Source: Melanopsichium pennsylvanicum
Lineage: Eukaryota; Basidiomycota; Ustilaginomycetes; Ustilaginales
Reading direction: 5' to 3'
Assembly: GCA_900208305.1 (NCBI GenBank)
Contig: OAPG01000002.1
Location: forward strand, 62,001-126,000
DNA length: 64,000 nucleotides
Part shown: piece by piece, positions 1 to 64,000 of the stretch
Layout: each line of letters opens with the position of its first letter
How positions within the stretch are numbered: the stretch's first letter is position 1
Translations under genes and position numbers: made by a program
The notes under the pieces: model-generated
What the model was told of the DNA's origin: nothing
Seen by the model: only the letters and a program-made list of their open reading frames with translations
Databases searched by the model: none

Positions 1-906
1 ACCAGGGCCGTGGCTGGCCACTACTCTTGGACTCTCCCCTCTGCTTTTTGGGCCCGTGTCGCTCTCGGGTGGAACTTGGAACTTGACTGGCAACTTTACC
101 AGGCTCTGACCTTGACCGGCCATCCAATCACACCCTCACAATCCTCCACCAGACCTGGACACGAAAACTTGTGCAGCGCCGTATCGCAGCAATTCATGCG
201 CACTTGCAATTTTCCATGGATTGACTTTTTACGAGCTGCCTTACTGGTACTGCTCAAGGTGCGTCGCCAAACTTCCATCTAAGCCAGAAGAGATTTTCTC
301 TTTTTTCCCCCTCTCCAAAATTCCGAATTTCTTTTTGCCAATATTCTGCATACTGCCTGCTCGGCCTCTTGATCGCGAATCCAATTGGCTGCTGCTGGCT
401 TTGGTTGCTTGCTCGTGCGCCCGGGGCCCCCACGCTTCTGTTGGCCGTCTCCACTCTTGTGCTCCTTTTACAAAAAGCGCTCCGTATTATTTATCTTGAG
501 GCGGTCTGCAACCGGCCACCCACCAGCTGACTGAGGCAGACTATTCACTCGCTGCCGCTTAACCCGTGCCGCGCCGCACTCAGTGCCACACCACTTTCTT
601 TTTCGCTTCTCTTCGGCTCAATCACACTCGCACACTCAAACACGCAACCACACAAACCGCTATTTGGCTCTCCCTCTCCGCCCTCTACTTGACTCACACA
701 ACCAGATAGAGCAAGCGCCGCCCGTATCGACGTGGCCGCCACAAACTCTTCATAAACCCATCGCGACAAGTGCTCTTTCCCTTTATACCACAACCTCCTT
801 GTTCGCCCTCCCTTCTCAACCGCATACATACCCTTGGCGATTATCGCTCTTCCAGTTTTTTAGTCTCTCTAATTCTCTTTCTCTTACAATCACAATCGCA
901 ATCACG
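1..906. other. Intergenic / promoter and 5' UTR of the SDR gene
   Basis: No gene is supported here. Open frames are short, overlap each other and match nothing I recognise. From about 600 to 906 the plus strand is rich in CT and CA tracts, typical of a fungal promoter and 5' leader for the dehydrogenase that starts at 907. Confidence 0.5.
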
Positions 907-2292
907 ATGGCCGCCTTCAACAACGTTCTTCGCTCCGGCGCCATCCGCGGCCTTTCGGCTCGCGTTGCTCAGCGTAAGTACTCAATATCCTTTCACCACC
1001 TTATTTGCTCTGCCAGAATTCAACATATTTCCGAATAGGTTACTGGTGACATTCAATGATTCCGAGTCCGTCGCGATTAGAGGTTCTACTCCTCTTGCGC
1101 GAATCCCGCTTGTTCGCGGCTCTGGATTGCTGCTCTGGCAAGTTGCATTCCCAGCTTGTCAATCGCAGCTACCGCATATCGATTCGGCACGTACTTGACT
1201 TTGCTCGGTACGAGTCAGCAGTTCTATTCTTTACATACATTCTCACCCGACAGACTGATGCTGACATTTCTATGCTTTCTTGATTTGCCACAACCTATAG
1301 CCTCGATGCTCTCCCGCACCGCTCGTGTGCCTGCGGCGAAAGCCTTCTCCGTTTGGTCGCCTGCTCGCATGGTTCCTACCAGCGCAAATGCCGCCGACGG
1401 TGTTCAGGCCAACCCTGGTCCCCCTCCCCCTGTCGAGAATATTGGTGTTGATGCAGTTCTCCGTCAGAACCCCAACTCTCCCGATAACCACACCACTACC
1501 ATCTTCCAGGAGTTCTCGCTCGAGGGCAAGACCGCCGTCATCACCGGTGGTAACGGTGGTCTTGGTCTCGAGATGGCTCTTGCTTACGTTGAGGCCGGTG
1601 CCCACGTCTATGCTATCGATTTGCCAAAGGAGCCCAGTGAGGAGTTCAAGATCGTTGCTGACCACTGCAGGATCATGGGCAAGCACCTCAAGTACGTCTC
1701 TGCTACCGTCACCGACGTAGACGACATCAACGCCTGCATGGATTTCGTCATGAAGGATTCTGGTACCGACTCGCTCGATGTCTGCGTTGCCGCCGCCGGT
1801 ATCCTTCAGACTTACGACGCTCTCAGCTACCCCGCAGACGAATTCCGCAAGGTCTTCGACGTCAACACCACCGGTGTCTTCCTGACCGCCCAGGCCGCTG
1901 CTCGTAAGATGCACGAACAGAAGCATGTTAGCGGTTCCATCATCCTCATCGCCTCCATGTCTGGTTCCATTGTCAACCGTGACCACCACTGGGTCGCCTA
2001 CAACGCTTCCAAGTCCGCTGTGCTTCAGATGGGACGTAACTTGGCCGCCGAATGGGGTCCCAAGGACATTCGTGTCAACTGCATCTCCCCCGGTCACATC
2101 CGCACCCGTATGACCGCCGCCTACCTTGACACCAATCCTCACCTGCTCACCAAGTGGTCGAGCTCCAACCCCCTCGGACGATTGGGTAGGGCTCACGAAA
2201 TCAGGGGTGTTGCTGTCTGGCTCGCTTCCAGTGCCTCGAGCTTCTGCAATGGTTCCGACATCATTGTCTCTGGTGGTCACAACATCTGGTAA
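907..2292 (+). CDS. Short-chain dehydrogenase/reductase, probably mitochondrial
   Basis: Two exons, 907-973 and 1301-2292, joined across a 327-nt intron (donor GTAAGT, acceptor TATAG), give 352 residues. The Rossmann motif TGGNGGLG is at residues 104-111, an NTTG motif follows, and the catalytic Ser (about 243), Tyr256 and Lys260 (YNASK) are present. The classical SDR reaction is NAD(P)H-dependent reduction or oxidation of a carbonyl or alcohol. The closest look is to fungal sorbose/xylulose reductases and arabinitol or mannitol 2-dehydrogenases; the substrate is inferred only. The spliced N-terminus is rich in Arg, Ala and Ser with almost no acidic residues for about 45 residues, which looks like a mitochondrial presequence. 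The catalytic domain starts near residue 90. The second exon alone has no ATG before residue 24, so the short first exon supplies the start and most of the presequence. Confidence 0.88.
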
Positions 2293-3127
2293 ATGATCTT
2301 TGTTCTATTGACGCAAAGATATGGATAATTAGTTGACTATAGAGGAATGTGCATCGTTACCCCAAAGAAGCTTTTTAGCAACATTGCATTAGCACTTTCA
2401 CTTCATCTTTGTACATAATAAGGGCATATTACACCATCTTTCCTGCATCTACCGTATTCATCAGCTGGCTCTGAAGTCGGCATGTGTCTACTAGGAGGAA
2501 TGTGTCGAGTAGGCGCCCATCGGATGAGCCGAATTATTCGCCCCAGGACGAGGGTGTTTGCCACCATCCCCCGCGTCAAGGTCGGAAAACGCTCAGGCCA
2601 ACTACTCGTAAAACGCTCGAACGAGACACCTTTTCATGACGTCAATGTCCAGCCGAAGGATTGCCTTAAGTGTAAGACGCCGGAGCACAAGTTGTGGTCA
2701 GTGCATCTTTTGTGTAAACCATTGCACCGGAATTAAGGATTTGACAAACAGCTTTGCTGGCGGATGACGCTATTCAAATGGCGGAGAGGAAACGCTTATC
2801 AGTCCGTGCACGGCCCTTGCGATGTTCCAACTTCAAACCCTATTTGAACGCCGACCGGCAACATTTCTTCCACTCGGACCAAAATCTTATTTTCCAAAAC
2901 ACTTTTATGTTTGATCGAACTTCAATAACAACTTTGAAGAGAGCTTGACTCTCAGTTCCGGAAGCCGAATGAATGATTTTTTGGAGTTCCGGTAGGCAAA
3001 GTTGGCTCAGCCAATCAAGCCGAGAGTGACTCTGATGACAAGTTCTTCCGGACTTTCTTGTGCGACTATCATATCCGATTCCTACCATCGCTGCATCGCC
3101 TCTGCCACCTCGGTGATCTTTCTCAAG
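2293..3127. other. Intergenic: 3' end of SDR gene and promoter of ferredoxin
   Basis: No convincing gene. The small open frames at 2482-2736 and 2754-2948 have no recognisable content. The interval contains one perfect TGACGTCA palindrome (2637-2644). Confidence 0.5.
2637..2644. promoter_or_regulatory. CRE/ATF-type palindrome TGACGTCA
   Basis: A perfect 8-bp bZIP (CREB/ATF) consensus lies about 490 bp upstream of the ferredoxin start. One occurrence of a given 8-bp palindrome is expected by chance in a window this size, so its use is only a possibility. Confidence 0.2.
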
Positions 3128-3872
3128 ATGGTTTGGGCGACACCGGTTGCACTACACGCTTTCAAGTCGGTCGCACGACGAAGCCTGTTCCAGTCAGCCT
3201 TCACCGCACCACGAACACTCCCTGCTATCTCATGTAACCTAGAACCCCTCGCTTCCACATCTTCAAAATCGCCACTTCAAGCAATCCGATTCTTCAGCTC
3301 GACACCTTTGCAGCTTCACGGTGGAATCACCCGCCCAGAACCCGGTACAGGAGTCAAGATTCATTTTCAAGCTCCAGATGGCTCCCCCTTGAAAACTGTC
3401 GAAGTAAACGAAGGAGACGATCTGTTGAGCATTGCCCACGAATACGATATCGATCTGGAAGGCGCATGTGAAGGCTCCATAGCCTGCTCTACTTGCCATG
3501 TAATATTGGAACCCGACGTGTACGATAGTTTGGAGGAACCCTGCGATGATGAAAACGACATGCTCGACCTCGCATTTGGATTGACCGATACCAGTAGGCT
3601 CGGATGTCAGGTAAAAGTGTCCAAAGAACAGGATGGAATGAAGGTTCAACTTCCAAGTGCTACTAGGAACATGTACGTCGATGGTAAGTAGATAACATAC
3701 TCACTTCCCAGTACTGCAGTGCCGGAGAGTCGAAGAACTACTCTTCATAGCTGTCAAGTTGAAAAGATGTAGTGAAGAGGCAAAGTAAGAAAGAACAATT
3801 GCTGACTTGTTGATGTTCTCACTCCCCCCTTTCTGTTGGGATTGGTCAGGTCATAAAGCCGGCCATCACTAA
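3128..3872 (+). CDS. YAH1: Mitochondrial [2Fe-2S] ferredoxin (adrenodoxin / Yah1 type)
   Basis: Exon 1 is 3128-3683 and exon 2 is 3850-3872, giving 192 residues. The cluster ligands are Cys114, Cys120, Cys123 and Cys160 (C-x5-C-x2-C-x36-C), the adrenodoxin/Yah1 pattern. The family passes electrons from ferredoxin reductase to iron-sulfur cluster assembly, and to haem A and ubiquinone synthesis, in the matrix. The first 60 or so residues are basic and Ser/Ala-rich, as in a presequence. Reading straight on ends at a TAG in 3689-3691, but that stop sits inside a strong donor (GTAAGT at 3684). Splicing to the acceptor at 3847-3849, with GCTGAC as a possible branch site near 3801, appends a short tail ending VDGHKAGHH. 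That matches the VDGH-type tail of mitochondrial ferredoxins. The ATG at 3128 is chosen because it opens the presequence. Confidence 0.9.
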
Positions 3873-4453
3873 ACTGGAGTGAAGAAGGTTGGTCTGGCAA
3901 AACAGGCAAATACCGATGGGAAACATCCTTCCCCATCTCTGCGTCGTCCAAACTGTACATTAACCCCTACTCTCACCTCATCTACCATTTGCAATCCTTC
4001 ACTGCACAAATCAAACACATTGCTCGCCCGTGACCGCTCTTTTCAATGTTTTTTTTTTTCCTCCCTCACAATATACTCGGCCCAAACAACGAGTTTGGAG
4101 CTTGATTCTCTCATTCCGGGCATCGTTCTGAAAGCTGTCGAGTAACATTGCCACTTGAAATGCAGCAGCTGTGCTGTTGGCACTTGTTCTCCATACCTCT
4201 TCAATCGAGATCATTCATCAAGGTCTCAAACGCTTTTGGTCATTTCCCACAACATTTCCAAGATCATTTAAGAGTCTAATCTCATTCGTTTTCGAGTCTC
4301 GTCCCCTCATTCAGCTCACTCGACCAAAGCGATGCACATAACTAAGTTTGTCTTCACTTTCAACGTGACAGATTGGAATTGCAAAGCACACATGTATGTA
4401 AGTCTAAACACCTTTACAACAACATCACCTAAACTGCCGTGATTGCAAGAAGT
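3873..4453. other. Intergenic between convergent genes
   Basis: Three-prime flanks of ferredoxin (plus) and prolyl-tRNA synthetase (minus). The interval is AT-rich with short T tracts. I see no gene. Confidence 0.5.
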
Positions 4454-6658
4454 TTAATAAGAGCGACCGAACATGGTCCACCTCTTGGCAACACTGCCAC
4501 ACTGGGGACATTTCTTGCTCTTGATGTCACCGAATTGAGCCTGGTCAAACGGAATGCATAGCGACTTGGCACCCATGCTGGGAGCCCTCTCATCCTCTGC
4601 CTCACCTGCCACCGCTTGCCTAGCAGACCTCTTTTTGATCTCATCCTCACACGCCTCAACCTCGCACCATGGGATAACGACGTGGCACTTGTCGTTGAGA
4701 ATACGAGTGAAATCATCCCACTGCTCGCAAACCTTACGACGCGATCGATACTCTGCATCCGCCTTTGCAAACATGTCATCGTGAATGTTGTCCAACAGCT
4801 TGTGAATCGATTCAGCCAAACCATCGATGGAGAGCGGAGCCTTTGCCTTGTTGTCGCGACGCACCGAAACGACCGACTTCTTCTCCAAATCTTTAGGTCC
4901 GATCTCAAGACGGACAGGCACACCACGCAGCTCCCAGTCGTTAAACTTGAATCCCGGGCTGTAGTTGTCTCGAAGATCTGCCTTGGCACGAATACCAGCG
5001 GCTTGGAGATCCTTGGCAGTCTTGTCACAAGCATCCATGATGGCCTCTTTCTCAGCAGGCGTGGTCTTGACACCAATACCGCATGGAATGATGACAACCT
5101 GAACCTGAGCCACACGCGGAGGCATGACAAGACCATCATCGTCACCGTGAACCATGACCATCACACCGATAGTACGGGTAGAGAGACCCCACGAGTTTTG
5201 CCATACGTGAAGCTTACCCTCATCCTTACCACGGAACTCTTCAGGAGCCTTGGGGTCTTCGACAGTGATGTTGAACATCTTGGAAAAGTTCTGACCGAGA
5301 CAATGCGAGGTACCACCCTGGATGCCACGACCCGTGGTGGGGACAAATCCCTCAACAGTGGTTGTGTAGTATCCACCGGCAAACTTCTCCTTCTCGGACT
5401 TGACACCAGGAACGACAGGCACAGCGAGAAGTTTCTCGTACACTTGACGGTAGAGGTCGAGGATGTGCATGACTTCCTTGTCGGCCTCTTCGAGGGAGAT
5501 GTGTGCGGTGTGGCCTTCTTGCCAGAGGAACTCACGAGTTCGAAGGAAGGGCTGTGGGTGCTTGAATTCCCATCGTACGACCGAGTTCCATTGATTGAGC
5601 TTGAGCGGAAGGTCACGGTGGGACTGGATCCATTTCGCGTAGTATGGATACATGACGGTCTCGGACGTAGGACGAATGGCGACAGGGCGCTCGAGATCAG
5701 AGTTACCAGCTTTGGTGACCCAGGCGACTTCGGGAGCAAATCCTTCGATGTGATCCTTCTCACGCTCGAGAACGTCGGCGGAAACGAACATGGGGAAGTA
5801 GCAGTTCTCGACGCCAATCTTTTTTATCTCGGCGTCGAAGAAGTTTTGAATGGATTGCCACACAAAATAGGACCAGGGTTTGAGAATGTAGCATCCGGAA
5901 ACGTCGTAATAATCGAGCATGTCACCCTTTCGGAGGACTTGTGTGTACCATTCGGGGAAGTCGCCTGCCTTACGAACGGTGATACCGATCTGCTCTGCGT
6001 CAGGAATCTTGGCAGCCTCAGCGGCCTTGGCCTTGTTGGAAGCGGTGATGGGACCCTGTGTGGAACCAGGAGCGGAGGCGGAGCTGGAGGAAGGGGCAGA
6101 AGCCTTGGCGACGGGAGTGGAAGCCTCTGGTTTGAGCTTAGCAAAGTCAACGACCTCGAGCTTGACGCCGGTGCTCTGGAGGTACTTTGCGATCTCGGCA
6201 CCGGTCATGAAAAGAGTCTGCTCGGAGCTGGCAGCGTGGACGGCAAAGTGATCGGTGCTGGTAGCAAGGCTTGCATCGAGTACGGCAATGAGCTGTGCAG
6301 CGTTGTGCTTGGTGATACTGAGAGCGGAAACGTCATCCTTGGTAGCGTTGAGGAACTCCTTGAGCACCTCTGGAGCGGCGAGACGCATCTCCTTCTGGCC
6401 GATGTGCTTGGCTACTGCGCCTGTGTTGTATTCGGAATCATCCTTTGCGATCAAAACCACAGGGATGGGAGTGGCAGTCTTTGCGGTCTTTGGCTTGAAT
6501 ACGACGGTCTTGGTGTAGTTCTGGGTGGAGAAGCCAAGAGTCGAGGCGACGTCGGCAACGGCAGACCTCCAGCTTTCAGGGCTGTTGGCAGCTGCATGCT
6601 TGACCACCTTTTCGGTCTGAATGGAGAGCGCCGAGAGTGCCGAAGAGATGGCCTCCAT
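4454..6658 (-). CDS. Prolyl-tRNA synthetase, cytosolic, eukaryote/archaeal type
   Basis: Single exon, 734 residues. It charges tRNA-Pro with proline in the cytosol. Residues about 20-170 form an N-terminal domain like the YbaK/ProXp editing-type domain found on fungal ProRS. A Ser/Ala/Pro linker runs to about 225. The class II core follows, with motif 1 around GCYILKPWSYFVW, motif 2 as FRTREFLWQEGHTAH and motif 3 in the GLSTRTIGVMVMVHGDD region. Next come the anticodon-binding domain and a C-terminal zinc-binding domain (CEQWDDF, CEVEACEDE and CPQCG segments). The protein ends in Tyr, as this class does. The ATG at 6658 is chosen because further upstream the frame has no domain content. The gene is divergent from the Gis2 gene. 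TGACTC-type sites lie upstream (6829, 6882, 6910), fitting general amino-acid control, but this is inference. Confidence 0.95.
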   Translation of the reverse strand: MEAISSALSALSIQTEKVVKHAAANSPESWRSAVADVASTLGFSTQNYTKTVVFKPKTAKTATPIPVVLIAKDDSEYNTGAVAKHIGQKEMRLAAPEVLKEFLNATKDDVSALSITKHNAAQLIAVLDASLATSTDHFAVHAASSEQTLFMTGAEIAKYLQSTGVKLEVVDFAKLKPEASTPVAKASAPSSSSASAPGSTQGPITASNKAKAAEAAKIPDAEQIGITVRKAGDFPEWYTQVLRKGDMLDYYDVSGCYILKPWSYFVWQSIQNFFDAEIKKIGVENCYFPMFVSADVLEREKDHIEGFAPEVAWVTKAGNSDLERPVAIRPTSETVMYPYYAKWIQSHRDLPLKLNQWNSVVRWEFKHPQPFLRTREFLWQEGHTAHISLEEADKEVMHILDLYRQVYEKLLAVPVVPGVKSEKEKFAGGYYTTTVEGFVPTTGRGIQGGTSHCLGQNFSKMFNITVEDPKAPEEFRGKDEGKLHVWQNSWGLSTRTIGVMVMVHGDDDGLVMPPRVAQVQVVIIPCGIGVKTTPAEKEAIMDACDKTAKDLQAAGIRAKADLRDNYSPGFKFNDWELRGVPVRLEIGPKDLEKKSVVSVRRDNKAKAPLSIDGLAESIHKLLDNIHDDMFAKADAEYRSRRKVCEQWDDFTRILNDKCHVVIPWCEVEACEDEIKKRSARQAVAGEAEDERAPSMGAKSLCIPFDQAQFGDIKSKKCPQCGSVAKRWTMFGRSY

Positions 6659-7272
6659 GTTATATATGGTAGAGTATATGCGAAAACCGAGCTGATGGAG
6701 AAGGAAGGCAAAGGTAGAGATAAAGAGAAGGCCCGAACGTGAATTCTGTACAACCAAAGAGGACACTTTATTGCCGCAAGCAAAAATCATTGAGCAACGC
6801 TGAAGCAACTTAAACTTCTTTGACTTTTTGACTCGCGTGCCGAGTGTCACTTTTCGCCTCGGATTTCTGACTTGTCGCAGATGACTCGTGCGACTCGAGG
6901 TGATGCCAATGACTCAGCATGACATCGCATGTGTTGGATTTTCCTGGAAAAAGGGTCTTTCATCTTGGCTTGAGTCGCGTTTGGGCGCAAATAAAAAGAG
7001 TGTAAATTATTTTATTTTGCTCAGAAAGAATATCCTCTGTTGTTGATTTTCCAACTTTTTTCTTCTCGTCCTGCCCAAAACAGAGGAAGCGCACACACGA
7101 CATCCAAAAAAATCCAGTCAAGAGAGCAGGAAGAGAGGCGAATCTGGCAGCCTACCCAAAAAGGAGAAAACAGAGCTCAGCCTAAGAAAAGACCCTACTT
7201 GCATGTTTCGTAGCCTGCTTCAGTTCTTCCTTCTTCACCATCAACTTCCGGATTTCATCTACTTTTTCCACC
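6659..7272. other. Shared divergent promoter region of ProRS and Gis2 genes
   Basis: About 610 bp with no gene. It holds TGACTCA at 6910-6916 and TGACTC half-sites at 6829-6834 and 6882-6887, followed by A-rich and CT-rich stretches close to the Gis2 start. Confidence 0.5.
6910..6916. promoter_or_regulatory. Candidate Gcn4/CPC1 site TGACTCA
   Basis: A perfect general-control element 252 bp upstream of the ProRS ATG, with two TGACTC half-sites nearer the gene. Aminoacyl-tRNA synthetases are common Gcn4/CPC1 targets in fungi. Several chance copies of this 7-mer are expected in 64 kb, so confidence is limited. Confidence 0.3.
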
Positions 7273-8740
7273 ATGTCTTACAACCGTACCTGCTTCAAGT
7301 GAGTCGTCGGGCATAGTCATTACACACGGGTCATCTGCAATTTGCGTGATCGACATATTGAACAGTCTTTGCTGACAAGTCGTCTTTCCTTCGTGACTTT
7401 CTTCCCACTACAGCTGCGGCCAGCGTTAGTATTACACCTCCCGATCGTGGAACCTCTCGCGCCCTCCAATAGCGCAGCCGCTGTCGATCCAGCAAGCCCG
7501 GTCTCATCCAGTCCCTGCATGCTGGCTCAGTTCCCTGAACTGGCTTCCGGTCATCGCCACCGACGGATCACCATGGTCGTGTCACGCTACTCATTCTCAT
7601 ATCCGCTCCACCGAGCATTGCAGAGCGAGTAGTACACCACGCTACCTCACAGCCCACAGACACAACGAGAGAGGTGCGCGAGAGTGTTGACGTTGAATAG
7701 AAGAGAGAGAGCTGACGCTGAGAAGACGACGTCTTTGTCATATACCCTTCGCTTTGATATTCCGATTCTTCGAATCCATCCATTTTCTTATCTACCCATC
7801 CTCTTACTGATCTACGTGCTGCTATGCCACGCTTGAAATGCGCTTCATCATCTTCCCATTGCTCCCCACGGACTGCCCTGTATTTCGTCGTCTGACCTGA
7901 TACTAATAGCCGGCCACAACGCCGCCGCCTGCCCCACCGCCGGCAACCCGTCTTGCTACAGTAAGTCTTTCCGATATCAGACCCACACTCGTGAGCCAAC
8001 CCTTTCAAACCGGCAACTAACCTTTTTTCAATGTTCTTGTTGTTGCTACTCACCTCAGACTGTGGCCAGCAGGGTCACATCTCCTCCCAGTGCGGCATGG
8101 AGGCTCAGCCCAAGACTTGCTACAAGTGCAACGAGACCGGCCACATCGTACGTTATTTACATCTTCATTGGATCATTGGAAAATCCCACTTGCACCTCTC
8201 CCGTCGACCCCTTTCTGACCTTGTCCTTCATCTTTGACTTGAGCTTGTGATAACAGAGCCGTGACTGCCCCTCCAACCCCGTCCCTGCTGCTGGCGGCGC
8301 TGCTGGTGGCGCCAGTGGCGAATGCTACAAGTGTGGTCAGCACGGCCACATCGCTCGTGCCTGCCCCACTGCCGGCTCTAGCACCCGCGGTGGATTTGGC
8401 GGTGCCCGCGGCGGCCGCAGCTGCTACAACTGCGGTGGTGTCGGTCACCTTTCCCGCGACTGCACCTCACCCCAGGGCGCTTCTCAGGGTGGCCAGCGTT
8501 GCTACAACTGCAACGAGTCCGGCCACATTAGCCGCGACTGCCCTAAGCCCCAGACCAAGAGCTGCTACGTGAGTACACATCCTCCTCCTTCTCCTTCTCT
8601 TCCACCCCGTTACTCTTCTCTCCGCACCATGAACAAACACTGATTCACGCTTTCATATCGTTCTACGACCCCTTTTCTGGATACAGCGATGCGGTGAGGA
8701 GGGCCACCTTTCCGCCGCTTGCCCCCAGGTTACTGCCTAA
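7273..8740 (+). CDS. GIS2: CCHC zinc-knuckle protein Gis2/CNBP, six exons
   Basis: Exons 7273-7298, 7414-7424, 7910-7960, 8059-8147, 8257-8568 and 8687-8740 join in phase to give 180 residues. All introns are GT-AG. The product has seven CX2CX4HX4C knuckles, with an RGG-like Gly/Arg linker between knuckles 4 and 5. Gis2/CNBP proteins bind single-stranded nucleic acid and mRNA, associate with ribosomes and act in translation and stress granules. Exon 2 is an 11-nt microexon (7414-7424) that completes the first knuckle: without it the CxxC and the GH half of that knuckle are not joined. Intron 2 is 485 nt. No single open frame shows this gene, and the long frame at 8261-8572 is a different register of exon 5. 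Confidence 0.92.
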
Positions 8741-10376
8741 ACATCTTCAACATTTGCTTCGCTCGAGTCTTCTCATTTCAGTGTAGCGCAACCTTAAGAA
8801 AAAACCAGCCTTAATGCGTTCAGCGTGACTCTGGCTCGTCACCGTGTACGATACGTTGAGGCGAAATCTCTGAAAAACTACATTACGTCTTTTGTCATGG
8901 TTCAAACATTTCTGTCCTTGGCCTGTGTGGGATGATATTTGTCGTTGTGAGCGGAGTGAAAACAGCGTGAATCGAGTGCATGTCGTTGAGCCGTTCCCGT
9001 TTTCTTTTACGAGGGCGCAGGATGGAGCTCAGGAAAGCGAATTTTTGTGAAGGATTTGGAGGTTTTAAGGGGATTGAATTTGAAAATCTTTGCGGCCCAG
9101 CGGGCTCCGGATGAGGCACAGTGGGAATCAAATTACAAGAAAGGGAGGGGTTTTGTTGGGAGTGTAAGCAAGAATGGTATGAGCATTGAGAGATGCGGAG
9201 ATCAAGAGAGGGTTTTGGGGACAATCGAGCGGAGCATTTGTAGAGGGACGTGTGTCGATGTGTGCCAAACGGTTGCCACACCAGGCAGCATGGGATATGA
9301 CAAAATATATTTCAATCAAACCGATAAAGTCGAGATTGACAAAAAAAAAAGTAAGACTTTTCGAAATAAGTATGGCAGAGAGAATGTGAGCAATTGCAAG
9401 GCTGGCAGCATCGATATCTGGTCAAGACAACTTCTCAAAAGGTCAGTTGGGCAAATTGGAGTAGAAGAACAGGGAGAACTGGAAACATCTCCTGGAAGAC
9501 GAACAGAGAGAGTTGACCGATTTGCTGTCAGAATTATAAAAAAAAATCTTGCTACATGTTGGAAGCTAATTTTTAGATGCACAAGAGGCGACCAAAACTA
9601 ATCTCGATAGAATGAAAAAATCGGTTCAGACTGTAACGAGTCAATTGGGATCTCCTGCAGTGTTGGATCTCTTGCGGTATTTTGGGGATGTTCTCTTTGG
9701 GGAATCATACTGTGCAGAAGAGTATGCGGCTCGCAACGATCTCTAAATGATACATTTGAGGGATCACGACGGTGGTAGCTTGTCGACAATGGCTTGGAGA
9801 AGAATGAGACTGACGGCAAGAGGTGTCAAGCCAGTAAACAAGGATCTAGAAGGTAGAGCCATTGTGCTGTTCTTGAAATGTACATAGCTGTATTAGTGAG
9901 AAGACAAAGCGAAGGGCCATTGAAATGCTAGAGAGGCGCAAGAACCGTATCAGCAGACATGCTGCGGAAGCGGTTGAGCATGCATGTCATTGTGTCCAAA
10001 TCAAAGTGATGAATTCCAGATGAAATCTCTGTGTCGCATCTATCGACATTGGGAACGCTCAATCAGGCCTAGTGATGCATAGACTGGCGAGCATCTTCAC
10101 CGAGAAACAAAAACAAATGAAGAGAAGGATATATTAGCGTGACAAAGAACGAAAGAATGATTGCGCACGACATAAATACAGTGTGTATGAGTGAGTGATG
10201 TATTCTGGAAAAGGAGTGTGTTTGTTTTCCACAAGGCTACACCGAATGCGGTGTCGAACCTGCGAGAGTCTATTTTAACAAAGTAATCGTGCAAGATGGG
10301 TGACTCTGCACCTCTTTCCGCGAGTTCAAGAAGGCCTCCGACCTTGCTGGCTGCTTGATGTGGACGGTTTCGTCGC
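8741..10376. other. Intergenic between convergent Gis2 and Kre6 genes
   Basis: 1.6 kb with no supported gene. A plus-strand frame at 9047-9601 opens with GTG and has no recognisable domain. A minus-strand frame at 8895-9281 is likewise unconvincing. Both are probably chance. Confidence 0.45.
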
Positions 10377-13175
10377 TCAGCACTGTCCCAGCATCGAGTT
10401 ACCCGGAAACGTTTTCCCAAAACCTCCCCTCTCCCTAGTCTCTGTCCACGTGGTCATATTTGCATTGTAGTACGCCTCTTTATTCTTGTCGATGTAATCC
10501 GCCGTCGGTGCATTCTCTGGATCGCATCCCACATTCTCCTCTCCCTCAACCTGCCAAACTCTCACATAGTCGACCAACATCTGCGCTGGCCACTGCAAAT
10601 GCTTCCAATCCACCGTGGTGAAACTGGCACTGATACCCAAGTTCAATAAAATGTACATGGGCTCGTAAGGGATTGGTCTCTGACTAACTTGAGTTCCAGC
10701 ATCGGGACCCAAAGCTTTCGAGTTGAGTCTCCACATGGGATTGCCATCGACGGTCCAGAGGATGTACGAGTCTGGATCGGAGCCAGGGTTGTATTCGAAA
10801 CCGTACGAGCTGAATTGTGCTTGGGTGTGTTGGTATGCAGCTCGATCGGTGTATACGAGACCAGATGCGGCTTGTTGGTACACCGACCCTGTGTAGGTGT
10901 TTAGCGAAGCATCGGGTGAGAAGAATTCGGTTGTACCAGGACCTTCTGAAAGGTTGTAGCCCGTGTTGTAAGGTGCGATTTGGGCAGACATGCTGGCGAA
11001 ACCACGAGAACCTCTAGTATGACTGGCGGACGCTTCGATAATGTCAATCTCCGGTGAACTTCTACCAACCCATGTCCCATCAGCATGCTTTGGTCCTGGG
11101 TGGTCTTGCGAGTCGGCACATGTGCATCTACTCAATCTTTGCCCGGGCAAATAGGACAGGTACGGACCGTACTGTTCAACATACACACCAGTGGTCTGCG
11201 CTGCGAGGGGTCCAGTACCGTTGGCAAACGTCTGGTTCGGGAGTGTTCCAACATCGCACGAGTCGTAAGTGTAAGGCCACATACCGTCAGTAGTTGCGCC
11301 ATAGCCGGCTCGTCCAAGATTGCCCATTGTCCATGCGGCAGGCCAAAGTCCAGCAATGTCCGGCGAACCAGGCAGCACCATGGATATCTCGATGTATCCA
11401 CCAGTAAAGCAGAACTGGTTCCAGCTCTGCAACATTCCACCTCTGAAATTCAGATTGTGTGTAGGAATTTGATCCAACGTAATGACAAGCGAACCGTTTG
11501 CAGTAGTGACAGCAGATGGATCGTACCATTCATAGTTGTCTGTACCCCAGTAGTGCAGATCCATCGCAGTCCAGAAAGGATCGTCTCCAGGATAGAAACT
11601 TCTTCCGTCCGTGTTGAATTCGTCACTGAAAACGAGGTTCATTTTTCGATTTGTGCCATCCAGAGTCTGTCGAGTGAGGACATTCGCGGGTGTATCAGGG
11701 TCGACGAGGCTTCGACCAACTTTGAGATCTGCGACTTGGCCAGTTGCATTGATTCCGCCCAGATTGAATCCGCCTTTGGTGCTTGCCTTCGTTCGTGATA
11801 ACCACGAGATGACCGGGTAACCCCCAAACAACGCTAGCAATCCAAGGCCGATCACTGCGAGAGTTCCGATGTTGAGAAGCCCACGTGGTGTGAATACCCC
11901 CTTGTTCGCCGTCTTTCGATCCTGCTCGGCATCGGGTTCGTGCAAGTAGTCGTCTGGTTCAGACTCTGCATCATAGTCACCCCACATCTTGACATCTTGA
12001 ATGCCTGCATCGCGGATCGATGGAGACATTGGGACAGGGGCGTGGAAGCTTGATCCGAGTTTCTTCTCATCAAAGTAAGATGATGTCGGCGAAGCGCTTG
12101 CGGACAAGGGCGTGCGTGGACCGTTGGTGAAGCTGCCTGGTGCATATGGTCTGCGAGGACTGTTCAGCGAATAAATCGAGCTGCTCGAATCGTCAATGTT
12201 CAGCACGGGAACAAGGCCAGTTGAGAACATGTCGGATTGAGTTGCAGGATATTTTTCCCCTTCGTGCGAGGCAAAGCTGGAGGATGAACTCAAGCCTTGT
12301 GCATGGCTCACGTCGAGGCCTCCGATGAGATGGTGTGCGCTTGGTGGCTTGTGGTTCAGCGAGGGGCAGGCAGGAGGGCTTTCACCGGTGGAGCGCGGTT
12401 GAGGGGACACACGAGGACCATCGCATCTGAAAGAATTGATGCCAGCATCGACTGGTGCATCATCCATGGGGATCGAGGTCTCGATGCGAAGACCTTTTTT
12501 GTTGTTTGCGTTGCTCATCTTGCCAAGATGACTCTTACGTTTCGAGGTCGTGCCGAATAATCCGAGTCCGGCAAGGACTTTCGAATAGCGGTTGGAGGAT
12601 TGAGGTGCCTCAGCTTCAGTTCCAGTTTTGTTGGCGATGATTTTGGGAGCAACTAGAGAAACAAGGCTCTGTCTTTCGGAATGTTCCCTGAAACCGGTGC
12701 CGCCAGGGAGGGCAATGGAAATATCGGGAGAGTTGTACGGCGAGCTGGACCTGATGGCACCTCTATCTATCACTGGAGACCTTTCTCCTGCTGGCTGTGC
12801 TTTCGAGCTTGATGAGAATGTCTGAAGATGCGCGAGCAATGGAGAATCGAATGGTCCAGAAGCGAGTCTTGGTGACGCTGGAGGTATAGGACTTGATCGT
12901 GCTGTTTGTTCGACCGACTGTCTCCTGTCCAGCCCTTTATCACTTGGCGCAAGCGAAGGGGGGAAATCCAAGTACGGTAAACCACTTGAATTGGACGTCG
13001 GTAGCTGTGCTGCCCCCTGTGAGTAGGACTCCAGGATCTCATTAGACGTTACGGAGGAAGAGGAAGAAAGCAAAAATGGGATGGCTAATGAACTAGCATC
13101 CGACGTTGGCCTCATTGCTTCTCGTTGAGGATCGGAATTGGTCTGAAATGGACTTTGTGGCTGAGGATTCGACAT
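10377..13175 (-). CDS. KRE6: Kre6/Skn1 family beta-glucan synthesis-associated protein
   Basis: Single exon, 932 residues. A long Ser/Pro-rich N-terminal region (1-430, cytosolic by analogy) precedes one membrane segment at about 432-459. A luminal glycoside-hydrolase-16-like SKN1/KRE6 domain spans about 510-930. The GH16-type acidic motif EIDIIE is at 709-714, and several N-glycosylation sequons lie in the luminal part. Kre6/Skn1 proteins are type II membrane proteins of the secretory pathway needed for beta-1,6-glucan in the cell wall. Whether they act as transglycosylases is not settled. Start and length agree with the family. Confidence 0.93.
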   Translation of the reverse strand: MSNPQPQSPFQTNSDPQREAMRPTSDASSLAIPFLLSSSSSVTSNEILESYSQGAAQLPTSNSSGLPYLDFPPSLAPSDKGLDRRQSVEQTARSSPIPPASPRLASGPFDSPLLAHLQTFSSSSKAQPAGERSPVIDRGAIRSSSPYNSPDISIALPGGTGFREHSERQSLVSLVAPKIIANKTGTEAEAPQSSNRYSKVLAGLGLFGTTSKRKSHLGKMSNANNKKGLRIETSIPMDDAPVDAGINSFRCDGPRVSPQPRSTGESPPACPSLNHKPPSAHHLIGGLDVSHAQGLSSSSSFASHEGEKYPATQSDMFSTGLVPVLNIDDSSSSIYSLNSPRRPYAPGSFTNGPRTPLSASASPTSSYFDEKKLGSSFHAPVPMSPSIRDAGIQDVKMWGDYDAESEPDDYLHEPDAEQDRKTANKGVFTPRGLLNIGTLAVIGLGLLALFGGYPVISWLSRTKASTKGGFNLGGINATGQVADLKVGRSLVDPDTPANVLTRQTLDGTNRKMNLVFSDEFNTDGRSFYPGDDPFWTAMDLHYWGTDNYEWYDPSAVTTANGSLVITLDQIPTHNLNFRGGMLQSWNQFCFTGGYIEISMVLPGSPDIAGLWPAAWTMGNLGRAGYGATTDGMWPYTYDSCDVGTLPNQTFANGTGPLAAQTTGVYVEQYGPYLSYLPGQRLSRCTCADSQDHPGPKHADGTWVGRSSPEIDIIEASASHTRGSRGFASMSAQIAPYNTGYNLSEGPGTTEFFSPDASLNTYTGSVYQQAASGLVYTDRAAYQHTQAQFSSYGFEYNPGSDPDSYILWTVDGNPMWRLNSKALGPDAGTQVSQRPIPYEPMYILLNLGISASFTTVDWKHLQWPAQMLVDYVRVWQVEGEENVGCDPENAPTADYIDKNKEAYYNANMTTWTETRERGGFGKTFPGNSMLGQC

Positions 13176-15237
13176 GACCGGTGATCAAGTACAGTCTGGA
13201 ACCTCAATTGAGGATTCGTGACGGTGCAGAAAGGGGAGAAAGAAAACTGAGGGGGCGGGAAGACTGTTTGCTCGGTGTTGGTTAGTGGGTAGGGGGATGA
13301 TTGCTCTTATATTTGCAGACGCCAAGAATTCGATCTTGTGCTGCAACAATGGTGAGACGTATTACATGTACAGATCAACACCCACCAGTCTCTCGTACTT
13401 GGCCCTTCACTGACATACGTATGTACCGTAGGTACAGTATGTGCGGGTGTGGAGATGCGATAGAGGATTCCAGACGCCAGAGGAAGATGTGCATGCCATG
13501 AAGTACAGCACAACCACGGTGCTAGAGTGTGTTTACATCGGAATACAGCTTGCCGCCGCTGCTTCAGAGAGGGAGACAGCAGCAACAGCAGCTGATGTGT
13601 GCTCATCACCGTCACATCAGACGTACTGTACACTGAAAGAGAGCAAAGATCTGCATTACGGATCAGTAGAACGAGGTTCGAAATCTTGGAGCAGCACTGC
13701 GAATTGTGACAAAGTCAGCCAGCTGAGCAAGGGGGCCGAGAGAAGGAGGAATGGATGCGGGGACATAGGAGAGCGGGAAGAGGAAGGAAGTGACAAGCGG
13801 TTCGGACTGAAGATGTTCTCGGTGTCGGAGTGTCAAATCTCGCAGATAGTTGCTACGCTGTCTCGCGTCGAACAGTAGTCAAGAGTTGGTCTCGGTTAGA
13901 AATGATGGTCGACGCGTTTGTCGACAGACAACTGTTCCTGTGCCGGCTTTGAGGCGTTCGATGAACGTACTGGCTTGCTTCAGATGCCTTACCTCAGCCT
14001 GCTCTTCGTTAGGTGTGCACGGCAGAAGGAGAACAACGGGTTGAATCAGAATAGTGGACCCCGAGGAAACGGTCAAGTACAGTAGTATCGCTTCAGAGCC
14101 CATCCCGGATGGGAACGCAAGGAACCACAGTTACTCATTCCTCTTGATAGCAGACGAGGAGGATATGGCTCACTCGCATATGTACTTTGCAGTACCATTC
14201 GGTGGCGTGAATTAACCGCAATGAAAGGGAGAGGATAAGGAGCATGCCATTCCTACGGGCCTGATTGGAACCGCACTGTAAAATGCCAAGCCCGTTGGCA
14301 TGTCCTGTCAAAAATGAAAAATATCTCATTCTAGACTAGAGTATATACGTATACTGTAAATGCGAGTAAATTCCTTCGCCCTGTAAGGAGGTGAGCCGCC
14401 ACACTCGCAGATGAATTTTCACCCAACTGGTCTCAGTTAGACCGGACCTTCAGGCTAATACTCTATCACATGCACTGTTGTGTTCTCCCTTGTATACTGG
14501 TGCATCTTGTTCGCTTTGTTGCACGGAGAGCGATCCGGAACCTCGGTGGTACTGGCTCTAGCCTATATTATTGTGCTGTACAGTATATTTTATTTATACA
14601 GTGAATCATTATGTTTTCTGAAAAATTATTCTGACTCTCAGATGTCACAGTTGCATCAACCGAGCTGCATACAGACTGCACATTCACACTCAAGACCCGC
14701 CGTCCCCGTTCCGACTCTCCCAACCTACTGCTCTGCCTTTGTCTCGCAGTCGCATTCCTACATTGGCCAGCAGTACACGAACCATACACGTATTGCTGAT
14801 GTATCTTCGCAGTCTTTGCCACAATTGTCTGAATCGAGCTTCTGTTCGAGATGGTACGATTGGGTGAGGTACGGTTTTCGAGATCAGCCACGTGCGAAAA
14901 GGTTTGACGCGGGCGGGGTATCGCGTGGGAAAAAACATGCAAAGAAGGCAGGCCGGCCTAACAATTGCAAAAAACCTGAAATTCGTATTCCTTTCCCATC
15001 CATCTTTTCTTTTCGCATTTTGAATTTTTTCTCCCATCCGCGGAGGTGGACAACAGAGCTGTTGGGATCAGCGTTCAGCTTCGAGATTCGGTATCATCCT
15101 CAGCGAATCGGGACCGGTCCACTGTCTCGGGCAGCATCTCGAGACTGTACTTCACACCGGGACACACAAAGCTCAGGTACATATTGGTATAAGAATGTGA
15201 CCGAGGTTCAAGATCGCTGATGGGGCTACAATGCTGC
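13176..15237. other. Intergenic: Kre6 promoter and THOC7 3' flank
   Basis: 2 kb with no supported gene. The plus-strand frame at 14480-15220 opens with GTG and shows only a short hydrophobic start followed by composition typical of non-coding DNA. Confidence 0.45.
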
Positions 15238-16362
15238 TCATCGTCGACGCTTTGTCCCGGCTCTGACACCCCCTCCGCTCTCAACCGGCGCTGCTGTTGC
15301 GGACGGAAGAATACTCCCCTCCTCCTCTTCACTGTCAACCCCACCTCCGACCACTTCTCCCTCCTCAGTACGCTGCCTCTTCCTCGGAGTATTTCCATTG
15401 GACGCAATATTGGTATCGCCTACCTCACCTTCTTCATCCGACCCCGTCACTGCCGTCGAATCGCGCTTCCTTCTTCCTCCCCCTGAAGCTGATGCCGAGG
15501 CTGGTTTGAAACTCACCGCTGAAGCATTCAATGCTATCGCCGGCGCCGTTTCTTCCGTCACTGCTCGGGCCGAGGTAAAAGGTGCGGAGCTTCCATCCCT
15601 ATTGATCGCAACACTCTCACCCTCCTCTGCCTCTTCGTCGTCTTCCGGTTCCTCCTCGCTCGCTTTCCTGTTCCTTCTCTTGCCACTGTCTGCAACCTCA
15701 TCATCCGCCGCTCCAGCAGCACCAACCTCATGCGATTCTATATCACCCTCACCATCAGCCCTTTCCACCTCTCTCCTTTCCCTCTCCCCAACCTCATACC
15801 CAACATCATTCCTAAGCCCTTCCAACCCCGTAATCACCGTTTCCATTCTTTTGCCCGCACCCTTGGCCAGTTCATTATATTTCTCCCTCTCACTCCTCAC
15901 GCCTTCCAATTGCTCCCTCAGCCTCTCTAGACTCTCTTCCAGCTCGTTCCGTGTGGGGAGTTTGACTATCTCACCGGCAACTACATCGTATTCCAACTTG
16001 TTCTTTCTTTCCCTTCTCACATCTTGCAATCTCCTCTTCAATGCAACGATACGATGCTGTGTTTTGCGCTGCTCCAACTCGATCTCAGAAAGCTCTTCCC
16101 TGTAAGAGGAGATCTCGACCTGAGAGGTAGAATGGGAGATTGAAGACAAGCGCAACAATTGCAAACGGAAGGATTCAAGATCGGCCTTGAACGAGAGTCG
16201 GGAGGAAGAGATGAGTTCGGCATCGCGACAGGAGAGGAGCATGGTGAGCTTCTTGAAAAGACGTCGGAGAGATCGCTCGTCCACTTGCATGCGTTGCTTG
16301 ATCAAGCTTTCCTGTTGTTCGCCTGTGAGCGGTTGCAACGTCGTTCGGGATGAAGACGCCAT
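15238..16362 (-). CDS. THO complex subunit 7 (THOC7/Mft1-like)
   Basis: Single exon, 374 residues. The first about 200 residues match the THOC7 family: DERSLRRLFKK near the start, then long heptad-rich helices, and the conserved segment around YDVVAGEIVKLPTRNEL. The THO complex couples transcription elongation to mRNP assembly and export in the nucleus. The C-terminal half is acidic and Ser/Ala-rich with basic clusters (RKRQR and a terminal KRRR) that could serve as nuclear localisation signals. The gene is divergent from the membrane-protein gene at 17291. Confidence 0.85.
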   Translation of the reverse strand: MASSSRTTLQPLTGEQQESLIKQRMQVDERSLRRLFKKLTMLLSCRDAELISSSRLSFKADLESFRLQLLRLSSISHSTSQVEISSYREELSEIELEQRKTQHRIVALKRRLQDVRRERKNKLEYDVVAGEIVKLPTRNELEESLERLREQLEGVRSEREKYNELAKGAGKRMETVITGLEGLRNDVGYEVGERERREVERADGEGDIESHEVGAAGAADDEVADSGKRRNRKASEEEPEDDEEAEEGESVAINRDGSSAPFTSARAVTEETAPAIALNASAVSFKPASASASGGGRRKRDSTAVTGSDEEGEVGDTNIASNGNTPRKRQRTEEGEVVGGGVDSEEEEGSILPSATAAPVESGGGVRAGTKRRR

Positions 16363-17290
16363 ACTTTTGGTATTACTGGTCTCTGATGGATACGAGGGTG
16401 GGAGGCTTCACGATGTCTCTAAACCAGATTGATACACTGCAGAACGTGAAGGATGCTCAAGAGTTGATGAGGCGCTGAGCTGCAGTTGCGTGCGTGTCAA
16501 GTTGTGGAAGAGTGACAACCTCTATGACAGTGAAATGCGAAATACGGGTTGAACAATCTAAACGTGCCGAGGGCAGCTCCGAGTTCCGGAGTAGTTACGA
16601 TGCAGATTTTACCCAAATTGTTAAGTTGGACACAAATTGCGCTGCACTCGAATCTGGATGCCTTGTCTTTGTCTCGTTCCTTTGTTCACAACGTCCCTTT
16701 GTCCTGCAGCTGTCGGATAGCGCCCACCCCACTCTCTTCCCATTCATGTGTTTAAGAACATCACAATGGCTTCCATTCCCTTTCTCAAACCTTTCTGCTT
16801 CGACTCAGGATACCCTTTGTGCGAAGCCTCTCCGAACGGCCTGTCTCGGTGTCTTATTTCCTTTTGAAAACTTTTTTTTTGTTGGCAGTGGGGCGACTCG
16901 TATCGACATTACAAAGGTAAATCGCACACAAGGCCATGTTTGGCGGTACTCCTGTAGGCTTCCATGAGGTGTATGTGTGTCTAGCAGAAGCGTCAAGGGG
17001 TGATTAAGAGTCTGAGCTCGCGCTTCTTGACTTCGTTCGACCACAACCTTGCGCAACCCTGCTTCTCTACATCATCATCAAGCCATCCAGTTGCTCACTA
17101 CCACCTCGACCCATTCTTATCACTTACACGCTAGCCTTCGTCACAACTCACTGCGCTCATTTGATCATCGAACATCACCCTCAGGCAATTTTCTTTCTTT
17201 TTCCCGCTGGTTCCAGCATCTACACCATCATAATAACCACCTCAGCGGCACCGATTTCAAGTGCAACCTCGAGAAATACAAACACACATC
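16363..17290. other. Divergent promoter region, THOC7 and membrane-protein gene
   Basis: No gene. From 17050 to 17290 the plus strand is CT- and CA-rich, typical of a 5' leader. Confidence 0.45.
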
Positions 17291-18868
17291 ATGTTCGTTC
17301 CACCCTTTCTCCAGCGCTGGATTTTACTCAACGCTGTCCGTATCCTCACCATCGTGTCTTGCGCTCTCGTCATCTCTGCTACCATCCGCATTCTTGTTGT
17401 CAACTTTCACCACTATCCTCAATCCGTTCTCTCCTCTACTACCTCATCCAATTCGTCATATTATCCAAATACCGACATTCCCATCACGTTTTTCGGTGTC
17501 TTCTGGTCCACCTTACACCACACCACCACCATTCTTATCCTTTTCATCACCATGCTATCTGAACTCTCGCTACCCATCCCCCTTCTCAATCGCGTTTTTA
17601 AAAACACGCTACCTTTTCTTGGACCCAATTGGGGAACGGGTTTCCTCGGCGTGCTGTTGGTGGTTGTTGCAGGTGATGGTTTGAGTAGAGGTAATATAGG
17701 TGGAAGGCTCGAAGAGGTAGGGAATTGGATTTTGGCAAGTTTGGGCGTGGTGAATGTAATTATTGGAATATTATGGAGAGCCAAAGTGAAATTGGTGAGA
17801 AGTCCGATGGGGTGGAAGAAGGATGTAGCAGAAAGGATGGGAAAGTTGGCAGATGCAAAAGCTCGGGCGGAAAAAGTAGTGGATGAGATACTGCCCACTA
17901 CCACACAATTTAAGGTGGCGCGAGAGATTCACAAGGAAACGGAAGGGGAAGAAGGGGGAGGAGGATTGAAAGGCTTGTTCGGTTTGGCGGGAAAAGCAAT
18001 TGCGAATCAGCTCGATAGGAGGCAAGAAAGAAAGAAAGCAATGACAGAATTCAAGCAGCAGGAAAGTGAGATTGAGAAGAAACATGTTGAAAAAGCCATG
18101 ACCGAATTTACATCAGCGACAAACGAGGAGGACTTGTCGATTTTTAAACCTGCGCTTCCATCGACTGTAGTGGCATCTAGAACTATGCCTCTCACTGAAC
18201 CATCGATTGCTGCAAGACACCCTGTTGCTGCTTTAACCACCTCGGATTTCTCTCTCTCAGCAACAAACTCGGTACATCCTCGAGTACCTCCGCCAATATT
18301 CACCCATCGACCACCATCCACCGTCTCCTGCTCAACTTCAACATCTTCATCATCTTGTTACACTCTGGAATTAGCACCTTCTCAAATCCGAACCAAAAAG
18401 TTTGCTACGCCATTTGAAACAACCACCACCACCCATCCTACTTGTTCTTCTTCTTCCTCTTGTTATATTGGTTCGATATCTGGCGATCGTCGTTTGAATT
18501 CATCGAACTTAATGATTAAGAGTGTACATTTTGACACTGCTTTGACTAAAAAAGGGACCAAGACGATCAATTCGGAACATGTGACAGAAAATTGTTCCAT
18601 TACCCAAGACACTAGTGACGAAATTGCAGCTTCTTGGGGAAAGAAATTGTTAAAGATACCAAATTCTCTGGATTATAATGATAAGGAAATGAGTAAAGTA
18701 GAGGAGAAAGGAAGGATAGTTGAGGGGGAGAGAAGTCCATTTGTTTTGGCAAGTTTGAAAGCGGCAATGTTGGAAGCCCAATCCAAAGCGATGAATACTT
18801 TACCACAAACCAAATCACTTTATTTAGGTAGCAATCGTTGGCATACCGATTTTCAAAAAAATTCCCCC

Positions 18869-18907
<39 letters not shown>

Positions 18908-19057
18908 CAAAACCAAATCTCTTCTTCCACAACCACCACTCAACATATTATTAATAATAATAACAATATCACTGAACAACAAATCCCAAACTCTCTTCAT
19001 CCTCATTCAAAATCTCAAAACCAAAAATCAATTCAACGTCCTTACAAATTCGTCTAA
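17291..19057 (+). CDS. Uncharacterised four-helix membrane protein with long cytosolic tail
   Basis: 588 residues from the ATG at 17291; the frame extends upstream only through a GTG. I see four hydrophobic segments in the first about 170 residues: about 8-35, 65-95, 115-135 and 142-162. A basic segment follows, and then a long polar Ser/Thr/Asn-rich tail with an Ala/Lys/Glu helix near 180-280. This looks like a small basidiomycete membrane-protein family of unknown function, with the conserved part limited to the four-helix N-terminus. The tail contains an (AAT)n tract (18871-18907) encoding poly-Asn. No enzymatic motif is visible, so no function is proposed. Confidence 0.7.
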
Positions 19058-19278
19058 ACCTCCACCCCCAAAACACACTCACTCTTCCAACTTTAACCAA
19101 TCATGTAATAAACCATGTTCAATTTCCCCATTCATCCTTCTATGTACTAAAATTGCAACTGTATCTATTTCTTGGTCGGTTGCTTTGAAAGAAAGAAAAA
19201 AAAAAAGAAAGAAAAAAAAAAGAAAAAAAAAGAAAGAAAGGTCTGTCCAACGCTTGACCGGAATGTTATTAGAACGTT
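19058..19278. repeat. AAAG-rich purine tract between convergent genes
   Basis: The plus strand at about 19185-19240 is a run of A and G with AAAG/GAAA units, in the 3' flank of two convergent genes. Confidence 0.6.
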
Positions 19279-22200
19279 TCAAATGCGTTCATAGAAGAGC
19301 ATATAAGCCTTACACTTGAGAACCTCTTCAATCGTGGCTGCTCTAACCATCGTATCCGATGTATACACCCATCTTCGTCCATCATCCCTCCTTCGAAAGT
19401 CAACATCATCATCATCATCAACATCATCATCACCATTATCATCACCATCATCATCAGCGTAAAGCTCATGACCATTGTTGTGACCAACTCCTGTATGTCT
19501 ATGAGCGTTGCTGTTATAACTCGCAACGGTAGCAACCGCAGGGGTTGGTTCTAAAGGTGTTCCTCCACCTCCACCTCCACCACCACCTGAGCCACTCACA
19601 GCTGTTGAAGTTGTGATGGTAGGTGTAGCACTTACCCCATTCCCTCCATTTCCACTTATGCCACCAAAATCACAAGACGCATGCGATTGTTCCAGCTCGT
19701 CCAAACTATCCCAACTCGCCATTGCCTTCAATTTCGGTTCAGGTCGAACAATCTTTGGACCATGGTGAGAAGAAGCTGAAGATGAGGATGACGTGTTTGT
19801 GGTATTGATTGATTCGGTGGCGCTTGATGTAAAACGTAAACCTGAACCCGATGCACTTGCATCATCGTTAATATCCTCGCCCACCGAAGAGGTCGATTTC
19901 TTCAATGCAATATCATGACTGGAGCAACCTCCAGAAACGAAGCTACTGGATGAAGCTATGCTACTCATCGCCACGGATGATGATGATGTTGTTGAAAAGG
20001 GCGCAGCAGAAGCTGGTCGAATCGGTGCAGGCGATGCTGCATGAGATCGACTCGGTTTACCACCACCACCACCTACGGAGAACAATTGTGCCAAACCACC
20101 GCCACCACCCCCACCACCTCCTGGGTTAGCAGCATTGCTAGCAGGAATAGGAGTATTCGTCCTTGAAGTAGGTGCAGACCTCGCAACCATATCCTTCACA
20201 CCTCCTGCATCCTTCAACTTGATGCGATCTGACAAAACATAAGCTGTATAATGTCCCGCACTCAAACTTCCCTGATGCACTATCACGGCGTACAATCTGT
20301 ACTCGGTCTTTGGCCGCCTAAACACACTCGGAACGATCTCGTAACCATTGGCTGCATGCACTTTGGGTCCTTCATCAAGATCACGCCCTCCCCCACCACC
20401 ACCACCAGAAGAATGTTGTTGACCCGTACCCATACCTGTATCCTTGTGATGATCGCTCAAATGCCAAGACCACATACCATGATGTTTCCTGCTACCCCCA
20501 TCCTTGCGTTTCTTCCCATGTCGTTGATTAACATTGGATACTTGCACCTTGACATGCCTCGCATCCACGCCTGCAATGGTTGCCTCTTGTTCTGCCCTAC
20601 GACGAATCGCAAGCGGATCCGACGATGCTTTGAGTCGACCGCGTCGATCATATTCTTCCCTCGGCGGAGCAAGCCAAGGTGTGATATCGAGAAACTCGGG
20701 AAACGTCACTTGATCGTCAATCTTTTTGAACCCAGCCAAACCCGAAACGAACCCTCGCCCCGTAGCCTGAAATCGCTTGAGGTGAAAGATCAACACAGGT
20801 GGTGCCGACGCGATGAGATACCTCTTGAGTGCGCGCCGCGGTAGGCTTTGAGAAGACCTCTTTGGACCCGATCGTTCCGAAGCGTTTTTGGGCTTGGATT
20901 GACTTTCACCTTGACGTTCAGCCTCGGTATCGGTGCCTTCAGAGGCGTTGGACTCGTCCATGCCAGTCGAGAAACCAGACATGTCGGTCTCGGTGCCTGT
21001 ATCGTATCCATGGTTAGGCCCGAGACGACGACCACGGATCTTGTTACGCGTCGTGCCTTCGGCACTGCTGAAGCTCGATTCGGACCCTCTGTTTTGATGC
21101 TGCATGATGACCATCCCATCTGGCGACGATTCAGCGTAGTCTCTCGAGACCACACTGCTCCCATTGACACTTGCACTGTGACTTGTTTGAATGCCCATTT
21201 GAACATGGTCCGATGGAGCATCAGCATTGGTCATGGAGATGGTTGGGATGTCTGATCTCTGATGCGGGGGATGAGACGCGCTGGAGCCCGTCAAGATCGA
21301 ATCGACACTGCTATCCGCACTGGCGAGCGTGCTTTGACTGGTGGAGTTGGACAAGCCGTTGACCGTGGAATGACTTGTCAACGTTTCATCTCCTGCTGCT
21401 GCTGGTGGAGGGGCAAATCTCTCTTTCTCTTTTTCGTCCTTATCCGAATTTCCCTCTCCATCAGAACTGCTAGGCTCGCTGCCCTCCTCCTCCTCATCAT
21501 CCTCGGCCGCAGCAATCCCTTTCCTGCTCTTCCTCCTCCTTATCTGCTCCCGCTCTTGTGCGTTAGGTGGGTTGGCCAACCTCCAGCAATTTTTGCATGC
21601 AAAACTGTTCTCGCCATCCAATACTTCAACACTGGTGAATTGACGCAAAGATGCAATGAGACCCGTTGCAGACTGCTCCTCGCGCATATTTTGCCGACGT
21701 TTCGCGGCTTGCGATTTCGGATTGGGCTCAAACTCGATGCAAGCGTCTCGAGTGCGTGGTGTTACGCCGACGGTTCGGAAGAAGCCGTGGAGTGGTTTGC
21801 CCTGCGCAGCTGAGGCGGCGGCGGCGGCGACCGCGTCAAAGAGGGGTGAAGGTGCGCCAGCTTTGCGTGAGGCGGGAGGGTTGGAAGAGGTGGCAGCAGG
21901 ATCATCGGCCATGATGCGTGCAATGTAAGCGGATTGATGGGACGAGGATTTGGTTGGACGAAGTGTGGGTCGAATGCCAGCGGACAAGGGCGGCACGGTG
22001 GAACGATCGCGCGTGGTGGATGGGTTTGGGCTTGTTTCGCGACTGCTAGCGTCCGCAGGACGGACACTTCCGAGCATTCGAGCCACCCTGGTTCGAGTCC
22101 TTGCATCGCCATTGTCCTCGCCTGCCGATGCAGGTGCCGAGTCAACGTACGGCCGTGCACCAGGGCTGGGCGCCAACGAAAGCGATGCCATATCCGGGAA

Positions 22201-23733
22201 ATCGGGCTCCATCTCGCTGCCCGAAGTTGCACCCAACTTCTCGTGCCTTCCTGCGCTCTTTCTCAAACTCCTTGTACGTAGCGCAAACCTTGCACGACCC
22301 CCCTCGTCGGGCGAAAGGAAACCTGCCGACTTTTTGGGCTTGTGCGCATTCGAATCGGCATCGCTTGCCTCGGTCTCGCTGTATTTTGGCGTGCCGACAG
22401 GAGTGATGGAGTTGGAACCAGCAGCTGTGGCAGCCGCTGCCGACTTGCGATCCATGATGGTGCGTGCTTGCGTCGCTTTCCTCCACCTGTCGGCCATGCT
22501 GCGTAGCCGATCTCGTTTGCGCGACTTGGGATTGTTTGCTTCGTCGCGTAGACTGAGACTGATGTCGTAGAAATCCTCGTAGGTATGCGAGACCTTTTTA
22601 CAGCCTTCGCAGACGACCATGCTGGCCAACTTTCCGCAGAACAAGAGGTCGAGGAAGGGCAACAGCTCCTCCTCTTGCTCTTCCTCCTTCACTCGCGCTG
22701 TGCCGACGGCGTCGGATTCGACAGCAGCAGAAGCTGATGGATGGGCTAAGATCTGACCGTTCTCCATGTCGGCCGGTGTGAGCGTGTTCAAGGGCGATGT
22801 TGTCGATGCTGATGTAGCGGATGACGCATGTTGCAGCTTGGCTTTCTTATTTGGTGGTGGTGGTGGTGGACGCATCTTTTTTATCACGTCGAGTTCCTCC
22901 ATGCGACAAGCATCTAGCAAGTGACGCATGAGCTCGTGGCCATCCTGCTGACCATACTCGAGATACTGGTCGTACTTTTTGCCCAATTGATTGAGAAGAC
23001 GCTTTGGGTTGATGTTGATGGAGGCGCGCGAGTTGTGACCGTGGGTCCAAAACTTTTCGAGAACATGGCGAAAGGCGGTGTTGAGCGGCAGATCAAGCGC
23101 ATCAGGTTCATATGCTTGTGGACGGACGGATACGGATGAGGGCGAATTCTGGTGAGAAGGATTTGTGGCGGGAAGAGGCAAGGGCAGCTTGGTGGGCTTG
23201 ATGGTAGCTACAGGGTCATGCGCTGGAAGTGTGGCTATGGAAGCGATCGATGAGTCGAGGCTGCGGTTAGAGTTTGGTTTGTGATGGATACGACGGTCGT
23301 GCTCGCCATCACTGACACGAAGAGCTGGACTTTGTGATCGATTGGACCATTGGCTATGTCGAGGCAGAGGCAGATCTGCGATGGATGATGTCGACCCTTG
23401 TGTGTATGTTGACGAGGTGGTAGGGCCCTGGATGAGTAAGCGAAAGTCGCGGGTGTTGGCGACAGCCTGGAGGACCGAGTTGAAGAAGCAAGTGTTGCCA
23501 AGGTTGAGAATACCAGGATGAAAGGAAGGGTCGTATTCGTTGGGTGGTTTGTTGTGCTTGGAGCTCGAAGCAGCAAAGGAACCGCCAAGAAGGCCGGGCA
23601 CGAATGATGATGATGATGTTGATGATGATGATGATGATGATGATGACGATGATGACGACGACTTGTTGGAGGTAGATGCGAAAGCAGGGGTGGACGCTTG
23701 TGTGGGTTTATCTGAAAAGAGAGGATGAGCCAT
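19279..23733 (-). CDS. Ubiquitin-specific protease (C19/USP family)
   Basis: Single exon, 1484 residues. The Cys box NLGNTCFFNSVLQ places the nucleophile at Cys81. The His box (HQGSLSAGHYTAY) is near residue 1160, and the domain ends with a YMLFYERI segment. Two CxxC pairs inside the domain (CEGC and CKNC) resemble the zinc-ribbon fingers of USP enzymes. Large Ser/Gly/Pro-rich inserts split the domain, which is therefore much longer than a typical 350-residue core. A poly-Ser tract near the N-terminus and an Asp run near the C-terminus come from trinucleotide repeats. The enzyme removes ubiquitin from proteins. The nearest yeast paralogue cannot be decided from sequence alone. Confidence 0.92.
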   Translation of the reverse strand: MAHPLFSDKPTQASTPAFASTSNKSSSSSSSSSSSSSSTSSSSFVPGLLGGSFAASSSKHNKPPNEYDPSFHPGILNLGNTCFFNSVLQAVANTRDFRLLIQGPTTSSTYTQGSTSSIADLPLPRHSQWSNRSQSPALRVSDGEHDRRIHHKPNSNRSLDSSIASIATLPAHDPVATIKPTKLPLPLPATNPSHQNSPSSVSVRPQAYEPDALDLPLNTAFRHVLEKFWTHGHNSRASININPKRLLNQLGKKYDQYLEYGQQDGHELMRHLLDACRMEELDVIKKMRPPPPPPNKKAKLQHASSATSASTTSPLNTLTPADMENGQILAHPSASAAVESDAVGTARVKEEEQEEELLPFLDLLFCGKLASMVVCEGCKKVSHTYEDFYDISLSLRDEANNPKSRKRDRLRSMADRWRKATQARTIMDRKSAAAATAAGSNSITPVGTPKYSETEASDADSNAHKPKKSAGFLSPDEGGRARFALRTRSLRKSAGRHEKLGATSGSEMEPDFPDMASLSLAPSPGARPYVDSAPASAGEDNGDARTRTRVARMLGSVRPADASSRETSPNPSTTRDRSTVPPLSAGIRPTLRPTKSSSHQSAYIARIMADDPAATSSNPPASRKAGAPSPLFDAVAAAAASAAQGKPLHGFFRTVGVTPRTRDACIEFEPNPKSQAAKRRQNMREEQSATGLIASLRQFTSVEVLDGENSFACKNCWRLANPPNAQEREQIRRRKSRKGIAAAEDDEEEEGSEPSSSDGEGNSDKDEKEKERFAPPPAAAGDETLTSHSTVNGLSNSTSQSTLASADSSVDSILTGSSASHPPHQRSDIPTISMTNADAPSDHVQMGIQTSHSASVNGSSVVSRDYAESSPDGMVIMQHQNRGSESSFSSAEGTTRNKIRGRRLGPNHGYDTGTETDMSGFSTGMDESNASEGTDTEAERQGESQSKPKNASERSGPKRSSQSLPRRALKRYLIASAPPVLIFHLKRFQATGRGFVSGLAGFKKIDDQVTFPEFLDITPWLAPPREEYDRRGRLKASSDPLAIRRRAEQEATIAGVDARHVKVQVSNVNQRHGKKRKDGGSRKHHGMWSWHLSDHHKDTGMGTGQQHSSGGGGGGGRDLDEGPKVHAANGYEIVPSVFRRPKTEYRLYAVIVHQGSLSAGHYTAYVLSDRIKLKDAGGVKDMVARSAPTSRTNTPIPASNAANPGGGGGGGGGLAQLFSVGGGGGKPSRSHAASPAPIRPASAAPFSTTSSSSVAMSSIASSSSFVSGGCSSHDIALKKSTSSVGEDINDDASASGSGLRFTSSATESINTTNTSSSSSASSHHGPKIVRPEPKLKAMASWDSLDELEQSHASCDFGGISGNGGNGVSATPTITTSTAVSGSGGGGGGGGGTPLEPTPAVATVASYNSNAHRHTGVGHNNGHELYADDDGDDNGDDDVDDDDDVDFRRRDDGRRWVYTSDTMVRAATIEEVLKCKAYMLFYERI

Positions 23734-25185
23734 ATTGGTCGAGGGGATGGCGGAGGTGGTAGCTCACAGGATGAGCAGCGGTGACGTGGCGAGACGATCT
23801 AGATGTAATGGAGCTAGCGCGAAAGAAGCCAAGAGCTGATGCGAGGCTGAGTTGTGAGGGTTGGTTGCGCTTAAAGATGCATAGCGTGAGCCGCAGCGAG
23901 ATGGCATATGCTGAGGAGTGTGGAACGGTGATTCAAGTCAAGCTTGCGAGCCACTGTAGATGCGTATTGAATTATGAATGAAAAGATAAGCCAACTGATT
24001 GAGTGATGGACGCGATAAGCCGAGGTGATGGACGGTGCATCACGGGGGTGATTTTACCAAAGAAAAAGGTATAATGTACGAGGCAGGCCAGTGTTGAGGC
24101 TGAAAGAATATGTTGAAGCGAGAATGTTGTTATGAGGGATGAATGGTAATGATGCAAATGACTGTGTAAATGATTACGGATGCTAATGTGGATGATGCTC
24201 GCTATACTTGATGTGTCCTGGTAACAATATCTATATGGTGAATGATGATGAGAAAAGCGAAACTCCTCAAATCGAGTCTTAGGGGCGTGGAGTGAGAGGA
24301 ATTGGAGTGAGAGGAATTGGAGTGAGAGGAATTGGAGAAATGGATGGAATCAAATGTGTCGACCAAATGTGCATTTAAAATGAGGTCAAAGCGAGAGAGA
24401 CGATAATATTCAAGCATTCTCACAGTCTAAATCTTTCAGTCTGTCAGTCCGAACCACGTTTAGGCTCACAAAGTCTGAATTACCGTAGAATTGATTAACA
24501 TTGGTAAATTTAGTTCTACAAATGTATTCATTGACACTCCAAACCCGGCCAAAACAAGCTTTACACACGGTTTCAAACTTGACATTATGCACTACACCAC
24601 CTCACACATTCTCATTCATTTTTCATTCTCATAATAATATCCTCTCGCTCGCTCGCTTGCCACATGCATGTTTCTCTTCTCTTGTTCACCAAACTAACCC
24701 TAGACAAGCGTTCAACTAACTAGCATGCACCACAAGCATTCAAATACACTCTCAAAAGTACGAGATCGGGAAAACAAGTAGTTGTGTTTTTCAAGAGAAA
24801 TTTTTAGGTGTTAAACACCCCCCTCTCGGTTCTGAAAGAGGAAAGGCGCAAAATGCATAATACATGGAGAATGTGTGTGTGTGTGTGTATGTGTGTGTGA
24901 CATTAAGGGAAACGTTCTCCTCCTCTTTTTGATCTTATTTCATCTCCGGTCAGTACCTCAAATCACCTCGAGACATTGTGTATGTATAGACTGATTCCTG
25001 CCCAGAACAGAGAGAGGGGGGAAGAAAGGACAGTCCCAAGTCTGTCGATGCTGCTTTCGACTGCCAAGAGTGAAAAACAAAAGGAAAAGAGAAACAATGA
25101 TCTGGATTTCAACGCCATGTGTATAGTCTTATGGAGGTTTTGTCAAATGCTGCAAAAGAACGAAAAATCGACTTTTTTTATATTT
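23734..25185. other. Intergenic: protease promoter and eL14 3' flank
   Basis: No supported gene. Contains a three-copy 15-bp repeat (24289-24336) and a GT run near 24873-24899. Confidence 0.45.
24289..24336. repeat. Tandem repeat, 15 bp x 3
   Basis: Three perfect copies of GGAGTGAGAGGAATT followed by a partial fourth. Confidence 0.9.
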
Positions 25186-26100
25186 TTAAGCGGAAGCCTT
25201 CTTGGTAGCGGGCGAGAGGACGTTACGACGCTGCTTCTTGAGAAGCATAACGTTGAATCGTTCAAAGTCACCGAGCGAACGACGAGTCTTCATGGCAGCA
25301 CGCTTCTTGGCCCAACCAGACTGCGCCCACTTCTCGGCAACACTAGCCTTCTCAAAGTACTTCTTGACAACGGGCGATCCAGCTCCACGCGGAAGTCCGG
25401 GGACGGTGAGCTTGGTGAGCGTCAAGTGCTTGAAGGCAAATGGCTGACGAGCAACACCGGTGGTGGGAGAGTCGATGATGGCCTACAAGTTTTTCAACAG
25501 TGAGAAATAAGAGTGATAAAGTCAGTGGTCTGTTGTTGATGCGATTCGAGATGCGGCGCAAAGGAAAACGTTAACTGCAACATCGGTTCTTGCACAGGGT
25601 TTGGACCCGAATGCTGCTTTGCGCTCAACCAAACGTTCTGCTGAGCCATACCGTGGACACAGTGTGGGACTTCATAGTCCACCCCGCGGAACGTTGTATA
25701 TCCTAACACCGCCCTGGATTTGGAAATGCATCTGTTGAGAATTATGCCGACTGGGTCTGCTCAGCACGGAAAGACGAGCTGTACCCTTGGTGGTTGAGTT
25801 CATTCCGTGTCCCGCAACACCGACCATGATGATCTAATCCCTTCTGATCCACTATGGTCCAGTCATATCCTGCAACGTCGTGTCCACGCTGCGCCCGATG
25901 GTTTTGCGACTATTGCAGAAATGATTCCTTGAGTCGTGTCATTGACCCGATGTCGAGTTGAATTTGTCCTTCCTTTGTGGGAAACTTACCCTGTTGTGGT
26001 CGATAATCTCGACAATCACGGCGAGCTGGCCGGCGGAAGGGCCGTTCTCGACGAGGACAACTCGGCCAACCTCAACGTAACGCTTGAAAGAAGCAGGCAT
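25186..26100 (-). CDS. RPL14: 60S ribosomal protein eL14
   Basis: Exon 1 is 26100-25990 (37 codons) and exon 2 is 25482-25186, joined across a 507-nt intron (GTAAGT...TTGTAG) to give 135 residues. The N-terminus has the KOW-like eL14 start ([12 protein letters not shown], then [10 protein letters not shown]). Exon 2 begins AIIDSP and carries the [14 protein letters not shown] segment, then a basic C-terminus rich in Ala and Lys. eL14 is a eukaryote-specific large-subunit protein. The gene is divergent from the eL42 gene, with about 1.9 kb between starts. Length and phase agree with fungal eL14. Confidence 0.95.
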
Positions 26101-27373
26101 TGTGTATGGTCTGTCAGGATTGTTTGGTGGTAGTGGGAAAGAAAACGAGGTTGAACGTGTCAGCGCAACTTGGTTTCAGAAATCTGCGGTGTGGGGATGA
26201 TTGCAATTTCATTTTTTTCTTCCGTATCATCGAATCGTTGTTGTTTTCTGCATTGCTTCCAAAGTGGCGATGGTGTTCGGTGGTGCTTCCAAAATTCCAA
26301 CATTCATGCTGTGTAGCCAAATTGCTTGTCGAGATGTGGTAGAACTGCGATGCTGGAATGAGCTGTGAAGAGCACGTGCTTGGCTGTGCAAATTCGACAT
26401 AGAAGAACAGACTAAGATCATCGGCGGGCGACACGAAGCAATAGCCAAAGTTTGTGCCACATGTATGCTTGCGTTGCACACTCCCCTGTCCATGATCGGT
26501 CCTCAAATGTTTGGATGCCAGTCTGCCAAGATAAACCATGTTCATTCAAGGATCAACTTTCCCGACATGGAGCCTTTCTCCATTGCCTCACAAGTCTTGC
26601 TCCCTGACACGATGGGTTGTTGTTGTGATGGCTTCCCACATGTGTACTGTACGAGTTGCTCGCGAATGCACCGCCCTTTGAGGTTTTGCGGCGTAAAAAC
26701 GTCGGTTGTTGGGAAAGGTGAAGCCTTGGTTGGCTACAATTGTGCGTGGTGCAGAGTCCGAGTACGATGTAGATGATACGAATGCTGAGAATGATGATGC
26801 TATTGTTGCTGTTTTGATGTTATTAGCATCTACTTACGTTCTTGAGATGATGGTGATGGACGCGTTAGAGATTGAGGGAGCAACAGCGAACATCAACCAC
26901 CTCACTCGCTGTGTAGCTCAAGTTGCTCGACTTTAGGTCTGCGTCTCTGGTTTTGAATTTGTGTCGACGTCTTCTCGTTTTGGCTCAAGACTGTGCTGCG
27001 AAAATGTACTCTGTGCATGCACACCAATTGAGCTTCAATCCCTTCAAATTTCTCAACAGGCACTCTCTCATTGCCACAGCCACGGCGCGACGAGAGAGGC
27101 TCAAGGAAATAGATTTTGAATTTACAGATTGGTTTTAATTGGTGTGACGACGTGCACGTGATATCTATTCATTATTTGTAATGCTATTGAGCAGCTTCTC
27201 TGGTCGTCTCGGAACATACAAACGTTGACATAGTGGCCACGATGACGATATTGTAGAGTGTATCATGTTGGTGTGTCGAATGTTCCGCATAATGTAGGTG
27301 TGAGAGCGATCTGCAAGAGATGGAGAATGGCCTTTGTGGTGAAAGTGTCTGTTAAGGATGCGAAATAGAAAAC

Positions 27374-27392
27374 TCGGCCGAGGTGGCACGTG
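27374..27392 (+). promoter_or_regulatory. Candidate ribosomal-protein promoter module (CGGCCG + E-box)
   Basis: TCGGCCGAGGT at 27374-27384 is followed two bases later by CACGTG. The same 11-mer with a nearby CACGTGA occurs in the other divergent ribosomal-protein promoter (35510-35535). The CGGCCG core could be read by a zinc-cluster factor and CACGTG by a bHLH factor; this is inference. Confidence 0.45.
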
Positions 27393-27651
27393 ATGCAAGA
27401 AGTGCGTTCAGTTTAGTATGACCTTTTGCTGAAGCGAGCGACCTCGAATCGGCTTAAAACCAAGGCAGCACCCGGCAGTGCCTAACTGCTCCGACAGACT
27501 GCAGCATCCTGAATGCCGAAATTGGCAAAGGCATGAGCAGAGAGCGCGCAAGAGCCTATTGGCCAGGTAGCGCAGTCTGCGAGCCAGCAACGGTGGCAGC
27601 TGGTTTGACTGGCTGAGCTGAGTAACAGCTGCGCGAGAATCTGATTTAGTG

Positions 27652-27652
27652 C

Positions 27653-27689
<37 letters not shown>
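27652..27689. repeat. GA dinucleotide repeat
   Basis: A nearly uninterrupted GA run in the eL14/eL42 intergenic region. Confidence 0.9.
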
Positions 27690-28046
27690 CTTTGCCATCA
27701 GGGGAAACCACCGGACGGCTATCATTAGTTTGACCTTTCCCCACCAATCCTCAAGTCATCACTGAATAGCGTAAGTATTTCATCACCAACTAGACGACAT
27801 TGAAACCATCTTGGATTCACAACCTCAGACTCTGTACAAATACAACGAGGTATACTGTTCTATTGGGCCAGCTTTCGGCATCTATCGGATCCAACTTGCA
27901 GTTCCAAGAAAACCCTCTTTCAACCAACATCCAAAGACCGACACGCCATCTGAAACAGATCGGTTCCTAATACCTTTTCACCTTGACCTTTTCGTTCCTA
28001 CGTTCATATCACCAACTACTCGTTTTGTTGCGATCTCATATAGAAA

Positions 28047-29057
28047 ATGGTCAACGTTCCCAAGACCCGCAGGACTTACTGCAAGGGCAAGCCCTGCAAG
28101 AAGCACACGTAAGTATAAACAATCTCTCCTTCGACACGGCATGCAAATGCTAGCACCTAGAACCAGCAACTTGGCATTCGACAACTTGACAGCAGCAGCA
28201 GCATCAAGGATGACAAGAGGACATTTACTGGAAGATCAGATCAGCCCAAATGAAACTACACCACTGCAGTTTTCACTTGCGTACGCACTTTTGTTTAAAA
28301 GTTTGAAGATGATATTTGGTAGAGATTGCATACTGAGATTGGCAGCTGAATTGGTCAGAGGGATGGAGGCAACGATAATTGAGGACATGTACATAGTATT
28401 GGCAGCTTCTTACTGGGCAGATGCCGTATCAGCTGCAGACAAGATCAAGGCACGCTAGACGGACGTGGCTCTCTTAGACATGCTGCACAGCCCGATTAGG
28501 TCAGGAGATCTCGTCAGATGCAGATCAACATACGGATAGGAAGTAGGATGCTTGTTAGTGATGAACACTTGGCTCCTTTCTTGGACGGTCGAATCTGGGA
28601 GCATCTACACGGTTGCTGGAGATGATCCATTTTTGTTACAATGACACGAGTCCAGGAGAGCCACTGTGCCGATTGGTGGTATGATCATCACCTTGAATCA
28701 CATGCAGTCTCGAGATCAAACGACTTACTCGATGTGTTTTTCTTTGTTTGTTTGTCGAAAACGTCTTGATCCGCACTGCGATTGTTGATGCACAACAGTC
28801 CTCACAAGATCACCCAGTACAAGACGGGTAAGGCTTCGCTGTACGCTCAGGGTAAGCGTCGTTACGACAGGAAGCAGAAGGGTTACGGTGGTCAGACCAA
28901 GCCCGTTTTCCACAAAAAGGCAAAGACCACCAAGAAGGTGGTTTTGCGACTCGAATGCACTCAGTGCAAGTACCGATCGCACGTTGCTCTTAAGCGTTGC
29001 AAGCACTTTGAACTCGGTGGTGACAAGAAGCAGAAGAACGCCGCTCTCGTCTTCTAA
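28047..29057 (+). CDS. RPL42: 60S ribosomal protein eL42 (L44e)
   Basis: Exon 1 is 28047-28108 and exon 2 is 28799-29057, joined across a 690-nt intron to give 106 residues, the normal fungal length. The start [15 protein letters not shown], the CxxxxC and CTQC zinc-ribbon cysteines and the [11 protein letters not shown] segment identify the family. It sits at the E-site of the large subunit. Residue 56 is Pro, the form generally linked to cycloheximide sensitivity in yeasts (Gln at this site gives resistance). The long intron contains no RNA gene that I can support. Confidence 0.96.
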
Positions 29058-29458
29058 AGCTACTACCTTACTTTGTCCTATTCCATCTTGTCCTTTCGTT
29101 TTCTTTTCATCTTGCGACATTGTATAAATCATCATGATGTCACGTTGATGCATTGAAAAGAAATTTTAAAAAAAAAAAGTCGTTCCGTGTATAACTCTGG
29201 CACGCTCGACGCTGTACTTTTTCCCCTTTCAACTTGTTCACGCTCTACATTGATGTTAAGAGCCATGTTTTCCCGATACGAAAGTGCACATGAAAAGGGG
29301 ATCGGATTGAGTTGCAACCTTACTTTGGTGAATGCTTCTGATCTTGTACACACATACACTATGAGCAAAAGAAAGAGTTTAATTTTATAAGTCGAGTGAG
29401 AAGAGGCGAAAAGAGATGAAACAAGGGAAAAGTAATTTGTGAGAGTTGAATTTGGATT
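29058..29458. other. Intergenic between convergent eL42 and Zuotin genes
   Basis: Three-prime flanks only; short A and T tracts, no gene seen. Confidence 0.5.
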
Positions 29459-30844
29459 TTAAACAAAAGCCGAATTCTGAATACCAACCTCACTAGCAAC
29501 CTTTACAAATTGTGCCTTAACAAGGTCAACACCTTCAGCAGCCTCTGCATTTTTCCTAAATTCGCCAAGTTTAGTAAGTTCCAACTTTTCGCAAAGAGCA
29601 TCAAGTTCATTCAACTGATTCTCAATGATTGCTGGAGTAGGAAGAGTGGTACTGGATTGAAAGTAATTGTTATCAATGATCAATTTGTTCAAAGCCTTCT
29701 TTTCCTTTTTAATGGCTTTCTTCGCTGCTTCTTTTGCCTTTTTAGCATCGGCTTTAGCAAGCTTTTCCTGTTCAGCTACTTTAGCTTGTTCCTCTACCTG
29801 TTTCTTGGCTTGTTCTTCAGCTTTCTTTTGGTCCTCAGCTACCTTTCGAGGGTCAACAACACCACCACCACCACCAACAGAGGTACCTTTATTACGACCT
29901 TTGTTCTTTTTAGCTTCCCTAGCAGCTTTATCATCAGCTTTGAATTGTTTAATCCTAGGATCAATAGATAAAGCCTTGTCAACTAGGTTACGAAGACGTG
30001 CATTGTCCTCCTTCTTTCTACTTGCGCGTTCGTTCCTGTTCTTCTTTTCAGTATATCGCTTATCATCACGATTGTCGGAACCTTCGTTGATCTCCTTATC
30101 AAGGTACTCGAACGAACGCCATGAATCGAAGTTGTACCAGAAATCGTAAAATTCGTCCACATGTTGTCGGGTAGAGTTGGCATCGCCAAGTTGGGGAACC
30201 GCACCATTTTTGGGTTCGCTGAAACGCGATTCACGTTGAAACACAGGATCCCAAAGCGTGTAGAATTTTTCAGCAGATTCCTTACCGGTGGGAACGTCAA
30301 AATCATCGATAGATTCATCGACCGAATCAAAATGACGACGTTTTTCGGGGTTGGAGAGGATCTCGTGAGCTTTGGCGATACACTTGAAGAAGGAATCGTC
30401 AGAAGTGAGACCGGAAGAACCGGCTTTTTTGTCCGGATGGTGTTTGAGAACTTTTTTACGATGAGCGATTTTGATTTGATCCTGAGTGGCTTTCCAACGA
30501 AGCGAGGAGAGACCGAGGACAGCGTAGTGATCTTGGGTCTTCCATTCTTTGGGATCACGAGCGAGGAGTTCGTCGGATTCGTCTTCTTCACCAACGCCGA
30601 GATCATCATCGCCGTTGGTAGCAGCAGCTGCGGCAGCGGCAGCGAGAGAATCTTGGATGATCTTGTCGTCTTCAGCAAAGCTGAACTGGTTGAGATGACG
30701 ACGCTTGTGTGCGAGGAAGGCAGGACCAACCGGCTGAAGGGTGCGAATGGCGCAAGGCGAGAGGGTAGAGGCGGAGGACTGGCCAGGCTTGAAGCCAGGA
30801 GCGGGAGCCGAAAGCTCGTAATCAAGGTCTATAAAGACAGACAT
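29459..30844 (-). CDS. ZUO1: Zuotin, ribosome-associated J-domain co-chaperone
   Basis: 461 residues from the ATG at 30844. The J domain spans about 105-180 with HPD at 136-138. A zuotin-type middle region follows (WRSFEYLDKEINEG, then the basic RNERASRKKE stretch), then a long charged Lys/Ala/Glu helix and a C-terminal bundle. Zuotin forms the ribosome-associated complex with an Hsp70 (Ssz1) and stimulates Ssb at the tunnel exit. It lacks the C-terminal SANT domains of animal MPP11, as other fungal forms do. The frame continues upstream of 30844 but without an ATG or conserved sequence. The gene is divergent from seryl-tRNA synthetase. Confidence 0.93.
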   Translation of the reverse strand: MSVFIDLDYELSAPAPGFKPGQSSASTLSPCAIRTLQPVGPAFLAHKRRHLNQFSFAEDDKIIQDSLAAAAAAAATNGDDDLGVGEEDESDELLARDPKEWKTQDHYAVLGLSSLRWKATQDQIKIAHRKKVLKHHPDKKAGSSGLTSDDSFFKCIAKAHEILSNPEKRRHFDSVDESIDDFDVPTGKESAEKFYTLWDPVFQRESRFSEPKNGAVPQLGDANSTRQHVDEFYDFWYNFDSWRSFEYLDKEINEGSDNRDDKRYTEKKNRNERASRKKEDNARLRNLVDKALSIDPRIKQFKADDKAAREAKKNKGRNKGTSVGGGGGVVDPRKVAEDQKKAEEQAKKQVEEQAKVAEQEKLAKADAKKAKEAAKKAIKKEKKALNKLIIDNNYFQSSTTLPTPAIIENQLNELDALCEKLELTKLGEFRKNAEAAEGVDLVKAQFVKVASEVGIQNSAFV

Positions 30845-31343
30845 GATGAATTCACTACTATATAATCCAAGGTTGTGGTGAGTATGAGTAACCAAGCAAA
30901 CCAGGAGCGACGCCCTAAGAAGCGGAAATGAGGTTTCTTCCAAAGCGGCACAAAGATCGACGACCAAAGTGGCTGATTATTATTATTGACTTGACTGAAT
31001 GATTTCTGCCATTTGAGAACCAAAAAAAGAAAATTTTCGATTGATCTGAATCTTAGTGCATTTTTTTTGAGAAGGAAAATGTTAGAGTATGTCTGTCAAA
31101 CAATGTAATAAAAAGAAGACTCCGACTTTGCTCGCTTTGAATCGCACTAACTCTGCTACTACAGAACTTACTGCTGAGTCTGATTGTACTTGATTTGACT
31201 CGAAAAGTAGTCAGGCCAGCATAAATTCAGACCAACACTTTCAATGTACAATAAATACATTATTCAAATTTCTCATCCTCTTGCTTCTGACTCAACCACG
31301 TCATTCACCTCCCCTACCATCACATCTCTACATACGCACCAAC
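30845..31343. promoter_or_regulatory. Divergent promoter of Zuotin and seryl-tRNA synthetase
   Basis: About 500 bp, AT-rich, with no gene. Contains TGACTCA at 31288-31294, about 50 bp before the SerRS ATG, and related TGAGTC (31175-31180) and TGACTC motifs. Confidence 0.45.
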
Positions 31344-32720
31344 ATGATTGACCTTCTTATGCTTCAGCCCGATAAGGGTGGTAATCCTCAACTTGTCAAA
31401 GACTCTCAAAAGAAGCGCAACGCATCCGAAGAGCTCGTCGACCAAGTGCTCGCCCTCTACAAAAATTGGGTTTCTCTCCAAAAGGATCTGGATGTCGCAC
31501 GTCGCAATGTCAACGCCGTACAAGCAGAGATTACAAAGCTTCGTAAAGCCAAGCAGAACGCCGACGAACAGATGGCCAACAAGAAGCAACTCGATGCAAA
31601 TGTCAAACAACTCACTCCCACCGTCGTAGCCGCTGAACAAGCCATGAAGACGAAAGCCATGCAAATCGGCAACATTGTCGGTGACAAAGTTCCCATCTCC
31701 AACACTGAGGATGACAATGCCGAAATTCGCAAATGGCACCCCGACGGTCCCAATGCTCAAGTCGAAAAAAAGCAAGGAATTCTCTCCCATCACGAGGTCA
31801 TGTATCGTCTCGAATTGTTTGACACTGAACGAGGTACCAAGATCTCGGGTCATCGTGGATTCTTCCTCACTGGTGACGGTGTGGATCTCAACCAAGCTCT
31901 CATCAATTACGGTCTCGATTTTTTGAGGAAAAAGCAGTACAAAAAAATCATGACTCCCTTCATGATGCGAAAAGAAGTCATGGCCAAAACCGCCCAACTC
32001 GATCAATTCGACGAGGAACTTTACAAGGTTACTGGAGATGAAGATGACAAGTACCTCATCGCCACTTCTGAACAACCCATCTCTGCACTTCACTCTGATG
32101 AAGTTTTCACCGAACCTTCAAAACAGTTGCCCATCCGTTACGCAGGTTACTCGACCTGTTTCCGTAAAGAAGCGGGTTCGCATGGTAAAGACACGTGGGG
32201 AATCTTTCGAGTTCATCAATTCGAAAAGGTGGAACAGTTTTGCATCACCGATCCTGCCTCTTCTTGGGATATGTTGGAACAAATGCTTACGAATTCGGAA
32301 GAATTTTATCAATCTCTCGGTCTAGCTTATCACGTGGTTGCGATTGTGAGTGGTGCACTTAACAATGCAGCTGCCATGAAGTATGATTTGGAAGCTTGGT
32401 TCCCTTTCCAAGGAGAGTATAAAGAACTTGTTTCTTGTTCGAATTGTACGGATTATCAATCGAGGAGATTGGATGTGAGGTGTGGGTTTAAGAAACCGGG
32501 GGATACTAAACAGACTTTTGTTCATATGTTGAACGGTACTTTGTGCGCAACGGAGAGAGCTCTTTGTTGTGTGGTTGAAAATTGGCAGACGGAGCATGGG
32601 TTGAGGATTCCACCACCTTTGGTACCTTATATGGGTGGAAGGGATTTCTTGCCTTATACTAGAGAGTTGCCTAAGGGTACTACTAGTCAGAAGCAGCAGC
32701 AGCAGCAGCAGAAAAAGTAG
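31344..32720 (+). CDS. SES1: Seryl-tRNA synthetase, cytosolic
   Basis: Single exon, 458 residues from the ATG at 31344 (the frame upstream opens only with TTG). The N-terminal helical hairpin (about 25-110) binds the long variable arm of tRNA-Ser. The class II core follows, with motif 2 as FRKEAGSHGKDTWGIFRVHQ and motif 3 around TLCATERALCCVVEN. The C-terminus ends in a short Gln/Lys tail from a CAG repeat. It charges tRNA-Ser (and tRNA-Sec where present) in the cytosol. Confidence 0.96.
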   Translation: MIDLLMLQPDKGGNPQLVKDSQKKRNASEELVDQVLALYKNWVSLQKDLDVARRNVNAVQAEITKLRKAKQNADEQMANKKQLDANVKQLTPTVVAAEQAMKTKAMQIGNIVGDKVPISNTEDDNAEIRKWHPDGPNAQVEKKQGILSHHEVMYRLELFDTERGTKISGHRGFFLTGDGVDLNQALINYGLDFLRKKQYKKIMTPFMMRKEVMAKTAQLDQFDEELYKVTGDEDDKYLIATSEQPISALHSDEVFTEPSKQLPIRYAGYSTCFRKEAGSHGKDTWGIFRVHQFEKVEQFCITDPASSWDMLEQMLTNSEEFYQSLGLAYHVVAIVSGALNNAAAMKYDLEAWFPFQGEYKELVSCSNCTDYQSRRLDVRCGFKKPGDTKQTFVHMLNGTLCATERALCCVVENWQTEHGLRIPPPLVPYMGGRDFLPYTRELPKGTTSQKQQQQQQKK

Positions 32721-33317
32721 ATATACAACGAATCTTGTGCCCACACCCTTCCCCCTCTTCTCACTTTGGCATGATATTCCAATCTTTCCTTTCTTTCTTT
32801 CTTTGTTTCTTTTTTTCTTTTTTTCTTTTATGTTTTCTCAATTTGAACTTGAATCACTTTAACCACGTCGATCAATCCAACAATCCAAGAATCAATCCAT
32901 CAATACGAATTGTAAGGTGTGGAATGTTGGGTTTTTGCTTAACGACGATGACATTATGGGAGGGGGATGATGCTTAAAATGTACAACGACAAAAAAAAAA
33001 AAAAAAAAAAAGGGCGAATTTTGTTATCGTATGTGTGTAAGATAAATTGGAAGGGGAGGTTTTTATTATTATTTATTTATCTGCCATTTCCATGAATCCC
33101 TTTCGTTAGGTCGTTGAATTTTTTTATTTTTTTTTCACAATGTTTCGAATACCAAAAAAATGATCAAGATGCGAATCAATTCACCACACTAAAAGTCTGG
33201 TCACACAAAAAAAAAAAAAAAAAAAAAGAGTAAAAGAGGAAGAGGAAGAGGATTGGTTTTCGCATATACCAATATTATATATATATATATTTTGATGCGA
33301 CAATTTTTTTTTCTCCT
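32721..33317. other. Intergenic between convergent SerRS and uS8 genes
   Basis: AT-rich, with poly-A runs near 32991-33010 and 33208-33226 and a TA repeat near 33280. No gene seen. Confidence 0.55.
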
Positions 33318-34441
33318 TTAATAGAAGAAACCAAGAATTTTACCAGCAACATGCTTACGACGAGCCTCTTCATGATCCATAATACCAGCCGAAGTGGTCA
33401 AAACCACATAACCAAACGAACGAGCCGGAAGCAACTGTTGAACCCAATTCTCAATTTGTCCAAGTTGAACGTTAAACCTAGGCGAAATAACTCCACACTT
33501 GTTAATACGTCCATTCAACTGAATAACAACTTTACCCGAACGATGATCATCCACCTCCTCAAACTCTCCAATGTAACCTTTTCATTTTTAAAAAAAAAAG
33601 AAATTACCCCAAAACAATTGAAAAGAAAGAAAGAAAAAAAAAGGGTTAGTTTCATTCTCATGAGAAGGAAGCCAGATGTAAAGGGAAAAAAGGAATGAGT
33701 ATGAGAAATGGGGAGAGTGAAGGGGAAAGGGGGTTAAAATGTGGCACGCCGAAAAATTTGCGCAAAGATTTGGAAAATAAAAGAAATAAATACCTCCACG
33801 CGGTAAGCATAGCAATTGCTTAAAATTTGCTCTTCCGGAAGCCTTAAAGATGAACTATGGTATGTGTAACCCTCCCCCTCCCTCATTCCTTCTATCAAAG
33901 ACATTAGGAGGAGGCAAGGTACAAGCCAAATGCCCATTAGTTATAACTCCGGAGTTGCATCCATCCTATCCCCATCTCTCTCTCTCTCCTATTTTCACTC
34001 CATTGTGTAATTCATCCAGACTCAATGTCCTCCCTCAAAAAAAGAAAAAAAAAGACCCAAAAGGTGGATCTCCTTTGATTTGATGTATCGGACGATGTGC
34101 TACTTGGATGCGAGTAAAGAAAGTTGCCAAGGGGGGAGGGAGGGTACGGGGAATGGAAATGGGGAACCAACAATGGGTGGAAGAAACTTACCGTGCTTCT
34201 GCATAACGGAAAGGAATTTGATGACGACCTTGGACGAAGGTCGGACAAGCACTTGACGCTTACCCTTGCGCTCGGCGTTGACAATGCTGTTAAGAGCGTC
34301 GTTCTGCAACCGCCCAAAAAATTCCCATGATAATGATTGTTGATACTTGGGGTCAGCTTCAAAGTTGTCAAAAATTACTACTTGAGGCGATAATAATGAT
34401 GTTGGTATGCGGATACGTACGAGAACGGAGATGCGAACCAT
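33318..34441 (-). CDS. RPS22: 40S ribosomal protein uS8 (S15a/S22)
   Basis: Three exons, 34441-34421, 34303-34192 and 33577-33318, give 130 residues, exactly the family length. Exon 1 encodes only the seven residues MVRISVL. Exon 2 begins [15 protein letters not shown], and exon 3 begins within GYIGEFE and ends KILGFFY. The terminal [13 protein letters not shown] segment is typical of eukaryotic uS8. Introns are 117 and 614 nt. The second uses an AAAG acceptor. uS8 binds the central domain of 18S rRNA in the small subunit. The gene is divergent from eS17. Confidence 0.96.
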
Positions 34442-35789
34442 GATGGGCGGAAGGATATGGATCTACTGGGCAGGTACAGGCAAAAAAAATGAGAGAGAGA
34501 TGTGGCAAGGTGGAAGGATGATGAAAGGTAGGTATAGGTGTGTTAGTTGAGAAGGGGGAGACCTGTTCTGCACCAGTCGGTATAATACTATTGACGTTCC
34601 CAATCGAGCCGGGCCCAAACCGAGCCGGGTTGGAAAGACACGCGACACAGGGGGGCAGGAAGCGGGGGTTTGGGGGTGGCCAATAGATGGATCTGGAGAG
34701 GTACAGGTCGACTGTGTTTAAACGTGCGCATGTGTTACAGGCGAGCTAATGGTCGATCGAGTGTCGGAACGTGATGGTATGCTGATGTATGGCGTGCTGT
34801 TTGTTTGCACAGATATGCAATCCCATATATGTGTAGAATGTCGATGTTTGGGCGTACACATAGGTCCAGGATGAACTGTGGCCAACGTACATGTCAAGCA
34901 ATCACGCTGGTGCGAGTTGAATTGGCGAGTTTGAAGGTTTAATCATGTCGATATGTATAATGTTGATTCAATATGGCTGCTTGTGCGTGAATAGCCATCA
35001 TCCGGTATCGAGATGAATCATGAACGTGGTTGGTGCTAAAGTTGGTATCATGATGCGAATGTACTACGCTATACTACTGGCAGTTGGTGCTGGGAGGAGG
35101 TCGAATGTGGATTTGAGGTGGATGTGAAGCTCCCTGTGTGCGTGTGCGTTGGGAACGTGTATGTATGTATTGTATGATATCTACTAACCTTGAAGAGGTG
35201 CTGAAAAGGTGACCGGTTGATGAGAGTCAAAGTAGAAGAAGACAAGTTTGGCAACGCTGCTTGATGGTGATGAGCATGGTCGGTTTCAACTTGCACATTC
35301 ACTCACTCTCACACATAACCGACACCAACAAAAACCCACTATACTGTGCAATTCAGCCATTTCACCATTCTTGACAATCTTTGGCATCTTCTCGGTGCTC
35401 ATTAGCTTGACACACTTGGCACACTCGTAAACTTGACCAAATCACACACTTGAAATAATAATAATAATAATAAATTCAGTATTTTACAACACTCTCTTGT
35501 ATCCGAAGTCACGTGAATGATAGTTCGGCCGAGGTTTAAAAGTAGCGAAGGGTTTAGTGAATTGGGTCAGAGTGTGTGCAAATTGGTCCGGGCAGAACAA
35601 AGGCGATGGAAAGATACAGTAGAGTAATTTACACGACACTGAGTCGAGTCTCTGTGTGTGTGTGAGAGCGCCAAAGTGTGAGGCTAAGTGAGTGTGTCAG
35701 CCCAATACTTAGTTTACTCGTCATCAACCCTTCTTCATCACGATCACACTTTCCCGTCACCTCACTCTAAACCTCAAGAATCATCCAAC
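34442..35789. promoter_or_regulatory. Divergent promoter region of uS8 and eS17
   Basis: 1.35 kb with no supported gene, between two ribosomal-protein starts. It holds CACGTG (35510-35515) and TCGGCCGAGGT (35525-35535), plus an AAT repeat near 35455-35473. Confidence 0.55.
35510..35535 (+). promoter_or_regulatory. Candidate ribosomal-protein promoter module (E-box + CGGCCG)
   Basis: CACGTG at 35510-35515 and TCGGCCGAGGT at 35525-35535, about 255 bp before the eS17 ATG. It is the second copy of the pair seen at 27374-27392. The 11-mer is in the same strand orientation, but the order of the two motifs is reversed. Confidence 0.45.
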
Positions 35790-37145
35790 ATGGTAAGCAT
35801 CGCCATACACTAGCATGTACAACTACACATGCAACGCGAGTTGCACAGCATCAGCACCACCATCAGCAGCATCAGCAGCATCACCAATGATCCACAACCC
35901 ACAACCCCACAGCATCAATTTGGACAGCACCTCATCTACTAAGATGAATCATTATCATCCTTCGACATACAATCTCGTAATACTACTGCACACGATTCAA
36001 GCACACACACAGCAAAACACAACTAGGACTAGCAGCCATTACCACTGCAGAATCGGCACGCAAATCATATAAATTCACAAGCCTAGGTGCCCCCATCATT
36101 GTCGTACAAACCAGCCAATGTCTATCAGAATTCCATTTGATATTGTTCAAATGATCGCGTCGTCATAAGGCACAGCGCTGCTTTTATAAACCACATCGAA
36201 ACAGTTGCACATGACAACCGAGCAGATCCGACAAGTTCCCGTGACTACAAACAATACAGCACAAGATACATACCCCCCAAAACAGTCACCCACATCACGC
36301 CATCTTGATCGCCCTAGCATCATCCTCTGTATCGCATCCAGAGCTCATCGCAGTCCGACCTTACAGATTTGGTATGCCTCCGCCCACAACTCACTCCCGC
36401 GCGACTGCGGCTATATTATCATGCCAGCCACCTCAACACGAACCCAAACACACAACAGAAACAGTCTCACATCTCACACACTCGCCGCGTCTGCACTTGC
36501 ACATTGTCACCCCACCACTACCATCCGAGCCGCTTCTTCAACAATCGTTCGACCTGCTGGTGCTGGTGCTGCTGTAGTCTCGTTCCAACTCGTGCCGTTG
36601 CATCGACCTAGCATCATCTCTCGCAATAGCCATCAATCTTGAATCTCGCTTTGCTTTGCGACAATTTGCTGACCAACGCCTTTTTTTCCCGCTCCATCTC
36701 GGCACAATAGGGTCGCGTTCGCACCAAGACTACCAAGCGAGCTTCTCGCGTTCTCATCGAGAAGTACTACCCTCGTCTCTCTTCGGTCGACTTCCACCAG
36801 AACAAGCGTGTGATTGACGAGGTTGCCATCATCCCTTCCAAGCGTCTCCGCAACAAGATTGCTGGATTCACCACTCACCTTATGAAGCGTATCCAGCGCG
36901 GTCCCGTTCGCGGTATCTCGTTCAAGCTTCAGGAGGAGGAGCGTGAGCGCAAGGATCAGTACGTTCCTGAGGTGTCTGCTCTTGACACTTCGGCTCCTGG
37001 TAGCCTCGAGGTCGACCCCGACACCAAGGACATGCTTCGCAGCTTTGGCTTCGACAGCCTTCCCGTCAGCGTCTCGGCTCCCGTCACTGCTTACCAGGCT
37101 CCCGAGCGACGTGGCCGTCACGTCCCCGGTGCCGGTCGCCGATAA
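35790..37145 (+). CDS. RPS17: 40S ribosomal protein eS17
   Basis: Exon 1 is the ATG alone (35790-35792), followed directly by GTAAGC. Exon 2 is 36711-37145. The product has 145 residues beginning [14 protein letters not shown], with the [18 protein letters not shown] and RLRNKIAGF segments of eS17. The intron is 918 nt, the longest in the window. eS17 lies in the 40S beak/head region. Without the splice, exon 2 would have to start at an internal Met around residue 34 and lose the conserved N-terminus. I found no RNA gene in the intron. Confidence 0.95.
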
Positions 37146-37451
37146 GCGTTATCCAGCTTTTTTTAGTGCACAAACTCGCCACTCCGAATGTTTTCCGCAC
37201 TTGCTATTGATCCGATCTTGACGCTTCATTTCCGAAAATGGAAAGCGCATTGGGTTACGTTCCAAATGCAAGATGTGGACATATATGTAATACCATCATC
37301 AATCCCATTCGCATCATCATCTTTATAAAGACTTCTGTCTCGTTGCACAGAGTTTTCAAACGCACACACAAACACATACACATACACACGCACTTAGCAT
37401 GAGCATGGTCGTAGAACACCGTGCCTTGACTTTTAGCTCTACTGCAACACC

Positions 37452-37504
<53 letters not shown>

Positions 37505-37919
37505 ACAACCAAAATGAAACCGGATACCTCGCAGAAGAGGGATCCCTTTTAGGCTCTGAACCTTGTCGTCCGTGTTGGATCTCGTGGCATTGTGAGGAGT
37601 ATCATTCTCTTACTCGCTTTATCGTTTTCATAAAAAGTGTGAGAAGCAAGGTGAGCGCAGCGACAATCGCACTCTGTCAGCAAGCTTTTAGCTAATATGT
37701 GAAAAGCGGGATGCGTGTCCAAGATGGGTAATGTAGCGAAATGCGTGCAAAAAGGCGCATCTTTTGTTGTTCCGGTGGGAACCTTTCTCCTTTCAGATTT
37801 TGTCCCATCACGGCATCTTTATCTCCCCCTTTATACTGGCGTCTTTGTTCATCTTTCTTGTCAAACACGGTAGCCATGCTATCCACTCTCTGAGCTTCGA
37901 CAACATTCAAAAGCGAGAG
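37146..37919. other. Intergenic: eS17 3' flank and exonuclease promoter
   Basis: No gene. Contains a long CA microsatellite (37453-37499). Confidence 0.5.
37453..37499. repeat. CA dinucleotide microsatellite
   Basis: About 23 uninterrupted AC units. Confidence 0.95.
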
Positions 37920-40379
37920 ATGAAGTTGACAGCATGTCTGCTCTCGCGCCACATTCCTTTTCAACAAGCTCAAAATGGTTTACTCAAACTTGGATCATGT
38001 AGCACTGTTTTTCATCGAATCGTGTTGAATCTGCCTCGAGCTTCGAGAGCGTATCACGGCAAGTCTTTTGCTGCAAACGAATCCAATTGGGATATCGATC
38101 TTCTCCAAGAGATGCGGTCCTCAACCAATCGCAAACCCGTTGTTGGTGGTGCCAAACGAGCACCAAAGACATGGACTTCCACCCATGGCAACCGGTTCGA
38201 ACCCTCCTCCTCCTCCTCCTCCTCCTCCTCCTCCACCTCAGCCTACTCGAGAGCAGCAACCAAGAAACAGTATCGACCGAACGTTTTCGCACCTACCGCT
38301 GCACAACTTGCAAGAGAGACCGAACGTCAGGAGCTCGAATTGGGACTTGAAGTCTACTCGCACAAGTCTCCTGCTGGACCACCACACATGTATGGTACAC
38401 CTTTCCTAGCACCTTTGTGCAAACCTTGGTCTTCTTCGTTCACTCTCGATTCAAATTTGAATCATGTGACTCGCAATAAGACAGAGCGACTCAAAGCACC
38501 CTTGTTGGCGTACACCAACAACCCAGATGAAGCAGTTGACCTACTTTCGTGCCTTGGTCCTGGACCTATGGGTCTTGATCTCGAGTGGAATGTTGATTTC
38601 CGCAAGGGTGCCAAACCAACTGCCTTACTTCAAATTTGCTCACCCGTTCTCATCGTCATCGTTCACCTTTCTGCTATGAATCACTACATCCCACCCATCC
38701 TTCGTTCGATCCTTCAAGACGCCACCATCATCAAAACCGGCGTTGCCATTAAAAATGACGCACTCAAACTCCAAAGAGATTTCGGTATCAACACACGCAA
38801 CATTGTCGAACTTTCCAACTTGGCCAAACTCGCACAACCATACAGGTGGAAAAGTGCAGGACCACTGATAGCGTTGAGGGATTTGACGAGGGTGTATCTG
38901 GGAAAAAAATTGAGCAAGGATCAAGTCAGGACAAGTGATTGGGAAAGGTGGCCTTTGAGTGATCAACAAGTCGAATATGCTGCGAGCGATACGCTAGTGG
39001 GGTTGGAGGTGCTAAGAGCGATCTGTGAGTATTTTAAGCCAGCAACTACTCGTCTAGTTGACGGTGATAACTTAGTTGGCAAGGGTAAAGGGGTAACACG
39101 CGGCAATAAAGATAGATTGTTGGGAAACAATAGTCATGATGATGACAGTAATGAAGCAGGAATTGCGACACAGGCCATGGAATTGGAAACGGCGTTAAAA
39201 CTGAGTTCGTATGATTTGCATCAGGAAAGGATGGAATATGGTTCAGCGAACAGGACAAGGGAGAACTTGAGGATTGCTTTGGAGGATTTAAAAGCCGTGC
39301 CTCAAGTATCATTATCATCAGCGCACCCAGTGCAAAAAGTGGCTTCAGTACCACAAAACCAACCATCAACACCTCAAAAAAGGATCTCCAAGACAAAACC
39401 ACCACCACCACCACCACTACACAAGGTTAACCCTGCTGTACCACCCATCAAGAAAGTCAAAACAACCAACAAAACCGATACCAATGTAGAAGGCGAATCG
39501 AGTGACGATGGTATCAAGGTGACCAAAGTGGTGCGACCTCATTCCATCGAAGCAGTAAGACACTGGTTATATGGTTCGCAAACTTTGACTCAAGTGGCTT
39601 CGATGTATGGTCTTGATCAAAGCTCGATTGCCTTTTACCTCTTGGTTGCGTTGCACAAGGCTCAAGTTGACTCAGATTCGCAAATGACAGAAACAGGAAG
39701 CAATTCGAAAGCAGGCCAAATTTTGAAAGATTTTTTGCCAGAGCAACGAATACGGCTATTGAACGAGTTGGTTGCAGCAGGTTCAGAATGCCGAAAGATG
39801 AGAGCGAATTTTCGAGGTTTTGCCAGACAAATGGGTTGGAACGAGATTGATACGCAACAAAGTGATGTTGATGATAGTGATCAAGAGAAAAAAGCACATG
39901 GTCTTTTACAATTCAAGGGAGCCAAAATTTGCGATCAAATGGAGAGCAGTGACGACGAAGGATTTAGCGTGACCAAAGTTGTATTACGATCTCACGAAAG
40001 AGCAATGCATCGATGGCTTTATGAAAATCGAACACTCGCTCAAGTAGCATCGTTGTCCAAGATCAAACAAAATACCACTGCACAATATCTCGTCAAAGCG
40101 CTAATGCAAGCAGAAGCTAAAGCGCAAAAACAAGGAAAAAATGCGACGACGATTCTGGATGATTTTACACTCAAACAAAGGGTGCGACTGGAAAATGAGC
40201 TAATTGAAGCGGGACAAAGTGTAAAAACTTCAACGAGTCAATTTAGAATATTTGCAAAGAGGATGGGTTGGAACCAAGTTAGCCAGAACAAGCAACTTGT
40301 TGATCAAGGTCAAGGTCAAGGTCAAGGTGAAAATCAAGATGGTAGCGAGAAAGTCGACGAGATTGAGGCTAATATTTAA
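37920..40379 (+). CDS. WRN-like 3'-5' exonuclease (DEDDy) with duplicated HTH-like C-terminal domain
   Basis: 819 residues from the ATG at 37920. The exonuclease domain spans about 205-375, with Asp220 and Glu222 (GLDLEW), Asp280 and Tyr353/Asp357 (YAASD), a complete DEDDy set. It most resembles the WRN exonuclease. After a low-complexity linker come two copies of an about 105-residue unit at roughly 532-642 and 682-790. Each starts VTKVV, has a WLY...TLTQVAS / WLY...TLAQVAS helix-turn-helix-like core and ends in FARQMGWN / FAKRMGWN. The repeat looks like the HTH domain at the C-terminus of some RecQ-family helicases (inference). No helicase domain is present. The first about 45 residues are basic and Ser/Leu-rich and end in RASRAYHGK, so mitochondrial import is possible. 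A Gly-Gln repeat lies near the C-terminus. Confidence 0.85.
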   Translation: MKLTACLLSRHIPFQQAQNGLLKLGSCSTVFHRIVLNLPRASRAYHGKSFAANESNWDIDLLQEMRSSTNRKPVVGGAKRAPKTWTSTHGNRFEPSSSSSSSSSSTSAYSRAATKKQYRPNVFAPTAAQLARETERQELELGLEVYSHKSPAGPPHMYGTPFLAPLCKPWSSSFTLDSNLNHVTRNKTERLKAPLLAYTNNPDEAVDLLSCLGPGPMGLDLEWNVDFRKGAKPTALLQICSPVLIVIVHLSAMNHYIPPILRSILQDATIIKTGVAIKNDALKLQRDFGINTRNIVELSNLAKLAQPYRWKSAGPLIALRDLTRVYLGKKLSKDQVRTSDWERWPLSDQQVEYAASDTLVGLEVLRAICEYFKPATTRLVDGDNLVGKGKGVTRGNKDRLLGNNSHDDDSNEAGIATQAMELETALKLSSYDLHQERMEYGSANRTRENLRIALEDLKAVPQVSLSSAHPVQKVASVPQNQPSTPQKRISKTKPPPPPPLHKVNPAVPPIKKVKTTNKTDTNVEGESSDDGIKVTKVVRPHSIEAVRHWLYGSQTLTQVASMYGLDQSSIAFYLLVALHKAQVDSDSQMTETGSNSKAGQILKDFLPEQRIRLLNELVAAGSECRKMRANFRGFARQMGWNEIDTQQSDVDDSDQEKKAHGLLQFKGAKICDQMESSDDEGFSVTKVVLRSHERAMHRWLYENRTLAQVASLSKIKQNTTAQYLVKALMQAEAKAQKQGKNATTILDDFTLKQRVRLENELIEAGQSVKTSTSQFRIFAKRMGWNQVSQNKQLVDQGQGQGQGENQDGSEKVDEIEANI

Positions 40380-40794
40380 AGTTCGGCTAAAGATATGGTT
40401 GCAAAAACAACATGAACAACAACAACACTATTTTCGAGATGGGATTTTATCTCACCATCACCACTTGCGCCAAAGGAAAAGCAAGCTCCAACAGAAAGCG
40501 ACGATGGTATTTGCTAGGAAAGAATGAAATACATTACCACTTGCAAAGAGGAGGCAGTGACAAAAAAAAACAGAAGAACAAGAACCCAAAAAAAAAAAAA
40601 AAGATATAGTTGAGATTTTGCGAGATCAGAACTCACAATAGCCTCAGCGCAAAACTCAGAACCCCTAATCCTTTTAACCCCTTGCGACTGCCGCTGATGG
40701 TATTGTGCAGAACATCACCATGACTCTGATTTTTTTTTTTTTTTTTTTTTTTAACTTGACCTTTACCACTTCAAACAATCACGCATTTCATCAC

Positions 40795-40840
<46 letters not shown>

Positions 40841-40986
40841 CCGTGTTCAATAAAGATAGAACCAAAAGGTTGGATCACTCCTGTTGTTGTGTACGATATC
40901 TCCAAAGAAATCTACCCTAGCATTTTGAAAACTTGAGAATTATTGTACGGATTAAAGTGTTTTTTTATTTTATTTTATCTATCTAT
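40380..40986. other. Intergenic between convergent exonuclease and prefoldin genes
   Basis: Simple-sequence rich: a poly-A run near 40590, a poly-T run near 40731-40752 and a CT/TA repeat. No gene seen. Confidence 0.55.
40794..40840. repeat. Compound CT / TA repeat
   Basis: A CT run passes directly into a TA run. Confidence 0.95.
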
Positions 40987-41728
40987 TTATACTGAACTTG
41001 GTGCTGGTACAACATGTTGTTGCTTTGCTTGTTGCTGTTGCAATGCTACGATCTATCAAAGTTGATTTAAAATCTTATCTTTATTGGTGTTAGTGATCAA
41101 CCCAACCAAGTGAAGTGTGATTGATATGATAGAAGGGCCAAACTTACATGATTTTTTTTCTTTTCCGTCTTATCTGTCAAGTCTTTGATCTGAGTCTCCA
41201 CCCTTGTACTAATCATATATCCAACAACATCATGTTGATTATCAGCATTGGTCTATAAAAAATAAAATAAAATAAAAACTTAACTTACATTTCATCTTTG
41301 ATAAATTCGATCCTTTTGTCAACATTGGTTTTAGCTTCGATTTGATCTTGTTTGACCAAGACGGGACCAATGAGTTTGTACACTTGATTGTTTTGAGTGA
41401 GTTTACGGAATTCGTTGGAAACCTGGTTGTTTTCCCTAAGTTGAGAGTCGAGCGCTTGTCTTGCTTCCACTGCTGTTTGAAACGCTATGCGGCGAGATAG
41501 GTAAAGGTAGTACATGTATAGTGTGAGTTAAAGTCACAGCTATATTATGAGGTGAGAGCGGATTGCATCGTGATGATGATGATGAGTCGAGCAGTGGATG
41601 ATGGGTTTTGGGGTATGACGATTAAAAGGGGGGCGCTAAGTGTGATTTGTATAATCTGTTCGGGCTGAAAAAAGGGGAATAGACTCACAGCCTTGCAACT
41701 TTTGATACTCTGCTACTGCGGCTTCCAT
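40987..41728 (-). CDS. YKE2: Prefoldin subunit 6 (KE2-like), four exons
   Basis: Exons 41728-41689, 41484-41289, 41208-41148 and 41052-40987 join in phase to give 120 residues, close to the usual 110-130. The core reads ENNQVSNEFRKL, then YKLIGPVLVKQDQIEA, the beta-hairpin signature of beta-type prefoldin subunits, between two coiled-coil helices. The C-terminal helix is supplied by exons 3 and 4, and the tail is Gln-rich. Prefoldin is a hexameric chaperone that hands actin and tubulin to the CCT chaperonin. For exon 3 the nearer AG (TATAG) gives a premature stop; the acceptor ending GATTAG restores ITRVETQIKDL, which fits the family. Confidence 0.9.
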
Positions 41729-42097
41729 GTTGAATTGAGCGTTGGGTGATTGCTTGAAAGCTGTGGTTGTAGATTGGATATAGATGGTGTTGGGAGAGAG
41801 ATAGATGTGTGAGTTGGGTTTTCATTTATTTAAATATTTAGAACGTGTTCTTCTAGCCCCGATAGGGTTCACCAAAGGATCGGGGTGTTTCACACTGTGA
41901 AAGTGCATTCCACTTTTTTTTTTTCCTCCACTTGAGCATACAGTAAAATTATATACAATAATGATACACTTTTTCTTTCTTTCGTGGTTTCTCTCTCATT
42001 CCTCTTCTGATTCACCATCACCACCATCATCATCTCCTCTTTTGTTTCTCTTTCTTTCTCTCTCAATACCTCGGTTGAGAGGATTGGATCACCCACT
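41729..42097. promoter_or_regulatory. Divergent promoter of prefoldin 6 and tRNA ligase
   Basis: About 370 bp. CT-rich on the plus strand near the tRNA ligase start. No gene. Confidence 0.45.
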
Positions 42098-44080
42098 ATG
42101 TCAACCACAGATACATCCAAGTCTGTATCCAACGAACACGACGACACGCTCAAAGTCCCAAACAGCCCCACAACCGCTTTGGCTGCTCTATCCCTCAATC
42201 ACGCTTCCTCATCTTTCACCTTGACACCAACGCACCTTGCTGAAATCGACAACTCTACAGCACTCGTAGTCGCACTCAACAAAGCTCGTACCGCTCCTAA
42301 ACCACTCATACGCTCCACCCAACACGTTGTAACCACCTCAGATGGCACTCAACATCACCTACTCAGTTGGAAAGTGGCCGAATTCGCCTATCGCAAATCC
42401 ACCTCCACCGATTCAGAACTTCCCACCCTCGCTCGTGGTCTTTTTACTCAGCGTATCAATCAACCCTCTTCATCATCATCATCATCATCATCTTCTTCTT
42501 CTTCTCCTACTTCCTCCAGTCCGACAGACGAATCGGGCGCCAAAAATCGAATCGTGGTTCGCGGTTATGACAAGTTTTTCAACCTCGGCGAAATGCCATG
42601 GACAAAACCTGCCACCATCGCTGACTACACCACTCCTCCCTATGTCATGACTTTCAAGGAAAATGGTTGCATCATCTTCATCTCTGCGCTTTCACCACAT
42701 GAGCTCGTGGTGACGTCCAAACATTCGCTAGGAAACATCGATGGAACTAAAGTCACCCATGCTGAAAAGGGTACACAGTGGATGAACAAACACCTAGCCT
42801 CGGTTGGAAAGACAGAAAAAGATTTAGCCAAACAGTTGTGGCAGACCAACCAAACCGCAGCCTTTGAACTCTGCGACGATTCATTCGAAGAACACGTGCT
42901 GCCATATTCGACCGCCAGGTCCGGGTTGCATTTGCACGGTCTCAATTCTAACACCGCCTTGTTCCGTACTAGCAACATGGACCAAGTCGATACATTTGCC
43001 AAACAATTCGGCTTCATCCCCCCGAGGTGGATCACGCTTCCAAGTTTGCAAGACGTACAGAAGGTGACCGCACAGATCGAACAGACGGGAGCTTGGCAAG
43101 GTGAAGCCATTGAAGGGTTTGTCATTCGTACTCACATGCCGGACAAAGCGAAAATGGAAAAGCTCAAGACCCAAGACCAAAGCGTGGTAAGTCCACCGTA
43201 CGCACCAGGTCAGGCATGGTTCTACAAAGTCAAATTCGATGAACCCTATCTCATGTACAGAGATTGGAGAGAGCTGGCGAGAAAAATGGTCAAGGAGAAA
43301 CAAGATTGGGATGCTAAGGTTGCCGTCGCTTTGCCAAACACTTGTTCCCTCGTCGCTCCCTCCTCCTCCTCCTCCGATCATACACCCGTCTCCATTGATT
43401 CTCCCGACACTTCCACCACCCAAGACGCCTCAACAAAAGGAATCATGTTGGAAGAAGGATGCGTAGCGCAAGCGGAGAGGGAAGCTGAAAAGTCAAAGGC
43501 AGCACTCAAACGCGAGCGAAAACGACAACAAAAGCAACTGGCTAAACAACAAGCCTCGAACAAAGCCGCAGCCCAAGCAGCAGGATTGTTACCTCCATCA
43601 CCTCCTCAACCACGCAGCAAAAGGCCGGAAACGTTGCTCTTCATTCAATGGTGCTATGATCGATTGTACGGAAACCCTACCCTCGGTGTGCACCCGCAGC
43701 CACATCTATTTGCCGGTTTGGCAGCCAACAAAGGCATCATCGCTATGCGTGAGGCGTTCCTCTCCTACCTTACTTCACATCATCCTACGCTTCTTTCTTC
43801 TTCCTCAGACACCACCCCAAACCAGATTTCCAACACTTCTAACGGTCATGAAGCAGAAGAGACAAAAATCATTGACGAGAGACCGTTTACCAAAACACTG
43901 TTGGTACCTGTAGCAGTGCCAGGGTGTGGTAAGACGGTGCTGGGTTTAGCACTGCGCGAGTTGTTTGGTGTTGGATTGGTTCAGTCGGATGATTATAAGA
44001 AAAAGACTGGGTTTCTGAACGCCGTGGAAAAGGATTTACGTTCCCATACCGCTGCTGCTGCTGCTTCGGACAACAACAGC

Positions 44081-44112
<32 letters not shown>

Positions 44113-45514
44113 CTATGTGCTTTTTGCGGATAAGAATAACCATCTTTACCAACACCGAGATGAAATGGTGGAACTCGCACGCAACTTGTCCTCTTGGTCT
44201 CAAACTTCCAGTTCTTTGGTGAAGAAAAGTAAAACCAAATCCGAACGCTTAGTGGTGGAGATGGGCCGAATTCGAACAGTAGCCTTGGCATGGGAATTGG
44301 ATTCGATTCCACTCAACACATTACATCGAATGTGTTGCAAGAGGATTGAGAAGCGGGGAGATAATCATCAAACGCTGGTAGCGGATCGGAATTCAGCGGT
44401 TTTGAGTGGGATCAAGAGTCACGAGGTGATATTGTGGAGGTTTTTGGAAGCATTGCAACCATTTGGTTCGAATTCAGGTTTGGGTGAAGGGAGTGAAGGG
44501 TATGGTGACAATTCTTTTGATCATGTGATTCATCTTTCTGTACGTGCTAGTGCGGAAGAGAATTTGAAAGCCGTGATTAGAGAATTGGGGGGGTTGGTGG
44601 GTTGGAAAATGCCAAATCAGCAAAGGATTGATGTGGCTTTGAGCAATGCTTTGGATTGGAAGGTTGGAAAGAAACTCTTAGATACAGCAGCAGGAGGAGG
44701 AGGGGGAAAGAAGAAGGAGGAAGATGGGAAAGTGGAAAAGAAACCAACAACAACAACTACTTTGACATTCGGTCCAGGTGGAGCAAGGTATTTTGGTCTA
44801 GCTGTGGAATTGGATGTTCGATCCGTATTAGATAAAGCGCTTTTGCCACTTGATTTCAACGGTACTACCACCACTACTACTACTTGTTCAGCGGTTAGAA
44901 CTATAGTAAACGCAGGAATCGAGGAAAAGCAAGAGCAAGAAGAGGAGGAGGAGGAGGATGTTGTAACGTTTTACACAAGAATGCGAACACAAGGTCGAAT
45001 AAATCTTCGACCGCACATTACTCTAGTGCATAGTGCAAATCTCAGTATCAACGTTCCAACTTCAGCATCGTCTTCTTCTTCTTCTTCTGATGCGAAATTG
45101 GCAGATGAAAAATGGAACTTTTACAGTCGACTTGTAAACCTCAACAATGACAACAACAACAGCAACGATAAGGATGAGGTTAAAGGGGAGGATGTATTTG
45201 TAATTGAATTGAGTAAAGTATTATATGAAAAGGGAAAGTTGATGACGTTTCCGATTGATCGAATTCAACCTTGTGAAGAGGTTCGGGATGAATTTGAGAG
45301 ATTGCATAACGATGGGGAAACAAAAAGGTGGAAAGCTCATATTACCATTTGTACTGAATCGAACAAAGTGAAACCTTATGAAGCCAACAAGGTTGTTGAA
45401 AATTGGGTTTCGAAAAAGGACAACGACGAAGCGGATCTAGCAAATCAAAAGTTGCAAGTGATTGAATTGAAAGATGCTGTGGTGGTCGAAGCAAGGGTTT
45501 TTGGTATGACCTAA
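42098..45514 (+). CDS. TRL1: Fungal tRNA ligase (ligase-kinase-cyclic phosphodiesterase)
   Basis: Single exon, 1138 residues, versus about 830 in yeast. The ligase domain carries the nucleotidyl-lysine motif KENG at Lys187. The polynucleotide kinase domain has the P-loop GCGKT at 609-613. The C-terminal 2H phosphodiesterase domain has HIT at 973-975 and again at 1081-1083. The enzyme heals and seals exons of spliced tRNAs and, in many fungi, HAC1-type mRNA. The extra length comes from homopolymeric inserts: poly-Ser near 125-145, poly-Asn near 658-672 inside the kinase domain, and Glu and Ser runs before the phosphodiesterase motifs. All catalytic motifs I looked for are intact. Confidence 0.95.
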
Positions 45515-46769
45515 GAAAATAAAATAGAAGAAAAAAAACCCACAACTTTTCCCCAATCAAATATACAGTTGCATCCCCAAATTTGTGCATCATCTAATCC
45601 ATCTGAAATGGTGTTCTCAACATCCCTTACATGATGATGATCAGTAGCAATGTAACTCATTTACTTTGCATCAAACTGAGCCAATAGACCATGCTCAAAA
45701 AAAAGTTGATATGATTGTATTACAATACAAACAAAAAACATTTCAGAGTTTGTTTTGACAAGCTTAGCACAATATTTGTTACTACTGCTGTCAACATGGC
45801 AAGAAGGACAAAAAGAATAGTATGGAGGAGAACTAGACATACCACTGCTCACCTATTCCAGGTCAAACAGCTGTTCCAAGCAGGTTTCTCAACAAGGTAC
45901 ATAGCAACTAAACTGTCAATCAACAAATTCAGCTTTGTTGAACTGGCAAATTGAGTAACAGAGAGCAAATATGTCATAAGGACCCCTGGGGAGGTGTCAG
46001 GGACCAGGTGTATCAAACCCAAGTACTGGTTTCAAGATACAACAAAACTGGCTGTTCTAACATAACTTGATATGAGGTCGAATGAAATATGTAGTTTCAT
46101 TTGTGATTCAATAGAATGGTACCAAGCTGACTGATCATTGTGAACACTCTGTTCAGAGGTAATGCAGCCCATCTGGGTTAATACTAGATATGGATACATT
46201 GGAAACAACTTGTGAGGTAAAGACTAAAGAGTATGACAAGTGGAGTGGATGAGCCCAGCTCTTCCACAACTGAAACAACTTGTCCTTATATACTGTGGCT
46301 GTCCTGTCCCTTATCTTTGTACTAGTCTCTGCTATCATACTGTATGTAAATCTGGGCCCCATGCTTATCAGTACTGACTTCCTGAGACAGTGACTGACAG
46401 CCACCAGGCCTCATTTGTGCTATCTATCTAACTAGGCCTTCCATACCTGTTGGAAATCTAGTATACAGTACCAAGGCGCTTGATAGTCCCTGTTCCTTAT
46501 CTACAGCATTTGATGAATTACCAACCAAGTTTGGCTAGAACTCCCTATCTTATTGGAATTCAAATTGAAACCCAGTAAAAATAAGAGTTTTATCTGGCTT
46601 GGTGTTCCATGCCCTGTAACAGGAGGCACCTGCTCCTCTCCTTTCTCACCCAAAGAATGAGCAAGAATATTTATACTTTGGCTACTGAATTGTTCAACCT
46701 CATGGCAAGAACACACTATCAACTTGACTTGTACTGGCAAACTATTATATGCATGCTCAAGCAAGCTGG
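45515..46769. other. AT-rich left flank of the retroelement array
   Basis: Clearly AT-rich compared with the genes on its left. It holds a decayed Tc1/mariner fragment (see 45796-46050). A possible terminal sequence starts at the TA in 45564-45565 and continues CAGTTGCATCC. The stretch 46060-46769 shows nothing I can identify. Confidence 0.45.
45796..46050 (+). pseudogene. Tc1/mariner transposase remnant (N-terminal part)
   Basis: A frame starting MARRTKRIVWRR contains a helix-turn-helix-like segment (FQVKQLFQAGFSTRYIA) typical of the DNA-binding part of Tc1/mariner transposases. After an in-frame TGA (45952-45954), the same frame continues with YVIRTPGEVSG...CIKP at 45967-46020, which resembles the segment just before the GGGSVMVWG block. 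The part between, which should hold the first catalytic Asp, is missing. It is a decayed copy without coding capacity. The identification rests on motif resemblance only. Confidence 0.45.
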
Positions 46770-46774
46770 ACTTC
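46770..46774. repeat. Target-site duplication, left copy (ACTTC)
   Basis: ACTTC directly precedes the first LTR and is repeated directly after the third LTR at 60304-60308. Confidence 0.85.
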
Positions 46775-47204
46775 TGTTAAGGCTGTAGGGTCTAGATACC
46801 GCGGGCGGCTACAGCCGGGATGGAGGCTACGGGTACGGAGAGGTCGTAGGCGGGGCGACACAGGCGGTCGGGGGTCAGAGCACACTACTGCGTTGCTATA
46901 GAGCTAACTAAGTAATACATGCGACGAGGTCCGGAGGCAACCTCATGTCAGGCGGGGGCGGGGTGGTAAGGTACAGGAACTATCGGTCACTTCCCACCGC
47001 GGCGTTACAATGTTAGGTTGCCGACGGTCGTATCCTACGTACGGAGGAGCCAGCCGCGGTTGGGCGGTAGGAGGATCGTGTCAGGCCAACCGCTCCGCTG
47101 CGAGGGGTCCGGAGAGGGTCGGTCGGGGCCCGATCACGACGATCGCTCAATCGGGAGGGGGGCCGAGCACCCCCTCTTTGGACTCCGGTTGGTAGGCACT
47201 AACA
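46775..47204 (-). repeat. LTR A (430 bp), 3' LTR of element 1
   Basis: Starts TGTTA and ends TAACA, a short inverted terminus. I see no difference from LTR B. A 10-bp stretch TACATGCGAC (46916-46925) is complementary to the primer-binding region next to LTR B and LTR C. Confidence 0.95.
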
Positions 47205-47215
47205 TTACCCCCCGG
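47205..47215 (-). other. Polypurine tract of element 1
   Basis: Minus strand reads CCGGGGGGTAA directly before LTR A, the expected place and composition for the plus-strand primer. Confidence 0.65.
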
Positions 47216-47438
47216 TTCAGGCCGACTGGTCCCCAGGCGGCTGATAGGACAGGAGGGCGAGGGGGGTCGTACTCCCTCAACCTTAATCCGCGCCAGGGGC
47301 GCCTCTCTGTACAAGTTGCGACGCTCGTCTCGGCAATTTAATCGCGGATGCGCAGCAATGAGGCAATACCACCCACAATGCCTTGGACCGGCGGAATTGA
47401 CTGTGCGCCATTGCTCGTGCGTAGCTATCGAGGAGGGA

Positions 47439-47444
47439 TATAAG
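47439..47444 (+). promoter_or_regulatory. TATA-like element of the antisense gene, copy 1
   Basis: TATAAG within GGATATAAGGATGG, 68 bp before the proposed ATG at 47507 and outside the LTR. The same sequence is at 53972-53977 in copy 2. Confidence 0.4.
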
Positions 47445-47506
47445 GATGGGGTTCGACGGGTCTTCCTTCTCGATTTCCCCCATTCTTCCCCATTCTTTTT
47501 TTTGCA

Positions 47507-48961
47507 ATGTCGTCGCCACCAGCAGACGCTTCCTTGGATTGTCTTTTTTTTGCAATGTCGTCGCCACCAGCAGACGCTTCCATGGATTCCCCGGCCGACA
47601 ACCCGTCGGCCGGTGTCAGTACCGTTCCCCCTACATCGCCTACGTCCGCAACGGCGGCAGCGTCGGCAACAGCGGCAGCAGCAACAACAACAACAGCACC
47701 AACAACAACAACAACGTTACCCGCTTCCGGAGGTGAGTCGATCGTGGTTCCGTCGTGATTCGGTTGCGGATGGGGGGCCCAGAGGGTCTGACAACCACCG
47801 GTCGGTGCCGTGGAATGGGTTACTGACATTTGTTCCCTCCCCCTTGTTTCGATTACGACAGATCGGCCGTCAGAGACCTCCGCTGGTCCCATCCGGGGGG
47901 TGCGCCGTTCTCCGCGTGCTCACCTTTCCCAGGGGGCCAACTCGGGCCGTCGCGAGCGCGCCGTGCGTCAACAGTCTGCCGATCCGTCGGCCATTCCTTC
48001 CTCTGCATCAACCAACACTTCCCTCGTCCTGGCGCCCCAGAATTCGATGCCGTGGTCGCGTCCTTCGGTTCCCATCGAGATCACTCCGGAACTCGTTGGT
48101 GATGGTAAGTATTGTTCCATTGCTGTGTTGATTGGGATCGCTACTGACGTTTGTGTTTCCGTGGCCGATACGACAGACCTTGCCCCACTATGGGCCAAGA
48201 CGTGGGGCGATTGCTACGGCTGCGTATGCGCCGGCGTTGCCTGTGAGCGGGCGGGAGGCGATGTCCGCTGCCGTCGGTGTCAGGGGCAGCATGGGCAACC
48301 CTGCGACGCGGATATGCGCGGTAAGTATTTCCGTCGGGCGTCTGTCGCGATGTCCTGGGTGGTCGGCTGACTCTTGTTCCTCCTTTTGTTTTCCTCGACA
48401 GTCCCACCACTTGGCGGCGCCCAAGGTCCCCTCCGAATGAGGGTTTACGCGTGCTTGCTTGAGAGGTGGAGGTCCGGAGGGGTCGGTCGGCGTCGCCGCC
48501 CCCACCCCAACGTCAGGTTGTCGCTGAGGACACTTGGCGAGATCCCGGAGGAGGAGGAGGAACTGAGGGAGGAGGTGGCTCGGGTGGGCGCGGTGGGTCG
48601 GGAGCGGGAGGCGGCTCGCAAGCGAGCTAGGTCTTGCCCCGACCGTCCAGCCGAGGCTGCCCGAGAGCGGCGTCGCACTCGGGCGCGGGCCCAAGGCCAG
48701 CCGGGGGAGTCCGCTACGGGCCTGGGGGACCTGGGTGCGGCCGTAAGGCGTGCCGAGTCCCTCTTCCACGGGGTGCAGGAGGGGACTGAGTTATTTCAAC
48801 AGGGGCTGGCCGACGTGGCTGCGCTGTTGCTGACAGAGTCGCTGAGGACCGGCGGCGAGCGAGAGCTCCGCCGGATCAGCGAGATCCAGCAACTGTCGCA
48901 GAACACGCGGCAGCAGGTGGACGTGGTCTGGGCGTGGTTGGAGGGCTTCCTGAGGGACTAG
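47507..48961 (+). CDS. Antisense four-exon gene inside the retroelement, Cys-cluster protein, copy 1
   Basis: Exons 47507-47732, 47862-48104, 48177-48320 and 48402-48961 give 390 residues. It runs opposite to gag-pol, between the pol stop and the 3' LTR. All three introns (129, 72 and 81 nt) have GTGAGT or GTAAGT donors, a CTGAC branch motif and a CGACAG acceptor, and all keep phase 1. Residues 1-75 are Ser/Pro/Ala/Thr-rich. Residues 80-110 are basic. Exon 3 carries Cys169, 172, 174, 179, 188, 191 and 199. Without Cys174 this is C-x2-C-x6-C-x8-C-x2-C-x7-C, within the Zn(II)2Cys6 spacing. Exon 4 has a Glu-rich then Arg-rich helix and an amphipathic C-terminal helix. I recognise no named family. 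A DNA- or RNA-binding regulator of the element is plausible but is inference. Confidence 0.72.
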
Positions 48962-49144
48962 CCCCGGGGCCCCTCCTCGAATGCACTTGTCTTCTTTTCT
49001 GTTGCTTGCGTGTGTGTGTGTCCGTGTGTGGGAGTGGGGGTGAGGGGAGCCCGACCGGGTCTCCTACCCCAGAGGTCGGGGACCGGAGGGGTTTTGGCTC
49101 CGGCGGGGGGGTCTCCCGACGGCGACCGTCGCTCGTATCCGTGC

Positions 49145-52100
49145 CTAACGCCGGGTAGGGGCCGGCTTGGTCGGGTTCGCGGCGTGGTACGCAGCGACCA
49201 GATCCGGGGCGCGGTCCACGTCTTCCGCCGGGACCCAGCTTGGGGGGTACCCTACCCAGGAGACCTTGTACTGTAGGTGTCCGGCGCGGCGGCGGGAGTC
49301 CAATACGCCCTCGACTTCGAAATCGGCGTAGTCGTCCTCCAGAGTAGTCGGTTGGGGGGCGTCGCTGGACTCCCTGACTCCGTCGGGGTATGGCTCCAGC
49401 ATCTGTACGTGAAAGACGGGATGGACCTTCCACGACGGAGGCAGGAGGAGTCGGTAGGCTCGGTCGCTAATCACCTCGTCGACTTTGAACGGGCCGGCGA
49501 GGGGGTTGGAGAGCTTGTGGGAGGGTCGGTCGCTGCGGAGGTGCTTGGTACGGAGGAGCACCAGGTCCCCCCGGCGGAACGAGACGTCGCTCCTGCGACG
49601 GTTAAACCACTTCGCGACGGCAAGGTTGGCTTTGGCAATGGCGTCCTGGCACACCCGCACTTTATCCGCCGACGGAACGTTGGAGGTGGCCGGGGGGATG
49701 GAGGGGTGTGCCCGAGGTGCAAATGTGAAGCAAGCTATAGCCGGGGCGATGGTTGTGGTCGCCGACGGTCTTTGGTTCAGCGCGAGCTGGGCTGTCGGCA
49801 GGAGGGTTGCCCAGTCGCTGTGGTCGTAGGCCGTATAGAAGCGGAGGAACAACTCCAGCGTCTGGTTGGCTCGCTCGGTCTGGCCATTTGTTTGAGGGTG
49901 GTAGGCCGACGAGTAAGACCCTTTAATCCGGAGGGCCCGGAGGAGTTCCGTCCAAACGGAAGCTACAAACGTGGTTCCTCGGTCAGATACAATGGTGTCT
50001 GGGAGGCCAAAGTATGAAAAGACGTAGCGTTGGAGCTGGTACGCCAAAGTCTCCGCCGTATCGGTTTTGTTTGCAGGAATGAAGACCACAAACTTGGTGA
50101 GGCGGTCGACGACTACAAGAATGGAGTTGTAGGTGGTGCCGTTGGCAAGGGAGGGCGGGAGGTCAGTGATGTGGTCCATGGTAATAGTGGACCACGGCCG
50201 ATCGGGAGGGACCGACGGGAGAAGGTAGCCGTGGGGTTTGTGACGGGGGTGTTTTGCCCTTCGGCAGGCCGCGCAAGAGGCGACATAGCTGTCGGTGTCC
50301 TGCACCATGGTTGGCCAGTAAAAACGTTGACGCATGAGATGGAGGGTCGTCTTGCGGCCAGGATGTCCCGCCGTAGGGTGGTCGTGCAGTAGGTGGAGTG
50401 CCTTGTCCCGTAATTGGGGTGGCAGGTAGACGTGACCCTCTGTGGTGTACGGGACACCATCGCGGACGGCAACGTTTGGGGGGAGGTTGGCCGCTTTCCG
50501 GAGGGTTTCGATCCACTCTGTAGGCAGGGGGTCCGAGGAGTGTACGCCGGCTGCTCTTGCAAACAAGTTTGCAGGGAGGAGAGTGGCTTGGTTGGCGGGG
50601 TCTGGGCGCGACGGTCCGTCGGGGAACAAGTCGTGCCGGCGACTCAGAGCGTCGGGGCGGACGGCCTCCTTACCCGGACGGTAGTGGAGGACGAAGTCGA
50701 ACTCAGCCAGGTCGGCTTGCCAGCGGGCTTGGCGACGGTTGAGTTGTCGCTTCGTCTGAAAATACTGGAGCGCCTGGTGGTCGGTGTAAATGAGGAACGG
50801 TCGGGTGAGGCCATGGAGGTAGTGTCTCCAAGCGCCGCAGGCGTCTACGATAGCCAGGAGTTCCTTGTCGTGGATTTCGTAGTTACGCTCCGCCGGGATC
50901 ATCTTTCGCAACCAGTATGCCACAGGATGGAGGGTATGCGAGCGGCTGTTGGGCTCGGCGCTCGCGTCGGCGCCCGGCTGTGGGTGCCACTGCGACAGCA
51001 CGGCGGCTACCACAGCATCGCTCGCGTCTGTTTCAACGACGGTGTAGAGCGTTGGAGAGAAGTGCCGGAGGATAGGGGCAGAGGTGAACGCTTCTTTCAG
51101 CCGGTTGAAGGCTGCCGTTGCTTCCGGGGGCAGATCTACCTTTCCAGAGGCTCCTCCTTTCAGGAGGTCGGTGAGGGGGGCCGCTACACGAGAATAGTGG
51201 CGGATGAAGCGACGGTAGAAGTTGGCGAATCCGAGGAAGACTTGGATCTGTCGGATCGACTGTGGTGGCGGCCACTCCAAGACTGTGCTGACCTTGGTCG
51301 GGTCCATGGAGAGGCCGTCGGGACTAACGAGGTAGCCGAGGAACTCGACGGAGTCGGTGTGGAATTCGCATTTGTCCGGAGCGCAATACAGCTGATGCTT
51401 CCGTAGTCGATCCAACACTTGGCAGACGTGGTGGTGGTGGTCGGCCTCGTTGTCGGAGAAGACTAGGATGTCGTCCAGATATACGATGACGGACACGTCT
51501 AAGAGATCCGACAGCACGTGGTTCATGAGCCGTTGGAAGGTCGCCGGAGCGTTGCAGAGGCCGAACGGCATGACGAGGTATTCGTAGCTGCCGTAGCGCG
51601 TGCGGAATGCGGTCTTCCATTCGTGGCCGGGGGCGATCCGGAGGAGGTTGTAGGCACCCTTCAGGTCGAATTTAGTGAAGATCTTGGCCGTCGCCAGCCG
51701 ATCAAGGTGTTTGGAGATGAGGGGGATCGGGTAGCGATCCTTGACGGTGATGGCGTTGAGGGCGCGGTAGTCCACACACGGCCGGAGGCGACCGTCCTTC
51801 TTTGGTACAAAAAGGAGGGGCGCGGCAGCTTGGCTACTCGACAGTCGGATGAAGCCAATGGCCTGCATCTTCCGGAGGTAGTTCCGGAGCTCCTCTTGTT
51901 TGCGGTGCGACAGGGAGTAGAGTGCGCCGTAGGGAGGGGTTTTGCCAGCCTCCAGGTTGATCTCGTGGTCGTGTGGGCGGTGGGGAGGCAATTGGTCGGC
52001 CCTCTCGGCGTCGAAGACGTCGGCGTACTCGCGGTACTCTGGCGGTAGGACGGCGAGGTCGGTCGCGGAAGCTCGGAGGGGCAGTAGCTCCTCTTCCGGT

Positions 52101-52306
52101 TCTGGGAGGACCAGCAGGTCCTCCTCAGTGGAGACCAGCTGTCGCCGGCCGACCAAGTTGTGGAGTTCGTTCTTTTCGATTTTGGGGTTGGAGGGCACCG
52201 TGACGGTGTGGGGGACCCGGAGGTCCCACGTACGGAGGGTATAGTTTGGCTCCGGCCTGGCGGCCTCGATCCAATCCATCCCCAACAGCACGTCATGGGA
52301 GGTCAT
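49145..52306 (-). CDS. pol: Retrotransposon Pol, copy 1: RT, RNase H, integrase, chromodomain
   Basis: 1053 residues. It begins with the last part of a retropepsin (LLGMDWI) but has no protease active-site Asp-Ser/Thr-Gly. Reverse transcriptase follows, with YLDD near residue 275 and the FDLKGAYN and MPFGLCNAPATFQ blocks. RNase H has ETDASD and YTDHQAL. The integrase has an H2C2 zinc finger (HPTAGH...CAAC), then the DDE core (MDHITD, SDRGTTF, YHPQTNGQTERAN). A C-terminal chromodomain (VEGVLDSRRR...YKVSWVGYP...WVPAEDV) makes it a chromovirus. The start ATG (52306-52304) overlaps the gag stop as ATGA, so stop-restart translation is possible. The frame is open throughout. Confidence 0.93.
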   Translation of the reverse strand: MTSHDVLLGMDWIEAARPEPNYTLRTWDLRVPHTVTVPSNPKIEKNELHNLVGRRQLVSTEEDLLVLPEPEEELLPLRASATDLAVLPPEYREYADVFDAERADQLPPHRPHDHEINLEAGKTPPYGALYSLSHRKQEELRNYLRKMQAIGFIRLSSSQAAAPLLFVPKKDGRLRPCVDYRALNAITVKDRYPIPLISKHLDRLATAKIFTKFDLKGAYNLLRIAPGHEWKTAFRTRYGSYEYLVMPFGLCNAPATFQRLMNHVLSDLLDVSVIVYLDDILVFSDNEADHHHHVCQVLDRLRKHQLYCAPDKCEFHTDSVEFLGYLVSPDGLSMDPTKVSTVLEWPPPQSIRQIQVFLGFANFYRRFIRHYSRVAAPLTDLLKGGASGKVDLPPEATAAFNRLKEAFTSAPILRHFSPTLYTVVETDASDAVVAAVLSQWHPQPGADASAEPNSRSHTLHPVAYWLRKMIPAERNYEIHDKELLAIVDACGAWRHYLHGLTRPFLIYTDHQALQYFQTKRQLNRRQARWQADLAEFDFVLHYRPGKEAVRPDALSRRHDLFPDGPSRPDPANQATLLPANLFARAAGVHSSDPLPTEWIETLRKAANLPPNVAVRDGVPYTTEGHVYLPPQLRDKALHLLHDHPTAGHPGRKTTLHLMRQRFYWPTMVQDTDSYVASCAACRRAKHPRHKPHGYLLPSVPPDRPWSTITMDHITDLPPSLANGTTYNSILVVVDRLTKFVVFIPANKTDTAETLAYQLQRYVFSYFGLPDTIVSDRGTTFVASVWTELLRALRIKGSYSSAYHPQTNGQTERANQTLELFLRFYTAYDHSDWATLLPTAQLALNQRPSATTTIAPAIACFTFAPRAHPSIPPATSNVPSADKVRVCQDAIAKANLAVAKWFNRRRSDVSFRRGDLVLLRTKHLRSDRPSHKLSNPLAGPFKVDEVISDRAYRLLLPPSWKVHPVFHVQMLEPYPDGVRESSDAPQPTTLEDDYADFEVEGVLDSRRRAGHLQYKVSWVGYPPSWVPAEDVDRAPDLVAAYHAANPTKPAPTRR

Positions 52307-53268
52307 TCCATTTTGCGGGGTCCCTCCGGGGGCTCTTGTTTGGCCGTCACGGCTGGGAGGGGCGGTCGGTGTCGCAGCTGTGACTCCGCGGGTCTTGTCG
52401 TGGCCTCCTGTATCACCTGCATCCGGCGCTCTGTGACAATGGCGGCGTTGATGAAGTCACAGATGTCGGTCATCGGCACGTGGGTGAGCTTTTCCCGTAG
52501 GCGCGGCCGGAGGCTTTGTTCGAACAGCATCAACGCCTGCTGCTGGTCGGTCAGGTGCGATTTGGCCGTCAGCGACATGAACTCCGCCGCGTGCTCCGAT
52601 ACTGATCCCTTCTGGCGGAGGGCATTCAGTTGGAGGCGTGCGGTGTAGCTGGGGTCGGGATTGCCATGGACGCGACGGAGGTCGGCGCAAAAGGCCCTCC
52701 AGGAGCTCATCCAGGGCGGATCCTCCCCCTCCTGTTGTCGCACATTGCGAATGCGGGTTTGTGGTTTGCCCGTCATGTTGCCGATGGCAAACATGATGCG
52801 ACGGGCATCCGTCGGAAACTTGGAGGGATTAGCCTCAAAGTTGAGTTCGCATTGATCCAAGAAGTCCTCCAGTTTGTCTTGGCTGCCGTCCCATTCCGGA
52901 GCCTGGAGTCGAATCTCTGGCTCGCGGGGCGCGGCCTCCACGTAGACGGGGGCTACGGTTGGCGGGGGGACCTGGGCAGCGGTTGCTCCTTGGTAGTGCT
53001 GGGAAGACTCCGGTCTAGGTTGATCCTCCCTGGGGAAGAAGGCGGCCTCTAGCAGAGCGGTAATGCGCCGCTGTTGTTCAGAGGTTTCACGCAGAAGCGC
53101 CAGGATATCCACTTGCCCTTGGACCAAGGTGGTCAGGGCGGCGGGCGGTTCGCCCGAGGGTGCAACGACGCTGGCGGGCTCGTCTCCGCTGGGGGAGATG
53201 GTGGGAGCGTCTCCCTCCGCTTGGGGGGAGGCGTCCGTTTGGTTTCGTCGGTTGGAGCGTGTACTCAT
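52303..53268 (-). CDS. gag: Retrotransposon Gag, copy 1
   Basis: 321 residues from the ATG at 53268, only 39 nt after LTR B. Residues about 115-260 have the Ty3-type Gag (retrotrans_gag) fold signature: W-DGSQDKLEDFLDQCE, a central helical region, and FEQSLRPRLREKL. The C-terminus is Pro/Arg-rich and ends without a CCHC nucleocapsid knuckle, which Ty3/gypsy Gag usually has. The stop overlaps the pol start by -1 (ATGA). Capsid formation is the expected role. Confidence 0.88.
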   Translation of the reverse strand: MSTRSNRRNQTDASPQAEGDAPTISPSGDEPASVVAPSGEPPAALTTLVQGQVDILALLRETSEQQRRITALLEAAFFPREDQPRPESSQHYQGATAAQVPPPTVAPVYVEAAPREPEIRLQAPEWDGSQDKLEDFLDQCELNFEANPSKFPTDARRIMFAIGNMTGKPQTRIRNVRQQEGEDPPWMSSWRAFCADLRRVHGNPDPSYTARLQLNALRQKGSVSEHAAEFMSLTAKSHLTDQQQALMLFEQSLRPRLREKLTHVPMTDICDFINAAIVTERRMQVIQEATTRPAESQLRHRPPLPAVTAKQEPPEGPRKME

Positions 53269-53296
53269 CTTGGTTACGACGTCGTCCCGTGGGGAG

Positions 53297-53306
53297 GTCG
53301 CATGTA
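53297..53306 (-). other. Putative self-priming binding site next to LTR B
   Basis: Minus strand reads TACATGCGAC starting one base after the LTR. No TGG-type tRNA primer site is seen. The ten bases are complementary to GTCGCATGTA inside the LTR (53458-53449, minus strand), the arrangement used by Tf1-type self-priming elements. Confidence 0.55.
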
Positions 53307-53307
53307 A

Positions 53308-53737
53308 TGTTAAGGCTGTAGGGTCTAGATACCGCGGGCGGCTACAGCCGGGATGGAGGCTACGGGTACGGAGAGGTCGTAGGCGGGGCGACACAGGCGG
53401 TCGGGGGTCAGAGCACACTACTGCGTTGCTATAGAGCTAACTAAGTAATACATGCGACGAGGTCCGGAGGCAACCTCATGTCAGGCGGGGGCGGGGTGGT
53501 AAGGTACAGGAACTATCGGTCACTTCCCACCGCGGCGTTACAATGTTAGGTTGCCGACGGTCGTATCCTACGTACGGAGGAGCCAGCCGCGGTTGGGCGG
53601 TAGGAGGATCGTGTCAGGCCAACCGCTCCGCTGCGAGGGGTCCGGAGAGGGTCGGTCGGGGCCCGATCACGACGATCGCTCAATCGGGAGGGGGGCCGAG
53701 CACCCCCTCTTTGGACTCCGGTTGGTAGGCACTAACA
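53308..53737 (-). repeat. LTR B (430 bp), shared middle LTR
   Basis: Serves as 5' LTR of element 1 and 3' LTR of element 2. Starts TGTTA, ends TAACA. No flanking duplication is present on either side, as expected for a shared LTR. Confidence 0.95.
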
Positions 53738-53748
53738 TTACCCCCCGG
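53738..53748 (-). other. Polypurine tract of element 2
   Basis: Same minus-strand CCGGGGGGTAA directly before LTR B. Confidence 0.65.
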
Positions 53749-54039
53749 TTCAGGCCGACTGGTCCCCAGGCGGCTGATAGGACAGGAGGGCGAGGGGGGT
53801 CGTACTCCCTCAACCTTAATCCGCGCCAGGGGCGCCTCTCTGTACAAGTTGCGACGCTCGTCTCGGCAATTTAATCGCGGATGCGCAGCAATGAGGCAAT
53901 ACCACCCACAATGCCTTGGACCGGCGGAATTGACTGTGCGCCATTGCTCGTGCGTAGCTATCGAGGAGGGATATAAGGATGGGGTTCGACGGGTCTTCCT
54001 TCTCGATTTCCCCCATTCTTCCCCATTCTTTTTTTTGCA

Positions 54040-55494
54040 ATGTCGTCGCCACCAGCAGACGCTTCCTTGGATTGTCTTTTTTTTGCAATGTCGTCGCCAC
54101 CAGCAGACGCTTCCATGGATTCCCCGGCCGACAACCCGTCGGCCGGTGTCAGTACCGTTCCCCCTACATCGCCTACGTCCGCAACGGCGGCAGCGTCGGC
54201 AACAGCGGCAGCAGCAACAACAACAACAGCACCAACAACAACAACAACGTTACCCGCTTCCGGAGGTGAGTCGATCGTGGTTCCGTCGTGATTCGGTTGC
54301 GGATGGGGGGCCCAGAGGGTCTGACAACCACCGGTCGGTGCCGTGGAATGGGTTACTGACATTTGTTCCCTCCCCCTTGTTTCGATTACGACAGATCGGC
54401 CGTCAGAGACCTCCGCTGGTCCCATCCGGGGGGTGCGCCGTTCTCCGCGTGCTCACCTTTCCCAGGGGGCCAACTCGGGCCGTCGCGAGCGCGCCGTGCG
54501 TCAACAGTCTGCCGATCCGTCGGCCATTCCTTCCTCTGCATCAACCAACACTTCCCTCGTCCTGGCGCCCCAGAATTCGATGCCGTGGTCGCGTCCTTCG
54601 GTTCCCATCGAGATCACTCCGGAACTCGTTGGTGATGGTAAGTATTGTTCCATTGCTGTGTTGATTGGGATCGCTACTGACGTTTGTGTTTCCGTGGCCG
54701 ATACGACAGACCTTGCCCCACTATGGGCCAAGACGTGGGGCGATTGCTACGGCTGCGTATGCGCCGGCGTTGCCTGTGAGCGGGCGGGAGGCGATGTCCG
54801 CTGCCGTCGGTGTCAGGGGCAGCATGGGCAACCCTGCGACGCGGATATGCGCGGTAAGTATTTCCGTCGGGCGTCTGTCGCGATGTCCTGGGTGGTCGGC
54901 TGACTCTTGTTCCTCCTTTTGTTTTCCTCGACAGTCCCACCACTTGGCGGCGCCCAAGGTCCCCTCCGAATGAGGGTTTACGCGTGCTTGCTTGAGAGGT
55001 GGAGGTCCGGAGGGGTCGGTCGGCGTCGCCGCCCCCACCCCAACGTCAGGTTGTCGCTGAGGACACTTGGCGAGATCCCGGAGGAGGAGGAGGAACTGAG
55101 GGAGGAGGTGGCTCGGGTGGGCGCGGTGGGTCGGGAGCGGGAGGCGGCTCGCAAGCGAGCTAGGTCTTGCCCCGACCGTCCAGCCGAGGCTGCCCGAGAG
55201 CGGCGTCGCACTCGGGCGCGGGCCCAAGGCCAGCCGGGGGAGTCCGCTACGGGCCTGGGGGACCTGGGTGCGGCCGTAAGGCGTGCCGAGTCCCTCTTCC
55301 ACGGGGTGCAGGAGGGGACTGAGTTATTTCAACAGGGGCTGGCCGACGTGGCTGCGCTGTTGCTGACAGAGTCGCTGAGGACCGGCGGCGAGCGAGAGCT
55401 CCGCCGGATCAGCGAGATCCAGCAACTGTCGCAGAACACGCGGCAGCAGGTGGACGTGGTCTGGGCGTGGTTGGAGGGCTTCCTGAGGGACTAG
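54040..55494 (+). CDS. Antisense four-exon gene inside the retroelement, copy 2
   Basis: Exons 54040-54265, 54395-54637, 54710-54853 and 54935-55494. The copy has the same open frames and intron boundaries as copy 1, offset by 6533 bp, and encodes the same 390 residues as far as I can compare. The N-terminus contains two copies of a 16-residue unit starting MSSPPADAS, from a 48-bp duplication, so two ATGs (54040 and 54088) share the frame. The gene lies just beyond LTR B, with its own TATAAG at 53972. The gene end and the pol stop are 183 nt apart and convergent. Confidence 0.72.
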
Positions 55495-55677
55495 CCCCGG
55501 GGCCCCTCCTCGAATGCACTTGTCTTCTTTTCTGTTGCTTGCGTGTGTGTGTGTCCGTGTGTGGGAGTGGGGGTGAGGGGAGCCCGACCGGGTCTCCTAC
55601 CCCAGAGGTCGGGGACCGGAGGGGTTTTGGCTCCGGCGGGGGGGTCTCCCGACGGCGACCGTCGCTCGTATCCGTGC

Positions 55678-58600
55678 CTAACGCCGGGTAGGGGCCGGCT
55701 TGGTCGGGTTCGCGGCGTGGTACGCAGCGACCAGATCCGGGGCGCGGTCCACGTCTTCCGCCGGGACCCAGCTTGGGGGGTACCCTACCCAGGAGACCTT
55801 GTACTGTAGGTGTCCGGCGCGGCGGCGGGAGTCCAATACGCCCTCGACTTCGAAATCGGCGTAGTCGTCCTCCAGAGTAGTCGGTTGGGGGGCGTCGCTG
55901 GACTCCCTGACTCCGTCGGGGTATGGCTCCAGCATCTGTACGTGAAAGACGGGATGGACCTTCCACGACGGAGGCAGGAGGAGTCGGTAGGCTCGGTCGC
56001 TAATCACCTCGTCGACTTTGAACGGGCCGGCGAGGGGGTTGGAGAGCTTGTGGGAGGGTCGGTCGCTGCGGAGGTGCTTGGTACGGAGGAGCACCAGGTC
56101 CCCCCGGCGGAACGAGACGTCGCTCCTGCGACGGTTAAACCACTTCGCGACGGCAAGGTTGGCTTTGGCAATGGCGTCCTGGCACACCCGCACTTTATCC
56201 GCCGACGGAACGTTGGAGGTGGCCGGGGGGATGGAGGGGTGTGCCCGAGGTGCAAATGTGAAGCAAGCTATAGCCGGGGCGATGGTTGTGGTCGCCGACG
56301 GTCTTTGGTTCAGCGCGAGCTGGGCTGTCGGCAGGAGGGTTGCCCAGTCGCTGTGGTCGTAGGCCGTATAGAAGCGGAGGAACAACTCCAGCGTCTGGTT
56401 GGCTCGCTCGGTCTGGCCATTTGTTTGAGGGTGGTAGGCCGACGAGTAAGACCCTTTAATCCGGAGGGCCCGGAGGAGTTCCGTCCAAACGGAAGCTACA
56501 AACGTGGTTCCTCGGTCAGATACAATGGTGTCTGGGAGGCCAAAGTATGAAAAGACGTAGCGTTGGAGCTGGTACGCCAAAGTCTCCGCCGTATCGGTTT
56601 TGTTTGCAGGAATGAAGACCACAAACTTGGTGAGGCGGTCGACGACTACAAGAATGGAGTTGTAGGTGGTGCCGTTGGCAAGGGAGGGCGGGAGGTCAGT
56701 GATGTGGTCCATGGTAATAGTGGACCACGGCCGATCGGGAGGGACCGACGGGAGAAGGTAGCCGTGGGGTTTGTGACGGGGGTGTTTTGCCCTTCGGCAG
56801 GCCGCGCAAGAGGCGACATAGCTGTCGGTGTCCTGCACCATGGTTGGCCAGTAAAAACGTTGACGCATGAGATGGAGGGTCGTCTTGCGGCCAGGATGTC
56901 CCGCCGTAGGGTGGTCGTGCAGTAGGTGGAGTGCCTTGTCCCGTAATTGGGGTGGCAGGTAGACGTGACCCTCTGTGGTGTACGGGACACCATCGCGGAC
57001 GGCAACGTTTGGGGGGAGGTTGGCCGCTTTCCGGAGGGTTTCGATCCACTCTGTAGGCAGGGGGTCCGAGGAGTGTACGCCGGCTGCTCTTGCAAACAAG
57101 TTTGCAGGGAGGAGAGTGGCTTGGTTGGCGGGGTCTGGGCGCGACGGTCCGTCGGGGAACAAGTCGTGCCGGCGACTCAGAGCGTCGGGGAACAAGTCGT
57201 GCCGGCGACTCAGAGCGTCGGGGCGGACGGCCTCCTTACCCGGACGGTAGTGGAGGACGAAGTCGAACTCAGCCAGGTCGGCTTGCCAGCGGGCTTGGCG
57301 ACGGTTGAGTTGTCGCTTCGTCTGAAAATACTGGAGCGCCTGGTGGTCGGTGTAAATGAGGAACGGTCGGGTGAGGCCATGGAGGTAGTGTCTCCAAGCG
57401 CCGCAGGCGTCTACGATAGCCAGGAGTTCCTTGTCGTGGATTTCGTAGTTACGCTCCGCCGGGATCATCTTTCGCAACCAGTATGCCACAGGATGGAGGG
57501 TATGCGAGCGGCTGTTGGGCTCGGCGCTCGCGTCGGCGCCCGGCTGTGGGTGCCACTGCGACAGCACGGCGGCTACCACAGCATCGCTCGCGTCTGTTTC
57601 AACGACGGTGTAGAGCGTTGGAGAGAAGTGCCGGAGGATAGGGGCAGAGGTGAACGCTTCTTTCAGCCGGTTGAAGGCTGCCGTTGCTTCCGGGGGCAGA
57701 TCTACCTTTCCAGAGGCTCCTCCTTTCAGGAGGTCGGTGAGGGGGGCCGCTACACGAGAATAGTGGCGGATGAAGCGACGGTAGAAGTTGGCGAATCCGA
57801 GGAAGACTTGGATCTGTCGGATCGACTGTGGTGGCGGCCACTCCAAGACTGTGCTGACCTTGGTCGGGTCCATGGAGAGGCCGTCGGGACTAACGAGGTA
57901 GCCGAGGAACTCGACGGAGTCGGTGTGGAATTCGCATTTGTCCGGAGCGCAATACAGCTGATGCTTCCGTAGTCGATCCAACACTTGGCAGACGTGGTGG
58001 TGGTGGTCGGCCTCGTTGTCGGAGAAGACTAGGATGTCGTCCAGATATACGATGACGGACACGTCTAAGAGATCCGACAGCACGTGGTTCATGAGCCGTT
58101 GGAAGGTCGCCGGAGCGTTGCAGAGGCCGAACGGCATGACGAGGTATTCGTAGCTGCCGTAGCGCGTGCGGAATGCGGTCTTCCATTCGTGGCCGGGGGC
58201 GATCCGGAGGAGGTTGTAGGCACCCTTCAGGTCGAATTTAGTGAAGATCTTGGCCGTCGCCAGCCGATCAAGGTGTTTGGAGATGAGGGGGATCGGGTAG
58301 CGATCCTTGACGGTGATGGCGTTGAGGGCGCGGTAGTCCACACACGGCCGGAGGCGACCGTCCTTCTTTGGTACAAAAAGGAGGGGCGCGGCAGCTTGGC
58401 TACTCGACAGTCGGATGAAGCCAATGGCCTGCATCTTCCGGAGGTAGTTCCGGAGCTCCTCTTGTTTGCGGTGCGACAGGGAGTAGAGTGCGCCGTAGGG
58501 AGGGGTTTTGCCAGCCTCCAGGTTGATCTCGTGGTCGTGTGGGCGGTGGGGAGGCAATTGGTCGGCCCTCTCGGCGTCGAAGACGTCGGCGTACTCGCGG

Positions 58601-58872
58601 TACTCTGGCGGTAGGACGGCGAGGTCGGTCGCGGAAGCTCGGAGGGGCAGTAGCTCCTCTTCCGGTTCTGGGAGGACCAGCAGGTCCTCCTCAGTGGAGA
58701 CCAGCTGTCGCCGGCCGACCAAGTTGTGGAGTTCGTTCTTTTCGATTTTGGGGTTGGAGGGCACCGTGACGGTGTGGGGGACCCGGAGGTCCCACGTACG
58801 GAGGGTATAGTTTGGCTCCGGCCTGGCGGCCTCGATCCAATCCATCCCCAACAGCACGTCATGGGAGGTCAT
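55678..58872 (-). CDS. pol: Retrotransposon Pol, copy 2
   Basis: 1064 residues, the same as copy 1 except for an 11-residue tandem duplication (unit PDALSRRHDLF) between RNase H and the integrase zinc finger, caused by a 33-bp repeat at 57151-57216. All RT, RNase H, integrase and chromodomain motifs are intact. The protease active site is missing, as in copy 1. The start overlaps the gag stop. Confidence 0.93.
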   Translation of the reverse strand: MTSHDVLLGMDWIEAARPEPNYTLRTWDLRVPHTVTVPSNPKIEKNELHNLVGRRQLVSTEEDLLVLPEPEEELLPLRASATDLAVLPPEYREYADVFDAERADQLPPHRPHDHEINLEAGKTPPYGALYSLSHRKQEELRNYLRKMQAIGFIRLSSSQAAAPLLFVPKKDGRLRPCVDYRALNAITVKDRYPIPLISKHLDRLATAKIFTKFDLKGAYNLLRIAPGHEWKTAFRTRYGSYEYLVMPFGLCNAPATFQRLMNHVLSDLLDVSVIVYLDDILVFSDNEADHHHHVCQVLDRLRKHQLYCAPDKCEFHTDSVEFLGYLVSPDGLSMDPTKVSTVLEWPPPQSIRQIQVFLGFANFYRRFIRHYSRVAAPLTDLLKGGASGKVDLPPEATAAFNRLKEAFTSAPILRHFSPTLYTVVETDASDAVVAAVLSQWHPQPGADASAEPNSRSHTLHPVAYWLRKMIPAERNYEIHDKELLAIVDACGAWRHYLHGLTRPFLIYTDHQALQYFQTKRQLNRRQARWQADLAEFDFVLHYRPGKEAVRPDALSRRHDLFPDALSRRHDLFPDGPSRPDPANQATLLPANLFARAAGVHSSDPLPTEWIETLRKAANLPPNVAVRDGVPYTTEGHVYLPPQLRDKALHLLHDHPTAGHPGRKTTLHLMRQRFYWPTMVQDTDSYVASCAACRRAKHPRHKPHGYLLPSVPPDRPWSTITMDHITDLPPSLANGTTYNSILVVVDRLTKFVVFIPANKTDTAETLAYQLQRYVFSYFGLPDTIVSDRGTTFVASVWTELLRALRIKGSYSSAYHPQTNGQTERANQTLELFLRFYTAYDHSDWATLLPTAQLALNQRPSATTTIAPAIACFTFAPRAHPSIPPATSNVPSADKVRVCQDAIAKANLAVAKWFNRRRSDVSFRRGDLVLLRTKHLRSDRPSHKLSNPLAGPFKVDEVISDRAYRLLLPPSWKVHPVFHVQMLEPYPDGVRESSDAPQPTTLEDDYADFEVEGVLDSRRRAGHLQYKVSWVGYPPSWVPAEDVDRAPDLVAAYHAANPTKPAPTRR
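57151..57216. repeat. 33-bp tandem duplication specific to pol copy 2
   Basis: Two perfect head-to-tail units of 33 bp where copy 1 has one. The frame is preserved. Confidence 0.95.
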
Positions 58873-59834
58873 TCCATTTTGCGGGGTCCCTCCGGGGGCT
58901 CTTGTTTGGCCGTCACGGCTGGGAGGGGCGGTCGGTGTCGCAGCTGTGACTCCGCGGGTCTTGTCGTGGCCTCCTGTATCACCTGCATCCGGCGCTCTGT
59001 GACAATGGCGGCGTTGATGAAGTCACAGATGTCGGTCATCGGCACGTGGGTGAGCTTTTCCCGTAGGCGCGGCCGGAGGCTTTGTTCGAACAGCATCAAC
59101 GCCTGCTGCTGGTCGGTCAGGTGCGATTTGGCCGTCAGCGACATGAACTCCGCCGCGTGCTCCGATACTGATCCCTTCTGGCGGAGGGCATTCAGTTGGA
59201 GGCGTGCGGTGTAGCTGGGGTCGGGATTGCCATGGACGCGACGGAGGTCGGCGCAAAAGGCCCTCCAGGAGCTCATCCAGGGCGGATCCTCCCCCTCCTG
59301 TTGTCGCACATTGCGAATGCGGGTTTGTGGTTTGCCCGTCATGTTGCCGATGGCAAACATGATGCGACGGGCATCCGTCGGAAACTTGGAGGGATTAGCC
59401 TCAAAGTTGAGTTCGCATTGATCCAAGAAGTCCTCCAGTTTGTCTTGGCTGCCGTCCCATTCCGGAGCCTGGAGTCGAATCTCTGGCTCGCGGGGCGCGG
59501 CCTCCACGTAGACGGGGGCTACGGTTGGCGGGGGGACCTGGGCAGCGGTTGCTCCTTGGTAGTGCTGGGAAGACTCCGGTCTAGGTTGATCCTCCCTGGG
59601 GAAGAAGGCGGCCTCTAGCAGAGCGGTAATGCGCCGCTGTTGTTCAGAGGTTTCACGCAGAAGCGCCAGGATATCCACTTGCCCTTGGACCAAGGTGGTC
59701 AGGGCGGCGGGCGGTTCGCCCGAGGGTGCAACGACGCTGGCGGGCTCGTCTCCGCTGGGGGAGATGGTGGGAGCGTCTCCCTCCGCTTGGGGGGAGGCGT
59801 CCGTTTGGTTTCGTCGGTTGGAGCGTGTACTCAT
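58869..59834 (-). CDS. gag: Retrotransposon Gag, copy 2
   Basis: 321 residues from the ATG at 59834, 39 nt after LTR C. I see no difference from copy 1. It has the Ty3-type Gag core, no nucleocapsid knuckle and the same ATGA overlap with pol. Confidence 0.88.
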   Translation of the reverse strand: MSTRSNRRNQTDASPQAEGDAPTISPSGDEPASVVAPSGEPPAALTTLVQGQVDILALLRETSEQQRRITALLEAAFFPREDQPRPESSQHYQGATAAQVPPPTVAPVYVEAAPREPEIRLQAPEWDGSQDKLEDFLDQCELNFEANPSKFPTDARRIMFAIGNMTGKPQTRIRNVRQQEGEDPPWMSSWRAFCADLRRVHGNPDPSYTARLQLNALRQKGSVSEHAAEFMSLTAKSHLTDQQQALMLFEQSLRPRLREKLTHVPMTDICDFINAAIVTERRMQVIQEATTRPAESQLRHRPPLPAVTAKQEPPEGPRKME

Positions 59835-59862
59835 CTTGGTTACGACGTCGTCCCGTGGGGAG

Positions 59863-59872
59863 GTCGCATGTA
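59863..59872 (-). other. Putative self-priming binding site next to LTR C
   Basis: Minus strand TACATGCGAC one base after the LTR, complementary to the matching LTR-internal segment. Confidence 0.55.
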
Positions 59873-59873
59873 A

Positions 59874-60303
59874 TGTTAAGGCTGTAGGGTCTAGATACCG
59901 CGGGCGGCTACAGCCGGGATGGAGGCTACGGGTACGGAGAGGTCGTAGGCGGGGCGACACAGGCGGTCGGGGGTCAGAGCACACTACTGCGTTGCTATAG
60001 AGCTAACTAAGTAATACATGCGACGAGGTCCGGAGGCAACCTCATGTCAGGCGGGGGCGGGGTGGTAAGGTACAGGAACTATCGGTCACTTCCCACCGCG
60101 GCGTTACAATGTTAGGTTGCCGACGGTCGTATCCTACGTACGGAGGAGCCAGCCGCGGTTGGGCGGTAGGAGGATCGTGTCAGGCCGACCGCTCCGCTGC
60201 GAGGGGTCCGGAGAGGGTCGGTCGGGGCCCGATCACGACGATCGCTCAATCGGGAGGGGGGCCGAGCACCCCCTCTTTGGACTCCGGTTGGTAGGCACTA
60301 ACA
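59874..60303 (-). repeat. LTR C (430 bp), 5' LTR of element 2
   Basis: Starts TGTTA, ends TAACA. Differs from LTRs A and B at one base that I can see (G at 60187, A in the others). Confidence 0.95.
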
Positions 60304-60308
60304 ACTTC
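60304..60308. repeat. Target-site duplication, right copy (ACTTC)
   Basis: Matches 46770-46774 on the far side of the array. Confidence 0.85.
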
Positions 60309-60396
60309 AGTTGAGGGAAAAAAAAATATAACAAAACCTGTTGCTTACAGATAAACATAGGATAGGAAATAGTATAGACATTGGACTGTTGAACAA

Positions 60397-60740
60397 TGGA
60401 AGAATTTTATCTGGAAAGATGAATGCAAGGATCAATGCATTGGAAAAGCGCTTGGAATAGCAATATTTGTCCAGGGATATCAACTATAATATCCACCTAT
60501 GCTGTAGGGTGGTAGCCACAGTGTCATGATTTGGGGGTTGGTATGACCTGGGTAGGCCTAGGTGGAAATTGACTAGATTGATGGCAAACTCAATTTGTGT
60601 TGTTACATTGAGTTGCTGAAGCATACCATTACCTGGTAGCAACTTGAAGTGAAAGAATATACAGACAATTTCACCAAGGCATGAATTTTTGATCCTTTAG
60701 CAATACTTTAGAACATGTATGGCAGCAGCTGAAAAAAGCG
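60397..60740 (+). pseudogene. Tc1/mariner transposase remnant (catalytic part)
   Basis: Short pieces in Tc1/mariner order: WKNFIWKDEC at 60397-60426, SVMIWG at 60520-60537, VEID.IDGKLN near 60562-60594 and LEHVWQQLKK at 60708-60737. They lie in different frames and are broken by stops, so this is a decayed copy. The pieces correspond to the second catalytic Asp-Glu block, the VMVWG block and the C-terminal EHVWxxLK block. It may be a different copy from the remnant left of the array. Resemblance only. Confidence 0.5.
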
Positions 60741-60852
60741 ACTATATCAGCAAAAAAAATAGATTAATGTAAATTTATCTACACAGAAAAGGTTGAATAT
60801 GAATCCAAATTCTCACTCTTACTATATTTAAAAACGTCAAACCTTCTTCTTC

Positions 60853-60893
<41 letters not shown>

Positions 60894-61151
60894 ACAAAAG
60901 TGTTACACCTCATGCAAACTCACTTTTTACTATTCACAAATTTCCTCTTTCAAGTCTTCTTACACAGGTAATCATGCCATCCCATATCTCTCTCAAAATC
61001 ATTCCAACCCTCTGAGATGAGTTAATTCAAGTTTAAATGTGTATGTGTATGTGTATGTGTGTGCATGTGTGCATCATTATCATTGCGACAAGAGTGTATG
61101 ATTTTATTTTATTTTTTTTTTTGGTCCTGATGGTGTGAATAAACAAAAAGA
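60741..61151. other. AT-rich spacer with poly-T run
   Basis: Contains a 33-base poly-T run (60857-60889) and a GT/TATG-rich stretch near 61035-61072. No gene; probably 3' flank of the gene to the right. Confidence 0.55.
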
Positions 61152-61827
61152 TCAGGCATCAAAGAAGAATAACTTTTTTCTACTGTTACCATGGTTTTGA
61201 AACCCTACCCGAACCTTGTACGCCTCTTCTTGTTTGGTTTGTTCGTCATCATCACCATCACAACCTCCTCCTCCTTGCTTTGCATTCCTTGACGTACACT
61301 TATCTACCACCTCACCTTTTTTCGCTTCTTTACCCAAATGTCTCGCCAATCCTCCATCGCCCAATCCCCAAGCCGCATCATACACATCATGCGTCTCTCC
61401 GCGTTCCGGCAATTGCAAAATCGGATACGTCTTCAACCCCTTGAGCTGATTGTAACTCCAAGTTCTACCCTCCTCCCTCACATCAACACCATCGTCTTCA
61501 CTCGGTTGAGTTCCACCTGCACTCGTCAACGGTTGCAACCTCTGCGTTTGCATCCCAAGACTGCTTCTCGATCGAGGCGGAGGCATGAGCGACGTGCGAT
61601 GGTGACGACGAGTGTGCATTGCCATGGCCGAGTTAGGACGAGACACAAAGTCTCCCGAAGTCAAGTCTTGCGAAGACATTTCGCCTCCATCTTCCGGTAC
61701 AGAGGGTGTGGGGCTGCGATGAAGAGTGGGCATTGTCGAGTGGCGACCAAATGTTGATTGGTTGTGGTTAGGGATCGCGCCTAGGTTCAGCATGTGCCCG
61801 GTGGTCACTCGATCTTGGATGGTGGGC

Positions 61828-61858
<31 letters not shown>

Positions 61859-64000
61859 ACGTGATATTGTGCTGACGTTGGTGATGGTTGTAGTGCTGGT
61901 GCTGGTGCTGATGCTGATGAGGGTGAGCATGGTGAGTATGGTGGTGATGCTGCCTGTGCTGGTTCATGCACGGCTTGCTTGCAATTGCAGCCGCATGACC
62001 AAAACTAATGCTCTGACGATGGCCGGCACCGTACCCGATTTGCTCCCTCGCACCCGTCGGAGGAGAAGCGATACTGGTCATGACTCCCCATCCTAAGCCC
62101 TTGGCCCTGGGTGAAGTGCCCGCACTATAGCCGTGATGACCTGCAGCGCTGGTCGGTCTTGATGGGCTCAACGCTGCCCGCGCCGCATCCTGGGCTAGAG
62201 CAAAGCTCGAATGGCATGGGCTCCTCATGAGTGTCGGCGAGTGCGGTGGAGCTGGATACTGAGGCTGTTGCTGAACAGAAGAGCCAGCAGAACCGACGTA
62301 CAACTGTGGAGTATTTGCAGCGGTCCAAGCACGACCGGCCGAATAAGCGCGTGCAGAGCGAGGCATTTGAGAGTAAAGATTGGTACTGGAACCAGAACGC
62401 GAAATGGGTGCGAGAAGGGGAGGAAGGACAGAAATGTCGCGGGATCGACGTCGGTTGGTCTTTCGTTGAGCTTCGGCGTCGGCCGCGCGGGTCAAACTGT
62501 CTACTCGCGCCCGAGATAGGCGTTGCGCTGGGTCAGTGGCTTCTTCCGCCTTGGCTTCGGCAGGAGAAGAGTCGCCAGGGATGCCGCCTTGGCCAATCTC
62601 ACGAACATAAGCAGGTACGTGACCACGTCGGATCGTAGGCTTAGCAACCAGACTCTGCGTGGGGGTGATGCCCGAGCTGCGATCTTCCGAAGTATGGCGC
62701 GTCATCTCTGAGGGTCGCATAGAACTGCTCTGGCCCAAGGAACCAGCAACGCTCATGTCTCGAACTGATGAGGCTCGCTTTTGCGCATACGGTACCTTGT
62801 GATGGCTGCTGCTTCGCGAGGCACTGCTCTCACGTCGGGATGCCTGCCCGGAGCTGCGAGAGGGCCATTCATCGCTGTCGTCTGTAGAGTGAAAGACGTC
62901 ATTGTCTGCTTGCACCGGTGCGGGGGAGGCGGTGGAGCGCCAGTTGAGCCAAGCGGAGGACAGCGATCTGAGCCATCCACTCGTAGTTGAACCCGAGTTG
63001 GAGCTCGAGATGGAGATTGCATTCGAGTTGCGTCGTGCGGGTGCACCTGCAACGCCGAACAGCGAAAGTCTCCTCAGGTCGCCAGGCCTCGTCCCTGCGC
63101 CATCGGTATCACGTCTCGAAGCTGTGACCAAAGGGCCGGAAGCACGAATCTGCGCAAGCTTGAGGCTGCCCACTGCCATGCTGAGGCCATCAACACTATC
63201 AGCACCTTGCGAGCTTTGGTCAAGTTGGGATGGGTTCGAGAAGCTCTGCGAGAGTGTAGATGGTCGCCTGCCAGGTGCTGAATCTTGAGATTTCCGTCGC
63301 ATAGACTGGACACTGTCAAGGTAAGAAAGGCCATGCATTGAAGTCGACGCTTGTGGCGCTTGCTGGTTGGTGAGGGTAATACCGCTAGCGCCCATGAGGG
63401 TGTGTTCGCTGGCGAGACTGCGCGAAAGCAGCGAGCCTCTGGTGCCGGGACTGCCCACATGGTCGCTGAACAGATCGACAGAAGGGGCAGCATGATGTTG
63501 ACTTGCCTTGTCGAGGAGCTTGAGCGGACTTGTGGCCAAGAGCACGGAAGACCTTTGGGTGTGGAAGCTGGGCCGGTGTGGCAGGTTAGCCGCGGGTGAA
63601 ATGGCGCGATGTGCATCGAAAAAATCCTCATCGACCTCATGCGTGGGTTCGAAACCCGGCACTGAAAGGCGATGGGATGCCCGGATGGCGTTTTGCGAAT
63701 TGGATGATGATGGGACGATCATGGACTGCCTCGGCGTAATGGCCGGCGTGGCTGTATTGGTCGACGAACCGGAAGCTGCGCCGTTGGCGCTCACGTTGGC
63801 GGTGTTGCCATTGCGCAAAGTGCTGTTGGAGCCATTGCTGTTTCTTACTGCCGAGTTTGAACGGGGCTTGAGTCGGAGTTCCCACAAGCTGCTGCCGCTC
63901 TCTGAGCTGAGGATGCTGCCTTCGGTGCCGGCTGTACTTGCCTTGCCGCCGCTGGCGGCAGACGAGGAGCGAGGTGGGGCCGCATCTGCCGGTCGAAGCC
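61152..64000 (-). CDS. Unrecognised Ser/His-rich protein, 5' end outside the window
   Basis: The minus-strand frame is open from the stop at 61152-61154 to the right edge, about 949 codons. It has no start in the window that need be used, so the N-terminus is missing. The visible protein is Ser/Pro/Arg-rich with low-complexity runs: poly-Ala from a CAG/CTG repeat near 61829-61858, and a His/Gln-rich stretch just before it. The last 120 residues are less repetitive (WSYNQLKGLKTYPIL, then AAWGLGDGGLARHLGK) and may be the conserved part. No catalytic or binding motif is recognised and no function is proposed. A small intron near the 3' end cannot be excluded. Confidence 0.6.

Follow-up and report, generated by a model that had tools for sequence, protein, structure and literature searches.

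We demonstrate here that a Ty3/gypsy LTR retrotransposon with a C-terminal chromodomain, in the smut fungus Melanopsichium pennsylvanicum, carries between pol and its 3' LTR a multi-exon reading frame on the strand opposite to gag-pol. Judging from the sequence and its copies, this region is probably a genuine protein-coding accessory gene, which forms part of the retrotransposon and travels with it (we put the probability at about 0.85). We are a little more confident still that it would be a real spliced protein-coding gene. The window, i.e., the whole stretch of 64,000 nucleotides that was analysed, corresponds to C2:62001-126000, and the genome searched comprises 21.1 Mb in 61 contigs.

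The host element and the structure of its antisense gene

The element is coded on the minus strand, and Pfam places RVT_1, RT_RNaseH, Integrase_H2C2, rve and Chromo (E 4.7e-7) in this order along its pol. By the succession of reverse transcriptase, RNase H and integrase and by the C-terminal chromodomain, it is a chromovirus. In the window it forms a tandem dimer (LTR-internal-LTR-internal-LTR, 46775-60303) of near-identical units, as established by self-BLAST and by reading the ends. A single 5-bp target duplication, ACTTC, encloses the whole dimer, and the LTRs run from TGTTA to TAACA; both the TG...CA ends and the short target duplication are thus present. We attempted the same comparison for 29 LTR pairs across the element copies; 11 of them lack a full LTR in the stretch examined, hence 18 were compared, of which 16 have matching 5-bp flanks. 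Within a pair, the two LTRs show a median of 3 differences over about 430 sites (range 1-9 among the 18 pairs). The copies are young, their LTR pairs being nearly identical, and therefore little selection is visible in them. Relatives of the window pol are found in other smuts (Pseudozyma flocculosa, 54-55%; Ustilago, around 45%) and on ENA contigs (70-72%).

The features of the element are the following (positions in the window):

46770-46774 and 60304-60308: target duplication ACTTC, 5 bp
46775..47204, minus strand: 3' LTR of unit 1, 430 bp, in gag-pol orientation (self-BLAST)
47439-47445, plus strand: TATAAGG, possible core promoter, which lies outside the LTR, some 110 nt upstream of the shared ATG
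47507..47732, plus strand: exon 1, with a Thr/Ala-rich trinucleotide-repeat tract and the shared ATG at 47555
47733..47861, plus strand: intron 1, GTGAGT...CTGAC...CGACAG, 129 nt here and 128-130 nt in other copies
47862..48104, plus strand: exon 2
48105..48176, plus strand: intron 2, GTAAGT...CTGAC...CGACAG, 72 nt here and 73 nt in 31 of 34 copies
48177..48320, plus strand: exon 3, with a cysteine cluster, skippable without frame change
48321..48401, plus strand: intron 3, GTAAGT...CTGAC...CGACAG, 81 nt here and 80-81 nt across copies
48402..48961, plus strand: exon 4, about 186 codons, stop at 48959-48961
48962..49144, no strand: spacer between the convergent stops of the antisense gene and pol
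49145..52306, minus strand: pol ORF with reverse transcriptase, RNase H, integrase and chromodomain (Pfam)
53308..53737, minus strand: middle LTR, common to both tandem units (self-BLAST, ends read)
54088..55494, plus strand: second antisense gene copy, in unit 2, from shared ATG to stop, identical to that of unit 1
59874..60303, minus strand: distal LTR of unit 2 (self-BLAST, ends read)

Just inside the 5' LTR, a 10-nt stretch at 53297-53306 (TACATGCGAC in gag-pol sense) is the reverse complement of positions 280-289 of the LTR in LTR sense. Tf1 elements use self-priming in place of a tRNA primer, and this complementarity provides a lead for Tf1-type self-priming rather than for a tRNA primer.

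The initial annotation had read, antisense to gag-pol and between pol and the 3' LTR, four exons joined across three phase-1 introns into 390 residues. In-silico splicing of 47507-48961 reproduced this structure (1173 nt, stop at 48961), and self-BLAST and Pfam confirmed its placement. The CTGAC branch motif and CGACAG acceptor, which had been described for every intron, are there as well, CTGAC being found in each intron of all 34 copies compared below. When a strict donor/branch/acceptor filter is applied to 47205-49144, only these three introns pass, and none does on the other strand. The ATG at 47507 and the first 16 codons derive from a 48-nt duplication, and because this duplication is absent from 12 of the 32 aligned copies, we consider 47555 as the start common to the subfamilies, which gives a protein of 374 aa. 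Upstream, the TATAAGG motif recurs in 33 of the 34 copies, a count of motif occurrence alone.

Protein searches brought up seven deposited proteins among the candidates compared, all from M. pennsylvanicum (MEPE_*); these gene models derive from copies other than that of the window. The exon 1/2 junction is used in five of them (P0001-P0005) and the exon 2/3 junction in two (P0005 and P0007); P0001-P0004 join exon 2 to exon 4, exon 3 being skipped, and the exon 3/4 junction is seen in none of the seven. No homologue from outside M. pennsylvanicum was present in the 8000 best word-sharing candidates, which ranged from about 206 to 654 aa for the 374-aa query, so that single-exon fragments would escape these searches because of the length limits. 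Scans of viral contigs for homologues found nothing. At one locus (L084, C3:505900-508600), an element fragment with an LTR and antisense exons adjoins a SNase/Tudor-domain gene, and there MEPE_01710 (P0007) joins antisense exons 2-3 to that gene. This join is either a mis-prediction or a real element-driven fusion.

Conservation among copies and signs of selection

The DNA of the gene has at least 44 matches in the genome, at least 36 of them spanning the whole gene, among the best 40 of 75 candidates that were scored. We aligned 37 rows and compared 34 of them. Left aside were the row of the window copy, that of the identical partner in its tandem (L009b), and L023a, an inverted neighbour of L023b which was removed without identity comparison. 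Truncated copies (L043, L044, L045 and fragments in L023, L041, L077 and L084) were left out of the alignment. At L023 (C8:511500-519300), two element copies stand in a large inverted arrangement with truncated pieces of the antisense gene in the middle; this may be biological or an assembly artefact.

The refutation proposed with the initial annotation, namely related elements in which the splice sites and frame are not conserved, did not materialize. Indeed, all three introns are present in the 34 full-length copies, 203 of the 204 GT/AG dinucleotides are retained, and the branch A of CTGAC lies 29-36 nt before the last intron base. After splicing, 32 of the 34 have an open frame, the exceptions being a frameshift (L026) and a stop (L031). 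With one further copy having lost its start (L033) and another a donor (L021), 30 copies are intact throughout, i.e., for frame, start and every GT/AG. Conservation of GT/AG as a stand-alone proof is not significant in copies so young (p 0.21). Intron lengths show single-base variation (128-130/72-73/80-81) in five combinations, and retaining intron 1 or intron 3 breaks the frame in every one of the 34 copies. Intron 2 has to be considered apart: in the window copy each of the three introns has a length divisible by 3, keeping intron 2 leaves the frame open, and the longest in-silico frame (414 aa) retains it. We excluded this reading because intron 2 measures 73 nt in 31 of the 34 copies, where its retention breaks the frame. 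When exon 3 is skipped, the frame is still open in 32 of the 34 copies.

Taking the window copy as reference, we counted insertions and deletions as distinct events in 32 trimmed copies (L041a, which is without the upstream part, was omitted). Exons 2-4 contain 2 events in 947 nt, both multiples of 3. The introns contain 4 in 282 nt, each of 1 nt, the spacer 3 in 183 nt, two of which are not multiples of 3, and the upstream stretch a single event of 1 nt in 271 nt. The C-terminus of pol has 2 in 503 nt, one of them not a multiple of 3. Exon 1 has 6 in 173 nt, and all except one are multiples of 3; this is weak evidence, because these events fall in the trinucleotide repeat. Overall, 7 frame-breaking events are found in 736 nt of noncoding sequence versus none in exons 2-4, a contrast which rests on the introns and the spacer, because indels are almost absent from the noncoding upstream stretch too.

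Base substitutions point to modest constraint on the antisense gene. Among the exon differences, 141 of 235 change the protein, versus 166.1 (sd 6.6) expected under a trinucleotide-matched null, and none of 3000 draws was as low. Analysis of dN/dS on divergent copies had been proposed from the outset, and the comparison of clade A with clade B (32 intact copies) gives a pN/pS of 0.53 overall, with 0.74 for exons 1-2, around 0.43 for exon 3 and 0.34 for exon 4 (exon bounds being approximate in codons); the pol C-terminus, compared between the same clades, equals exon 4 at 0.34. The other side of this check is less favorable. Changes shared by at least three copies depart little from neutral (56 of 82 are protein-changing; p 0.64 with a base/CpG null, p 0.08 with a trinucleotide null), and single-copy changes depart from it more. 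Nonsense changes are not significantly depleted (4 versus 6.0 expected). Because this comparison of shared with private changes behaved contrary to expectation, our case relies on frame maintenance, on the between-clade ratios and on the second family described below. Of these, frame maintenance and the second family carry the case.

Of the 111 single-copy exon differences, 60 are C>T or G>A when read against the window copy, and CpG sites in the introns deviate with around three times the frequency of the remaining intron sites. This bias suggests CpG deamination or a mild RIP-like process.

A second chromovirus family and the alternative readings

The same genome contains another chromovirus lineage whose pol (P0023) is 45% identical to that of the window. 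In the P0023 family itself, the one stretch downstream of pol that we examined (L085) has no ATG-started ORF longer than 63 aa and no strict intron. Its sister family, hereafter family 2, has a pol 70-73% identical to P0023. At L086 (C6:618700-620900), it carries, at the position corresponding to that in the window family, an antisense gene with one 72-nt intron (GTAAGT, CTGAC, CAG). This gene adjoins an LTR-like repeat, of which a further occurrence lies past the opposite end of that element. A second copy, L087 (C9:530250-531400), is 89% identical to L086; its intron is 87 nt long, its exon has a 21-nt in-frame insertion relative to L086, and the cysteines are retained. L086 has a stop at a point where L087 continues, and no stop closes the frame of L087 as far as the stretch examined extends.

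Between these two, which form a single pair of copies, the spliced frame has a pN/pS of 0.27 (46.0/744.2 vs 63.0/272.8), versus 1.10 and 1.68 in the shifted frames, the comparison being made with shifted frames of the same strand only. Constraint is stronger there than in the window family (0.27 versus around 0.5), and the L086/L087 pair is the cleanest evidence here that antisense spliced genes located at this position are maintained as proteins. The gene of family 2 has at least 42 matches at 85-100% identity among the best 40 of 43 candidates scored, two of which were read; for tests of selection, this family offers better data than that of the window. Its cysteines follow C-x2-C-x6-C-x20-C-x2-C-x7-C, with the intron inside the cluster, and the only Pfam domain listed for its protein is C1, at E 1.2. 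No homology between the proteins of the two families was detected, as BLASTP matches only low-complexity or charged parts and hhalign gives a probability of 0.2 per cent; we therefore make no claim of common descent for the two genes.

These results allow one to weigh other readings of the region. The functional product could be an antisense RNA, which would pair with gag-pol RNA, the resulting dsRNA feeding RNA interference or otherwise limiting the element. We regard this as unlikely, while granting it more weight than any of the other alternatives. Domains typical of the RNAi machinery are encoded in the genome, namely Piwi (known from Argonaute), RdRP (at three loci) and RNase III (matched twice within one ORF, a Dicer-like arrangement), and a role at the RNA level was raised for plant antisense ORFs in passages of PMC7264820. 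The loci bearing the Piwi, RdRP and RNase III domains are C13:453475, C22:390054, C2:820751, C6:582118 and C23:98944. However, RNA alone leaves unexplained why 32 of 34 copies have an open frame despite drifting introns, why pN/pS is near 0.3 (exon 4 and family 2) and why there are three precise introns. An antisense RNA could also act beside the protein.

A second possibility is that a host gene was captured by transduction and is carried as a passenger. Introns and a promoter-like sequence of its own are what is expected of a captured genomic segment, and transduced genes are described in plant elements (passages of PMC7264820). On the contrary, exon 3 shows no host paralogue: the 45 scored candidates are all situated in gene copies or in fragments of the element, and even the two weakest (C8:506411-506541) belong to such a fragment. 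This search used exon 3 on its own, exons 1, 2 and 4 being covered only within the 40 scored candidates of the gene search. Moreover, the gene is present in at least 36 full-length copies rather than in one or few, and we consider a captured passenger quite improbable; a distant origin of the gene from a host gene is possible.

We give very little credit to the idea that selection acts on a sense-strand (env-like) ORF, of which the antisense frame would be the shadow. A mild synonymous excess does exist in one minus-strand frame (z 2.08, vs 2.71 for the coding frame), and a GTG-started frame of 193 aa lies on that strand at 48188-48769. This reading is nevertheless disfavoured, as the longest minus-strand frame starting with ATG within 47205-49144 reaches 155 aa, on a strand where no strict intron passes.

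Finally, the least credible reading of all is that the open frame and its splice sites arose by accident in DNA rich in G+C, and we judge it to be refuted. Long frames do arise at such composition (shuffle maximum, 422 aa), but among dinucleotide shuffles of 47205-49144 a frame of at least 374 aa appeared in 1 of 400, and none of 1000 reached three usable strict introns (candidate introns averaged 0.14, versus 3 in the real sequence); the frame is maintained while the introns drift, the indel pattern agrees, and family 2 provides an independent case. The argument that three frame-keeping splices are hard to attribute to chance thus holds through the shuffles and the other copies; in the window copy taken by itself it is weakened, all three introns being multiples of 3 and intron 2 open.

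Putative role of the protein, known systems and significance

The protein of the window family is made of acidic, basic and cysteine-cluster segments. Exon 4 contains basic and charged stretches and is mostly helical, as judged by eye. Exon 3 has the pattern C-x2-C-x6-C-x8-C-x2-C-x7-C, and its seven cysteines are invariant in 23 of 23 rows. The proteins of both families have the spacing C-x2-C-x6-C...C-x2-C-x7-C in common, and the cysteine spacing of each family was reproduced in 0 of 20000 residue shuffles, for patterns chosen after the fact. Zn2Cys6 clusters (PF00172) have a characteristic range of six-cysteine spacing, within which the exon 3 pattern falls. They typically have basic residues between the second and third cysteines, whereas exon 3 has none there; Pfam Zn_clus matches none of the 23 exon-3 rows, nor the family-2 protein. 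No Pfam family matches the window-family protein up to E 10, and no useful sequence match was obtained in NCBIfam or PDB. For want of such matches, composition, cysteine spacing and analogy are what lead us to propose, tentatively and at slightly less than even odds, that the protein may act in the nucleus, where it would bind nucleic acid and regulate expression or replication of its own element, in a role comparable to that of HBZ of HTLV-1 or of gene23 of maize Grande.

If the region is indeed a protein-coding accessory gene, host RNA polymerase II would transcribe it from its own promoter, located between the 3' LTR and the ATG, and the host spliceosome would remove the three introns. Skipping of the in-frame cysteine exon 3 may yield two isoforms. 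As the full-length genomic RNA is transcribed in the opposite direction, it would carry only the reverse complement of the splice sites. Because the genomic RNA comes from the strand opposite to the antisense gene, the introns would survive reverse transcription, and it is this antisense orientation which would allow a multi-intron gene to persist in an element copied through RNA.

Several systems resemble this one. In fungi, an antisense gene named brtn is reportedly due to Zhao et al. (2011). It belongs to the Boty-like retrotransposons of Botrytis cinerea (passages of PMC7264820, PMC8365987, PMC4227169 and PMC5987419), whose gag-pol is described with a CHROMO domain (PMC4227169). The passages citing brtn mention no introns for it, whereas the smut gene has three; the name brtn-106 (PMC4227169) may mean a small protein, in contrast with 374-390 aa over four exons here. 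The initial annotation held a multi-intron antisense gene in a fungal chromovirus to be new. An antisense gene as such is not, given brtn; for the three-intron form we found no report. More generally, a multi-intron antisense gene in an LTR retrotransposon was not reported among the titles and abstract openings listed, which covered few subscription papers.

That antisense ORFs at this position are known in plant Ty3/gypsy elements was borne out by Grande, RIRE2 and Retand (passages of PMC7264820). Indeed, Grande gene23 and the ORFs of RIRE2, Retand and PvRetro13 share position and orientation with the smut gene, are present in most copies and have been proposed to play a nuclear regulatory role, according to passages of PMC7264820 and PMC11963269; Grande gene23 is nuclear and has its own promoter (PMC7264820). 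Lying between pol and the 3' LTR and antisense to gag-pol, the smut gene has the position and orientation of an aORF-3R. These ORFs differ from it by their plant hosts, and the word "intron" appears 0 times in the main text of PMC7264820 and PMC11963269. The TRP28 domain (PF04195) of the Retand TRP28 proteins was not found in the smut protein by Pfam up to E 10. On the other hand, HBZ and APH-2, 3 and 4 of primate T-lymphotropic viruses are spliced antisense genes near the 3' LTR, and the HBZ protein regulates the expression of its element (passages of PMC10186651). We use HBZ as a working analogy and claim no relationship: HBZ starts in the 3' LTR, whereas the smut TATA-like motif lies outside the LTR and the smut gene has three introns; HBZ has a bZIP, whereas the smut protein has no bZIP match in Pfam.

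More speculatively, and with less conviction than for the regulatory role, spliced antisense genes with a cysteine cluster might form a recurrent and long-lived accessory class of smut (perhaps basidiomycete) chromoviruses. They would be intron-bearing trans-regulators which persist only because they are backward, with exon-3 skipping toggling the cysteine module, and an independent fungal counterpart of HBZ.

Intron loss is expected for any gene whose copy passes through spliced RNA, and the antisense gene escapes it. The smut family would be a natural version of the antisense-intron reporter principle, and it shows in what way ordinary spliced genes can be accommodated by an LTR element. For annotation, such genes are deposited as uncharacterized host proteins, one of them joined to a SNase/Tudor-domain gene. 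This fungal case can be set alongside the antisense accessory proteins of plants and retroviruses; it offers two families for comparison within one genome, and it makes the question of the role of antisense ORFs testable in a small fungal genome.
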